From Glaciozyma antarctica PI12 (Eukaryota; Basidiomycota; Microbotryomycetes; Kriegeriales; Camptobasidiaceae), in NCBI GenBank assembly GCA_002917775.1, contig KZ627149.1, positions 874,673 through 938,672 of the forward strand: a stretch of 64,000 nucleotides of DNA, written 5' to 3'. The notes beneath the pieces are model-generated. The model did not search any database, had not been told where the DNA came from, and was given only the letters and a program-made list of their open reading frames with translations. Position 1 is the first letter of the stretch. Each line of letters opens with the position of its first letter. Shown in pieces: positions 1 to 64,000 of the stretch. The translations under genes were made by a program, and so were the position numbers.

Positions 1-917
1 GAAAAAANNAAAANGAGAAAAGCTCAGCGCAACTCCAAACGTATCGAAAAACTATGGATATAACGAATGTTGGCGGAGAGTACTCACCTTGCAAAGGTCA
101 GTCTCGGGCGAGCAATCATTCTCGCTCTCCTTTACAGCACCTTGCCACCTCGCTCTCGTGCGTTTATTCATCTCCTCGACTCTTTAAAAAACTCGCAGTA
201 GCGCCACTCCAAAGGGATATCAGGATGGTTGACTCCTCAAGCTCTCAGCAAACCGCACCACTGAAGCGAGGGCAAGCTTCTCGCTCTCGCTCTAGATCTG
301 TACCTCCCAAATCCGTTCACAAAGTGCCTCTGCTACTATGCAGTAAGCTCAAAAGCGTCGATGCGTCGTGGGAAGCAGACATTGGCAGTAAACTCCCCAT
401 CTTGCCAAGGTCGACCCGTGCAAGTGGATCGTTCTCGCTCCCTCGCTGCACTCACCTCGTCTTTCTCTCCGTATCCTAGCTTCTTCGAACAAGTATACAA
501 ACCGTCCCCGCGAACCCGACGAAAGAAAAAGATCAGAACCACGTTCGCCGGCGTCCGCACGATTAGGCTGCGTCCGGGGCAACGCGCACGGATCCCCAGG
601 AAACTGCGCCTCGATGATTAAATCGACGTACTGCTGATCAGTACGCGTACAGTCCTCTCCTCTCCTCTCCTCGAAACGACCCACATTGACCGCCGAGCCA
701 AAGCAGCGAAGACAGTGCGAAGACGCGGCGATCGCAAACAGCCCAGGGCGGGCGATGACCGATTCTCCCTTGTCCTTGTTCTTCACCTCCAGATCAGCAA
801 CCAGCTCCGCACTCTTGACTGCTTACCTCGCGCAGAACAAACTCGCCAGCACCTCAACTCAACTGCACCTGCCGTTGGAACCTCTTCTCCTCGTACGACC
901 AGCTCGACTCTCGCAAG
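1..917. other. Window edge and upstream region, no gene supported
   Basis: The first 14 bases contain unresolved Ns in an A-rich string, which suggests a contig end. The rest has several overlapping open frames on both strands with biased, low-complexity composition and no recognisable domain. I read the right part as promoter and leader of the gene starting at 918. Confidence 0.5.
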
Positions 918-1721
918 ATGCTTGGACAGTCCGATGGTGCGCGCTGCCCTCCTCGCCGCCAGGGTGGACCTTGCTAACGCTTCATTCTGCAGTCGTGACC
1001 ATGCTGGCCAAGAAGCCCCCTCAACACGAGTCTTTCCAGATCCTGTGCGTCTCCGACCCGTCTTCCCAGTCCACTCACTGACGCCTCTTCCCCCTCCAGC
1101 TCCGCCTACATCTACAACAAGTCGAGCCACGGCAACCTCCCTTCCGAAACGCTCGCCAAAGTCCTCGCCATCCAGCGCAAGCTCGTCATCGCGCATGGCC
1201 CCATCCCGACCACCTCCCCCGTCGGCCGCGCCTTCGAAGCAGCCAGGTCTCAGCTCCTCCAAGCAAACCGCCGATGGATCACCATGGGGCCTCGAGCGTT
1301 CGGTGCCCTAGGAGAGATCGGTAGCGCCAGCTCGGACGATGCTCGAATCGCTTGGACGAAAGCTACGGATGGGAAGGTCAAGACGTTCGACGATGGGACG
1401 CGCGGAGGGACGATTGCGATTGATGCGGGGAGGGTGGTGGGACCTCAGAGGCAGCCGCACGAGGCGCCGCCGCAGTACCAACCGCCGGAGGAGGAAGAGG
1501 TGAACGAGGTCACCGGTGAGCTCGAGGGAGTGCTGGCGGGGAAGACGCAGCAGGAGCTCGATGTGGAAGCGGGGAGGGCAAACCTCGCGCGGCTGAGGGC
1601 GGACATGATGAGGAGGCAGGAGATGGAGCTGCAGCCAGAGGCGGAGATGAGCATGTTGGCGCCGATGCCGGGACCGATGGCGGTTGAAGGAACTCGGGGA
1701 CAGGGGACGAGGACGGCGTGA
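918..1721 (+). CDS. Hypothetical protein, about 230 aa, three exons
   Basis: I do not recognise this protein. The proposed model starts at ATG 918. A 19-nt first exon is followed by an intron (937-992) with a GCTAAC branch site and CAG acceptor. A second exon, 993-1044, is followed by an intron at 1045-1099 with a CTGAC branch site. The third exon runs in one frame to TGA at 1719-1721. All three phases agree, which is the main support. The N-terminal half looks globular (motif SAYIYNKSSHGNLPSETLAK). The C-terminal half is rich in Gln, Glu and Pro, with a likely helical charged stretch and a Met/Pro-rich tail. It could be a lineage-specific protein. No function is proposed. Confidence 0.6.
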
Positions 1722-2208
1722 TTCTGGTGCTAGGTGAGTCGAATCTCCAGTCTTGCAGAGGCGAAGCAGGGAGCTGATCGTCTCGCGCAGCGTTGGGGTT
1801 TGGATGAGGCTCTTCTTTCGACGTACCTGTTGTCTTGCTATTTTAAACGATTTGAGGTTTCATTCACGAGGCTTCCCCGCTTCGTGTAGCTTCGATGAAC
1901 GATCTGGTTTGGCGGCTCAGGGAGGTGCGAGAGAAGGGAAGGTCCCGTGCGAAGCGTTGCACTCGAGCTTCGCGCTACCCGAGAAAAGCTCTTCTCGCGC
2001 AGAGGTTTTCAGAGGCCTCCAGCGAAGCGCTTATGAACTTGGCGAGCGTTTCTGAGAGCTGTCGAAAGGCGAGGAGAGGAGCTTCGAGCGTCGCGCCGTC
2101 GCCCGGCGCCCGCGCGTCTCGAGTTCTCTTCCTTCCTCGCCTTCCTCAGCGTCAACTCCACCTCTCGCACCCTCCAATTCCTACTCCTACCTCCTCGTAC
2201 AGCTCTGA
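1722..2208. other. Intergenic region
   Basis: There is no supported gene between the unknown gene and the BTB-like gene. Open frames here are short and compositionally biased. It probably holds the terminator of the first gene and the promoter of the second. Confidence 0.5.
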
Positions 2209-3432
2209 ATGATCGAGATGGACCCTCAGCCAGCAGGTGAGCAATCACATCCTGATCGCGTCGACAACGCGTGTGACCTCATCTGACGCGACGTGCTCAC
2301 CCTCCAGGACCACCACCGGTGTACACGGTCGTCGCACGCGGTACCGATTTCACCCTCAGCCGCTCGCAGATCGAGTTCGACTCGCCCAACCTCTTCACGA
2401 CTGCCTTCCTGGACCACGACTTCTCGGAGGCGTCGAGCCATATTCTTCGAACGAACCACCACCCCCTGCTCTTCGCGCTTATCTAAGAGGTGCGTAACCT
2501 CAGATACGTGAGTAGGAGCTTCTTCTGTCGCGACAGGAGCAGTACCTCGCCGGCTACGACATCCTTCCCCTCCAACTCCCTGCCCTCCCTCCCTTCATGA
2601 GCGTCGAAACCGCCGCTCGCAACCTCTCCAAAGACGCCGAGTACTTCCAACTCGATCGATTGCACGCTCTCCTCAACCCTCCTCCTCCACCTCCGACTGA
2701 GGACCTCCTTTCGCGCCTCGAGACTCGAGGGTTTCCCCGTATCGTCCCTATCGAGGATCTGGAGACGGGAAAGGCGCAGCTGAAGACGAGAACGGCCGTT
2801 GCTTTGCCCAAGGAGTGGAACTCCTCGGACAACAACATGGATCTCTGCCTGGTCGAAGATTCGCTTCCTCCCTCCATCCTGATGCGAAACGTTCATCTTT
2901 GGTAAGCCTTTTCGCTTCTCTCTTCACTGCCACAAGCTTATCGCTCCAAAGCTTCAAAACCATCGACTCTCTTTGTGCCGCGGATCCCATCACTCTCGAA
3001 TTCAAGCCATACCAATCCATGTCCTTCAGCGGCGGGGCTTCGCTGGGCAACGTACCCGTCGTGGTCGCGTCCCTCAGTTTTATCACCACCGATTTCGACC
3101 AACAAGAGCCGGAAGACGCATGGAGTGGTTCGCTCCCTGCCACCATCACCATCGAAGGCGAGACGGGAACCCTCGTCGACCTGCACTTAGCGCTCGGCGG
3201 CGGCAATACCGATACCTTCAGCAGGCTTTGCGAAAGATACGCATCGAAGGTATCGGACTCAACAAGCTGGGTCTTCCTTGAAGTCGTTGCGGAGGAGCTC
3301 TACTTGATGCCGATGCCAAATGGGTGCGAATTCTCGCGCCCCGAGTACCTCACGCAGATCGGCTTTGGGTTCATCTATGCGCGGTGCAAGGTGATTGCGA
3401 CGTTTGACGCGGATACGTTCTCGAGTAGCTAG
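2209..3432 (+). CDS. BTB/POZ-like domain protein with an in-frame stop
   Basis: This resembles a fungal BTB/POZ (T1-like) family that assembles through the N-terminal domain; partners and role are unknown. The model starts at ATG 2209 with a 28-nt exon and an intron at 2237-2307. The BTB core follows, with motifs TVVARGTDFTLSRSQIEFDS and FTTAFLDHDFSEASS. A second intron begins at 2490. The chain then continues with YLAGYDILPL and MSVETAARNLSKDAEYFQLD. An intron at 2902-2951 leads to the conserved C-terminal half, which ends at TAG 3430-3432. The phases fit, except that a TAA codon (2484-2486) sits in frame two codons before the second donor, inside the expected ALI-x-EYL motif. Either the gene carries a nonsense change, the base call is wrong, or an unusual splice avoids it. 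Confidence 0.7.
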
Positions 3433-3860
3433 GTGAGTCCCTCCTTTGAGTTCGATGAACTCCGCAACTGACGCTTGCTCGGCAGCGAGGTGGATTCGGG
3501 CCGTCGTCTTGTGGGGGATTGGGGAGGTTGGCGCTGGATGCAGTATCTGGACGTATTAATGGATTTTGGGAAGGTCGCGAGTATTCAACTGGTCTCCATT
3601 TTCGAGAAAGAAGAAGGAGGAGAAGAAGAGGGGCTCAGAAGGTGAAATTCTCGGCGGCGTTCGAGTTGAGAAATTCGCGAAGTCGACAGCCAGAGCTTGC
3701 GCTCTTGAAGCTTGCCCATCGCCGGCTTGTACAGGGCTTGTACACCACCACCGCTTCTCCCTCCGCTCCACCTCCCCAATCCTGCACCGCCGTCGACCTA
3801 CCGAGTACACCAGCGAGACGCCAATCCGCGACCGACCCGCCCTCGTTCTTCCTCCTCAAA
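3433..3860. other. Intergenic region, likely RNA14 promoter and leader
   Basis: The RNA14 frame is open upstream of its chosen start, but that stretch is Arg/Ser/Pro-rich and lacks family similarity. I therefore read it as promoter and 5' leader. No other gene is seen. Confidence 0.5.
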
Positions 3861-6800
3861 ATGGCGTCCTACGACCCCCGCCGACCTCCTCCTCCAGCAG
3901 CAGCAGAACCCGCACCTCCAGCACTCTCCGCCGCTGCGGAGCCTCTCGCGGAAGCCGCTGTTGAGGAGCCACTCGCAGCTGTCGTCGACGACCAACCTGC
4001 CGCGACCGGCGACGCCTCGCCCTTAGCGCCTGTTGGCTCGGCCATGGACGCCGCGATCGCAGCAACATTGGCTCTGCTCTCTTCAGACGGTGCAGGGCTG
4101 GAAGAGGAGGGGGGAGGAGGTGGAGGAGCTGAGAATGGGACGTCGGCGGAAGAGGAATCATCATCAGCGGCGGATGCAGTGGCAGCAGCAGCGGGAGACG
4201 GAGACGCCCCGATGAGAGACGCGACCTCTTTCTCCGCTTCGGCCTCGTTGACTGGCTCCCCCTTCCCCATCAAGACCGAGCTCTCAACTCCCTTCCCCTT
4301 CCCCGCTGCCCTCGATTCCGACCCTTCTACCCCGACCACGGCTCAGCTCTACGAAGACCCGGGACGACCTCTCAAAGCTGGAGGAGCTGCCAAGGCTGCC
4401 GCTGCGCCTCTGTCGAGAGTAGCCCAGCTGAATGCGAGAATCGAGAAGGACCCGCTCGACGGAGAGGCGCGATTGGCGCTCCTCGCTGATGCGGAGCAAA
4501 AGGGCGATTTGGAGAGGACGAGAGAGGTGTACGAAGACTTTTTGAGAGTCTTTCCTGATGCTGTGAGTGACGCCGAGAGCGGTACCCGAGAGATGGAGCC
4601 CAAACTGACGAGAGCTACCTCAGGCCCAACAATGGATCGCGTACGTCGACCTCGAGCTCTCGCACTCGTTCTTCCCGCGCGTCGAGGCTCTCTTCGCTCG
4701 CTGCCTTCGCCCCTCGCCCTCGGTCGACCTCTGGAAGTTCTACCTCGACTACATCCGTCGCGTCAACCCCGTCGACCCGTCGCTGGGCGACAGGGCCAAG
4801 GACGCGCGAGGAGTGATTGGGAAGAGCTTCGAGTTTGCGCTGGGTCACGTTGGGCAGGATCGACGAGCGGGAGACATGTGGATGGAGTACATTGCGTTCT
4901 TGAAGGAGGGACAGGTGCGTCCTTTCTCACTGGCGGTTGCGGAATGGAGCTGACGAGCGACGTGTAGAATCGCGGAACGTGGGAGGATCAGCAGCGCATG
5001 GACGCGCTTCGCAAGGCGTACCAACGAGCGGTTCAGATTCCTCTCAACAACGTCGAGCAGATTTGGCAGGAGTACAACCAGTTCGAGAACAGCATGAACA
5101 AAATGACCGTGCGTCGTCGCACTCCCTCGCTTACTCTCTCCCACTAACCACTCCTGCTTCCGTTCACCAGGCCAAGAAGTTCGTCGCTGAGCTCTCCCCC
5201 TCCTACATGACCGCGCGCAAAGTCCTTCGAGAGCTGCGCGCGCTCTACGACGCCGTTTCGACCCCTACTCTCGCTCTCCCCCGTCGTCCCGACTGGTCCT
5301 CAGACGAGGACTGCGCGAGCCTCGAGATGTGGCGCAAGTACGTCTCGTACGAGGAGGGGAACCCGCTCGACATCGAGGAGCCGATGGCGCTGCAGATGCG
5401 TGTCGCGTTTGCGTACAAGAAGGCGGTTGCGAGTCTAAGGTTCTATTCCGAGATCTGGTGAGTGTGGCTGCTGCGACGTCGCGGAAGGTGACTGACGAGT
5501 GGGGCAGGTACTTGGCGGCAAATTACAACCTCAAGCTCAGCAAGGCTGATGAGGCGCGTACGCTTCTCCAGTCTGGCATGACTGCCAATCCCTCGAGGTT
5601 CGTCTTCTTCCTTCATCGTCCAGGCCCACCTACTTATGCGTTCGCACAGCTTGCTCCTCGGATACACTCTCGCCGAACTCGAAGAAGGTCGCGGCGAGCT
5701 CCCCGCCTGCTACAAGATCTACGACGACCTCATCGTCCACTTCCACGCGCGTCTCGCCTCGCTCGAAGCTGCGACGGAGCAGGAGATCGTCGAGGCGATG
5801 GCGGCGTTCGACGCTGCGGCCGAGTTGGAGGAGCAGAAGCCTGAGCTATTGGGCTTTGGAGATGAGGAGGAGGGGAGGCAGAAGACGGTACAGGAGAAGG
5901 AGGAGGCCAAGATGGCGATTCGGAAGAAGAGGGAGGAGGAGATCAATGTCGCCAAGAGGGGGGCGGCGAACGTTTGGATCACGGAGATGAGGTTCGCAAG
6001 GCGTGCGGAGGTGAGTTCGATCTCGTGTTGAAGAAGGTGACGGGAGCTGACGAGTTTTCGACTTGCAGGGTATCAAGCAGGCTCGATCGGTGTTCACCAA
6101 GGCGAGGAAGTCTCCCTTCCTCGCGTGGCAGGTGTACGAGGCGTCTGGTACGTGCTCATCCTCTCCTTGCCTCGACGTTCGACGCTGACGAGTTTATTCG
6201 CAGCGACGATGGAGCTCCTCTGGAACAACGAGCCCAAGATTGCGACCAACATCTTCGAACTCGGCCTCAAGTCGTTCTCGCAGGATCCCGAGTACATTCT
6301 CCAGTACCTCGACTTCCTCATTCGCTCCAACAACCCTAATAGTGCGTTCTCTCCGTTTTGCGCTCTTATTGGATCCCCACTGACGCGCTCACTCGCTCCA
6401 GACGCCCGTGCTCTCTTCGAGCGAACAGTCGCCCTCGTCGAGCCTGCAAAGGCCAAGCCGGTCTGGGACCGCATGTCGCAGTATGAGTACCAGTACGGCG
6501 ACTTCCTCGCGGCGCAGAAGATTTTCCAGCGCTACTCGGAGGCGTTCCCCGAAGGTCCGCTCGCTTCTCCATCCCGTATCGTGCTCTCGCTGACTTATCT
6601 TCCTCTAGCATCTCCCATCGAGCGCTTCGCTCAGCGTCACGGCTACTTGGGCTTGGACGACGCCATCACGCAGGACCTCGGCCTCTCCATCGCTTCCACC
6701 TCTCGCGACGCCGGAGAACGTCGCTCCCGCTCCCCCTCTCCTCGCCGCCTCGGTCCCGGCAAGCGCGGTCCTTCAGTAGAGCCTCGCGACGCTTACGAGC

Positions 6801-7453
6801 GTGGACCCTCGCTCGAGCGCGCGGCGTACGTCGGTCCCGGGCAACAGGCCGACTACGGCGCGAAGCGACTTAAGCAGCATCACCCCGAGGGATCGCCGGC
6901 GCCGTCGTCCACTGGCGGAGGAGGAGGAGGAGGAGGTTACGGAAGAGGACCGCAAGGACCGCAAGGACCGGCTCCGCTTGCTGGAGGATGGGGACGCGCG
7001 CCGAGGGAGGAGCCGCCGATGGACGACTACGACTTGTCGAGGTCGGGTCGTCGGCGCCCGCTTGACTACGCGCCGCCGCCGCACATCAACAGGCCTGTCC
7101 CTTACGCGCTCGATAGTCGCAGCGAGACGGTCGCTATCCTCCCCGATGCCGTCGTCTTCTTCCTCAGCATCTTGCCCGGCGCGTCTTCGTTCAATGGTGC
7201 GTCTTTCTTTTCTCTCTCGCGCGACACTTCGTCCGACTCGCTCTTCGCAGGTCCCATGCTCAATCCCGCTTCCGTCGTCGACGTAATTGGCACGACTATG
7301 CTTCCTGGTACCGCGCCCGGTCCTGGACTGCCAGGAGAGCGTCTCGGTATCCCTCCTCGCCCGAAGCCTCCTCAGCAGAGCTACGGAGGAGGGAGCCCGC
7401 GTCGTGGTGGTGGAGGTGGAGGAGGTCAGTACTTGGCGTCTCGTGCGTACTGA
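3861..7453 (+). CDS. RNA14: mRNA 3'-end processing protein RNA14 (CstF77-like)
   Basis: RNA14 is the HAT-repeat scaffold of cleavage factor IA, which positions the cleavage and polyadenylation machinery on nuclear pre-mRNA. I chose ATG 3861 (MASYDPRRPPPP) because it has an A-rich Kozak context; the open frame upstream is low-complexity. The first ~200 residues are acidic and Ala/Gly/Ser-rich. HAT-type helical repeats follow over several exons: SRVAQLNARIEKDPLDGEAR, QQWIAYVDLELSHSFFPRVE, NNVEQIWQEYNQFENSMNK, ITEMRFARRAEGIKQARSVF, NNEPKIATNIFELGLKSF and KPVWDRMSQYEYQYGDFLAA. The tail is Arg/Gly/Pro-rich and includes the monkeytail-like segment. Introns at 4563, 4915, 5109, 5458, 5598, 6011, 6148, 6342, 6555 and 7197 all keep phase. 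The stop at 7453 assumes no splicing after 7424; a canonical intron at 7425-7477 would instead add a longer Gly/Arg tail. The unspliced model is about 1,010 aa, longer than the yeast protein because of the N-terminal extension. Confidence 0.9.
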
Positions 7454-7619
7454 GCGTGAGCTGACGACGTTGCGCAGGACGAGAGCCCGATTACGGTTAC
7501 GGAGGACGCGATGGGGGACGAGGGGGAGGGGGAGGAGGGGGACGAAAGGCCTCGTTATTGAGCTCTCGTGTCTTGAAGCTGTCAATCAATCGGGCTGAAA
7601 GGATCGCTATTTATCGAGT

Positions 7620-9647
7620 TCATGCTGTTGCAGCTTTCCGCTTCGCTTCTCCCGCTTCCTCCTCGCCCCGAGCTTCGACCTCTACATCAAGCGTCTCCAC
7701 CTCCACCTCCACCACTCGCTTCCACCGCTTCACCAACCGCGCCTTCACTGCGCGTCCGACCACCTCTCTCGCCTCCGCCGTCCCCCACAGATCCGACCTC
7801 TTATCAATCCGCCTCCACCACCTCGCCACTTTCTCCGCAAAGCGCTTCTTCGGACCTGACTGCGTCCGATGCTCCTCTTCGTCGAGTGCAAGCCTCAGCA
7901 TGAGGAGCGCGACCTTCGGCGGGACGAACTCGATCATCTTCGCCCCGTCGTCCGCTTCTCCAAACGTCCTTCGCGCCCTCGTCGTCTCCTCCGGAAGGCC
8001 GTACGCCCTTCCCATCCATTCAACACTACCACACGCTCGTTCCCATTGTGGTGATAGAGCGCGTACGCTCTGAACGAGTTCGAGGAGGGTGGTGGCGTTG
8101 GGAGCGACGGGGTAGGAAGGGGGAGAGTTGGAGCAGAGGAATTCGGTGATGAAGGCTTGGCAGGACTGTGGAGGGGCGCCGTCGATGATGAGAGCACGGA
8201 GGAGGATGTTGAGGAGGACGAGGAGGGTCTTCTCGTAGGTCGCGCAAGCGCGGATGAAGGTCGAGTCGGTTGGGGGAGACGGGGTGAACAGAGAGGGAGG
8301 ACGAAGTCGAGGGAGAATAAAGACGGGTGCCGGGCGGTAGATGACGAGGGGTGAAGAGGGTTTCGGAGGCGGGGGAGGTGGAGGAGGGGGAGGAATGTCG
8401 GAGGGTTTGGGGCGATTCGAGGAAAGCCAGGCCTGCGCGACGTGGAACGCTTCCGGCGCACGACAGTCCTGGACAAGAGACTCGACGAGTACGGTGATAT
8501 CGTAGTTGGAGAGTCCCCGAACGCGTTGCGGGATAAGCGTCCTCTGCCGCTGAAGTCGTCCATCGAGGTCCGCATGCACCTCGACCGAATCCTGCGTCCC
8601 CGCGGCCCCAATCGCCCTCGCTCCAACCTTCCGCTCCCACTCCTCCTGTATCTTCCTCGCCTCGCTCTTCGTGCGCGCCTTCCAAACGTCCCCTCTCCCC
8701 TTCCCCTTGTCGCCCAAATCCCTCCTCCAGTTCAACAGCGGCAATAACGTTCTCCCCCTCTCCCCCGACGACGCCACCAGCTCCTGCACCGTCGCCGCAT
8801 CCCCGCGCGTCAACGCCGCACGCAAGAGCGTCCGCACGAGCGAGTCGGTCCGGCTGATCCCACGCTCCGCCATCTCGTCCAGGACTTGTCGAGCGGCGAG
8901 GAGGTCGCGTTGCTCGTAGCAGTAGTGTACGACGAGGGCGTACGACCGGGGAGAGATGAAGGGGCGAAGAAGAGGGTGGGAATGGAAGGAGGTGATGAAG
9001 GCGGCGGTAGGAGGTTGGTGGAGTCTCCGCAGGCGAACGAGGAGGGCGAACAGTTCCCTCTCCGACGCTGGGAGTCTCTCCTGCTTGTCCGCCCCATTCC
9101 ACAAGACCGCAGAGCTTGCGAACCCTCTCCTCCCTCCCGTCCCTCCCATCTTCTTCGCCGAGGGCCTCTTCCCCCTTGCCCCTGCCTCCCCACGCTCTCC
9201 TCCTCCCGCGCGCGCACCCTCCAGCATCTTACTAAGCTGTCTCTCCAATCTCCCCCTCTCCCGCTCGTCCGCCTTGCTCTCCGCCGCGATCCTAAGCCGT
9301 TTCCGATCATCCCAAAAGACGTTCGCGCTCCGCGCTACGATTCCAGCAGCTTTGCTCCCTCCAACGGCGCAGACGAGCGGCGTTTTGCGGAGCCGGAGTC
9401 GTTCGCGAGATGCAGCCAGCTCGGGGGTGAGAGAGTCGGTGGGGGCGACGGGAGGAGGGAGGTGAGAAGCGCGGTTGCGCGCCAATCTCTCGTCGGACCG
9501 CGCGAGACGGGCTTTAGCGAGCTTGTCAAGCGACACTGTAAATGAGGAGCGGGGAGCGGGCGTCGTGCTAGTCGTGCTGAAGAGGCGGAGGGGGAGAGGA
9601 GGGGAGGAAAAGAGGACTGTCGTCCGGAGGTGTTGGAGGTGCTGCAT
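7620..9647 (-). CDS. Mitochondrial PPR-like protein, intronless, 675 aa
   Basis: This is one uninterrupted frame, unusual among its intron-rich neighbours. The N-terminus (MQHLQHLRTTVLFSSPPLP...RLFSTTS) is rich in Arg, Ser and Leu with no acids, as in a mitochondrial presequence. The middle contains helical-pair segments resembling degenerate pentatricopeptide repeats: YALVVHYCYEQRDLLAARQV, LDEMAERGISRTDSLVRTLL and a later stretch ending FHVAQAWLSSNRPKP. A proline run and a basic C-terminus (ARLVKRWKRVV) follow. PPR-like proteins usually act in mitochondrial RNA processing or translation; that role here is inference. It converges on RNA14 with less than 200 bp between the coding ends. Confidence 0.75.
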   Translation of the reverse strand: MQHLQHLRTTVLFSSPPLPLRLFSTTSTTPAPRSSFTVSLDKLAKARLARSDERLARNRASHLPPPVAPTDSLTPELAASRERLRLRKTPLVCAVGGSKAAGIVARSANVFWDDRKRLRIAAESKADERERGRLERQLSKMLEGARAGGGERGEAGARGKRPSAKKMGGTGGRRGFASSAVLWNGADKQERLPASERELFALLVRLRRLHQPPTAAFITSFHSHPLLRPFISPRSYALVVHYCYEQRDLLAARQVLDEMAERGISRTDSLVRTLLRAALTRGDAATVQELVASSGERGRTLLPLLNWRRDLGDKGKGRGDVWKARTKSEARKIQEEWERKVGARAIGAAGTQDSVEVHADLDGRLQRQRTLIPQRVRGLSNYDITVLVESLVQDCRAPEAFHVAQAWLSSNRPKPSDIPPPPPPPPPPKPSSPLVIYRPAPVFILPRLRPPSLFTPSPPTDSTFIRACATYEKTLLVLLNILLRALIIDGAPPQSCQAFITEFLCSNSPPSYPVAPNATTLLELVQSVRALSPQWERACGSVEWMGRAYGLPEETTRARRTFGEADDGAKMIEFVPPKVALLMLRLALDEEEHRTQSGPKKRFAEKVARWWRRIDKRSDLWGTAEAREVVGRAVKARLVKRWKRVVEVEVETLDVEVEARGEEEAGEAKRKAATA

Positions 9648-10256
9648 GCGGGCGTCCCGCCAGGCATGACTGCGGAGATTGGGGGGCCGCAGGTGGAGGA
9701 GGGAGGGAGGGACGGCCGTTGTGGTCGTGCTCGTGAGGAGGTCCTGCGATCAGCTCTGGGGTTAGCTAGGCGCGGGCGCGGAGGGATGGAGGAAGGGAGC
9801 AGGAGGAAGAGGAACGGACCTGCTAGACTGGCTGATATAGGGCGCTGGGAAAGGAGGGAACAAGATCCAGCGATCTGAATTCGTGTAGGAGGAAGAGGTC
9901 GGGTCGAGGGCTTCGGAGGAAGCAGCTCTTCAGCTGTTCTCTGTCGACCAAGCCGGGGAGTAGAGTGGCGGCCTTCCTGTAGCAGTGCGATCCGGTGGTG
10001 CGGCGAAGCAGCAGCGCCGTGGGATGGGGGAGGAGACGAACCTGAGGAGCTCGACGCTCGGAGCCTCGGAAGCAGCTGACGACTTTCGACCCTAGCAGGG
10101 AACCTCCGCTCGTTTCGTGCAGCGATCCTGACCTTTGTGCAACGCAGCTCGAGCACGATAGTCCGGGAAAAAGGATATTTGCACAGCGGTCCAGCGTCCG
10201 TCCTCTCGAATCCAAGCGAAGGGAGGTGGAGGGAGGGAGACTCCCTCCCCTCTCCT
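9648..10256. other. Intergenic region between two minus-strand genes
   Basis: This stretch holds the promoter of the mitochondrial PPR-like gene and the 3' end of RVS161. It contains purine-rich runs and no supported coding exon. Confidence 0.5.
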
Positions 10257-11679
10257 CTAGGCGGTCAATCCCACGATCGACAACTCCCTCATCTCCTGCA
10301 AGCAACCCTCCACCTGCAGGAGCGACTCGTCAGTATCCAATAGTCATCCAAAGGCACCCCAGGGGAGCACCAAGCGAAGCGTACCTGCGCATCCAGCTCT
10401 CCCGCGGCGTATTGCTCCCTCACGCCTTCCGCAAAGTATCGCTGTACACCTCCAAGCTTCTCGTACCCGTCCGTCGCAAAGTGCGACTGCATCCGCACCT
10501 GTCCTCGAGGCGTCAGCATCGATCTTGGGCAAAGGAACAGACGCGACGAACCATGCACTCGAACGAAGGATCTAGGAATGGGACTCGCAAGTCTAGGATC
10601 TGAGGTAGCTCGTCCCTGAGTTGTCCGTCGATCGCCTCGAAGATCTCGCGCGCCACGTCCGACTCCTGCTCTGCCTGCGTGCGAGTGACCGATGGTCAGC
10701 TGGGACGCCAGGGAATGTGAGGGACGGGAGACGAACGCGAGGAAGTTTGCTGGTGTCTTCGGCGGGCTTGTCCGTCAATTTGCGGGCCTTGGAACGCGCC
10801 GCGTCGTAGTCGAGTAGCTGCGCGAAAGCGAGGTGGTCAGCTCCTGCCCCAGACTGCTTTTAGCGAACTCAAAGATGAGCGCACCTTCTTATGCCGCTTC
10901 GAAATGGCGTTATTGATCTCGGGCCAGTACGAGCAGAGCTTCCCAATCGGTTCCAGCACCGTCGCTCGATAAGGTGCGTCCTGTTCAGGCTCATCAGCTC
11001 CTCTCCCTCACTTCGAAGCAGGACAGGACTCACGATTCCCCGCGAAACACTCCCTTCCATTTCCTCTACTGCCCGTTTGTACGCCGTCGCCGCCATCGCT
11101 TGCTCCCCCGCGTCCGAACCGTAGAACAAGTCGATGGTGGTTGCGATTCGTGTCGACGAGGCAGAGAGGGAGCGAACGGCGTCAAGGTACGCCTTGGCCT
11201 CCTTCTGCAGTGCGTTGGCGTTCTTCTCGAGTCTAGGGAGATGGGGCGTTAGCGAGTGTACGGGGAACGGGCTCGGCCTGGCCTGGGCGGCTGGATGCTC
11301 GGGCAGGAGGGGACCGAGCGCCTCGCTTGCCGGACAGCAATAGCGGGTCAGCGGGTAGCTGGAGACTCTCCCAAAGCTGCTGCGCTTGCCGTGCCCGCTC
11401 CGCTCCACTCCTCACCTCCCCCAGCACCGCCGCCGTCATCGTCCCAAGCCTCTCCGACCTCGTCGTCGCCTCGAGGAGCACTCACAATCTGTATCGAGCC
11501 TCCTCCTCCTTGAAATCGCTATCGTCTGTCCTCTCGACTTGACCGGTCTTTTGCATGAGCGTCGTGCCTGCCCTGTTGGCGGCTTTCTTGAACCTGAGAG
11601 AGGGAGACTGGTCAGCGAGTTGCTCGTTTGGCCTGGCGGAGCTCAGCTGTGATCAAGGGACTTACCCAGACCAGCTCAT
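10257..11679 (-). CDS. RVS161: BAR-domain protein Rvs161 (Hob3)
   Basis: This is a BAR-domain membrane-curvature protein. With Rvs167 it acts in vesicle scission at endocytic sites, in actin patch function and in cell fusion. Eight exons assemble into about 263 residues, close to yeast Rvs161 (265). The N-terminus is MSWSGFKKAANRAGTTLMQK, followed by GQVERTDDSDFKEEEARY, LEKNANALQKEAKAYLDAVR, TIDLFYGSDAGEQAMAATAY, DAPYRATVLEPIGKLCSYWP, DVAREIFEAIDGQLRDELPQ, LDLRVPFLDPSFECMVRMQ and GYEKLGGVQRYFAEGVREQY. It ends LQEMRELSIVGLTA. The first exon is only 14 nt (11666-11679, five codons less one base). The last exon is 57 nt. There is no SH3 domain, which distinguishes it from Rvs167. It is divergent from the arylsulfotransferase-like gene, and the two share a promoter region of about 350 bp. 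Confidence 0.95.
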
Positions 11680-12025
11680 CGTTCTTGTGCGAGATTCAAG
11701 GGAATAGCCTGAGGCGATAGCGAGAGTCAGCGCCTTCTCACAAAGGGGAGCTCCTCCGGGCTTGAGCCTACCGAATCAGTAGCCGCCACAAGCTCAGAGC
11801 TCGCCCCGCGAACTCTTTCTCCCTTTTGACCCTCCTGCTCCCCTACCCGAAACTCGCCTGGCGAACTCTAACCTCCCCCAAGGCCCGCAAGAATGACGGC
11901 AAACTCGTTACTTGAACTTGGCCGTAGCTTTGAGCGGCTCTAACCCCTACTGCGTCAACTGGGCCCGCAGCCTCAGTAGCGCCCTCCTCGTCGCGTCGCA
12001 ACTGCTCTTCCTCTCCTACCTCCTC
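11680..12025. other. Divergent promoter region
   Basis: This lies between RVS161 (minus) and the arylsulfotransferase-like gene (plus). The plus-strand frame is open from about 11912 but has no ATG before 12026, so it is read as leader. Confidence 0.45.
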
Positions 12026-14396
12026 ATGCTCCCCCTTCTACTGCTCTTCTTAGTGCCACTCGCTGCAGCCGACTCGTTTCAAGTTGGCAGCACCCCCTAC
12101 AACGAAGGCTCTCTCGGTCGCGGGCCTACGCAGCAGTTCTCCTCCAGCCCGCATCTCCCGCCCCAACTCAACTTCATCACACCTCGAGCAAACGATTCGG
12201 GCTTGTGCACTTTCATCGGATACCGAGGGAGCGATGCAGAGCAGCTTGCTCCTATCATCATGGACGACAGCGGGAGCCTTGTTTGGACTGGACCCGAGTA
12301 CGGGAGCGTCCTCAACGTTCAAGCGCAGACGTACCAGGGGGAGCCAGTCATCAGCTTCTACACAGGGACGGAAATGTTTCCAGGGTACGGAAGAGGACAG
12401 GTGAGTGACCTTTCAGCTCGCTGCGAAGGGAGTGCTGAACTCGGTACGCAGTGGAGGATGCTGAACAGCTCCTACGAGCTCATCAAGACGGTCGAAGCTC
12501 AGAACAGTGCGTTCCTTCGTTTCCTCTCTCAGAAGTAGCTAACCCTCCCTCGCAGCGACCGCGAACATGACGTGCGGATTTCCCTGCGGAACCTGCGTTT
12601 GCGAGCTAACGAGTTCGACCTCAGCGACCCCCACGACTTTCAGATCACCAAGGACGACACCGCCATGGTCGAGCTTTGGCGCCTCACAGAGACAGACTTG
12701 TCGAGCGTCGGAGGACCGGTCGAGGGATTCGCTTGGGACTGCATCATTCAAGAGATCGATATCGCGACGGACGAGCTGCTTTTTGAGTGGAAAGCGCTAG
12801 ATCATGTGCCTGTCGACGAGACGTATTACGAGATTGAGGGCGACACGGGCAGCTGGCCCAAGGAGCGTGCGTTCTCTACTCCTCGGATCAGCCTACCGAG
12901 ACTGACTCTTACTCCCGCTTCGCCGCACAGCTTTCGATTAGTGAGTCCAACGTCTCTGCTATCTCTATTAAGCGATCTAACGAGTCCTTTGCCCCGCCTC
13001 CAGTGGCCATCTCAACTCGTGCGCTCGCTCTCGTCTCCCTTGCGAAGTATTTCGCTAACGCGCTCCCTTCCTCGCAGTGTCCAAAAAGACGACGCAGGAA
13101 ACTATCTCATCAGTATGCGTGGTACCGCGACGCTCTACTACATCGAAGCGATCACCGGGAATCTGCTTTGGCGTTTGGGCGGAAAGCGATCCGACTTTGA
13201 GATGGGACGCGGGTGAGTTTCGGTCCTCTCCTTCGCTCCGCATCTCATTACTGATTCCTCTTACCTCTCAGCACACCATTCTGGTTCCAGCACCATGGTC
13301 CGTTCTCTCCCCCTCTCCATCCGCTCCTCTAACCCGCCTCGCAGCTCGAATGCTTCCCTCCACCGAGGCAGGCGTCTTACGACTAAGCCTATTCGACAAC
13401 GGCGCGAACCAGTTCAGACAAGTCTCCAACGAATCTCGCGCGATCATCCTCTCCCTCGACACGGACTTCATGACCGCCTCACTCGTCGCCGAATTCCTCC
13501 CCTCCACTCACGGGGTCAGCAACAGCGAAGGCTCGATGCAGGTACGCCCTTTCCCCCTTCCTCTCATCCTTATTAACACATTTCGCAGGTCCTCCCAAAC
13601 GGGAACATCGTAGTAGGCTGGGGTATCCGTCCCTACTTCTCCGAATACACTCGCTCGGGCTCCCTCCTCCACGACGTCCAATTTGGCGCCAGCGACAGCT
13701 CGGTCCACTCTTACCGCGCCTTCAAATCTCCCTGGATCGGTCATCCGCTCTCCCTCCCCGATTTAAAGGTGACGAACGGGCGAGGGTGGGTCAGCTGGAA
13801 TGGAGCCACGGAGGTGAAGAAGTGGAGGGTGCTTGGAGGGGAGGGGTTGGAGGAGGTCGGAGAGGCGGAGAGGACGGGGTTTGAGACGACGTTGAACCTT
13901 TCTGAGGTGGCGTTGGGGGAGTTGGTCGCTGCGGTGGCGTATGATGCGAAGGTGCGTTTCGCTGCCGAACTTGCGAAGAGCTAGTACTGATGCTCGTCTG
14001 GTACAGGGGAATTGCTTGGGAGTCTCGGAAATTATGTTTACGGCTAATTCGACGAGTACTGGAGTCGCGGGACGCTGTCCTCCCAGATGGCGAAAGGAGG
14101 AAGTGCGAAACCTCGCAGCGCTTTCTCTCATCGCGGTGAGCCGTTTCGCCTTTCGTCAGTAGGTTTGTAACTGATGCGTCTATTCATTGCAGTTTGTCGC
14201 AGCTGGATGGTTTTTCCTCAGAGATGGGAAAGACGAGGCGAGGCGAGGGTGTTGGCCTTTCCGCAAAGCGGCGTATGGTGAGGTCTCTCTCGAGCTTCCC
14301 GTCCTCGACTTCGCTTATACTCTCGCTCCCCGTTTCCAGCTCGAATCCCTCTATAGACTCGATAGAAGAGGAGCGGGAACTGTTGTAAAAACTTGA
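12026..14396 (+). CDS. Arylsulfotransferase-like (ASST family) secreted or membrane protein
   Basis: The family is a beta-propeller fold related to bacterial arylsulfate sulfotransferase; the function in fungi is unknown. The start at ATG 12026 gives a signal peptide (MLPLLLLFLVPLAAADSFQV). Family segments follow: LAPIIMDDSGSLVWTGPEYG, SYELIKTVEAQN, DPHDFQITKDDTAMVELW, GFAWDCIIQEIDI, SVQKDDAGNYLISMRGTATL, YYIEAITGNLLWRLGGKRSD, GTPFWFQHHARMLPSTEAG and EGSMQVLPNGNIVVGWG. A hydrophobic segment near the C-terminus (LAALSLIA/FVAAGWFFL) suggests a membrane anchor. The model has 12 exons and about 588 residues. Three are microexons: 12556-12571 (16 nt), 12931-12940 (10 nt) and 13004-13018 (15 nt). 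Each is flanked by consensus sites, and together they give the in-phase join KEPFDYGHLNSV. The last exon's tail is less certain. Confidence 0.85.
12556..12571 (+). other. 16-nt microexon of the ASST-like gene
   Basis: It is flanked by an upstream intron with GTGCGT donor, GCTAAC branch site and CGCAG acceptor, and a downstream intron with GTGCGG donor, GCTAAC branch site and CTCAG acceptor. It encodes the TANM part of a linker, with split codons at both ends. Including it makes the frame run straight into DPHDFQIT. Confidence 0.7.
12931..12940 (+). other. 10-nt microexon of the ASST-like gene
   Basis: The ten bases CTTTCGATTA lie between a CACAG acceptor and a GTGAGT donor. They complete the P-F-D-Y codons between exons at 12625-12866 and 13004-13018, restoring a family-like sequence. 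Confidence 0.75.
13004..13018 (+). other. 15-nt microexon of the ASST-like gene
   Basis: It lies between a CTCCAG acceptor and a GTGCGC donor and encodes Y-G-H-L-N-S with split codons at both ends. The join to the next exon gives NSVQKDDAGNYLIS, matching the family pattern. Confidence 0.75.
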
Positions 14397-14441
14397 TCAT
14401 TCGTTCGTTCGTGAGAGATCGTTGGGTTCGCGTTCACTTTT

Positions 14442-14458
14442 CTCGCTTGCGAAGCGAG
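14442..14458. repeat. Perfect 7-bp inverted repeat with 3-nt loop
   Basis: CTCGCTT-GCG-AAGCGAG forms a perfect short hairpin in the 130-bp spacer between the converging ASST-like and DRNN-family genes. It could be part of the shared 3' ends, or chance. Confidence 0.3.
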
Positions 14459-14526
14459 GAGACTCGTCGTTAACCAGGCTACGAATTGCTCAAGCGTTCA
14501 ACAAGAGCTAACCTATACTAACGAAG

Positions 14527-15394
14527 CTATTCAAAGTGCGCCAGAAGGTTCGGAGGCAACCTCGTTTCTCCCTCCCTCCTAAAGACGTTCAAAGTATCTC
14601 CACGACACACCAAGCTAAACTTCCCTCCCTCCCAATGCCCCATCGCCAGCTCCCTAAGCTCCACCAACACATCTCCCAGCACCTTCAGCCCCCGCTGGGC
14701 CCTCTTCTCCTCCTCCACCATCTCGACGAGAAGAAGCGGTTCGCACGAGACGAACGTCCCCCGCTCGTGGCGCGCGAGGAGGACGGTAGGCGTCTGGGAG
14801 AAGAGGAGTTGCGAGTAAAAGTCACGCTTGTCGACGGTGCTGCTGATACTGCGCCCTCCCTCCGTCCAGCGAAGCAGCCTGCGAAGGTTATTCCGATCAG
14901 CAACGAGCTGGATCGACTTGAAGTCGAACGAGGGGTCGTGCTCCCTCACTGCGAGGACGAGAGGTGCGAGAGGGTAGGCGGGGCAGCGGTTAGAGCTTTG
15001 GTCGACGAATTGGTCCTCGGTATCACGCGCCAAGGTGACGGGGAGACGGCGGTCGCTCCACACGCGAGGAGAGCCTACGGGCGTCGAGGTTCAGCACACG
15101 CTACGCCGAGGATGTGAGAGCGGGCTCACCAGGAACGACCAACGTAGGCGTGCTTCCTTCGACCTAATTCGCCACGGCCTTGAAGTCGTGGAGGCTTTGG
15201 AGGTCTCCCGGCGTTGACCTGGTAGCTTGCGGCGCGTCGAGGTACGCGAGCGGCTTTCCCTGGAGGTCGTCGAGAATGAAGATGGCCATTCTGTTGGGCG
15301 TTGGGGTGAGGAGGGAGAGAGAAAGAGCGGCGAAACTAGCGTTGAAGGAGTCTGCGGCGCTCGAGCCGCCCAAGGAGTTCCGCGCGGATTCCAT
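14527..15394 (-). CDS. Conserved fungal family (DRNNLR motif) with in-frame stop
   Basis: It belongs to a widespread fungal family, often mislabelled geranylgeranyl pyrophosphate synthetase, with the conserved core FDFKSIQLVADRNNLRRLLR. No prenyltransferase DDxxD motif is present. The N-terminal exon contains MAIFILDDLQGKPLAYLDAP. After it comes STPTLVVPG, a short intron (15075-15129), then SPRVWSDRRLPVTL, the DRNNLR core and a C-terminal domain (VLGDVLVELRELAMGHWEGG). A TAG codon (15164-15166) interrupts the frame between KAVAN and VEGSTPTLVV. Homologs as I remember them have a Trp there (SYNW-V), so one G-to-A change of TGG would explain it. The start at 15394 is uncertain because the first ~35 residues are weakly supported. 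Function unknown. Confidence 0.7.
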
Positions 15395-15501
15395 TTCGAC
15401 CTCAACGCACGCAAGACGAGCAGTAGACGAGCGAGAGCAGCAAGTTTGCCAAAAACCCCTTCCAAGACTTACACCCCCCTCACCCGTCCGTCCACCTCTA
15501 T

Positions 15502-18417
<2,916 letters not shown>

Positions 18418-18744
18418 GGTGAGTGCTCGAGAGGGCGAAGAGGAGGAGGGAGGGGGGGTAGCTGGAGAGGGAGCGCCGGGGTAGGGAGAGGGCGGAGGGA
18501 AGACGACGTTGAGAGGCGCGAAAAATGACTTCGAGCGAAACGAAGGTCCGAGCTCAGCTTGGCTCAACCTCAAGGCCTAACCTGCATCCTCCCTCTGAGC
18601 GAGTTGCAAAGAGTGCACGCTTCTTTTCAGCTTGGAAGCTTGTAGTCGCTCGATGGCAAGGGCGACGGCGAATCCCCTCGCTGGATGCGATGGCGGTGGC
18701 ACAAGAAATCGTATTTACAGCCTCCAATCCGACGTTGCGCGGCT
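18418..18744. other. Intergenic region
   Basis: PRP43 promoter and PUT2 3' region, both on the minus strand. No coding exon is supported here. Confidence 0.5.
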
Positions 18745-21124
<2,380 letters not shown>

Positions 21125-22360
21125 GGTGAGATTCTGGGGAAAGAGGAAGAAGTGAGCACGCGGAAGCAGGAGAGCGAGGTCTCGGCGGCCCGTCAGACGG
21201 CCAGGACCTCTCGCCCGAAAAAAGACTGACGTGCAGCGAGGGGGAGGGGTGGTGCGGAGGTGAAGAAGAAGTTTTCCTTTGAGAACGCAGCTTCCCCGGA
21301 GAGTGGGGGCCAACGTCAAGAGGGGCCAGGAGCATCACATTACCATTTAATTACCAATCTTCTGTCGACTACGTTCCGCTTAATTATAAGTGTTTTTCAC
21401 ACTGAGACTGTTGTGTCGGCGGAGGCGGAGCTCCGCCGAGAGCAGGGATAGGGAGGAGGATAACGGTTGCTGGAAGTCTCCTAGGCAGGTGGGCGCACTG
21501 CTGGGTGTCTCCAGCTGGCTACAAGAAAGGGTCAAGGCGACCTGAGCACTCCAAACCAGCTGAGGAGGCCTTGCGGTGCGTCACGCGCCCTCCGCTTCAA
21601 TGCCTGGCGCTTGCAGTCGCAGATACGCGACGATGCACGCGTGGGATTAGTGCCGCGAAGGCGCTAACAAGTGTGTTCAAACTCTGGTGCAGCAGCAACA
21701 GCCCTCCTCTCTCTTCCTTCGTGGGTCCCTCTCCTCCTCACTCGTTGTTTGGCTAACAGCCTCGTTACAGCTCGAGAACTTTCCATCCTCGTCTCCCTCA
21801 TCCTCCACATCGGCAGCTCTCCCGACCTCTCCTCCAGCCTCCGCGCAGACGTGCGGCTGCAGCCATCAGCCCCTCCTCCCCCTACTGTTGCGGCCACTCA
21901 CAGGCGTAAAGATGGAGCGTAAGATCCGATGGTAGAGCGTGTAGAAGAGGTGAAGGACGGAGAAGACGAGGTGGAGCGGGTGGAGCCGATCGAGGAGCTT
22001 GGAGGCGCTGGAGCTCGAGGAGGGAGTCGGGAAGTCGTCCTGGACCGCTGTGCCAGCGTTCGAGCTGGTGGACAAATATTTTGGGAGCAGCTTGAAGGAC
22101 GAAGAGAGCTGCTGCTGTAGATTCTCACCCGTTGAGCCAAGCTGAGCGCGTCGCCTTCGCACGTTTTTCAGCTGCTAATCTCGCTCGCTCGTCTTTTTGT
22201 GTATCAAGTTGGATCAAGACGCAAACGATAGAGCGGGAAGCAGGCCCTTGTTACACGTCCGACGCGAGACCAGCTCGCGAGACCAGCTGCCGTTCAGATT
22301 CACAGGGCGACAAGCTCGATTCCAAAAGCACACATTTCTCCTTCTCGCAGCTCCAAAGTC
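21125..22360. other. 1.2-kb region: PUT2 promoter plus possible exon
   Basis: The first 500 bp upstream of PUT2 look non-coding; the A/T-rich patch near 21340-21410 is typical of a promoter here. Between about 21677 and 22162 the minus strand has an open frame with a hydrophobic segment, listed separately. No complete gene model could be built. Confidence 0.45.
21677..22162 (-). CDS. Possible small membrane-segment protein or exon, unresolved
   Basis: The minus strand reads LQQQLSSSFKLLPKYLSTSS, a Ser-rich linker, then LHPLHLVFSVLHLFYTLYHR, a plausible membrane or amphipathic helix, and IFTP. A GTGAGT donor follows, and a CTGAT/CTGCAG acceptor lies 40-50 bases later. The next possible exon is acidic and ends in a Cys cluster (CCCCTRV) near 21677. 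There is no ATG in frame at the left end, so the start must lie in another exon or the frame is not real. I considered a Nus1-like cis-prenyltransferase leader, but the rest of that protein is absent. Confidence 0.25.
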
Positions 22361-23494
22361 TCAAGGAGCGAGGCCGTACGTAGACGTCCCAGCATCCCAG
22401 CAACCAGCCGTCCCCATCCCCGCCATCCACTGCGAGTCAATTCAACAATCTGTGCTGCTCAAGTAAACAAACTGCGCGAGCGAAGGACGCACCTTAAGCG
22501 CGTTCGAAAATTCGACGAGACCGGGGAAGAGCTTGAGACCGGTCGAGGCAAAGTCGGTGGGGAGGTTGTCTGTCGGCGGAAGGAAGGGAGTTAGCGAGAT
22601 TTGAGGGGCAGGGCTAGCAGAACTTGACGCACCTTCCTGCTTCACGATGCGCCAGAGGTGATCGTTCTCACTCTTGACGAGGTCAAGACGGACTGCAAAG
22701 AGGAGATCAGTCTACTTAGGAGCATAATTCCAGCTAGTGCCAGTCCTCACTGAGGAAGCGGAGGTGGAAAGTCTGCGAAAGCTCGGTCAGCGGCGAGTAC
22801 TCGAGTCGAGATTGCTGAGCAAGAGAGGACGCACGGGATTCATAGACGAGGAGAGTGGGATAAAGCGGAGCTGAAAGTCCTCGGTAAGATCTGCGAGGGA
22901 GGGAACGCGATCAGTCGCTGAAGCTGCGAGAGAGGACGAAAGACGCACCGAGCAAGCCGACCTGACGCTCGACTCCCTTGAACTCGACGGCGCGATCAAA
23001 GCCTACAGCATGGAAGATGATTCGGTTGTTGTACGTAAGGACTGTCGAGGCAGGGGATCCCATCAGCTTGGTTCCCTCGTCGCCGCCTCCTTCCCCCCCT
23101 CTCGGCCTCTGCAGCACTCACCGCGCAAGATCTTGTACGCCGCCTTCACTCCATCCCTCCCACTACTCTCTGGAGAGTTCAGCAGAGGGTGTACGATCAC
23201 AGCGTCCTTGTGAAAGTAGCGATCGACGGCACGCAGGAGGTCGGCGGAGAGGGTTGGCTCCGTGAGCTCACGTACGACGCGCCTAAAGAGAAGCAGTCAG
23301 CCAAGAGTAATCTCATCGCTAGGCTCACAGCGATCCCCCCGCCGTGCGAGCTCTGTGGCGAGCGTGGTGAGAGCTCGGGCGGTCGGGAGATTGCTTCTCT
23401 CCTTAGTGGGGACCGCACCTGATTTCGGTGACTGGGTTCTCCACTGTGCGAAGGAGCTCAGTAAGCACCTGGGAGCTACGCGGGACGACTCACT
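22361..23494 (-). CDS. SigF-like NTF2-like domain protein
   Basis: This is a small fungal protein with an NTF2-like fold related to SigF-type domains; the function is unknown. The nine-exon model gives about 187 residues: MENPVTEIRRVVRELTEPTL, LRAVDRYFHKDAVIVHPLLN, YKILRVLTYNNRIIFHAVGF, DRAVEFKGVERQVGLLDLTE, FQLRFIPLSSSMNPTFHLRF, LIRLDLVKSENDHLWRIVKQ and DNLPTDFASTGLKLFPGLVE. The start codon is split by an intron: A is at 23494 and TG begins the next exon at 23443, between a GTGAGT donor and a CACAG acceptor. No other in-frame ATG precedes the domain. One exon is only 22 nt (22751-22772). The last exon (WMAGMGTAG...) is less certain. Confidence 0.75.
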
Positions 23495-23728
23495 GTTGAG
23501 GTTGGAGTGGAAGAGAAAGTAGAGGGCGACGTCAGATTCGAAGGCCCCTGAGTACGCAGCTGAGCCGCCGACTTTAGCAGCGACAACAAGTTCTCGAGGT
23601 GGAGAAAGGTTTGAGCAGCTCATCCGTCTCTCCTGAGTCGTAAATAACATAACTGCAACAGTGATATTGGCATCCAAGAACTAATCCTCACCCTCGAAAC
23701 TAAAAGTGTCCACCCTCAAATCTCCACC

Positions 23729-24707
23729 TCAAACCGCCTGCTCTCCAACGACGACGACCTCCTCATCACGGTAGAACGTCTCGGGCGCCTGCCCTCCTTG
23801 CTGCAGCGCGAGTTCCTCCTCCTCGATCTCGCGAGACTCCTGGACGAGGGTGCAAGGGACGCAGAAGGCGCCTGCGAGAGAGAGGGCGTCAGTGCTGCCC
23901 GCCAGCGATTAGTCGGACATGAACGTACCGACGAGAGTGTCCTGAACGAGATCGCCTCGGATACCGTAGCGCTGGCGAGTCTGGAAGCGGGAGAAGCACT
24001 GCAAACGGGGGTTAGAACGACGGCGACGAGGAGCACGAAGGCGAAGACGCACCTGCATCGCGATTTGTCCCACTCCAAATAGCTGAGGAGAGAGCAGGTA
24101 CAGACAGCACGTGAGGCCAATGTGCTTGGGAGAAGGGTTCGCTGCGCCAAACGCCACCGTCAGCTGCCGTCTCCACTCCGCGCCCTCCAGCCCGAACGTA
24201 CGTTCTCCCTTCTGGGTTAGATGCTCAAGCCGCGAACGGTTTGAGGAGTACAGGAAGCAAGGGCAGCTGTCGGTGGGCAGTCAGCGCTGAGTACAGCCCG
24301 GAGACTCCGTGCGCGCTCACCAGCAGGCGAGGGCCGTCTGTCCTAGAGCCTCGTGGCACGAACAGAGCCTGCACAACGTGCTCGAGTCAGCTCCACCTCC
24401 CTCCCAGCTTCGTACAACGCACCCGTGGTTCCACGACCTCTTGCCATCAAGCCCGACCTCGAGAGACTTCGGGTTGCGCGTACCGCCAATGCTCATCTGG
24501 GGAGTGCGGATCTGTGGCGCGATAGATCAGCAGAGTCCGCGCTCTCCTGTGGCGCGTACGTACAGGCTGGACTGACAGCGCCTGCGTCTGAACGACGAGC
24601 ACCGCCGCGTCCTCGTAGGCAGGTGGGGCAGTTTCGTCGGCGGCCTGGGCGCTCTGAGCGACGGCGGCGTAGGACTTCTTGTCGATGGAAGAGCTGGTGG
24701 GGTTCAT
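23729..24707 (-). CDS. PLAC8 (Cys-rich) family protein
   Basis: PLAC8 proteins are Cys-rich and membrane-associated; in fungi and plants, relatives are linked to cadmium/calcium handling and cell size. No specific role can be assigned here. Seven exons give about 215 residues. An N-terminal Ser/Ala-rich region (MNPTSSSIDKKSYAAVAQSA) contains PPAY. The PLAC8 core follows: SLEVGLDGKRSWNHG, LCSCHEALGQTALACCCPCF, LYSSNRSRLEHLTQKGE, GLTCCLYLLSPQLFGVGQIA, CFSRFQTRQRYGIRGDLVQD and GAFCVPCTLVQESREIEEEE. The CCPCFLYSSNRSRLEHL pattern and the late CVPC are family hallmarks. All phases are intact. The stop is TGA at 23729-23731. Confidence 0.88.
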
Positions 24708-25429
24708 TGGGGTTCGGCTGGGAGGAATCTGTTGCTGGAGGTGTTGAAGAAAGGCAGAGGAGCGGTGCCGACCGCGTTTTTAGTCGGCAGGAGGGCGTCG
24801 ACGTGGCAGGACGAGTACCTGAACGCCTGGATAGAATGTGAAGCTCTACAGAGGGAATACAAACGCTGTATAACGCTCCCTTGGATTACGTGCCCCTTCC
24901 TGGCGCAAAACGCCCGCTCCGCGGGGCCGCACACCACTTGCGTCGTGTGCTGTCCACCTCCCCTGGTTCCTGATCCTTGAAGATCTGAAGACCTAAGAAG
25001 GTCTTGTCTTGCCCAAGGTAGTCCACTCGAGCTTGGAGTGGAGAGAGATATCGCGCTCAAGTTCGGATCTCCTTGCGTTCGCCGTGCGAAGACCTTCCTC
25101 ACTTTTGTCATCCCTCCAACGCAAGTGAAGCAGCGTGACAGTAAAGTAACTGTTGAAATCTGAGAATTGCAAGTCATTCCCCTCTCCATCAGGCACCAAA
25201 GCTTCTTCGAGCGAGCGTTCCTTCCGAAAAGTCGCCGCGAACGTCGCTGGAAGCAGGTTTGGTGGGGTCTTGAAGCTCAACAGGAGGCATTGTCGAAGCC
25301 AAACATCCTCAGCAACAGAAGTTAAGCGTATCGCAGAAGCGATCCCAGTCCATCGCACTCCGGAGTCCGGAGGTCTTCGCACTCTCCCCCTCACAACGAC
25401 CAAAACTCCGTGCTGGAATGCAAACAACA
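24708..25429. other. Intergenic region, 0.7 kb
   Basis: PLAC8 promoter and the end of the Dicer-like gene. Open frames on both strands lack splice-consistent models or recognisable domains. Confidence 0.45.
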
Positions 25430-28400
25430 TCAGAAGCTCTCGAGAAACGACTCCAATCCCTGCTTCAGTACGACCGAACGCGCTGCGGGGCACTTCCACC
25501 TGCTCGCGAGGTCGACTTCAGCGAATTCCGAAACGAAAGCGACGGCAGACTCACCTTCGACCTCCTCTCCTCCTAAAGCCTCCTCCTCCTCGGCGAGCAT
25601 CGTCTCCAAAAACTCCCTCTTTCTCGACTCCACCTCCTCCACCTCCTCCTCCTCTTCCTCCATCCTCTCCTCGACCACCTGCTCCCCTTCCTCCTTCTCC
25701 CGCTTCGCCGCCTCGAGCTCCGCTTTGCATGTGCACTGAGCGAGCAAATGAGCGTTCTCGGAAGACTGGAAGAACTTGAGAGCTTCGAGAGCGGCGAGTT
25801 GGCGCGAGATGGTGGCGGACGAGCTGGTGTGCGATGAGATGGCGCTGTCGTGGAAAGTGCAGGTCGATTTTCGGAGACCGCCTTCGAGCATGCTGGATCT
25901 GGAAAACAAGCTGTTAGGAGATTGAGAAAGGACGTAGATGAAAAGGACGTACTTGTTGATGAGCTTGGTGCAGTGGATCGATTGGGCGAACATGACTAGG
26001 CGCGAGTGGGGGTCTCGAGTCTCGCTGCGTCAATGCGCTGCGTTAAACGGGTAGCGAAGCGGTTGAGGAAGCAGGACATACACGTCTCGAAGAAGCGGCA
26101 GCACCTCCGCGTAAGACCGGTCGAGGATATCGAAGACAGGAGCGAGCTCGAACCCAGCGTCGACTGGCGTCGAAAAGATCAGCGAAGAACGACAAGCTTC
26201 GCAGGAACGCAGACGCACCAAAAACAGCTCCCAATATTGCCTCGAAGACGTCTCCCAGCACCTTCGGAGGATCCCAAACCCACGTCAAATCCTCGAGGAC
26301 CTGCTTCCACTCGAACGAGGCAGACTCCACTGCTGCTTCCTGCATCGCAATGTCGAGAGCGGCAGAAGTGTGGAGGACGTTGCGATGCGCATCGAGAATG
26401 CGAATGGAGAGGAAGGCGAGGGCCGAGTTGCTGACGAGGAGGGCGCGGAGGAAGGAGATGTTGCGAGGGGTCGAGGTTGGGAAGAGGGCGATGAGGCGGT
26501 CGGCGGCCCAGAAGTCGAGGATAGCTAAATGAAGCAGCTCAGCAAGCTCGCTCGTAAGGCGACCAAAGAGAGATAGACGTACCATCTCCGAGAAGCTCCT
26601 CGCGCTCGTAGCAATGTGTTTCGGCAGCGGTGTACGAACGGTGCGTCAACGCCTGCAGGAGAAAGCGAGCGTTCTTGAAGCTGTAGCCGAGCTTCGCTTC
26701 GAGCAGCGCGAATCCAGGAGGGGTCGCTGCGGGTTCGCAGCGAAGTCCCCGCGCCGACGGCCTGTCCGACCAAGGCGTAGTCCCTCCGAAGCACAGTCCC
26801 AGCCGGTCCCCGGTCTCCAGCGCCATCTCGAGCCCTCCCGACAAGTACGCCGCTCCCAAAGTCGCCTTGACCATATCTGCGAGAGCGCGCCGGCCGACGT
26901 TACGAGTGATCGAAAGGCCGTCGCTGGAGAGCTGGCCGTCTTCGAGAGTCGGAGGAATCCAAGTCGAAGTTCGAAAGCGCTCAGGAAGGAGGAACGTCGC
27001 GAATCCGGTCGTCCTGGATCGTTCGCGAAGGAAGCGATTGTCGACCGAGTTTTGTCGAAGCACGGATAGGCGACCCTCGTCGAGTCCAGCGTGCTCGAGG
27101 TAGATGTGAACCGTCGTCGCCACCTGCAGGGACCATCTTCGTCAGCTCAAGCTTCGCAAGGATCCAAAGGGAAAAGCCACCTTCAGCACCGAATCTCCAA
27201 GAGTCTCGAGCGTTTGGTATTCGAAGCCCGTAAGAGCTGAGGGAGGAGTTAGGGCGCGGAGGAGGAGCGAGGTGTCGATTGAGGGAAGGTGGAAGTGCTG
27301 GATGGCGGAGTTCACGCAAACCCCATCGTGCACCAGTCGAAAGAGGGAGGGCGACATGCGGAAGACTCTCCAGAGGCTCGTCGGGAGATTGGCGAGCCTG
27401 CACATGGCAGAGGGAAAGTGGTGAATGGCTGTAGAGTGAGGAACGTTGGTCTCGGTGGCGGCGGTAGGCGTGAGGTGGTTCTGAGGGTGGGAGGGGAGAG
27501 ACCGAAGGGTGAAGATCGAGTCGGGAATGGTTTCGGAGACGTTGTGGAAGTCGTATGCGACTCTGACGTAGATGAAGTACCTCGGGTACCCTTGTAGCTT
27601 GTCGTGTCGCATGTTCAGATCGGCCTGTTGCGCTCCAGTACCGAGAACGACGTCGGAGGAGGGAGAGAGGGTCGTTGCGTCGGTGTGAATCCCGACGAAA
27701 GCGAAGAGTCGATCGGCGACGCGACGACAGGGAACGACAACGATGTCGCCTTCCGTAAGGGACGTCGTTGACACGGGCCTGAACGCCGTATCGACGGCGT
27801 TCCAGTCGATTTCGCCGTCGACTTGGAGAGGAGTCCACATCGCGTCGAGGCTGAAGTCGCGGCCGATCTTGCGATTGACGACGGCTTGAGTGCAGCTGAG
27901 ATGGAAGTCTCGAAGCTGCTCGAGGCGAGACGCTCGTTTTTTTCCGCTCCACGCAACGAGTCGCGCCGACTTGATCCGAACGACGACTTCGCGAGACGGA
28001 TCGGTGTCGAAGAGGCGGCGTTGGACGAAGGATTCGAGGTTGATCCCCGCGAGGAGACCGACCGTTGCAAGCTGTCCGCCATCGTCGAGCTCAACGGCGT
28101 GAAGCCAGATTGCGCTGCTGTCGATCCAAACGTTCCCGAACTCGTTCTTGAAGATCACTTCGACGAGCTTTGGCGTTGGTGTCGAGTCGAGATCGCGGCC
28201 GTCGGCGTCCTTGCCTCCTCCTCCCAATCGCTCCCTGCCCAGACTCGATCAGAAAACGCGCACGTCGAAAGACCTTGTGAGCGCACCTGATTGGGAGAAG
28301 ATGATCGTCAAAAGCACCGGCAGCGTGTAGCTGAACGCAGATCTCGAAGCTCGCCGCCTGCTTCGCCGCCTTCTTCGTCGCCATCGCGAATCCAACGACG

Positions 28401-30717
28401 ACCGTCTTGCTGGGAAGTGCTGCGATCATCGGCAAGCGCAGTCTCGCCATCCACTGCAGACCGACTCCCAGGATCTCGAATTCGGGTCGATGAGGCGGAG
28501 CGAAGGGGTCGGTTGAGAGGAGAGAGCAGAACTCGCTCAGGAGGGGAACGGAGCTCTGATAAGTGAGAATGGCGCCGGTGGAGGGAACGGTGTAGGTGGG
28601 GAGGTTCTCGAGTTCGGGTTCGTCGGCTTCGGTGCTAGGGCGGTCGCCGTCTGCGCGATTCCATGTCAGTTAACCGCGTCGAGTTGATCTTCGCCGACAC
28701 CTACACATCTGCTTGAGGACGGGCTCCTTCGCAACGTATTCGCGGTGGACGTTAGCCTCGAGCGAGCCTCGCTCCGCCATGACGATAAACTCGCTAAACT
28801 CGCTGAGCGCGCGCGTCCTCGCGATTGGATGTAGATGCGCATGTCAAGTTAAGACGGCGGCGACGAAAGCTCAAAAAGAGAGGGCTCACCCAGTGATCGT
28901 CTGCAGAGGATCAAAGCGGATGACCACGTTGCACGCTCGAAAGTCAAGTCCTTCCTCTGCGACTTGCGTAGCGAAAAGGATGTTCGTTTGGCCGCTGCGG
29001 AATGAAGAGACCGTCTCCGCTTGCTAGAGGGAGAACCGAGTTAGCTTCCATCAGGTGCAGCAGGCAGGACGTCGAAGGAGCTCACCTGCTTGATCTCCAT
29101 CCCCAGATCCTTCGAATAGACTTCATCGATAGCTCCTCCTCGACCTCCGTGGCCAACAAGCCACCCAGGCCTCAGCCACTCCCTCGTCTCCTCAAATCGC
29201 TCGATGATCGTCGCAAGCAGCTGGGCGTCTTGTCGACGCTGGACGAAAACGATGGCGTGGAAGTCGTCTCGGGTCCTGAATTCGTCAAGGACGGAGAGAA
29301 GCGTTACGACATGGGGAGAGAGAGTGGTCGAGTCGAGATGGGAGGCTGCGAGGCGGGTCGAAAGCTGCGAGTGGAGAGTTCCGAGCGTCGAGTGGATTTT
29401 GCCGGCGGCTTCGTGCGACGCGTCGTTCCCAAAGTATCGTCGAGATTTCTCCGAGATGAAGGATTCTAGGATGAGAGTAACGAAGAGATTGCAGCCGTAA
29501 GTGCCGAGACGCTGCGGACGCCGAAATGAGATTGGAGTCGAGCAGGTCCAGTAGAGGAAGGCCCGCACCTGCTTCGTGAGATCGATACTAGTCCATATCT
29601 TCTCGTCGAGGATGTACGCAGGAGCCAGGTTGCGGAGGGCGGTCTCGAAGAAAGTCGCCGAGGTGTACCCAAGCGAGGGCGCGAATTCGACGAGGCGCTC
29701 CTTCGGTTTGTTGGCGAAAGCGTTGATGGAGTCGAGGTGCAGCTTGACTTCGACAAGACGCGAGCAGAGGTTCTGCTCAAGCTCCCTGTGGAATCACAGA
29801 TGTCAGGAGCAGAGCGCTGACCGCTGGAACGGGATACGGACTGGATCGACTTCTCCGGTGACTTGGGGTTCCAGATAGGACTATGAGCGAGGCAGATCAG
29901 CTCTTGATGTTGCCGAGAAGAGCTGCAGAAGCGTCCGAGGCGGTCAATCCCAAAATTCGTGGCAGACGAGCACGCGGACTGCTGGCCTTGATGCGGTGGT
30001 AGTGGTCCTTCATTCTGCGAAAGCTCTCTTCAGTCAATACACGACTCGAGAAAGGCGAGAGAGTAGGCCCACATGCGGCAGTAGGGGTTGTTCTTCTTCG
30101 CATGGTGCGCCTCGTCGAAGATGAGGAGGGAGATCTGAACTTGCGAGGTCAGCAGGGGAAGCAGGAAGAGCAGGGGGGTCGATCAGAGCACCGAGGAGTG
30201 GATTGAAAGTGAGACTCACCCTCTCCATGTCCCAGTAAGCGTTGTTGAGGACGTTGAGCCAAATCTGCGCCGTGCAAACGACAACATCGGCCGCCGAAAA
30301 CTCCTTGAGCCATTCTTCCCTCTTCCAGTAGTCGACGCCCTGCGTACGAATCGTGAGCGAGCTGATCCACGCCAGGGACGAGACACTCACCATGTTCCCC
30401 GCGAAGCCTTTAACGCGCAGATTCGTCTGGCTGGCGATAGCGGCAGACTGTTGAGTGACCAAGTTAACCGTTGGGACAATAACGACGATGAGCTTTGGCG
30501 GGTCGCTAGGAGAGACTGGGAGAGAAGTCGTGTGGCGAATGACCATGATAGCCACGAGCGTCTTCCCCGTCCCCGTATCCATGCGAACCTGGCGAAGCGT
30601 CAGCTCCGAGCTCAAGCGCCTCCAAGTTGCAGGACTGACGATGGATTTGCGCCGCACGGCGTGCTCCACCACCTCGGCCTGGTACAAGCGGGGGAGGAGG
30701 AGAACCGGGTCACTCAT
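25430..30717 (-). CDS. Dicer-like RNase III with apparent lesions
   Basis: Dicer cuts double-stranded RNA into small RNAs for RNA interference. Domains run in order. The N-terminal helicase has VRMDTGTGKTLVAIMVIRH (Walker A), LLIFDEAHHAKKNNPYC (DEAH) and RILGLTAS. The C-terminal helicase has NILFATQVAEEGLDFRACNV and motif VI YIQSRGRAR. DUF283 follows (YTVPSTGAILTYQ... to LPIRERLGGG), then a long PAZ-position region (about 28230-27300). RNase IIIa has FEYQTLETLGDSVLKV and LSVLRQNSVDNRFLRE. RNase IIIb has LLEAKLGYSFKNARFLLQAL, EELLGDAILDFW and LGDVFEAILGAVFVDAGF. A short dsRBD-like segment (GGLRKSTCTFHDSA) and an acidic tail end the chain. Length is roughly 1,400 aa. Oddities: GG in place of the GT donor (29935-29936); AT in place of the AG acceptor (28835-28836); a one-base frame break at 28801-28815; and RNase IIIa reads LADMVKATLGA with Lys where Glu is expected (26866-26868). 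RNase IIIb keeps its acidic residues. Confidence 0.9.
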
Positions 30718-31007
30718 CGTCGGACGCGCTTCGACCTTCGATGGCAGGTAGCTTTAAGCGAGTTCGTGGCTCTCTCCGAGTGAAGCAGGGAGCAGTGGAG
30801 TGCAGGCGAAGGAGGAGAACACCGGCAGAGCTGGGAGGAGAGGAAGCCGCGCACTCGGCGCAGCTCGAGCCCAAGCCCCGCCGCTCGTATACACTCTTCG
30901 GCTCCTCTCTCCCAATATCCTCCAAGGCAAAACAGCTTTCTTACAGAGTGCGGTACGTAAAGATGCGGGGTGGAACGAACGGAAATTAGACTATGTAATC
31001 CGAGAAA
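30718..31007. other. Spacer between BCK1 3' end and Dicer start
   Basis: This 290-bp spacer separates two tandem minus-strand genes. It carries the Dicer-like gene promoter. No feature was recognised. Confidence 0.45.
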
Positions 31008-34000
31008 TCACGATGCAGTCGGCTCTGCCACCGGTGCGATGGCGGCGAAAAGCTTCGTGTCCATGAACGACCAGTCCTCTGGAAGCGTCAAGAACGAATG
31101 GCGCATGAGCTGGGACGCCCGTGGGCGGAGCTCGGCATCGCTGGAGGAGGGGTCAGCGAGCGAAGGAGAGAACGACGCCGGGGAACTCACATGCTGAGGC
31201 AGTTGCTCAAGAAATGACTGGCGGCTTTGGAGAGAACGACATCATCGGGTACGGGAGGAGCAAGTCGCTCGGCGCCAAGCTGCGGGGAGAAACGAATCAG
31301 CCACGGCTCGAAATGCTCTCGCTCGAACGCACCTTGAACATCGCCTGAATGGCTTCGTCGTCGCTCCAGGGTCGGCGACCAGCGAACATCTCAAGACATA
31401 CGCAGCCGAGACTCCAGATGTCGGCTTTCGCTGAGTAACCCTGCTTGAAGTTGTGGATGACTACGAGAGTGCTCGTTAGGCAAGCTTGGGGGCAGCGACG
31501 ACGAAGGACGTACCCTCGGGAGCCATCCAGAAGATTGATCCTTGCATCGACATGTTGGCGTCGTTGTTGTAGATGTCGTCTGCAATGGGCACAACGTCAG
31601 CAAGCCTCTCAAAGGAGCGAAATCGAGCACGCACTGCTCCGCTTCGAGGTGCCAAAGTCCGAGATCTTGCAGCGACCTTGATGATCGCACAGGATGTTGT
31701 CGGCCTTGAGATCGCGATGGAGAATGCCGAGCGAGTGGAGGTACTCGAGCCCTTCGAGGATCTGGTAGGTAAAGTACTTGATGATGTTCTCCTCGAACTG
31801 GGCAGCTGCCAGTCAGCGGCAGCTCTTCCACGGCGAGCACGCATCGACTCACCTTGCCGTTCTTGCGCACGATGTGTCCGACAGACCCTCCAGGTACGTA
31901 CTCGAGGAAAATCGAAAGGTGCTCGATCGTCTCTTCCATGCCTGCTCGCCGAACGTCAGCGGGTGATGCCAGAGAGGAACAAAGAGAACACACCAAGGTA
32001 CTCGACGATCCGCGGGTGCTCGAGATCCTTGAGTAGCTCGATCTCGGCCTTGAGCGAAGCGACCATCCCTTGTTGGCGCAGATCCTCCTTGTCGCTCCTT
32101 GTCTTCGGCAGCTCGACTTGCTTGACGGCGATGAATTCGGCAGCGGTGATGTTGTAGGCGAGAAAGACGCGACCGTACGTTCCTCGACCGATCTCCTCTC
32201 CCTTGATCCACTTGAACGAAACTGCGAGTTGGATAGCGTTAGCAAAAGTGACGCCAGTAGAAGCTCGCGACGACGTACAGTTATCAGGATCGTCGTCCGG
32301 AGGACTCTCGAGGATCGTGTTGTCCATCCTCTTCATCTGCGCCGATGTGACCTCCTCGACCCTCGTCCCGAACAGCTTCGTGCTCTTCCTCCGCAGCAGG
32401 CTGGACCCAACCGACGTCCTCGAGTCCTTCTGACTGCTCGCGCTCGCCCTCATCAACGTCCGCTTCTGATCCTGCGCGACCTTGCGAATCGACTTCTTGT
32501 ACCCAAGTCCCGTCGCGCCTCCGCGCCGAGTCGGAACCTGAGCTCCGCTCTCCCGCGCAGGCGACGTTCCCGTCGAAGAGGTCGAAGTGAGAGGAGTAAC
32601 AGCGGCGTCGACAATGGGCTTATCGAGGTCGTGCTCGGGAAAGAAGTCCTCGAGGTGCTCGAGGACGGTCTCGACCGCTGGACGAGAGGCCCAGCCCTGC
32701 CCGTGCGTCGCGAACGACGGGCGGCGAAGGATCGGTCCTCCGAGCTCACTGAGCTCGCTCAGTCGCGCCGTCCCTGCGCTCGAGCGAATGCGATCGGTTC
32801 GGCGAGAGCTCGGGGTCGAGGGGTTCGACCCTGCGCTCGACGGGCCCGCCGACTTGCGTGACGGAGGACTGGACGAGTCGGCGGCGAGCTGAGGGGACTG
32901 TGGCTCGGAGGGAGGCTCGATCTGGAGAGTGAGAGTCGGCCGCTTGTCCTTGTGCTGTCGGTCGGTGGTGGGAGAGCGACTGGAAGGCTCATCGTAGAGG
33001 GTGACGCCGATGGGGGAGGCGGGAGAGGCGACATCGGGCTTGATGGGAGGAAGGACGACGGGTTTTGGAGGGTTAAAGAAGGTGGCGCCGTCCTCAACGT
33101 CGTCGTCGAACTCGTTCGTAAGCGGGAAAGGGGCGTTCTTGTCCTCGGGGCGGTAGAAGCTCGGATCCTCGACGAACGCGGCCTTGATCTTGGTGTCGAC
33201 TAAGGGAGTCATTGCCGGTGCAGTCGAGGTTGGTCCTAACGTCGTCTTCTCGCTCGTCATGATGGTGCCCTCGCCGTCGTGAAGGAACGACTTAAGGAGC
33301 GAGTCGGCCCATTCGTGCGCTCGAACAGTCCCCGACTCGCCGTCGTCCTCGCGCGCCAGCAGCTGCTCGCTCGGACGCGCGGAGAGAGACTTGGGCGTCG
33401 GCGAGGTAGGCATGCCGACGAGAGGGGGAGGTTTGGGCTGGTTGATCGGGAACCACGTTCCGACCTGATCCCCGACCGGATCTCCGAACCCATCGGGGTA
33501 CGTCGCCGACGAAGGAAGAGGCGAGACGAGGGGTACGGTGTTGACTTGGTCCGTCGAAGGCGTGAGCGGTCCACTCGCCGACGTCGAGCTCCTCGCTGAT
33601 GACGGAGGACTGGTGTACGCCGGGTAGTCGTCCTCCATTCCTCCGTACGCTCCTTCTCCTGGCGGCGCAGAAGCAACCAGGGCTGGCCGCCACGACGAGG
33701 ACGAAGCGAATGACGACCCCGAATCTCGCGGCGAGGTCATCTCGCCTGGCATCCCCGGCTGAAGACTCTTGGGGAGACCGTCCGACGTTCGCCTCGACTT
33801 GTCGGCGCTGACCTGGCGCTCGCCCATCGACCCAGACGACTCGTGACGAGGAACCGACTCGCTCCCGTGCCAGGCGGTCTCGAATCCTTCGTACGCGCTT
33901 GGGAACGGCGAAGCGGTCGGCGGCCGCTGCTTCCTCTCGTGCGAAGGATCTCCGCGCATGTAGGCGGCCGTAGGCGGGCGAGAGTGCGATTCGGGGTGGC

Positions 34001-36177
34001 CTTCGCTGGGCCGACGAGGGCGAGCGCTCTGGAGGGTTTCGCCGGGATGGAGATGGAGAGCGCCCGAGAGGTCCGGGAGTCGCGCGGGCTGCTCCTGGCT
34101 CGAGGGACGGCGATATGGTAGGGGAGGTGCCCAGCCTTGATTGAGCTGCGGAGAACTCGGGCGGTGAGGTGGAGGAGCGTTGGCGAGATGGGGTCGTTGA
34201 GGGAGAGGAGGAGGAGGGCCGGGGAAGTAAGGCGCCGAAGGAGGTGGCGAAGGACGATATTGAGCTTGGGGAGGACGCATGACGCGAGGGTCGAAAGGAG
34301 GGTAAGGCTGGGAGGGAGGAGGAGGAGGGAAGGAAGGTTGCGATGGACGAGATTGGAGTTGGTGAGGGTAGTTGGTGAGGGAAGATGGAGAGCTCGAGAG
34401 CCGGGGTACCCGCCTTGCTGAGCTGGCGGTCGATTCGACATGTACTGAGGCGGGATCGGGCCTGACACTGGCGGAGGACGAACGTCGTGGTCGAAGGCTT
34501 GAACGTAGCGGCCTCGAAGGTTGTCGACGCTCTTGCTCATTTGCATCCGGTGCGAGGGAGGAGGGCCTGCGAAATTCGACGTGTGCTGGGGATTGGGCGA
34601 GTGTTGACCGTACTGAGAGGGAGTGCCGGCGGGAGGACCTTGAGTTTGGTACTGAGCTTGAAGGGAGAGGTTGTGGTACTGCGAGGAGGGGGGAGGGACG
34701 GTGGTGTACTGGTACTGAGGATGGTTGGCCCTCGGGTCCGCTGGCGGGAGCGGTCGAACGGGCGCTGGCGCGGGGACCGACCTTCCCCAGCCTGGAACCG
34801 ACGCCTGCGGCATCTGCAGCGGCGGCGCGCTTCCTGACGCCGATCGTCTCCCTTCGTCCTGCGATCCTTGCAGCTGAGGCGGAAGGCGTCGAATCGGTCC
34901 CGACTGGCCCATGGCGACCTGCTGAGATCCCTGCGACGCGTAGCCTGGCGCGAGCTGCAACGGTGGAGGAAGCTGGCGGCGCGGTAGCTCCTCCCGACGA
35001 GATTCCTCGCGATCCCAGCCATACTCTTCCGGAGGCGTAGGCGTCGTGCTCCCCGCGCGATCGCGGCTTCGGTCGACGGGAGGGCTGAGTCCCCCGCCTC
35101 CGCTCCCATAGCTCCCCGACGCTCGATGCCCTTCTCCTGCTCGCGGGGGCTGTCCCCAAGCCCAACTCGGACGGTCCGATCGCAAGCCTCCGCCGGGGGA
35201 GTACAGGTGCGTGTCGGTCTCGACTTGGTGGTGCGACGAATCCGAGCGAGAGGAGATGGAGGGCGACTTGGCGGCGCTAGGCGGCGCAGTTGCTGCTGTG
35301 GGCGACCTCCCTCCTGCTCCGCCACTCTGGTACGCCGAACCCCTCTGCTCCCCATGCCCTCCCGACGAATGTCGCATGTTCTGCGCCGACGTCCCGCCCG
35401 AGAAGTCCGCTCCCGACATCCCTCCGCCTCCCGAAGGCAGCTGCTTGACAAAAATCGTCACCGCCGCACCATCCGCACTCCTCGCACAGACGTCCCAGAG
35501 CTCGTCGTCGTCGATATGCCGCCCTTCTCCCGCGCCGATGCGAGTGAGGAAGAAGGAGCAGCGGAAGAACTCGTCGTCGCCAATGTGGAGCTTAGAGAGG
35601 ATCTTCTCCTTGATTGCTGCGACCGAACTGAGTCCAGAGAGGGTGACGACGGAGAGGGATTCGTGGTCGGCGGTTGCGGTGCAGAACGTGCCGGGAGCGA
35701 GGGGGTTGCGGTGGGCGCGAGAGTAGGGCGAAGTTGGGGAGAGTGGAGGGGCGGAGGGAGAGCTCGTGTACGAGGCAGGTGGTGGTCGGGGAACTGGAGG
35801 AACGGGAGAATGTCCGCGAGGAGGTTGACCGACAGGAGAGGCGAGCTGCGAGAGAGGAAGGTGAGCTTTCGCAGAGCTGGGGAGCGACGAGAGCTTACCG
35901 AGGATCCGCTGGAGCTCTCCTTGCCGTGAGAAGTGCGGTAGCCGCCGCGCATGCCGTCTAACGGACCGCTAGCTCTCCGCGTTCTGTCCTCGGGTGTCGA
36001 GACGGAGGGAGAGGGAGTGCTGAGGTGCGTGGATCGGCTTGCGGCTGATGATAGCGAGACAGAGGACGAAGACGCCGAGGTAGGAGTGGGACCGTCAGAC
36101 GAGTGCGGCGTTGGGAGAGGTCGTACGGGGTAGTGGGAGGGTTGCTGGGAGGGTCGCGACGAGCTGTAATCATTCAT
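31008..36177 (-). CDS. BCK1: MAPKKK Bck1 of the cell-wall integrity pathway
   Basis: Bck1 is the MAP kinase kinase kinase downstream of Pkc1, phosphorylating Mkk1/2 in cell-wall stress signalling. The start at 36177 ([20 protein letters not shown]) opens a long Ser/Pro/Gln-rich region. A RAS-association/ubiquitin-like domain follows ([40 protein letters not shown]), then a disordered regulatory region with [12 protein letters not shown]-like and [20 protein letters not shown] segments. The C-terminal kinase has [16 protein letters not shown] (Gly loop), IAVKQVELP (Lys), [50 protein letters not shown] and [20 protein letters not shown]. It ends with [13 protein letters not shown] near 31008. 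Kinase exons join in phase. In the disordered region, near 34385-34410, the frame shifts by one missing base: QQGGYPG must be followed by [16 protein letters not shown] in another frame, and no intron bridges them. Confidence 0.92.
34385..34410 (-). other. BCK1: Frame break within BCK1
   Basis: Upstream coding ([16 protein letters not shown]) and downstream coding ([18 protein letters not shown]) are in different frames, with no GT-AG pair of matching phase between them. One missing base after the Gly codon would restore continuity. Confidence 0.6.
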
Positions 36178-36847
36178 CGGTGGTCCAAAGGCAGCTGACG
36201 GAGCGTACTTCGAGTCTGCAGAGCGCCAGGCACTTGTAAGCTTCCAGCCCTTCTTGCGTGCGTCCTGCCCCTCTCCTTGTCAACCTCCTGACTAGAAGGC
36301 ACCTGCGTCAAATGTACGACTCACCTTGCTCGTGTCAAATGTGCTTGCGGTCCCCTAGTTGGACGTAGCAAATAGGCGTGCTTGATTTGTCGAGCTCCTC
36401 GCGAGTGAATAGATCCTGCTGCAGGCGTGAGGAGGTGTCGCCGTTCGAAACCGGTCGACTTTGATGGGAGAGTGGGCGATGAGGACTGGGAACTGGCGTA
36501 GACGAAGGTGTCGCCTATAGTAGCTTGATTGAGCGTGCGGAGGATCGTAGGTATGAGTCGTATGAGTCGATAGAGCGCAAGTGTGAAGGAGAGGGAAGGG
36601 TGTGAGTACCGAGCGACGGTTTGGCGGCCTGAGAGCGTTGAGGTGAACGGGGTGAGCGTGGGGTGTTCCTGCTGCCGCCTTTCTGAGCTGTACGGCGACT
36701 CGACGAGCACCGCGTGCTACGAGGAGGTGGTGGTCGAAGGGAGAGGATCCGGACGCCGAAATCGAAACGCTTCGCGCGCGACTGGGTCCTTTGTGGTCCT
36801 TCGCGTTCGCTACCAGATCGCACCGACAAGGCTCTTGTATTCACACA
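36178..36847. other. Divergent promoter region, 0.67 kb
   Basis: It lies between BCK1 (minus) and a small plus-strand gene. Short open frames here lack domain features. A long leader for BCK1, possibly with an intron, would be typical of this kinase, but I cannot show it. Confidence 0.45.
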
Positions 36848-37402
36848 ATGTCAGCCAAAGGAAAAGGATCAGCCCCACGTCTTGGAACGCCGCTCAGCTC
36901 TCACCAAGAGCGCTCGAACGCTCCCTCTCCCTCCACCTCACCTTTCCCTCAACATCCCAGCGATCTCGGGGTCGGAGGAACCCCTGGGTCATCAAGAGCA
37001 CCGTTTGGAAGTGGTCGAGGAGGGTGTGCGTGTCTGGCTTTCGTGGAGGAGAAGGGCGAGCTGACCGTGTTGACGCAGTCGAACGCGCTGGATCTCCCCT
37101 CAAGCGGTACACGAGCACGAGCGCCTCGCGCCAGGTACGCCTCCTCCTTCCTCCTCTGCAGTCACCGAGCCAGCCTATTCATTCGCGCTCCACAGACCAA
37201 CTCTTCCCCTACTCCGTCCGCTCCCTCTTCTCACGCTGGCGACAACGAAGGCACGCTTGGACTACGAGGACCGAACGCGCTGGGACTACAACGAGCAGCA
37301 GAGGAGGCAGTCAGCCGGACGAGGATCGTGGCCGACCCAAGTATAGCGACGGCATTTAGCAGGACGGAGGATCAAGAGCTTTGGGAGCTCTTTCTTCAGT
37401 AG
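36848..37402 (+). CDS. Hypothetical protein, about 184 aa
   Basis: I do not recognise this protein. Start ATG 36848 (MSAKGKGSAPRLGTPLSSHQ) has a good context. The N-terminal third is Ser/Pro/Gly-rich and basic. A central segment looks folded (CACLAFVEEKGELTVLTQSN), and the unspliced C-terminus is amphipathic and acidic (GLQRAAEEAVSRTRIVADPS ... RTEDQELWELFLQ). A GTACGC donor after position 37135 and a CCACAG acceptor near 37194 would splice into another frame ending WDYNEQQRRQSAGRGSW. I prefer the unspliced version because its C-terminus looks more protein-like, but cannot decide. It may be nuclear, given its basic N-terminus; that is speculation. Confidence 0.5.
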   Translation: MSAKGKGSAPRLGTPLSSHQERSNAPSPSTSPFPQHPSDLGVGGTPGSSRAPFGSGRGGCACLAFVEEKGELTVLTQSNALDLPSSGTRARAPRARYASSFLLCSHRASLFIRAPQTNSSPTPSAPSSHAGDNEGTLGLRGPNALGLQRAAEEAVSRTRIVADPSIATAFSRTEDQELWELFLQ

Positions 37403-38026
37403 GAGCTGGTTGGCGACGAGGGAGTGGCTATGTAAAACTAGGAAGGAAGCTGACGTGGCTTGCCGTTGTATCTCGCCTCGATGAACTGCTTCCTCTCTGC
37501 TCATTGCTCGCCGCGGAGACCCTGCTCGCTGCCACTTCCGTCACTTGCTGACTCTCCGTCTTTGTGTCTCTGCGCCCTTGCGCCAGGTCAACTTCTCACA
37601 ACAGCTCCTGCTTGACGCCGTCTCTCATCGTCGCGCTTCGCAGCCTGGGTACCAAGCAGATCAGGTTCGCTCTCGCAGAGCGCCACGAGGAGAACATCTT
37701 GCTTCGACTCCTGAGCTATCCTCGACAGCCTCTTCGGCGCTCTGGATAATAGCCCCATTCACTCTGGCGCAGTCGGCGGCTTGAAGGCTCGCAACTTTGG
37801 AGCATCTCCTCCGCGGGACGTCGAGATGAGGCTCGCTCAGGTCTTCGCGGCCGCCATAAGTTTTAATTCCCCCGCTCTCTCGAAAGCTGTAGGTCCTTGC
37901 TAGAGTACGACAAAACGAGCAGAGAAGAGCGAAAGTCAAGGCGCAGGGTCTCGCACAGCGAAAGAGGAATCGCGCGCGAAGACGCCGTCCGCTCCTCTCC
38001 CTCTGTCTTTCCTCCCTTCGTCCACG
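37403..38026. other. Intergenic region, 0.6 kb
   Basis: This is the promoter and leader of the MYND gene. Frames on both strands are Arg/Ser-rich and non-conserved in appearance. Confidence 0.45.
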
Positions 38027-38836
38027 ATGGAAAGCACCTCCCAACCCAGCGCCACTCTCCTCCCCATCCGCACCCTCCTCCTCTCCTCGGGGCAACGCGT
38101 CGCCCTAGCGCGCACCGGCCAATCCTTCGCTCTCATCCGCACCGACCTCTCCTCCGACGACTGCGAAGCGCCGATCTGGGCGCAGCTGAATGTGCTTGTT
38201 CATGAGGATCCGTTCCCTGGATACAGTGGGGAGGGGTTCCAGATGGTTTGGGTACGTTGCGGGCTCGGGAGGGAGGGGAGGGAGGCTGACGTGCTGGGGT
38301 AGATCAAGACGTATTCGGAGAACGCAGGGCTGCTAGAGCAGCTCGTAGCAGCTAATTGGGTGCGAGTGTGCGTCTTTCCTGCTCTCCCTCCGACTTTGCT
38401 GATTCTGGGAGCAGGTCAGGACGGACGATCAAGCAGGGCTATGTGACGCTCCCGCTTGTGGAGCTACGACTTGCAGAGTCGGAGATGGCACAGCAGTGTC
38501 CTGCGTGCGAGAGGTTTGAGCTACCGGGGGATGAGGAGCGGTTCAGGCGGTGTGGGAAGTGCAAGAAGCGGTACTATGTGCGTCTTCGTTTGTTTGCTCC
38601 CTACTCTGGCCAGCACTGATTCCATCTCGCAGTGTTCTTCCAAGGCGAGCTACGAACTGCGAGGCATCGTCAACGCGCCCTGACGGACTTCTCCTCCGCA
38701 GTGCCAGCTCGAAGACTGGAAGGACCACAAGCTCGACTGCAAAGACCTCGCTGCCGGTCGTCTAGCCCAAGTCGAGAACCGTAAACGCAAGCAAACGGAG
38801 GACTACCTATCCGGCCTCGGTTTCCAACCCGCCTGA
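38027..38836 (+). CDS. MYND-type zinc finger protein, about 199 aa
   Basis: The C-terminal MYND finger is a zinc-binding protein-interaction module. Five exons (38027-38251, 38303-38367, 38415-38577, 38633-38644, 38702-38836) join in phase. The N-terminus (MESTSQPSATLLPIRTLLLS) leads into a globular part (LIRTDLSSDDCEAPIWAQLN). The finger follows: QQCPACERFELPGDEERFRR, CGKCKKRYYCSSKCQLEDWK and DHKLDCKDL, which supplies the C-C...C-C...C-C...H-C ligands. The 12-nt fourth exon ends in AAG followed by GCGAGC, so the last intron must use a GC-AG donor to keep the finger intact. Specific function unknown. It converges on the HDAC gene with about 40 bp between stops. Confidence 0.8.
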
Positions 38837-38876
38837 TCTCTCGCTCGCCCCCTCGCAACGACACAACCAAACTCCC

Positions 38877-41410
38877 TTACAGCGGCGCCACGATCATGAT
38901 ATCCTCCTCCACAACCTCCATACGCTCCTCCACCACAGCACCCATCGCATCATCCTCCCCCTCCTCCGCCACAGTCGTCGCCCTCGCCGCGCTCGTAACC
39001 GCCGGCGGCCCCACCTCCACTTCCACAATCTCCTCCCCCTCCATCTCCCCCTCNNNNNNNNNNNNNNNNNNNNNNNNNNNNNNNNNNNNNNNNNNNNNNN
39101 NNNNNNNNNNNNNNNNNNNNNNNNNNNNNNNNNNNNNNNNNNNNNNNNNNNNNNNNNNNNNNNNNNNNNNNNNNNNNNNNNNNNGGCGGCCCCACCTCCA
39201 CTTCCACAATCTCCTCCCCCTCCATCTCCCCCTCCACCACTTCCAACGGCCTCACGGGGGGTTTCGACGAGGGAGGGATAGCGTCGGATAAGCTGGGGAT
39301 AGGGATCGTCGACCGGCGGTGAGAACGCGAGTCGCGTCGGCCGCCCGTGCCTTCGTCTTCGGAATCGGAGTATTCGTCGTCTCGCTGGATTCGCGCGTCG
39401 AGGTCGCCCACTGGGAGAGAGTCAGTGAGAGATAGGAAGGGAGAGAGAGAGAGAGAGGAAATTACCGTTTCGACGATTGTTAGGATCGCGCGAGTCCTCG
39501 TCCACATCGTCGTCTTCGTCCATCGCCGTTCTCGGGATCGCTAGAACCACTTCATCAGCTCTTGCCCTGCGCACAAACATGCAGGCTCTGCTCACGCTGC
39601 AGCTGGACACTCGGCGCGCTCCCCGTGTGCCTCAGGTTCTCAAACACCTGCGCCTTGACCTTCTCGAGGTACTCCCTCGTATTGAGGTCATCCGTGTTCG
39701 ACTGCGGTACGTCGAGCCTATACGTCGGACCAAAGTACTCGTAATACTCGTTCATCGGGATGTCTGCGCACACACGGATGAGCGGACGTAGCTATGAGAA
39801 GAGAGGGAACGTACTGGCTCCGAGCTCTTGCCCTGCTGCGAGACCAGTTTCGAAAGCCCAGGTGCGAGAGACGTTACGGATCGTGTAACCTCCGCCACCG
39901 AGGAGGAGGAGCGGGAGACCAAAGGATTTGACGAACTGGACGCAGTTGGCATGTCCTGCTCGAGTGGCGTCAGTTTGTGCGATGTCTCTGTGAAGGAGAA
40001 ACGCACCTCGCATCGAGAGGTTGAAGGTTCCGAGACGGTCGCCGGAGAGGGAGTCTCCACCACATTGGAGGACGACGGCGGAGGGACGGTACCACTCCAT
40101 GATTTGGGAGATGACCTGCGAGAATCGGCGCGTGAGCTCGAGGAACGCCAGGGACGCAGTGAGGATGACGCACAGGCTCGAAAACGCTCTTGTACGACTC
40201 GTCAGTGATCCCATCTCGTAGCGGGAAGTTGACGGCGTAGTTCTTTCCCTTTCCGTGTCCCGTATCCTGCGTTCGCGAGATCAGTTTCGGTCCTTGAAGC
40301 TGGGGTGAAATGCGTGTGCGCACCTTGATGTCTCCAGTTCCGGGGAAAAACTCTCCGTACTTGTGGAACGAGCAGGTCATCACGCGGTCGGTCGTGTAGA
40401 ACGCCTCCTCGACTCCGTCACCGTGATGCACGTCAATGTCGACGTAGAGGACGCGGGGGTGGTAGCGCAGCAGCTCGAGGATTCCCAGGACGATGTCTGC
40501 GTTCGTTTGGCGTCAAGCGAGCTCTCGGGACGAGTGGAAAGGAGGAACGAACCGTTAATGTAGCAGAACCCACTCGCCTCCGCCTTCTTCGCGTGATGAA
40601 GTCCTCCGGCCCAGTTGATCGCGATATCGCACTTGTCTCGAGAAAGACGAGCAGCACCCTCTGTGTTCAAGCACGCCATCAGTACCGCTCCTCTCGCTCC
40701 ACGCAGACCGAGCGCCTCACCCATCGACCCTCCCGCCGAAATCGAGCAGTACTCGAACAATCCATCAAACACCGGGCAGTCATCTCCCACATTGACTGCG
40801 TCCTCATCAGCTTTCCCTCCCTCTATTGCGAATGGAGAAGGAAGACTCACACTTGCCCATCTCCCTCCCAATCCCTCCCGCGCGTCCTCCCCCTCCTCCC
40901 TCCGCCGCCGCCTCAACTAAATCCGGCGTGACGCGCGAAAGGAAGTCGACGTATTCGTCCGTGTGAAACTGGGCCATTTCCTTGCGCGTCGCGGGCTTGG
41001 CGCGCTGTCGGCGTCGAAGGGAGGTTAGCTCGTTTCAAGAGGAGCAAGGAGGGACGAACGAAGATCTCCATCTTCTTGTAGAGGCCGTAGTTCATTACGA
41101 GCGAGTGGGTCATCCTGTGCGCGAGAAGGCGTCAGTGGCTGAGCTGGGATAGCCGGGAGGAGGGGGAGGAGCTCACCTGATTCGGTGAGGCTTCATAGGG
41201 TGACCTGGGGAGAGCAGCGTTAGTCACGTTCCTCCTACCTAGCGTAAAGAGCACTGACCAGGAGAGTAGTGGTAGTTCCCAATGTCTGCAGAGGAGAGTC
41301 AGCGACGGCGTCTTGCGTCTTGCGGTGGAGCTCTTGAACGAACCCGAGTCGAAGAAGTAGCAGGTTCGCTTCTTGCGCTCCCCTGCGATAGGACTCATGA
41401 TTCCCGCCAT
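38877..41410 (-). CDS. RPD3: Class I histone deacetylase (Rpd3/Hos2 type)
   Basis: This zinc-dependent deacetylase removes acetyl groups from histone tails in co-repressor complexes. Conserved blocks are [116 protein letters not shown] (active-site His pair), [19 protein letters not shown] (zinc Asp/His), [55 protein letters not shown] (transition-state Tyr) and [20 protein letters not shown]. There is a Gly/Ala-rich insertion before FNVGDD. The acidic C-terminal tail contains a 131-N gap at 39054-39184. Rpd3 is favoured over Hos2 on overall sequence pattern, but the symbol is not certain. Start ATG 41410; stop at 38877. Confidence 0.92.
39054..39184. other. Assembly gap (131 Ns) flanked by identical 50-mers
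   Basis: The 50 bases before the Ns (39004-39053) and the 50 after (39185-39234) are the same sequence, starting GGCGGCCCCACCTCCACTTC. Both encode [16 protein letters not shown] on the minus strand. This looks like two contig ends that overlap and were never merged. Confidence 0.85.
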
Positions 41411-41738
41411 GGTTACGAGCTAGTGGGAGTAGCGGCGATGGGGTGGCAAGTGCTGGTATCCGGCGGAGGGTGAGGTGCGCGAGGAAGGGGGCGTTTGAGC
41501 TGGCGGTGGATTCCGAAGTTGGCCACTGTGCCTGGCTGCTGTCTTGTAACTCGGCCTAGTTGTCCAGGTGAAGAAAGGCGCGGAGAAGCTGAGCTGTACC
41601 AAGTCAAGAGGGGGAGCTCGCCCTCCGTAGCCCTCACTTTGAGCTTGGGCCAATTTTGAACTTGGTCGCTCGAAAAAAAAAGCTCTGCACTCGTTCATTC
41701 AGCTCAAAGCCTCAGCCCAGCTCAGCACTCCGCGCAAG
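41411..41738. other. Divergent promoter, HDAC / UTP5
   Basis: The 328-bp spacer contains a short A-run near 41674-41682 just upstream of the UTP5 leader. No coding feature is present. Confidence 0.5.
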
Positions 41739-44268
41739 ATGGGAAAGTCAGGAAACAAGGCAGGGCCAAAGACGACTCAGAGGACAACTTCAGTCACTCC
41801 AGCTTCAATCGCTTCAACTCTCACCTCCTTCTCCCCCGCCTCGACTACCTCCAAATCTTCCTGCTACGCTCACCTCCACCGCGCACCTGACGCTCACACT
41901 CTCCGCGTTTACGAGGTCGCAACCGGAAAGTGCGTGTCGCGCTGGGCCAGCAACGCCGTAGGAGATGAGGAGGAGCAGCGAGTCGAGAGCATCGAATGGG
42001 CTTTGATTCCTGAGCCGGTCGCAGCGGAGGGAACGGCAGCCGAGGCGGAGGCAGAGGGAAAGCGGGGAAAGAAGCGCAGGAAGAGTGACTCGGCACTCGA
42101 GCTCCCTACGGCGGCTGCGACGACGGCGCCAGAGGACAAGCTCGTCCTTGCTCTCGGGCTCACGAACGGTTCTATCCTCCTCTGGACCCCCAACGGAAAC
42201 AACCCCGTCACCCTCTCTCACCCCACCTCCACCTCTCCCGTCACGGCCCTCTCGAGCCCCGTCGTCGACTCGTCCTCCGCCTCCTCAGGACACCTCTGGT
42301 CCGCCCACGCCGACGGAGCTGTCCGCGTCTGGGACCTCGCGACCGGCGCTATCGTAGGCAAGGCCAGTGGACTCGCAGAGGGAACGCACTGGGATAGCCT
42401 CGCCGTGCGCTACCTCGCTACGATCGAAGGCGCCAAGCGCGCGACGGCGCACCTCCTCCTCTCCCACCTCTCCCTCCACCTCTACTCCGTCGCCCTCCCC
42501 GCCGCCGGAAAGAAGGACAAGATCCGGGACCTCAAGACGATCGACCTCGGTCGCTGCACGGGACACATCGAAGCGTGCTCAGTCCTCTTTCCTCCTTCCT
42601 CCTCCTCCTCGGACGCCTCTACCACCACTTTCCTCTCCTACGCCCCTTCGGACCGATTCGTTCAAATCTGGTCCCTCCCTCTCCTCCCTTCTCCCACCCC
42701 GTCAAACGGTACCCTCCTCGCACGCCTCGCCCTCCCCTCGGGCGTTTCGTTCGTCGCACTCCACCCATCCCCTCTCGACCCCACCGACGAGTCTGTCCTT
42801 GCTGCGATCGATACCGAGGGACAAGTTTCCCTCGCTCGACTCCCCGCCGAATTCCCTATCGCGTCGGCGAGCCCGAAGAAGGGAAAGAGTGGAATCGTCG
42901 CGCTTGAGGTGGAGAGCGAGGTCGTTGGACGTGCGGGAGAGGCTGCGGGAGTCGTCAAGGTTCTCTTCGGAGAGGAGGGACAGATGGTCCTCGTGCGTGG
43001 AGGCGTCAAGCCCGTTTTCGAGTCGGTCGTCAGTCTTTTTCCCGAGTTTTTGCGGAGCGAAGGGCAGGATGCTGATGCGGTTGTCTTCGTCGATGCAGGC
43101 TTTCGCGGATGCGAACGGCGCATGGATCGCACGGATTGAGCTCGAGCGCGCTGTCAATGGCCTTTTGAACGGAGCCGAGGACGTCGCAGGAGCCGTGAGC
43201 CCCTTTCTCTCCCCTCCTCCTCCCCCCGTCCTAACTTACTTTCTCGGAGTCCCTCCCCACTCGCTACGCCGAGACCTCCGCGTCGACCGTTCGCACCGGC
43301 GACGCCATCCCCGCTGCCGATTCCGACGACGAGGATTCCGCTCTCGCCAACTCGGGCGCTCTCGACGTCGACATGGCCGAGCCTACTTTGGCCGACCGTC
43401 TCAAGGCGATGAACGTGACCAAGGCGGCTCAAGCGATCGATTCGGACGACGGTACCGAGGGTTCTGACGAAGGCTCGGACGACGAGGATGAAGTTGGACC
43501 GACGACGATCCCGGCTACGGGGCTCACGACGACCTTGATCCAAGCGCTCCATTCCTCCGATGCTCCCCTCCTCGAATCGTGCCTCTCCCACTCCTCTCCC
43601 TCCCTCATTCGCGCGACCGTCAAGCGTCTGCCTTCGGGGAGTTTGGTGCTGGGATTGCTAGAGGTGCTAGTCGAGCGACTGGGGAAGGGGAAGAAGGGCG
43701 TCGAAGGTAGCGCGAGCGTCAAGCGTGCTCGTGGGCTTATCGAATGGGTTCGACAAGTCCTCATCGTTCACGTCGGGTTCCTCGTCACCGTTCGTCCCCT
43801 CCCTCCTTCCCCCGTGCTCCCACTGACCATTCGCGCGAATAGATCCCGTCCCTCGTTAACCGACTCGCAACCCTCCATGCTTCCCTCTCCTCCCGCCTCG
43901 CGCTCCAGCCTACCCTCCTCGCACTGAACGGTCGACTCGAACTAGTCATGTCCCAAATCGACCTTCGGCAAGAACGTGTCGCGGCGCGCGCGTCGGTCGG
44001 GGTAGTGAAGAAGCAGCAGGGGAAGACGTATGTTGAGGGAGAGAGCAGTAGTGAGGAGGAGGACGAGGGGATGAGTGAGGATGAGGGGAGTGTCGAGGAT
44101 GTGGTGCTCGGTAGCGATGGGGAAGAGGAGGGCAGTGAGGACGATGAGGAGGATAGCGAGGAGGACGACGAGTTTAGGGTGAGAAGGAAGGGAGGGAGGG
44201 AGGTGGCCGAGTTGCTGGATTTGGAGGCGAGTGAGGAGGAGGAGGAGGATGAGGAGGATAGTGAATGA
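41739..44268 (+). CDS. UTP5: U3 snoRNP protein Utp5 (WDR43-like)
   Basis: Utp5 is a t-UTP subunit of the small-subunit processome, needed for pre-18S rRNA transcription and processing in the nucleolus. Exons 41739-43025, 43099-43194, 43250-43789 and 43843-44268 join in phase to about 782 residues. WD-type segments include HTLRVYEVATGKCVSRWASN, LTNGSILLWTPNGNNP, GHLWSAHADGAVRVWDLATG, FLSYAPSDRFVQIWSLPLLP and GGVKPVFESAFADANGAWI. The Utp5/Utp12 C-terminal domain is clear: GLTTTLIQALHSSDAPLLES, RATVKRLPSGSLVLGLLEVL and RGLIEWVRQVLIVHVGFLVT, then LVNRLATLHASLSSRLALQP. The tail is a long acidic Glu/Asp/Ser stretch. Start MGKSGNKAGPKTTQRTTS is basic, as expected. All features fit the family length and order. 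Confidence 0.9.
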
Positions 44269-44485
44269 GGAGGGGGAGAGTGAGGATTCGGATGAGGACT
44301 GAGGGGAAAAGCGTGCAACTTATTCGATAGATACGCAAACGTTTTGTCTGCTGAAGAATGCGAGAGATTCGAATCCAGGATTGAAAGCGAAGAGCAGCAG
44401 GGAGCGACGAGGACTTCGCGGAATCCGGGTCGACAACTCTCTCCCTCCGTCGTATCCCCCGCGCAACGTTCTCTCACGCCACGCA

Positions 44486-45238
44486 ATGGTAAGCCCCCCT
44501 CTCCTCCCCCTCTCCTCCACTCACTCCCGCCCCGCAGGTCCGATTCAAGCACCGCTACCTCCTCGTCTCCCTCATCTTCCCCTGCTCCCTTTCCAACCCT
44601 CTCTCCCCCTCCTCCGCCGAGGAAGCCCTCCCTATACCACCACAGCTCTCGGAAGGCGGGATCATCACGCTGCTCAGGGAGAGCTTGAGTGTCAATTTTG
44701 GGGATGTGGGAGCTGGAGAGGTTGGGGGACAGTTTTCGAGTGAGTACGACTGGGGCTTGCGCGGGGGTGAGGGGAGTGGAGCAGGAGATGGAGGAGGTGG
44801 AAGGCGCGGTGCAGCCCGACGACGACGATGGAGGACGAACGCAGCTCCCCTCTCCTTGAGTACAGCTGACTCTCTTCCCTCCTCGCAACAGTCAAGTACC
44901 TCTCCCCGCACACGCACCTCCTCATCCTCCGCGTCTCCCGAGAACACTTCCGCACCCTCTGGGCCGCTCTCACGCTCCTCCGTCGACTGGCAGGACAGGA
45001 AGTCCTCGCGCGTGTCCTCCATGTCAGCGGTACGCGCCCCTTCCTCTCCCCGTCGAAGCTGTGCTGATAGATTCGTGAAGGTACGATTCGAAAGACGCAG
45101 CATGCGGCGATTGCACATGATCGGGAGGAGATTTTGAGAGCGGCGAAGAGGAGGAGGGGGAACGGGGTGGGGGAGAAGGTCGCGGTGGAGGAGATGATCA
45201 AGGAGAGTGAGGAGGGGATTATGGGAATGGAGGCGTAG
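44486..45238 (+). CDS. POP5: RNase P/MRP subunit Pop5
   Basis: Pop5 is a protein subunit shared by RNase P (tRNA 5' maturation) and RNase MRP (rRNA processing). The first coding exon is just ATG (44486-44488), followed by a 49-nt GTAAGC...CGCAG intron. The next exon reads VRFKHRYLLVSLIF, the family signature (M)VRFKxRYLL. Further exons carry LLRESLSVNFGDVGAGEVGG, then IKYLSPHTHLLILRVSREHF, RTLWAALTLLRRLAGQEVLA and RVLHVSGTIRKTQHAAIAHD. They end in a basic/acidic tail. The join after FS uses a 152-nt intron, longer than usual here. Length is about 166 residues, within the Pop5 range. All phases agree. Confidence 0.92.
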
Positions 45239-45863
45239 GCTACGCGCTGGGAGGGATGCTGTGCGCTGTGCGAGGGATTGAGGGAGGATGGAGGGATGGA
45301 GGTGAGTTGTGCTGTGCTGTGCGGTGGAGTGCGTCGAGTCTGAGAGCTGATTCTGGTTCTTCGCAGATTTCTCTCTCCCACTGATTTCCTATGCGAATCA
45401 CGCCTCTTTAAAAGAGCTACGCGAAGGCCGGACGAGGAGGGAACGCATCGAAGGAGGACCGACGTCGTTCGCCGTGCGAATCGTCAAAGTTTCGACTAGA
45501 AGGCGTTGAGGCTCGCCAGGCGCTTCTTGCCTTCTCAGAAGAGGGACAGGCCTGTAGTCATCGAAACGTTGAGGGCTAAGTACCTCGGTCGAGCGCAGAG
45601 TCGCGGGGATCTGGACTCCGCTTCGGTTGCTTCTCTCCTCTGGCTGCTCTACCTTTTCTGCTCTGCTCCTGGGGTCTCCCTGAGCCCACAGTTGGATTGA
45701 AGGCTAATCCTAGCCCCACCTAGAGAATAGTCGAGATTAAATTCGAGTCCTTTTCTCGCATTCCGCCTCTGCTCTTGCTCACCGACTCTCGACTCGACTT
45801 TTGCTGTTCGAATCTCTTACAGCACCTTCAGCCTACTCCCCTTGCACCGACTACAAGCTCAAG
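45239..45863. other. Intergenic region, 0.6 kb
   Basis: This carries the POP5 3' end and the promoter and leader of the GYF gene, with pyrimidine-rich stretches close to the start. No gene is supported. Confidence 0.5.
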
Positions 45864-48800
45864 ATGACAGCAAACTTCAGCCCAGCACTAGCTGGCTTCG
45901 GACCTGGCTCTGCATTCGCTGGCTTCCCAACTCCAGCAGCCCGCCCTCCTCGCCGCGTCGCCAGCTCAGGTTCATTCAAGGACGACTCGAGATCCGCCCC
46001 TCCTCATTCCAACAACGGCCCCACTCCCATCGACCACCAGCAGACCCCCTCGCTCGGGAGCTGGGAGTCGTCCGACCGCGAGCGACAGCACTCGACCTCG
46101 TCTCTTCACTCGCACGGGGAGGGAGCGAACGGTGGAGCAGGAGCAGGGAACGGAGGGTTGACGAACGGGCACGCGCACGCCGCTGGACCAGCGCACCAGC
46201 GTTCGTTCTCGTCCATCCTCTCCCCCTCCCTCCCCGCCACGAACGAGGCGCCCGTCCAGGATCCCCTCGCCAAGCCGTTCGTCTACTCGAGGGAGATCTT
46301 GCTTAGCTTGTACGACGACGACAAGGCGAGTAGGCGTCCTATCGAGCTGGCGAGGCACGAGATCGCGACGAGGGATCGCGGAGGCAAGCCTTGGGCGCTC
46401 AGCGACTGGAGGGACGGCGAGAAGGAGGTAAGCTCTTCCGTCCATTCCCCATTCCTCCCTACCTTGCATCCCGTGCCCCTTCCCCTCCACCAGCTTGGTC
46501 CGAAAAAACTCGACCTCGCCGTCACCACCGCAGATTTTTCGTGCCGGTCGCTCACCACGCTGACCACCCCTCCTCTCCACCAGCTCTTCGCGAATTCTAT
46601 CCACCCTCCCACCTCCCGCACCGCCAACACGACCTCCTCCACGCGCGGGTCAGGCATGCACCGCACGGACTCGACGCCCGCCTCGACCACTCTCGACCTG
46701 TCGACGCTCGGCCAGCTCCCGCGCGAACGCGACCGCGCTCTCGCCTCTCCCTCTCCTGCCTCCCGTAGCAGCCTCACCGCCGGAATCGGGAATTCGGCGG
46801 ACAACGGACGCAGGGCGCGTGGGACGCTCGGAACGATGGGCGCGAGCAATGGGAGTGGGACGGGGATCCTGGGCGGAGTGCTGGGTGGGATTGGAGGGGC
46901 GAGGCCGTTGGGTAGCCCGGGAGGTGGAAGGAGGGAGGGGAGTGTCGGTGTCTCGCCGGCGGGGACGAAGGAGGTCTGGCAGGGAGGCAGGTGGAGGAGG
47001 GGAGGCACGGCAGAGGAGGAGGACAAGGTAAGTTCTTTGCTTTCGTGTGCTGATTAGAGGAGGACGGGAAGCTAACTGGGAGTGAACGTGCAGCAGCGTC
47101 CTGCTTGTGCTCGCCGCTTCCCTACCGACTCTGTGACCGACCCGTCCTCGAACGATCACGACCGCGCTTCTGCGGGCGACGCCACTCCCCCCGACGATGT
47201 CCCTGCCAACTGGGACGCCGACGCTTCCGACGAAGACGTCAAGCCCTCTCTCCCCACCCCTCCCTCCTCGGACGGGCACCGCCGCTCCCCTTCTTCCACC
47301 CGTGCCGCCTACGAGCCCAACCACCTCGTCCAGCACGCTTCAAGTATCCTCGGTTCCCTCTCCCTCGACACGGACCCCACCGACGACCCTCTCCTCTCGA
47401 CCCAATCCCGCGCCCAGCCCCCTCCCGGCCTCCCCACTCCCTCCCTCCCTCCTCCCGAGTCGATGTGGCACTACCGCGACCCGAGCGGACAGGTTCAGGG
47501 CCCGTTCGCAGCGTCGATGATGCAGGACTGGTACCGCCAGAACTTCTTCACGGGCGACCTCCGCGTCAAGCGGACGCAGGAGCTCGACTTTGAGTCCCTC
47601 GACAACCTCGTTCGACGCGCCGCCGACCCCGACACCCCCTTCCTCTCCGCCCAGCTGCAGCACGTCGCGACTCTCCCTCCTCCTCCCGCCACCCCGCAGA
47701 ACGGGAACTCGTGGGGAGGCCAGTTCGGCGGCGCGGTTGACGGTCAGCGTGCGATCGTGCGTTAGGATCGTTCTACGAGCCGTTTGGCGCGAGCAGCCCG
47801 GGGACCTACGACCCTGTGCGCTCGCAGTCCCAGCAGTCGGCGTTCGGGTTCGCGTCCCCCGTCCAGGAACGCAGGCAGCCAACGGGCGGCCTCGATCCTT
47901 GGGGCGCACCTCTCCCTGCTGCGAACCCGGCGTTCGCGAGCCCGGCGGCGTGGAACGAGGGGAACCTCTTTGGCGGAGCGTACGGTCAGCAGCAACAGCA
48001 GCAGCAGCAACAGCAGCAGCAGCAGTACCAGCAGCCGATCCAGCACCAGCAGTCTCAGCACCTCGACCTCGGATTCGGACGCCACGAGTCGAACGACCTC
48101 TTTGGACGCCAGAGCCGACAGTCGAGCATCCCCGCTTCGCCGTACTTCAACCCCAGCCAGCTTTCGGCGACGACCAACAGCGACTGGCGCCTTCCCCAGC
48201 AGCAACAGCAGCAGCAGCCGCCGCAAGCCCAGCAGCAGGTCCAGCAGCAGCAGCAGCAGGCGCCGATCCAGATCGCTCCCATCGGGCAGAACTCGTGGGC
48301 GTTCCTCATCTCCTCCGCCGTCCCCGCCTCTCTCGACGCTCTCCCCACCTCCGCCTCCATCCCCTCCCCCATCGGTCCTCCCGCTCCCTCCGCCACCGCG
48401 CAGGAAATCGCACAGGAGCCCATCGCGGCCCCCACCGCGTCGGCCTGGGGAAGCGTCAAGCCTATCGAGCCCGTCGTAGCCGTCGAGCCCGTCCCCGTCG
48501 TCGCTGCGCCTATTCCTGAGCCCGAGCCTACCCCCGCCCCTCTTCCCGCCCCCATCGCCAAAGCCCCCGCGACGAAGCAGGTCCAAGTCGTCGCGTCCGC
48601 CCCCTCGTCGGCCGCCACGACTCCCACCAAGCAGCCCGCCGTCGCGCCCTGGACCAAGGACGACGAGTCGGCTCCTTCCCCCTCCGGACCTTCCCTTCGC
48701 CAGATCCAGGAAGTCGAAGCGCGTCAGGCCGAGATTCGCAAGGCCGCTGAACGCCAGGCGTCGGCTCGCACTCAGGCACTCGCGGCCGTTCAGGCGGCTC

Positions 48801-49779
48801 AGCGCGCTGCTGCTGCGGAGGCGGAGACGCTCCCTTCTTCGAGCACTTGGGCTGCGCCTGCTAAGGCGGTGAGCCCGGCGCCGTGGAGCACGAGCAAGGC
48901 GGCTATTGGGGGGAAGACGCTCAAGGAGATTCAGGAGGAGGAGGAGCTCAGGAGGAAGAAGGCTGCTGCCGTCGCGGCGCAGAGCGCGGTGCCTGCTGCT
49001 GGAGTTAGGGGGTACGCGGGGTCGATTGGACAGCTTGCGCCTGCGAAGGTGCGTCGTTTTCTTCCTTTTCGTTCGTAGTGCGGAGACTGATGATCGACCG
49101 AACTTAGGCTATTCCCGGAGCACCCTGGACGACCGTCGGCATCAAGCCTCCCACCACGACCTCCGTTCCCGTCGCGCGCCCCATCATCCCCGGCGGACCC
49201 ACCGCCGTCGCTCGCCCCATCCCCACCTCCCTCCCCGCCAAGCCCATCACCCTCGCCCCCGTCGCTCCTCGCCCTGTTGCCGTCGTTGCGCAGCCCCCTC
49301 CTCGTCCGGTCTCGCGCTCGGCGGGAACGACGTACGATGCTGATTCGCCGCCGCCGCCTTCGATGGAGTTCATGAAGTGGTGCAGGGAGGCTCTCAAGGG
49401 GTTGACGGTGCCTAGTACGTTCTTCCCTTTCCTTTTTGAGCGCAAGTGGCTGACGACGCTGGCTGCAGTGGACGAGTTCATCCAGATGCTCCTCTCCTTC
49501 CCCCTCGACGCCTCTCCCGACGTCCTCGAGATCATCTCCGACAGCGTCTACGCCAACTCGTCCACGCTCGATGGTCGACGCTTCGCGAACGACTACGCGT
49601 CGCGCAGGAAGCTTGACGTCGCGGCGAGGTACCCCTCCATCGTCATGAGCAAGACGGTCGCCAAGATTGCGGGCAAGCCGTCGAGTATGGCTGAGGCGTT
49701 GAAGAGCCAGCCTGCGGTTAAGGCGCCGGAGTGGAGCGTTAAGGTTGCGGGAGGGAAGAAGAAGAAGGGAGGGAAGTAG
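45864..49779 (+). CDS. GYF-domain protein (Smy2/GIGYF-like)
   Basis: GYF domains bind proline-rich PPGΦ ligands; fungal Smy2/Syh1 and animal GIGYF proteins act in translational repression and mRNA decay. Start is ATG 45864 (MTANFSPALAGFGPGSAFAG). The N-terminal region has FVYSREILLSLYDDDKASRR and ALSDWRDGEKE, then LFANSIHPP. The GYF domain is MWHYRDPSGQVQGPFAASMM, QDWYRQNFFTGDLRVKRTQE and LDFESLDNLVRRA. Next come polyGln tracts (about 47987-48035 and 48194-48260), an Ala/Pro-rich region, a Gln/Glu/Ala coiled coil (LRQIQEVEARQAEIRKAAER) and a conserved C-terminal helical domain (MEFMKWCREALKGL, VDEFIQMLLSFPLD). It ends in a Lys-rich tail. At 47763-47766 the frame breaks (VR-stop) and resumes as GSFYEPFGASS one base off. 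A missing base giving VRYGSFYEPF is the simplest explanation. Confidence 0.88.
47987..48035 (+). repeat. Imperfect CAG/CAA tract (polyGln)
   Basis: CAG and CAA codons alternate and encode about 13 Gln in the GYF protein. A second, shorter Gln-rich cluster follows near 48194-48260. Such tracts often vary in length between strains. Confidence 0.8.
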
Positions 49780-49985
49780 GAGGCTGCAAGGGAGGGTTCG
49801 GCTTGATTCTGCGGTAGTAATTTGCTGCTCGTCGGTTCCGCTTGAGCTCCTTGAGGTTATCTGTAATCTCTGGCAGGGGTCAGACGAACGCAGAACATGC
49901 TTCGAGAGGAACTCGGGCTGAAACTCCGCGGGTGGAAGAAGGCGGTTTGGAGGCTCGCCCTTCTCTCTCCTACCACATCTCTCCG

Positions 49986-50970
49986 ATGGATACGTTCCTC
50001 GAAACTTTGCTCGCCGGAGTCAAGCGCCCTGAGGTCTCACCCTACGTCCCCAAAAGCACTGCTACGCCCCTTCCAAAGGGGCACTTCAGGCTGCAGATTG
50101 GAGGATACGCGCGTGAGATGGGCTCGCTGGCAAAGCATATGGTGCGCTCCGCTTGAGGCCTGAGGTGCTGGATTGAACAGCTTACGTCTTGCACAGGACG
50201 AGACGTACATCATCCCTGTCTCCGCCGACATCGTTCGTGTCTCCGACTACCGGGAGGAGCTCGAGACGAAGATCGGCCACATTCGCGGGACTCTCGTCCT
50301 GGCGCGCGCTATCTCTAGGGACGACCAGAGTCTCTTGTAAGCCCTCTATTTGCGATGTTCAGGAAGGTGAGAAGGGGAGCTGACCACTGGTCGCGGTCCT
50401 TAGCATGGAGTGCGACGCCGAGTCTCAGGAGCTCTGCGATATGGTCATTTCGCTCTTCAGTGAGGACGGGGCCTGCCTCTACGACAGCATGGAAGAGAAT
50501 CCAGGTACGCTCTGCGTCGGCGCGGTTTGCGTCTGCGAGCGCACTCGCTGACGCCCTCATTCCGTCAGGCAACATCTTGTACATCAACACTATCTCTCTC
50601 GAGTGCACCTACCGCGGTTGGTTTCTCTCACCTTCCCCGTCGTACTTGCTGCTAACAGCTGAACTGTGCGCAGGGCACGGAATTGGCCTTCTCGCGATAG
50701 ACGCTCTCGTCAACGGCCTCCCAGGGCTCAGCTCCGACACCGTCATCCTCTCCCCTGCGCTCCTCACGGAGGAAGCCGAAGGAGATCAAGAGGGCAAATA
50801 TAAAGCTCGAGCGCTACTGGACAAAGCTCGGTTTCAATCGCTACAGCAAGGAGGGGAGGGAGCCAGTTTTGATGGGGTACTCCTTCTTCGTATTGAGCTC
50901 GTCGTCCCTCATCTCTTTCTTTGATTTTGAGGTCGGAATCGACAGCATGCAACGAAGCGTTTGTCAATGA
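49986..50970 (+). CDS. GNAT-like acetyltransferase-fold protein, likely frameshifted
   Basis: The protein resembles a fungal family with an acyl-CoA N-acyltransferase-like fold; substrate unknown. Start is ATG 49986 (MDTFLETLLAGVKRPEVSPY). Exons join in phase through TYIIPVSADIVRVSDYREEL, ETKIGHIRGTLVLARAISRD, FMECDAESQELCDMVISLFS, GNILYINTISLECTYRG and HGIGLLAIDALVNGLPGLSS (the acetyl-CoA loop-like block). The expected C-terminal block KEIKRANIKLERYWTKLGFN then lies in a different frame, so one base seems extra near 50771-50778. A 38-nt intron at about 50738-50775 would also restore phase but is shorter than any other here. The end at 50970 assumes no further splicing after PVLMGYSFF. Confidence 0.65.
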
Positions 50971-51254
50971 TTGCGATTTGAGATTTCTTGACCGGCTTCG
51001 CAGCTTCGCTCCGCCTCGCTCGACCAGTCGCGTTGACATCGGTCCGTGTTCAAGGCCTCGCCCTCTTCCAAACTCGCTCATCGCTCTTTTTTCAAGCCTC
51101 CAGTACTTTCTCTTGACCTGGAGAGCAAACCGGCAAGCTTCGAAGCTAGTTTCGGATCCTTGCGAAAGATGAAGAGCGAGAGCGAGCGGTGCGGGGGAGA
51201 CAAGCAGGACGAACGCGGAATAGAGCAACTCCTAGACAGCACCAGCGTTTCACG

Positions 51255-52327
51255 TTACACATGTAGCACCCCCGTCATCACAGTCACAGCGTGCCCCCGC
51301 AGCTTGACCCTCCCCGTCGTTCGCTCCCAGACCACCTCGAGTTCCCCTCCCCTCGCACTGACCTGCCTTGCTAGCAGAGTGTCGTCTAATTCGAAAATAG
51401 TTCGAGGGAGTCGAGCTCGCGCTTGTGAGTTGCCCAGCCAGTACGGTGCGAGCATGCAGTGCGCTGAGCCCGTCTGCGGAGAGGAATGAGTGACGATTTC
51501 GCGCGAGTGAGAAAGAAGGACGTACCACTGAATCCTCGGGAATCTTTTCTACGGGGTCAAACACTCGCGAGTGGATGTCGGCGGAACCAGAGCCAGGCTG
51601 AGTGAAGATGATCATGCCGCCCAAGTCCTTCTGCGAAGGCCACCGCCGGCTCAGCACCTCCCTCTCTTCAGAAATTTGAGAGGAGAAACTCACCAGCTCA
51701 ACCATAGAGTCAATAACCAGCTCTTCCAGCTTAACGTCCGTGCTCAGCTCCACCACCCATCCCAGCTCCCCCTTCGCGTTCCCCACGATCTCCAAGTCCA
51801 GCCGCTCTACACTCGAGCAAGCTTTCCGCACCCCCCTCACAAGCTTGTCCAGGTCCTCGCATTTCACGGCTTTCGTCACCACGCCTGCGTCCGCCGGAAA
51901 GTCGAGCTCTATCCTGCCTCCCTCGAGACGGCGCGCGACCAGCGTTCCTGACATCGTCTCGAAATGAAGGAGCGGTGCATCGAGGCGGTCGCTCGTGAAG
52001 AGAACGTGAGAGCTTGCGAGCGTCGCGTGGCCGCAGAGGGGGAACTCCTGCGTCGCGTTAAGCGGTCAGCTGGGGGAGGTTGGAGGGAACGCGATGGCGC
52101 ACGACTTCGGGGGTGAACCACCGCAGGCGGTACGTCGGGACTGTTGGGCTGTGGAGCGGGGTGAGATAGGCGGTTTCGCTAAAGTTGAACTCGCGAGCGA
52201 CGTTGAGGAGGAAGGAGTCGTTGGACGCGCGGGGGTCGATAGGGTCGAAGATGACGACGGCAGCTGGGTTCCCTTTGAACGGAGACTGGGTGAAGGCGTC
52301 TATGACCTGGTAGGCGAGAGGTTCCAT
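51255..52327 (-). CDS. PhzF family isomerase/epimerase-like protein
   Basis: The PhzF fold (DAP-epimerase-like) catalyses isomerisation in phenazine synthesis in bacteria; eukaryotic members have unknown substrates. Start is ATG 52327: MEPLAYQVIDAFTQSPFKGN PAAVV. It contains the family's N-terminal catalytic-Glu region (NVAREFNFSETAYLTPL) and RLRWFTPEV. After an intron (52048-52102) comes EFPLCGHATLASSHVLF, then ETMSGTLVARRLEGGRIELD, FDPVEKIPEDSVTGSAHCML (the DxVTGSAH signature), APYWLGNSQ and VSARGGELEVVWERTTGRVK. It ends VTVMTGVLHV. Length and order match the family. It converges on the GNAT-like gene and diverges from LTP1. Confidence 0.88.
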
Positions 52328-52748
52328 GGCGAGCGAAGGTGTTCGCGTCGAGTGGTAGGGAGGGAGGAGAGAGGCAACGCTTCGGGTCCGGAGGAGAGTC
52401 GGAGTTCCTCTCCTCTTAACTCCCCTCCTTCCAACACGACCTCCCCCAGCTGTTTAGGGTACACCAGTGCTATCTGAATTGCTTTGGCCGGGTCTTGATC
52501 AGCGCCAGCGCGTTTCGAGTCCTTGTCCAGATCTCCAGACTCGACGCGCTCCTCTTCCTCACGGCATCGCTACCTCGCGGACCTCGCTCGCACTATTGTT
52601 CGACACAGCGTTTGCGTAGCGCGGTTCAATCTATTCGTACACCTCGTCGAGTCCCACGTCTCGATGTAACCGCCGACGGACGAGCCTGCTAAATTGCGTT
52701 CGACCCAATCACCGTCGCGTCTCTCCTTCCCTCCTTCTCTTCTCCCAG
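52328..52748. other. Divergent promoter, PhzF-like / LTP1
   Basis: This 421-bp spacer shows no coding feature. The pyrimidine-rich run just before LTP1's ATG is typical of starts in this window. Confidence 0.5.
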
Positions 52749-53602
52749 ATGTCGTCCTCCAACTCCACTGCTGGTGGAAAAAGCGTCCTGTTCGTCTGCT
52801 TGGGAAACATCTGCGTAGGTCCGCTCGCCTCCCACCAGCTCCGCGCCCGCTCACGCCTCGTCAGCGTTCCCCACTCGCCGAAGCCGTGTTCCAGCACCTT
52901 GTCGTCCAACGAGGGCTCGAGGGATCCATCATGAGGATTGACAGCGCTGGTACGGCTGGATACCACGTCGGAGAGGAGCCGGATGAGCGGTGAGTGGGTT
53001 GGGGTGAGCTGGGAGGAGGAGCTGATGGAGTGGCGTGTTGCAGATCGGTGGAGACGTGCCGCAAGCACGGCGTACCTATCAACTCGCTCTGTAGACAGTT
53101 GGAGGTGAGTTGCAGGTCGGAGGAAGCTCCGTTGGGGACGGGGAGCTGACCTTCCTTCTCCTAGGTGAACGACTTTCAAACCTTCGACGTGATCGTGGGG
53201 ATGGACAAGCAGAACATGGCCAATATGGAGAAGTGAGTAGTACCAGCTTCTGCCGGTTCTTTCTCGCTGACGTGTCCTGGCAGGATTCGGCCAAAGGGAT
53301 CCAAGGCGAAAGGTGAGCCAGCACTTGTCCCCCTCTGGCGCTTGCTTTACTAACTGAATTGCTTCCTAGTCGCTCTATTTGGCTCCTTCAGTGCGGGAGG
53401 CACAGTGATTGACGACCCGTACTACGGCAAGTACGTCGAGAAGTCTTGCAGCTTTCATTCGGGAACGAGCTGACGGTGGCGCAGGACTGGAGGCTTCGAG
53501 CGGACGTACCAGCAGTGCCTGACCTATTCGGAGGGACTACTCGCGCATTTGGGCTATGCGAAGGATGCCGAAGGTGGAAAGAATGGAGAGGGAAAGCTAT
53601 GA
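52749..53602 (+). CDS. LTP1: Low molecular weight protein-tyrosine phosphatase
   Basis: This small cytosolic acid phosphatase acts on phosphotyrosine. Seven exons give 175 residues. The catalytic P-loop CLGNICRS is split by the first intron: exon 1 ends at Cys (52814) and exon 2 begins RSPLAEAVFQHLVVQ. The rest reads RIDSAGTAGYHVGEEPDERS, CRKHGVPINSLCRQLEVNDF, TFDVIVGMDKQNMANMEKI, VALFGSFSAGGTVIDDPYYG (general acid Asp in DDPYYG) and TGGFERTYQQCLTYSEGLLA. The 29-nt fifth exon (53284-53312) encodes RPKGSKAK. Every phase agrees. The stop is TGA 53600-53602. Confidence 0.95.
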
Positions 53603-54679
53603 GTGCCTAGGGAGATGTAGATAGGTCGCTAGATGGGAATCGACGTCGAGGTACCGCACGCTTGGCTTCCTTTCCTACGCTGCGCGAATTCGTATCTGCT
53701 TCCAAACTTCAATGAAGCCCTTCTCTACACGCTCACTCTCGTCTGCCGTTCCAGAACTCCGACGCTTGCCCTTCGAAAGCCGTCTGCAGCGCTGCTCGCT
53801 CCCACAATTTCTGCTCCGCTTCTTACTCACTCGGGAGTGATGTTGCACCTTCTGCTCGTGGATTCGGAAATGTCTTCATTTGCAGATCGTGTCATCTTCT
53901 TCGCAAAGCCCATCCACCGCAAGTCGGCCTTCCCTCCTCTGGCTCAGCCCATCATCCGTGCGCTTCCTTCGCAGCTTCTCCCCCTCGACATCCGCACGAC
54001 GCGAGATTACGAACCACTCCTCCTCTCCCAATTCCACCACCGCGGGCTACTCAACCTGCTTCCTCAGGTCGCTCTCCGACGATCCCGCTTCGCGTAACAA
54101 GAGAAAGCATGCGCCTGCTTTCCCATTAGAGCTGGGTTTGGAGGAGGAGAAAGATCCCCTACCTCGCGGCGCGTTGGTCTGCAAGGTCGAACGGGAGGTG
54201 GGAGGAGGAGCCTAGGAGCGAGCAGATGGGCTTCTGTGGAGACCGCCGGGGGGGAGAGTAGAGGTCTTTGCTTCTCCTTCGGGGCCGGACGGTGAAGCCA
54301 TCTGGCCTATTAAGCAGCTGGTAATGGAGGGAGAGGTAGGCTGAGAGACCTGGCGGCTCTGTCCACGCAGACGTGGAAGAGGAGGTAGCTACCTGCTGGG
54401 TTCGACGGGCTCGCTGCGCTGGTGGCGTAGTCCTCGAAGGGAGAGCGCAGAGCCGGTACAGAAGACCGCCAAAGCAGAGCAGAGTCAGGTCGAAGGTGAA
54501 GGCAAGAGAGGAAGAGACGAAGGGCAAGTACTAAGTGCCGTCGACCGTCCTCGTCGCCTGTCCCAGCTCTCCCTCCTGCCACCCGCCCAACACTTCCCCC
54601 TCAGCTCTCCCTCCCCTCGCCACCCCTCCACGCTCCGGCACCGCACTCCCCGCCCCTCCCTCGCCCCACCGCCTCCGCC
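53603..54679. other. 1.1-kb region without a supported gene
   Basis: A plus-strand frame is open to about 54097 and contains FADRVIFFAKPIHRKSAFPP after an ATG at 53870. It lacks recognisable domains, and a GTGCGC donor interrupts it at about 53958. It may be a short unknown gene or leader sequence of BUD31. Frames on the minus strand around 54159-54582 are Ser/Arg/Pro-rich and unconvincing. Confidence 0.35.
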
Positions 54680-55341
54680 ATGGTCAAGATCCGCACCAAC
54701 CGCACCAAGCCTCCGCCCGAAGGGTTCGAGGACATCGAGTCGATCCTAGACGAGTACAACCGGAAGATGCGCGACGGTACGTCCCTCCCCTCCTCCCCGT
54801 TACAAGGCACTGATGGTGGGAACAGCTGAATCCGAGTCGCATGAGGGCAAGAGGAAGAACGAGAGCTTGTGGCCTATCATGCGAATCACGCATACGCGGT
54901 CGAGGTACATCTATGATCTTTATTACAAGAGGGAGGCGATTTCGAAGGAGCTTTATGACTGGTTGTTGGAGCAGGAGTACGCGGACGCCAAGTGTGTTGA
55001 TTGCCCCCTCCCTCGAGAGAGTGCGAAGCTGATGAGGGACAGCTTGATTGCCAAGTGGAAGAAGATGGGATACGAGAAACTGTGCTGTGCGAGGTGTATC
55101 CAGGCGGCGGTGAGTGGGTTCGAGTGAGCACGGAGGAGGGGAGGGCTGATGTTGGGGCGCGCAGGACATGAACTACGCTGGCTCGACGTGTATCTGCAGG
55201 ATCCCGAAAGCGCATCTCAAGGGTGGAGTCGTGGTGGAGTGCAGTCATTGTGGTGAGTGTCGCAGGAGGGAGGGCGCGAAGGAGGAAGCTGATGAGCTTT
55301 GTGTTTGCGCAGGATGCCGAGGGTGTGCGTCGAGCGATTAG
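54680..55341 (+). CDS. BUD31: Pre-mRNA splicing factor Bud31 (G10)
   Basis: Bud31 is a small zinc-binding component of the spliceosome, associated with the NTC/NTR in activated complexes. Four exons (54680-54776, 54826-55109, 55165-55252, 55313-55341) give 165 residues. Conserved blocks are [115 protein letters not shown]. The Cys cluster at the end is the zinc-cluster region of the G10 family. All phases agree. It is tail-to-tail with the uS15m gene, about 100 bp between stops. Confidence 0.96.
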
Positions 55342-55444
55342 GGGACTGTCGACTTGTGATAATGAAGGAACGGGTGTTATGATCTCCAGGAGGCTGCTCT
55401 CTCTGCTCTCGTGCGATCATTCGACAATACTCCTGCGATTCCAT

Positions 55445-56496
55445 CTATGCTCCCCGAATGATCTTCCTCAACCCCATCTTGGTCACGATGACCTCTCCCT
55501 CAACCGCCCGCGCCTCGACCCCAATCTTGCCGAGGCAATCCTCGTACCGCTTGACGTCGAGCGAGCGGAGGTACTTGAGGACCTTGGCGCGCTGCTGGAT
55601 GAGGGAACGGAGAGGGCGGCGGTTGTGGACGTCACGGGGTTGAGCAATGAGGTGGGTGGAAAGGGAGTGGATGCGGGAGGTCATGATGGCGGCTGCGTTG
55701 GGGCAAAGAAGTCAGCCCGGAAAGAACGCGAGGAGAGAAGGAGGAACGCACCCTGGACTTCAGGACTTCCCGTGTCTCCCTCCGCCTTGCCGAACGCCGC
55801 GACGATCCTCTTCGTGTTCTCCACCTCGATACCCTTGCTACTCGCGTTCCTTAAATCGACGATCCGAACCAAGCGCGCCATCTTGTCCTTCTCCGCCTTC
55901 ATCGCCTTCTCCGCGTGCGCCGAATGGATCTCGTCGTTGAGAAGCGCCTCGGTCCCCTGCGTCGCTCGCTGGACCGAGACATACGGTAGTCTTCCCATCA
56001 ACTCGATCGCCTCCTCCTTCTTCAGGCCAAAGTTGAACAGCTCTGGCACAAACTTGCTCTCGTCTACCTCCTGCTCCACCTCCACCGCTCCGTTCCCCCG
56101 ATTCGTCTCCCCAGGAACGACCCGCACCGTCTCTCCCCACACCTGCGCCCGATCCAAGAGGACGCTCTTGAGGAGGCTCTGTTCCCAAACCGCTTCCTTG
56201 CCACGAGCGTACCCTCGGACAGGGTCGGGCGAAGCGAGCGCGTGCGTACGCGTGAGCGTCTCCTTCTTCTCCAAGTGGGCTTTGCGGGTTACGCGGGACT
56301 TGCGGCGGGCTTTGGATTCGTTGGTTGCGGGAGGTGGTGGAGAAGGAGGAGGAGGGGGAGGAGGGAAGAAGATGCTGTGGGAGTGTAGGCTGCTGTCGAA
56401 CAGGGTTAGCTGGAGGGGTCTGGGGGTTAAAGGAGAGAGTGCCTTACTTCGTGCTGTTGCTGCTGAGTTTGCTAGACTTCTTCGAAGGAACGACAT
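55445..56496 (-). CDS. MRPS28: Mitochondrial small-subunit ribosomal protein uS15m
   Basis: This is the bacterial-type S15 protein of the mitochondrial ribosome, called Mrps28 in yeast. The N-terminus MSFLRRSLANSAATARSKAL is a good presequence. A Pro-rich linker and a mitochondrial extension follow (KARRKSRVTRKAHLEKKETL, ELFNFGLKKEEAIELMGRLP). The S15 domain is VAAFGKAEGDTGSPEVQ, then after an intron AAIMTSRIHSLSTHLI, DVHNRRPLRSLIQQRAKVLK and YLRSLDVKRYEDCLGKIG. One intron (about 55693-55752) is certain. An apparent GTAAGG...CTAAC...ACAG intron near the N-terminus would break the frame, so I left it unspliced. Stop at 55445-55447. Confidence 0.9.
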
Positions 56497-56936
56497 CGTT
56501 GGAGATGAGATCGTTTGGGATGGCGGCCGAGGAGAGAAGGCTCAAGTCGCGAGAAGGTAGCAGTCGACCCAAGTAGCAGCCGTCGTTGCGGAGGAGGTTC
56601 TTCTCTTCCTTTCTCTCAAGTGACACGAAGAAGCGATAAAGTGATCTGGAAGACATGCTGAGAGGACCTCTTTCGAACCATCAGCCAGCGCTCTTAAAAT
56701 GAAAAAGGCCCGTCGGCGACGTGTCCTTGCAAAGCGACGACGACGACGACCGACGACGACGACGACCGACGACGACGGGCGATGCAGGGAAACGACTAAC
56801 GACGACTCAAGTTTGCTCGAGTAAAACGTGTTTAACAGCATCTGCAAAAGGTGTACACAAGGTCCCCTACGTGTTATCAACAAAGACCTCCTCCTCTCCT
56901 CCTCTCCTCACGATCGCAACCTCGCCATCGACGAGC
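56497..56936. other. Intergenic region with CGA repeat
   Basis: This is the promoter of the uS15m gene and the 3' region of the next minus-strand gene. It includes the CGA-rich repeat listed separately. No gene is present. Confidence 0.5.
56734..56778. repeat. (CGA)n / ACG-rich simple repeat
   Basis: CGA triplets are repeated about fourteen times and interrupted by CCGA units, giving a three-part higher-order pattern. It lies outside coding sequence. Confidence 0.85.
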
Positions 56937-58133
56937 TCACTCGGAACGAACATCGCTCGTCTGACTCCTCGCGAACGTGCTCTTCCCATCTCCATTCAAC
57001 AGCATCCGAATCGACGACGTCCTAACCTGATCCACGACCTCTCCCTCGTCCTTGACACCAGGGAATCGACCTAGGTAATCGAGTGGCGGCGAGGAGGACG
57101 TCGACCTCAAATCCGACGTGGCCGGCTGAGCGAGGGGTCGAAGTTGAGGCGGAGGAGAGGGGTAGGCTTTCGAAGGAGGTGGCGAGGCGAATTTCGCACG
57201 AGGGGGAGCGCGGGATTGGGAGTGGGCGGATTGGAGAGCGGCGGCGGCTTGGTTTCGTTCGCAGCGGGCGCGGAGGGCGATCATCGCTTCTTCGTGAGTG
57301 GCGGATTTGCTCTTCTTGACCCTGGGAGCGACGGGGGCGGCGGAGTCGGGAACGTGCTTGCGCTTGCGGTCGTCTTGCGAGGGTTGTTGGATGGTAGGAG
57401 AGACGGAGGAGGAGGAGGAGGGGAGGGGACGGGGGGCGAAGTGCGAGGGATGGGGAGGGGCGGGGTGGGAGAAGGTGCCCGAGTGGGAGTAGGAGGGATC
57501 CTTCCAGGGGTAGGACGAGAGTTGGGTCGAGGAGGACGAGGGAGGGGAAGTGGGAGAGAAGGGAGCGTAGCCGTACGACTGAGCTGCCCAAGTCGCTTGC
57601 TGATGGAGTGCCAACGTGTTGGCGGCGCGGAGTTGTTCAGCTCGCAAGTTGTCGAGAGCGGCAAGTCGCTGCGAAGGGATCGTTAGCTCTCTTCCTTGCT
57701 CACTCTCTGCTTCCCTTCCCGTGCGCGATAGACTCACCTCATCCTCCTTGGCCTTGGCACTTAGCAACGCCTTCAAAAGCTCCGTGTCGCCCGCTCCTTC
57801 CTGCTCGTACGCATTAAGAACCGCCGCCAAGCTCGGAGTCAACCAGGTTCCTCGTCCATCCATATGCCTGGCTTGCATCGCCGTCGTGGCAGCGTTGGAA
57901 GCAGTGGACTCGGGCTTGGAAGCCGGCAATGGGGTGGAGAGCTTGGATGGCGGAAGGGGAGGAAGTTGGGATGCGGCGAGGTTCTGCTGGGTGAGGGGGG
58001 TCATCGGGTCGCGGAGGGAGGACGGCTGGGAGAAGACGATGTCGATGGGATACGGCAGGAGGCCAAGGAGGAAGGGCAAGGGAAAGTTGGCAACTGCGAG
58101 TGCCAAGGAGATGAACAATTGCGTCCAGTCCAA
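56937..58133 (-). CDS. Hypothetical Ser/Pro-rich protein
   Basis: I do not recognise this protein. The open frame starts at ATG 58133 (MDWTQLFISLALAVANFPLP). A second Met at 58004 (MTPLTQQNLAASQLPPLPPS) may be the true start, because the 43 residues before it could be leader or intron. One clear intron (about 57671-57736, GTGAGT...GCTAAC...CGCAG) follows LSAKAKEDE and joins RLAALDNLRAEQLRAANTLA, a helical stretch. After that comes a Ser/Pro/Tyr-rich region, a basic patch (DDRKRKHVPDS, APRVKKSKS) that could be a nuclear signal, and an acidic C-terminal motif (GVKDEGEVVDQVRTSSIRML). The composition suggests a nuclear regulator; this is inference only. Confidence 0.55.
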   Translation of the reverse strand: MDWTQLFISLALAVANFPLPFLLGLLPYPIDIVFSQPSSLRDPMTPLTQQNLAASQLPPLPPSKLSTPLPASKPESTASNAATTAMQARHMDGRGTWLTPSLAAVLNAYEQEGAGDTELLKALLSAKAKEDEVSLSRTGREAESEQGRELTIPSQRLAALDNLRAEQLRAANTLALHQQATWAAQSYGYAPFSPTSPPSSSSTQLSSYPWKDPSYSHSGTFSHPAPPHPSHFAPRPLPSSSSSVSPTIQQPSQDDRKRKHVPDSAAPVAPRVKKSKSATHEEAMIALRARCERNQAAAALQSAHSQSRAPPRAKFASPPPSKAYPSPPPQLRPLAQPATSDLRSTSSSPPLDYLGRFPGVKDEGEVVDQVRTSSIRMLLNGDGKSTFARSQTSDVRSE

Positions 58134-58844
58134 CGCGCCTTGTTCCTTTCACCGTGGGTTCAGTCCCTGCTCGTATCTTTGCTATTGTGCTCGTTGTACA
58201 CTCTGAACTGCACTGGAACACCTTATCTACCAACACAGAGGACCTCAAGAGGCAGAGGACAAGTGTCGCCCAGGTGCTTGACCCAAGTCCAGACGCGCGC
58301 GGCGGGATTGGTGACCAGAATTTCCCTTTCTTTTTCCCAGCGAGGAGCTGCGACCTTTGCTGGCTGTTCAGGAACACCCTTAGCTGGTTCCGTGCTGTGT
58401 ACCAAGCCGAGCTCTCCCTGCGTGCACCACCGTTCCCCCGACCCAAAAGCGTTGTACTCGTGCGAAGGCCACCCCCCGCATTCGGCAACAGTCTTGGCGG
58501 GCGGAAAATAGACTCGATCGACCCTGCGATTCGTTCTGGCCGACGGAAACGAACAGCCGGTCGCTGGTTGGCCGCGCGCTGCGTACAGAGCTCACGAAGG
58601 AGACGGCGCGTTGGGGGGGGGGGGGAAGGTGAGGCAGAGAGGGAAGAGAAGAAGTTTCGGTAGCGAGCAGAACAGCCTCGAGTGGAGAAAGCGCGGTGCG
58701 AACAAAAAGTAACGAAACGTAAATTGAAAGTAAGAAACCGAATTGGCAGACTACAAAGTTGTTTACTTTTGAAGTGTCGCGTCACTCTTGGCTTTGAACT
58801 TGCTTCCGCTTGGTCGTCCCCTGAACGAGCACTTTAGGGACGCG
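58134..58844. other. Divergent intergenic region, 0.7 kb
   Basis: It lies between the Ser/Pro-rich gene (minus) and the DysF gene (plus). It contains a 13-G run at 58613-58625. Open frames on both strands are not supported by splicing or motifs. Confidence 0.45.
58613..58625. repeat. 13-base poly-G tract
   Basis: An uninterrupted G run in non-coding sequence. Its length is prone to sequencing error and could form G-rich secondary structure. Confidence 0.8.
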
Positions 58845-61052
58845 ATGGATCTGACCTCGGCGACAACTCGTACGGAGGATCCACTCGACACTTCCGCTGC
58901 TCAAGAGGAAGCACTCGCCCACCTCAACCAAGTCAAGCACAACCGCAAGCTCCTTCACGGCCGCAACCGTCCTCAGAAGAGCCACCGCCCACTCGTCGAA
59001 GTCCTTTCAGATGCGCTCTACAACAAGGAAGCAGAGGAGGAGGTCGGGGAGGACTGGTTCGGACTAGACCACGGAGCGCGTAAGGCGGGGATGGTGCGAC
59101 TTAACATAGGGAGAGGCAAGGACAAGGTTGAGGGAGGGATCAGGCGGCTGGGAAGGATCGTGGGGAGGGACCAGAATCATGGGAAGAAGGATGGGCGAGG
59201 GAAGGAGGGGGTACCGACGCTCACGCTAGACGAGGCGTTCGACGACGAGGAGCCAGCTCCTGGCGCACCCATCTACTCGGGCCTGTCTCTCGTCGAGTCC
59301 CCGACGCACTCGAACGACTCTCTCCTCTACGCCAGCGACAGTACGACCACCTACGACGAGACCTCCTCCTCCCCCACCTTCTCCGCTCTCGCTCTCCCCC
59401 CCTCTCCCACTCCCGCCGCCTCCTCCACCTCCACCCCTTCCACGCCTTCACTCGGCCCCAAAGTCTCTCGCACCATCACTCTCTCCTCTCTCCAACCCGG
59501 CCTCCCCTCAAAACACCGCGACCACCGCTCAGACTTCTCCCCTCGTCGCAAGCTCGGGACTCTTCGACCCAAGGACCTTCAGAAAGTCCTTGCGAGGCGG
59601 AGGAGGAAGGTGAGGAGAGGGGAAGTGGAGGCGCTGGATATGGAGGGAGTGAGCGAGTTGGAGATGGCGTTTATTGAGGCGGGAGCGATGCTCGAGGAGG
59701 AGGGGAAGGCAGTTGGCTGTCGACGTGCTGTATGAGCATCAGCGGGGGGTGAGCTGCTCGCTCGTGTTTGCTGTGGATTCAGATCTGATACGATTCGCAA
59801 GGCTCGTCGTATTCGGACTCCCTCGATTCTCCAGCGCTGCTCTCGCGCAGTTCGACCCCGCTCCCTGGACCGACGCCTCGCTCAAGTACGGTCCCTCCCC
59901 CTCGCTCTGGACTTCGCTGACTCTAATTTCCGCAACCCAGGGACAGCGCTTTCACTCCACACGACCACCCTCTCCCGACCCCCTTCTGGACATGGGAAGA
60001 CGATCACTGGATGGTCGACATGGGCCACGACGTCGACGAACAAGGTACCCCTCCCCCTCTCCCCTCTCCATTCCACACTAACCCCACACACGCGCAGGAT
60101 GGTCCTACGCCCTCCGCTTCCGCTCCTCCCACTGGCGCGGCGAAGCCGACACCTGGCGCTCCTTCGTCCGCCGTCGTCGCTGGGTCCGTACGCGTTCCTA
60201 CCGTCCCTCCCTCCCTCCCACCACCTCCCACCCATGCGAAATCAACTGGGACGCACGGCAAGCCGACTGCGAGGGTGTGGAAGTGGTAGGATTGCGAGCG
60301 GCGACGGCGGTTTTGCCGCTGAGTGCGGAAGGGAAGGATGAGGTGTTTGGGTGGACGGGGGAGGTGGATGCGAGGGATCCGTTCTTGGCCTGGGAGTTTG
60401 TGAAGAGGGAGGGAGAGGGGGTGTTGGTGAAGTTGAGGGAACGAGGAGCGAGGGGGAGTAGGAGCGAGGAGGAGCTGTGGGGGGTGTGGAAGGATGCGGT
60501 GGTCGAGGTTAATTTGCGCAGAGTCGCTAAGGTGTTGAAGGGGTGTCGGTTGGATAGGGAGAAATTGGGAGTGTGGAGGTGGTGGCTTGGTGTCGAGGAG
60601 ACGGCGCAGGAGGAGAGCGAGCAGAGGTGGGCGGAGAAAGCGAGGCAACTTAGTCCGAATGGGAGGGCGGAGCATGGGGTCGACGCGAGGCTGTGGAGGG
60701 AAAAGGGGGGAAAGAGACCGGTGTTAGACGACGTGTGGGATTTGCTCGAGGGGCGGGTGAGTCCCGTTTCGCTTGCTGGCGGAGGGAGCGAGGCTGATGA
60801 ACGCAGCTCGATCATATACTCCAGCTATTCGAGTTCCAGCTCACGCGCCTCGATCTCCTTCGACTGGTCCTCTCCCTCCACCCGCTCAAGCACGCGCACC
60901 ACAAGTACGAATCCTTCGACCGAGGTCACCCTTTCCAGCCGGGCGTACTGTCACCCAAAGCTATGGGGAGTCGGCTCGGACGAAGGCTCGATTTCTATCG
61001 CGATGTGGCAGAGTTGGAAAAGTATCATGAGGGGAAGATGGGGAAAGTATGA
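58845..61052 (+). CDS. DysF-domain protein (Mug65/Spo73/Pex-like)
   Basis: The DysF (dysferlin N/C) domain occurs in fungal Spo73, Mug65 and peroxisomal Pex30-family proteins, which act at organelle or prospore membranes. Start ATG 58845 (MDLTSATTRTEDPLDTSAAQ) opens a disordered region. The domain core is LAVDVLYEHQRG, LVVFGLPRFSSAALAQFDPA, FTPHDHPLPTPFWTWEDDHW, MVDMGHDVDEQGWSYALRFR and SSHWRGEADTWRSFVRRRRW. A C-terminal helical region follows (LRRVAKVLKGCRLDREKLGV, LDHILQLFEFQLTRLDLLRL). Exons from 59802 onward join in phase. Upstream, the frame change near 59712 is solved by an intron at 59649-59712. At 59744-59749 the six-G run before a GTGAGC donor leaves the wrong phase; five Gs would fit. 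No transmembrane segment was seen, so a Pex30-type protein is less likely than Mug65/Spo73. Confidence 0.75.
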
Positions 61053-61268
61053 GTGAGAGGAAGATGGGAGAGGAATGGAGAGAAGGGCAAGGGGAAGAGT
61101 CTTGCCGTCGCTTAGCATTTAGTTCCCCCCTCGTCGCAGTCACTATCGCATCCTTCCTCTGTCGTTAATCATAATCACGCACATTGTTCGCATCCTCACG
61201 CGCGATTCCGGGAGAAAGAAATCAATGCAATGCGTGCGATCCAACGAAAGGTACAGCGTCCACCTCAC

Positions 61269-62573
61269 TCAATACGACTCCGACCCATCCGACACACTCG
61301 CATCACTCCCCGAATCCGTCTCCATCCCTAACTCCCACATCAACCTCTCGCTCGCACACACGAAAAGAAAAGCTCACCTTTCGCCAACGGATGCTGTCCC
61401 CTCGCTCCAAACTGCCCTCCCTTCTTCGGCGCCTTCCTAGCCACCTGTACAGGTCTCTCATCCGCACTATCCTCCTCGGCACTAGAATCGGTCTCCGGTC
61501 TATCCGCTTGTGGACGAGGTTGTTTCGCGGGCTGCTTGGAGGGGAGGGAGGTGCGCATGGGGGGTCGGGGAACAAGGGGGAGAGGAGTTGGAGGAGCTGA
61601 GAGGGTCTTGGAGAGGGGGTGAGAGGCGAGTTGGACGCCGGCTGCGAGGCGTTAGTGAGCTGTGCGAGAAGGGGAGGATAGGACGGACGGGAGGATTGGG
61701 CAGAGGCGGCGGCGGCGAGAGCGAGCTTTTGACGCTTGTACTTGCTCAAGGGCTTGTCGCCTGCGAGGGGGGTCGAGGAGGCGCGCTTGATGCCGCCTAG
61801 AGCGAGCTTGATGGTCATCTCTGCGATTAGGAACGTCGTTAGCTACTCGTTCAGCAAAGGAACGCAGTGCTGGCACGTACTCTTCTCCGTCCCACCGTAA
61901 GAAGACGCGTTGGAATCCTCATCCGACTCCGCGTACACCGATCCCCTATCCATCCACATCAGCTCCGTACCTTCTCCAACGCAGAAACGCACCTCGTCAT
62001 CGCCCCCCTCCCACCCGCGTTCGCAGCCGTAGCAGCAGCCGCCGCGACCCTCCTACTCTCCCCCCTCCTCGTTCCTCCCGCCCCTCCAAGGCCCATACAT
62101 CCCGACAAATGACTCGCATACCTCGACGCCGCGATCTACCCCCTACATCAGCTACGCGCGAGACGGGAGGGAGAAGGGACGAACGACTCTAGTGCAGTTC
62201 AGGCAGTCGTATAGCGCGTCATCTTTTTTGTTCGGGCTCGCACTGAGTGCGGGACTCGAGGCGCGGGAAAGGTTCCCCGAGCCTTTGAGGAGAGGCGGAG
62301 CGAGGAATCCATGCGCGGAGGCTGCGCTTCGGAGAGAGCTGCCAGAGGAGTCGGTCAAGCTGCCTTTGACGAGGGAGAGAAGGCGTACGATATGTGTGCA
62401 GCACGACGACGGGAGACGAGGCGGTGCTCTTGGATCGCTAGGTCGGTGATGAGGGTTCGGAGGAGAGAGTTGGAGAGGTAGGTCGTCTGTGGAGAGGAGG
62501 GTGATGGCTAAGTTTGGGCTTGCGGGGTGGGAGGGGAGGGACTCACGAGGGACGCCACGGTTGGCGGTTCCAT
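61269..62573 (-). CDS. SGF11: SAGA deubiquitinase-module subunit Sgf11
   Basis: Sgf11 links the SAGA H2B-deubiquitinating module (Ubp8, Sus1, Sgf73) and activates Ubp8. Eight exons give about 320 residues, longer than yeast Sgf11 (99) but typical of basidiomycete versions. The N-terminal helix is MEPPTVASLTTYLSNSLLRT, LITDLAIQEHRLVSRRRAA. The zinc finger reads DALYDCLNCTRVVIAASRYA, SHLSGCMGLGG, with C-x2-C and H-x3-C ligands. A Lys-rich segment (IKRASSTPLAGDKPLSKYKR) and a Ser/Glu/Asp-rich part (DRPETDSSAEEDSADERPVQ) follow, then KGGQFGARGQHPLAKG and an acidic tail. Introns cut the finger itself between TRV and IAASRYA. All phases agree. Confidence 0.85.
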
Positions 62574-62951
62574 CCTACTGAGCTTCACGAGGTTGTGGTT
62601 CAACTTGGGAGCGATTTCAGAGGGAGGAAAGAGGAAGAAACCGCCGACTCGAGGAAGAGACGCTCTGAGGGACCGAGCTCACCTTCTAAAGACTGGTTCC
62701 TCCCTCTCCGACGTCGCTCTCGGAAAGAAGGGAAGAAAGAGCTGTCTTTTGTCACAGTAGACTCCACAGCGTGAGGCGTGACTTCGTACGCCCTCGAGAA
62801 AAAAAGAAAAAAAAAAACCCCAGCTCGAAGCCCAGCGAGCGAACGAAGCTTCGCAAGCGAGCGAGGAGCTCCCTCTCGATCTCAGCGACGAACAACGATA
62901 ACTGCACGCGCGCACTGATTCCAAAGCCCCCTCACTACAACCCCCTCCCGC
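62574..62951. other. Intergenic region
   Basis: This is the SGF11 promoter and the 3' region of the FHA gene. It includes a long A-rich run at 62799-62817. No gene was seen. Confidence 0.5.
62799..62817. repeat. Poly-A tract with one G
   Basis: Nineteen bases that are almost all A, in the spacer upstream of SGF11. It may act as a nucleosome-excluding promoter element; that is inference. Confidence 0.7.
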
Positions 62952-64000
62952 TCATCGGTTCTTCTTAAGGCAAGGTCGACGCCAGAAGTACCTCTTCCCA
63001 CCTCCCGCCGTCCTGGCCCCCCTCACGCGCTTCACAAACGGTTCGAGCGCCTCAACGCGCGATGCCGAAGGATCATCATCAGGGCGGTAGTAATACGCCG
63101 GTGGGAGCTCGTTCCCCGCTGCGTCCTGTCGCCCAAATCGCGTCAGGTGTGAATTAGATGAGGGAGGAGGGGACGTACACGCAGTCCGACGTTCTCGATG
63201 CAGCCAAAGAAGGCCTCCTCCTGCATGACGGACTCGACGACGTCCCACCATGCCTCCACAGCTGCTTCCTCGCGCTGAGCACCCTCCCCTTTCCCACCAT
63301 CAAGGATCGACCACATCCCTCCAACCTCATTCAAAAGCGCCTTGACCACCTCCTCAACGCCAACAGTCGAACGAGGGTGGAACACGATCGCCTGTGTGTG
63401 TGTGTGGGGGGGGGGTACGTTAGTGGTGCTGAAGGGAGAGGCGAGATGGAGGAGAGGGAGAGGAGGGAGAGGACGTACGCTTGCGATGAGGCCTGCGAGG
63501 TCGAGGCCGAGGGAGGAGACGAGGGTAGTGGCGCGGGAGGAGGTGGAGGAGGGGGATTTCTCGCGCACGGGAGAGGAGGAGAGTGCGGAGAGTGCGGAGA
63601 GGGCGGGGGAGGAAGCGCGGCGAGGGGAGGTGGTTTCGATTGCGCTGGAGGAAGTGGGGAGGGAAGGGGGGTCGGAGTAGAGGGGTGTGGAGAGGGTGCG
63701 GGCGACGGCGACTTCGTCGGAGGAGAGGGAGTCGTCGAAGAGCGAGTTGAAGCTTGGTGCTGGGCTTGGGGAGCGAACGACGGCGATGGGGATGAAGCGC
63801 GAGACGACCTTGACGACCTTCTTCTTCTCGACCTTTTCCGATTCCGCGACGATGACAAACGACGTCCAGCCCCAGAAGGATAGCTCGAGCGTCGCTCCAG
63901 CCGGTCGCGTCAATACCGCGACGCTCCCAGCGGGCCAGAGGATCCCATCGACCTTCATCCCGTTCTGCCCCAGCACGCGTACTTCGACGATAATCCTACT
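62952..64000 (-). CDS. FHA-domain protein, 3' part only
   Basis: The gene runs off the right edge, so the N-terminus is missing. The first visible residues (IIVEVRVLGQNGMKVDGILW, PAGSVAVLTRPAGATLELSF) match the end of an FHA phosphothreonine-binding domain, with the GxNGxxVxG pattern. A Ser/Pro-rich region follows (SRFIPIAVVRSPSPAPSFNS), then after an intron AIVFHPRSTVGVEEVVKALL and WWDVVESVMQEEAFFGCIEN. The last exon is Tyr/Arg-rich (LPPAYYYRPDDDPSASRVEA, RYFWRRPCLKKNR) and ends at 62952. FHA plus such a C-terminus suggests a Tos4/Plm2-like or replication/transcription regulator, without certainty. The intron near 63390-63475 contains a GT repeat and poly-G run. Confidence 0.75.
63393..63415. 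repeat. (GT)n plus poly-G run in intron
   Basis: Seven GT units are followed by ten Gs, inside an intron of the FHA-domain gene near its acceptor side on the minus strand. It is a likely length-variable site. Confidence 0.7.

Follow-up and report, generated by a model that had tools for sequence, protein, structure and literature searches.

Splice-site and frame defects in a Dicer-like gene of Glaciozyma antarctica PI12: sequence error weighed against real loss

The Dicer-like gene on contig C4 of Glaciozyma antarctica PI12 is an ordinary second-clade Dicer with helicase, Dicer_dimer, RNase IIIa and RNase IIIb, and its assembled letters carry faults at two splice sites and a break of the reading frame. 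The best of the readings considered here, to which we give an even chance, is that these defects are sequence errors in an intact gene. They would have arisen in an assembly of 454 and fosmid Sanger reads, as an isolated wrong base at 29935 and, separately, a single patch of errors that holds both the faulty acceptor and the frame break, and in the living yeast the gene would probably be intact. Along with the erroneous letters we infer a function in dicing: the product would cut double-stranded RNA to small RNAs for the Argonautes and RNA-dependent RNA polymerases (RdRPs) of the same genome. The sequence-only reading had described the gene as apparently decaying; the Dicer identity and the three defects stand, while decay is only possible and sequence error is likelier.

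The gene lies on the minus strand at 25430..30717 of the window (the whole stretch of 64,000 nucleotides that was analysed), with the ATG at 30717 and the stop at 25430. Pfam and the Dicer chains of the PDB agree with the helicase, DUF283, RNase IIIa and RNase IIIb blocks that had been recognized before, and give the order DEAD/ResIII, Helicase_C, Dicer_dimer, RNase IIIa, RNase IIIb, which is shared with plant DCL1 (PDB 7eld) and other fungal Dicers. The two helicase halves score 73.3 bits (PF00270) and 60.6 bits (PF00271), and motifs I, II, III, V and VI are all encoded in the DNA. Dicer_dimer (DUF283; 28286..28552, minus strand) reaches 74 bits in the profile search and 71.9 bits with Pfam. 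The tandem RNase III is matched by PF00636 in two stretches (105.3 bits), RNase IIIa at 26833..27129 (39.1 bits) and RNase IIIb at 26220..26525 (36.9 bits; catalytic residues conserved), both on the minus strand. The gene differs from a canonical Dicer or DCL1 in having no Pfam match to PAZ or dsRBD at E 0.001, in a Lys that replaces the final catalytic Glu of RNase IIIa and, in the assembled DNA, in the two splice-site faults and the frame break. According to the accessible part of PMC12663654, the PAZ model misses most fungal Dicers, and the non-canonical D class, the commonest (62.7%), has no detectable PAZ or dsRBD, as in the Pfam result for the C4 gene; from the non-canonical fungal Dicers described in that part the C4 gene differs in that it encodes a full helicase.

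Under the splicing proposed in the sequence-only reading, the conserved frame runs for 460 codons from the ATG, covering GTGKT, DEAHH, LTAS and YIQSRGRAR, and is then broken, with the first stop after 531 codons; 3′ of the break the gene is open to its stop. The exons outside the faults have no in-frame stop and a coding score per base of 0.062, compared to 0.045 and 0.038 for the paralogs. GT-AG borders are present in 15 of the 17 introns, and the two faulty introns are located at motifs III and VI. After LTAS, GG stands in place of the expected GT donor (29935..29936, minus strand; CTC|GGACGC) of an intron at 29936-29881 with the acceptor CATAG. Before YIQSRGRAR, AT stands in place of the expected AG acceptor (28835..28836, minus strand; GCGCAT|CTA), with the donor GTGAGC at 28889. 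The one-base frame break follows YIQSRGRAR (motif VI) at 28801..28815 (minus strand), in a GC run together with the 9-base tandem repeat next to it. All three defects had been read from the letters earlier and were confirmed. The faulty acceptor and the frame break together span about 35 bases. LTAS and YIQSRGRAR themselves are undamaged in the DNA, and therefore no old event took place at the faults. A hidden second haplotype was considered and rejected, as the 1411-base stretch that spans the faults has no match other than itself.

A further change had been missed by the sequence-only reading. In RNase IIIa the final catalytic Glu is replaced by Lys (codon AAG at 26866..26868, minus strand), where Arabidopsis DCL1 and both paralogs have Glu; the domain reads ALADMVKATLGA, and DCL1 reads TLADVVEALIGV at the same place. 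RNase IIIb has the full set of catalytic acidic residues, and RNase IIIa is one short.

As far as the available text of PMC5791967 goes, the PI12 genome was assembled with Newbler 1.1 from 454 and fosmid Sanger reads into 20.03 Mb in 21 scaffolds, with 60% G+C and a largest scaffold of 2.28 Mb; the sequence searched here comprises 19.98 Mb in 18 contigs, the largest seen having 2,285,101 bases. The same text places three adjacent antifreeze genes on scaffold 5, with three more on scaffold 16, and our ice-binding gene matches form three clusters on C5 and three on C16. An aromatic ammonia-lyase, which Rhodotorula yeasts have, was not found in the genome search; a Rhodotorula origin was therefore rejected, and the ice-binding genes agree with Glaciozyma. 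The words 'RNAi', 'RNA interference', 'pseudogene' and 'splice' are absent from the main text of PMC5791967, and among the partly accessible literature pairing Glaciozyma with Dicer or RNAi, none was about RNAi in Glaciozyma.

The background of faults in this assembly was estimated from 12 conserved control genes, which together comprise 24,206 bases of coding sequence and, in their models, 122 introns. Prp43, Rpd3 and P5C dehydrogenase represent 3 of the 16 gene models of the window, Prp43 having been flagged beforehand; Prp16 and the helicases that we take to be Prp22, Prp2 and DHX35-like represent four of nine further DEAH loci; and five of ten Cpn60/TCP1 loci were picked, before their sequences were read, from a table displaying stops. 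Prp22, Prp2, DHX35-like and the TCP1 controls were read by eye only. An RNase III protein of mitochondrial appearance whose break adjoins a run of A (L032) was excluded, since it had arrived as an RNase III match. One-base frame breaks were present in three of the 12 controls (Prp43, Prp16, Prp22), or in two of 11 (21.8 kb) without Prp43. Prp43 (15502..18587, minus strand) can be aligned with a solved helicase of the Prp43 type across residues 3-720 of 723, the alignment having a gap where Prp43 breaks near 16476, between EGNLTP and an 11-residue stretch, and no second copy was found in the genome. Prp16 breaks after FMTG, within a patch of several changed bases, which is the kind of patch required for the faulty acceptor and frame break of the C4 Dicer. 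Prp22 breaks before SLGPKVP. The alignments of Rpd3 (one 12-residue insertion) and P5C dehydrogenase (small gaps) show no break; inspection by eye found no fault concealed by the long introns of control models L056, L057 and L061, and a short exon concealed by the odd first intron of L060. Control genes such as Prp43, Prp16 and Prp22 are essential, and a living yeast must have them unbroken, so the assembly must contain errors, also beyond homopolymers. The earlier observation that unrelated genes of the window are lesioned too is thus borne out by single-copy Prp43. Sequencing error was to be excluded before decay could be accepted, and this exclusion fails with Prp43 in the window and Prp16 and Prp22 elsewhere.

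The profile search for other RNAi genes, a check proposed for Argonaute and RdRP together with the claim of decay, revealed besides the C4 gene two Dicers (on C3 and C16), four Argonaute loci (Piwi) and three RdRP loci. Given this set, a recent loss of RNAi, which had been suggested as possible, is not shown, even though several members carry frame breaks. C4 and C16 form a sister pair with 48% identity across the two RNase III domains, and C3 is more distant (31%). The C3 Dicer, which was read without reaching its N-terminal end, has motif I, DECH, LTASPLN, YVQSRGRARR, all catalytic residues and GT-AG introns in its model. Within a 203-nt intron of this model, however, a conserved exon (NTSLRVGKAFGAAGVNLSSTAEWSWNFSNYEH) is hidden. 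Three GT/GC-AG introns were found between this exon and LVVTAQ, and all of them fail to connect the two in frame, so that one fault was counted. For the C16 Dicer, Pfam recovers Helicase_C and both RNase III domains only; motifs I and II do not occur in any plus-strand frame of the 2.7 kb read upstream, no clear motif VI was found, and there are three frame breaks, one of them at a T run. None of the three Dicers is free of faults in the assembly (two sites in C4, one in C3, three in C16). Among the Argonautes, reading by eye gave two frame breaks in L026 and one in L028; L027 shows no fault, and three RdRP models have an unbroken DxDGD motif. Candidate breaks in the RdRP L031 and a stop in L030 were unconfirmed and were left out of the fault count. 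In the consulted part of PMC4469406, Microbotryum lychnidis-dioicae has Dicer, Argonaute and RdRP as PI12 does, with one Dicer versus the three loci of PI12.

At the control rate, a gene of the length of the C4 Dicer is expected to have 0.53 frame breaks, with probabilities of 0.41, 0.10 and 0.017 for at least one, two and three; without Prp43 the corresponding values are 0.39, 0.32, 0.06 and 0.0075. The observed frame break is therefore at the background rate, whereas splice defects are enriched: introns other than GT/GC-AG number 0 of 122 in the controls and 2 of 17 in the C4 Dicer (Fisher p=0.014; 0.017 without Prp43), a comparison weakened by the decoding of the control models, which favoured GT/GC-AG introns (a single GC-AG intron, in L060, is among the 122). 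The home-made model of exons and introns, for which the window and L024-L033 served as training sequence, conceals some lesions with cryptic introns: it displays no lesion in the C4 Dicer, and its 203-nt intron concealed the C3 fault. For this reason breaks were confirmed by eye against conserved sequence. Base substitutions are rare among 454 errors. Two of the three defects resemble substitutions, and the Glu-to-Lys change in RNase IIIa is a further one at a near-invariant site, which argues against error, as do the splice-defect comparison, the probabilities for at least two and three frame breaks, and a fault rate per kb that is higher, though not significantly, in RNAi genes than in the controls.

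These substitution-type changes, set against none at the splice sites of the control introns, together with the altered catalytic residue and the presence of two further Dicers, would be accounted for if the C4 gene, one of three Dicers, had been inactivated really and recently while the others sustain RNAi. We give this explanation roughly one chance in a handful or a little better, clearly behind error. Neutral decay should yield stops and indels first, but the lesions are two splice defects, one frameshift and no stop, a mix that is unusual for decay as well: with indel:substitution ratios of 0.05-0.3, the probability of two splice lesions and one frameshift among the first three is 0.007-0.044. 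The lack of stops in the remaining exons and the broken frames of essential genes also speak against inactivation. Both the error and the neutral-decay readings are thus strained; error is held to be likelier because the broken essential genes are proof that this assembly contains it.

It is rather unlikely that the change is real and the gene still in use, with the LTAS exon dropped and a downstream acceptor taken to give a Dicer that stays in frame over about 1400 codons. The letters do allow such a bypass. The LTAS exon (helicase motif III; 29937..30014, minus strand) has 78 nt, a multiple of three, and skipping it preserves the frame; an alternative GT-AG intron (28803..28889, minus strand) ends in the acceptor CTCAG (log-odds 3.5), whose AG is in frame 32 nt downstream of the AT, and removes motif VI with the frame kept. 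The home-made decoder accordingly finds one open model, 1420 codons long and with 15 introns, all GT-AG, which omits the LTAS exon and YIQSRGRAR and so lacks helicase motifs III and VI, reads the short first intron as coding and gains 11 residues from the intron preceding the LTAS exon. The frame is broken under conserved splicing and open under cryptic splicing. Both faults lie within the helicase, and the product would retain Dicer_dimer and both RNase III domains; the sister paralog C16 has itself kept Helicase_C only, with no motif I or II in the upstream 2.7 kb on the plus strand and no clear motif VI, and in the accessible part of PMC12663654 Dicers of the basidiomycete clade Ba2 are helicase-less or HeliC-only, the latter, which C16 resembles, occurring mainly in this clade. 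However, the first bypass donor is weak (GTC|GTGTAT, 0.5), the Lys in RNase IIIa would be predicted to weaken dicing, and any bypass must be very young because the bypassed motifs are intact in the DNA. Slightly more doubtful still is the fuller version, in which a Dicer has been caught shedding its helicase: C16 would already be without the N-terminal helicase half and motif VI, and in C4 two splice-site changes, bypassed in frame, would just have removed motifs III and VI, with Dicer_dimer and the RNase III pair still used. We retain it because the sister lost the same domain and helicase-poor basidiomycete Dicers are known from that part of PMC12663654.

We consider it improbable that RNAi as a whole is relaxed or in the course of loss in this lineage. 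Faults occur in all three Dicers and in two Argonautes (L026, L028), and fault sites number nine in 10 RNAi genes (30.8 kb; 0.29/kb) compared to three in the 12 controls (24.2 kb; 0.12/kb), but this excess is not significant (P=0.15; 0.10 without Prp43), and inspection by eye was stricter for the RNAi genes than for the controls. The whole DxDGD motifs, the faultless Argonaute L027 and the frame breaks in essential genes also argue against such a relaxation. That GG-AG and GT-AT introns are spliced in this yeast, in which case two of the defects would be none, is very hard to credit: apart from the two dinucleotides, everything matches the intron consensus of the genome (PWM), but such a site was needed in none of the 122 control introns, and the frame break would remain.

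Losses of RNAi in fungi have been inferred from gene lesions of the kind seen in the C4 Dicer. In the portions of PMC3554617 and PMC4778953 available to us, reported losses likewise involve a Dicer gene with disabling letters, but PI12 differs from them in retaining further Dicer, Argonaute and RdRP loci. Since essential genes of the PI12 assembly carry similar lesions, it would be unsafe to claim from this assembly that RNAi has been lost. Should the lesions be real, the C4 locus would show the shedding of a helicase by a Dicer that retains its nuclease half.

The sister of the Dicer gene under study lies on contig C16 (positions 2630–6529 of locus L025). Its helicase consists of the C-terminal half only and motif VI is degenerate; the RNase III residues are intact, and three frame breaks were found in this gene. 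The Dicer gene on contig C3 has a conserved helicase exon at about 200–290 of locus L024, and no GT/GC-AG intron links this exon to the next one in frame. Model introns in the window and in loci L024–L033 are short (median 55 nt), with GT[G/A][C/A]GT donors and CGCAG acceptors. The window also holds 131 consecutive N at 39054–39184, though the assembly is described as gap-free; these may mark sequence that was withheld.

Two Argonaute genes, both on the minus strand of their loci, are affected as well. In one of them a tandem repeat of 8 bases is present, together with a second frame break within the PIWI domain (L026, about 3320–3400); the other has a one-base frame break within a GC run (L028, about 4275). 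A gene for an RNase III protein that looks mitochondrial has a frame break adjoining an A homopolymer (L032, about 2077). Ice-binding proteins (PF11999) gave 13 exon-level matches in the genome, on contigs C5, C12, C16 and C17.

Conserved genes served as controls for the background rate of frame breaks. At locus L055, the Prp16-like gene is broken at about 1560–1575, where several altered bases form a patch around the break, and the Prp22-like gene at about 6306–6312. Single-copy Prp43 has a one-base frame break at window positions 16470–16485 (minus strand), which is almost surely an assembly error.
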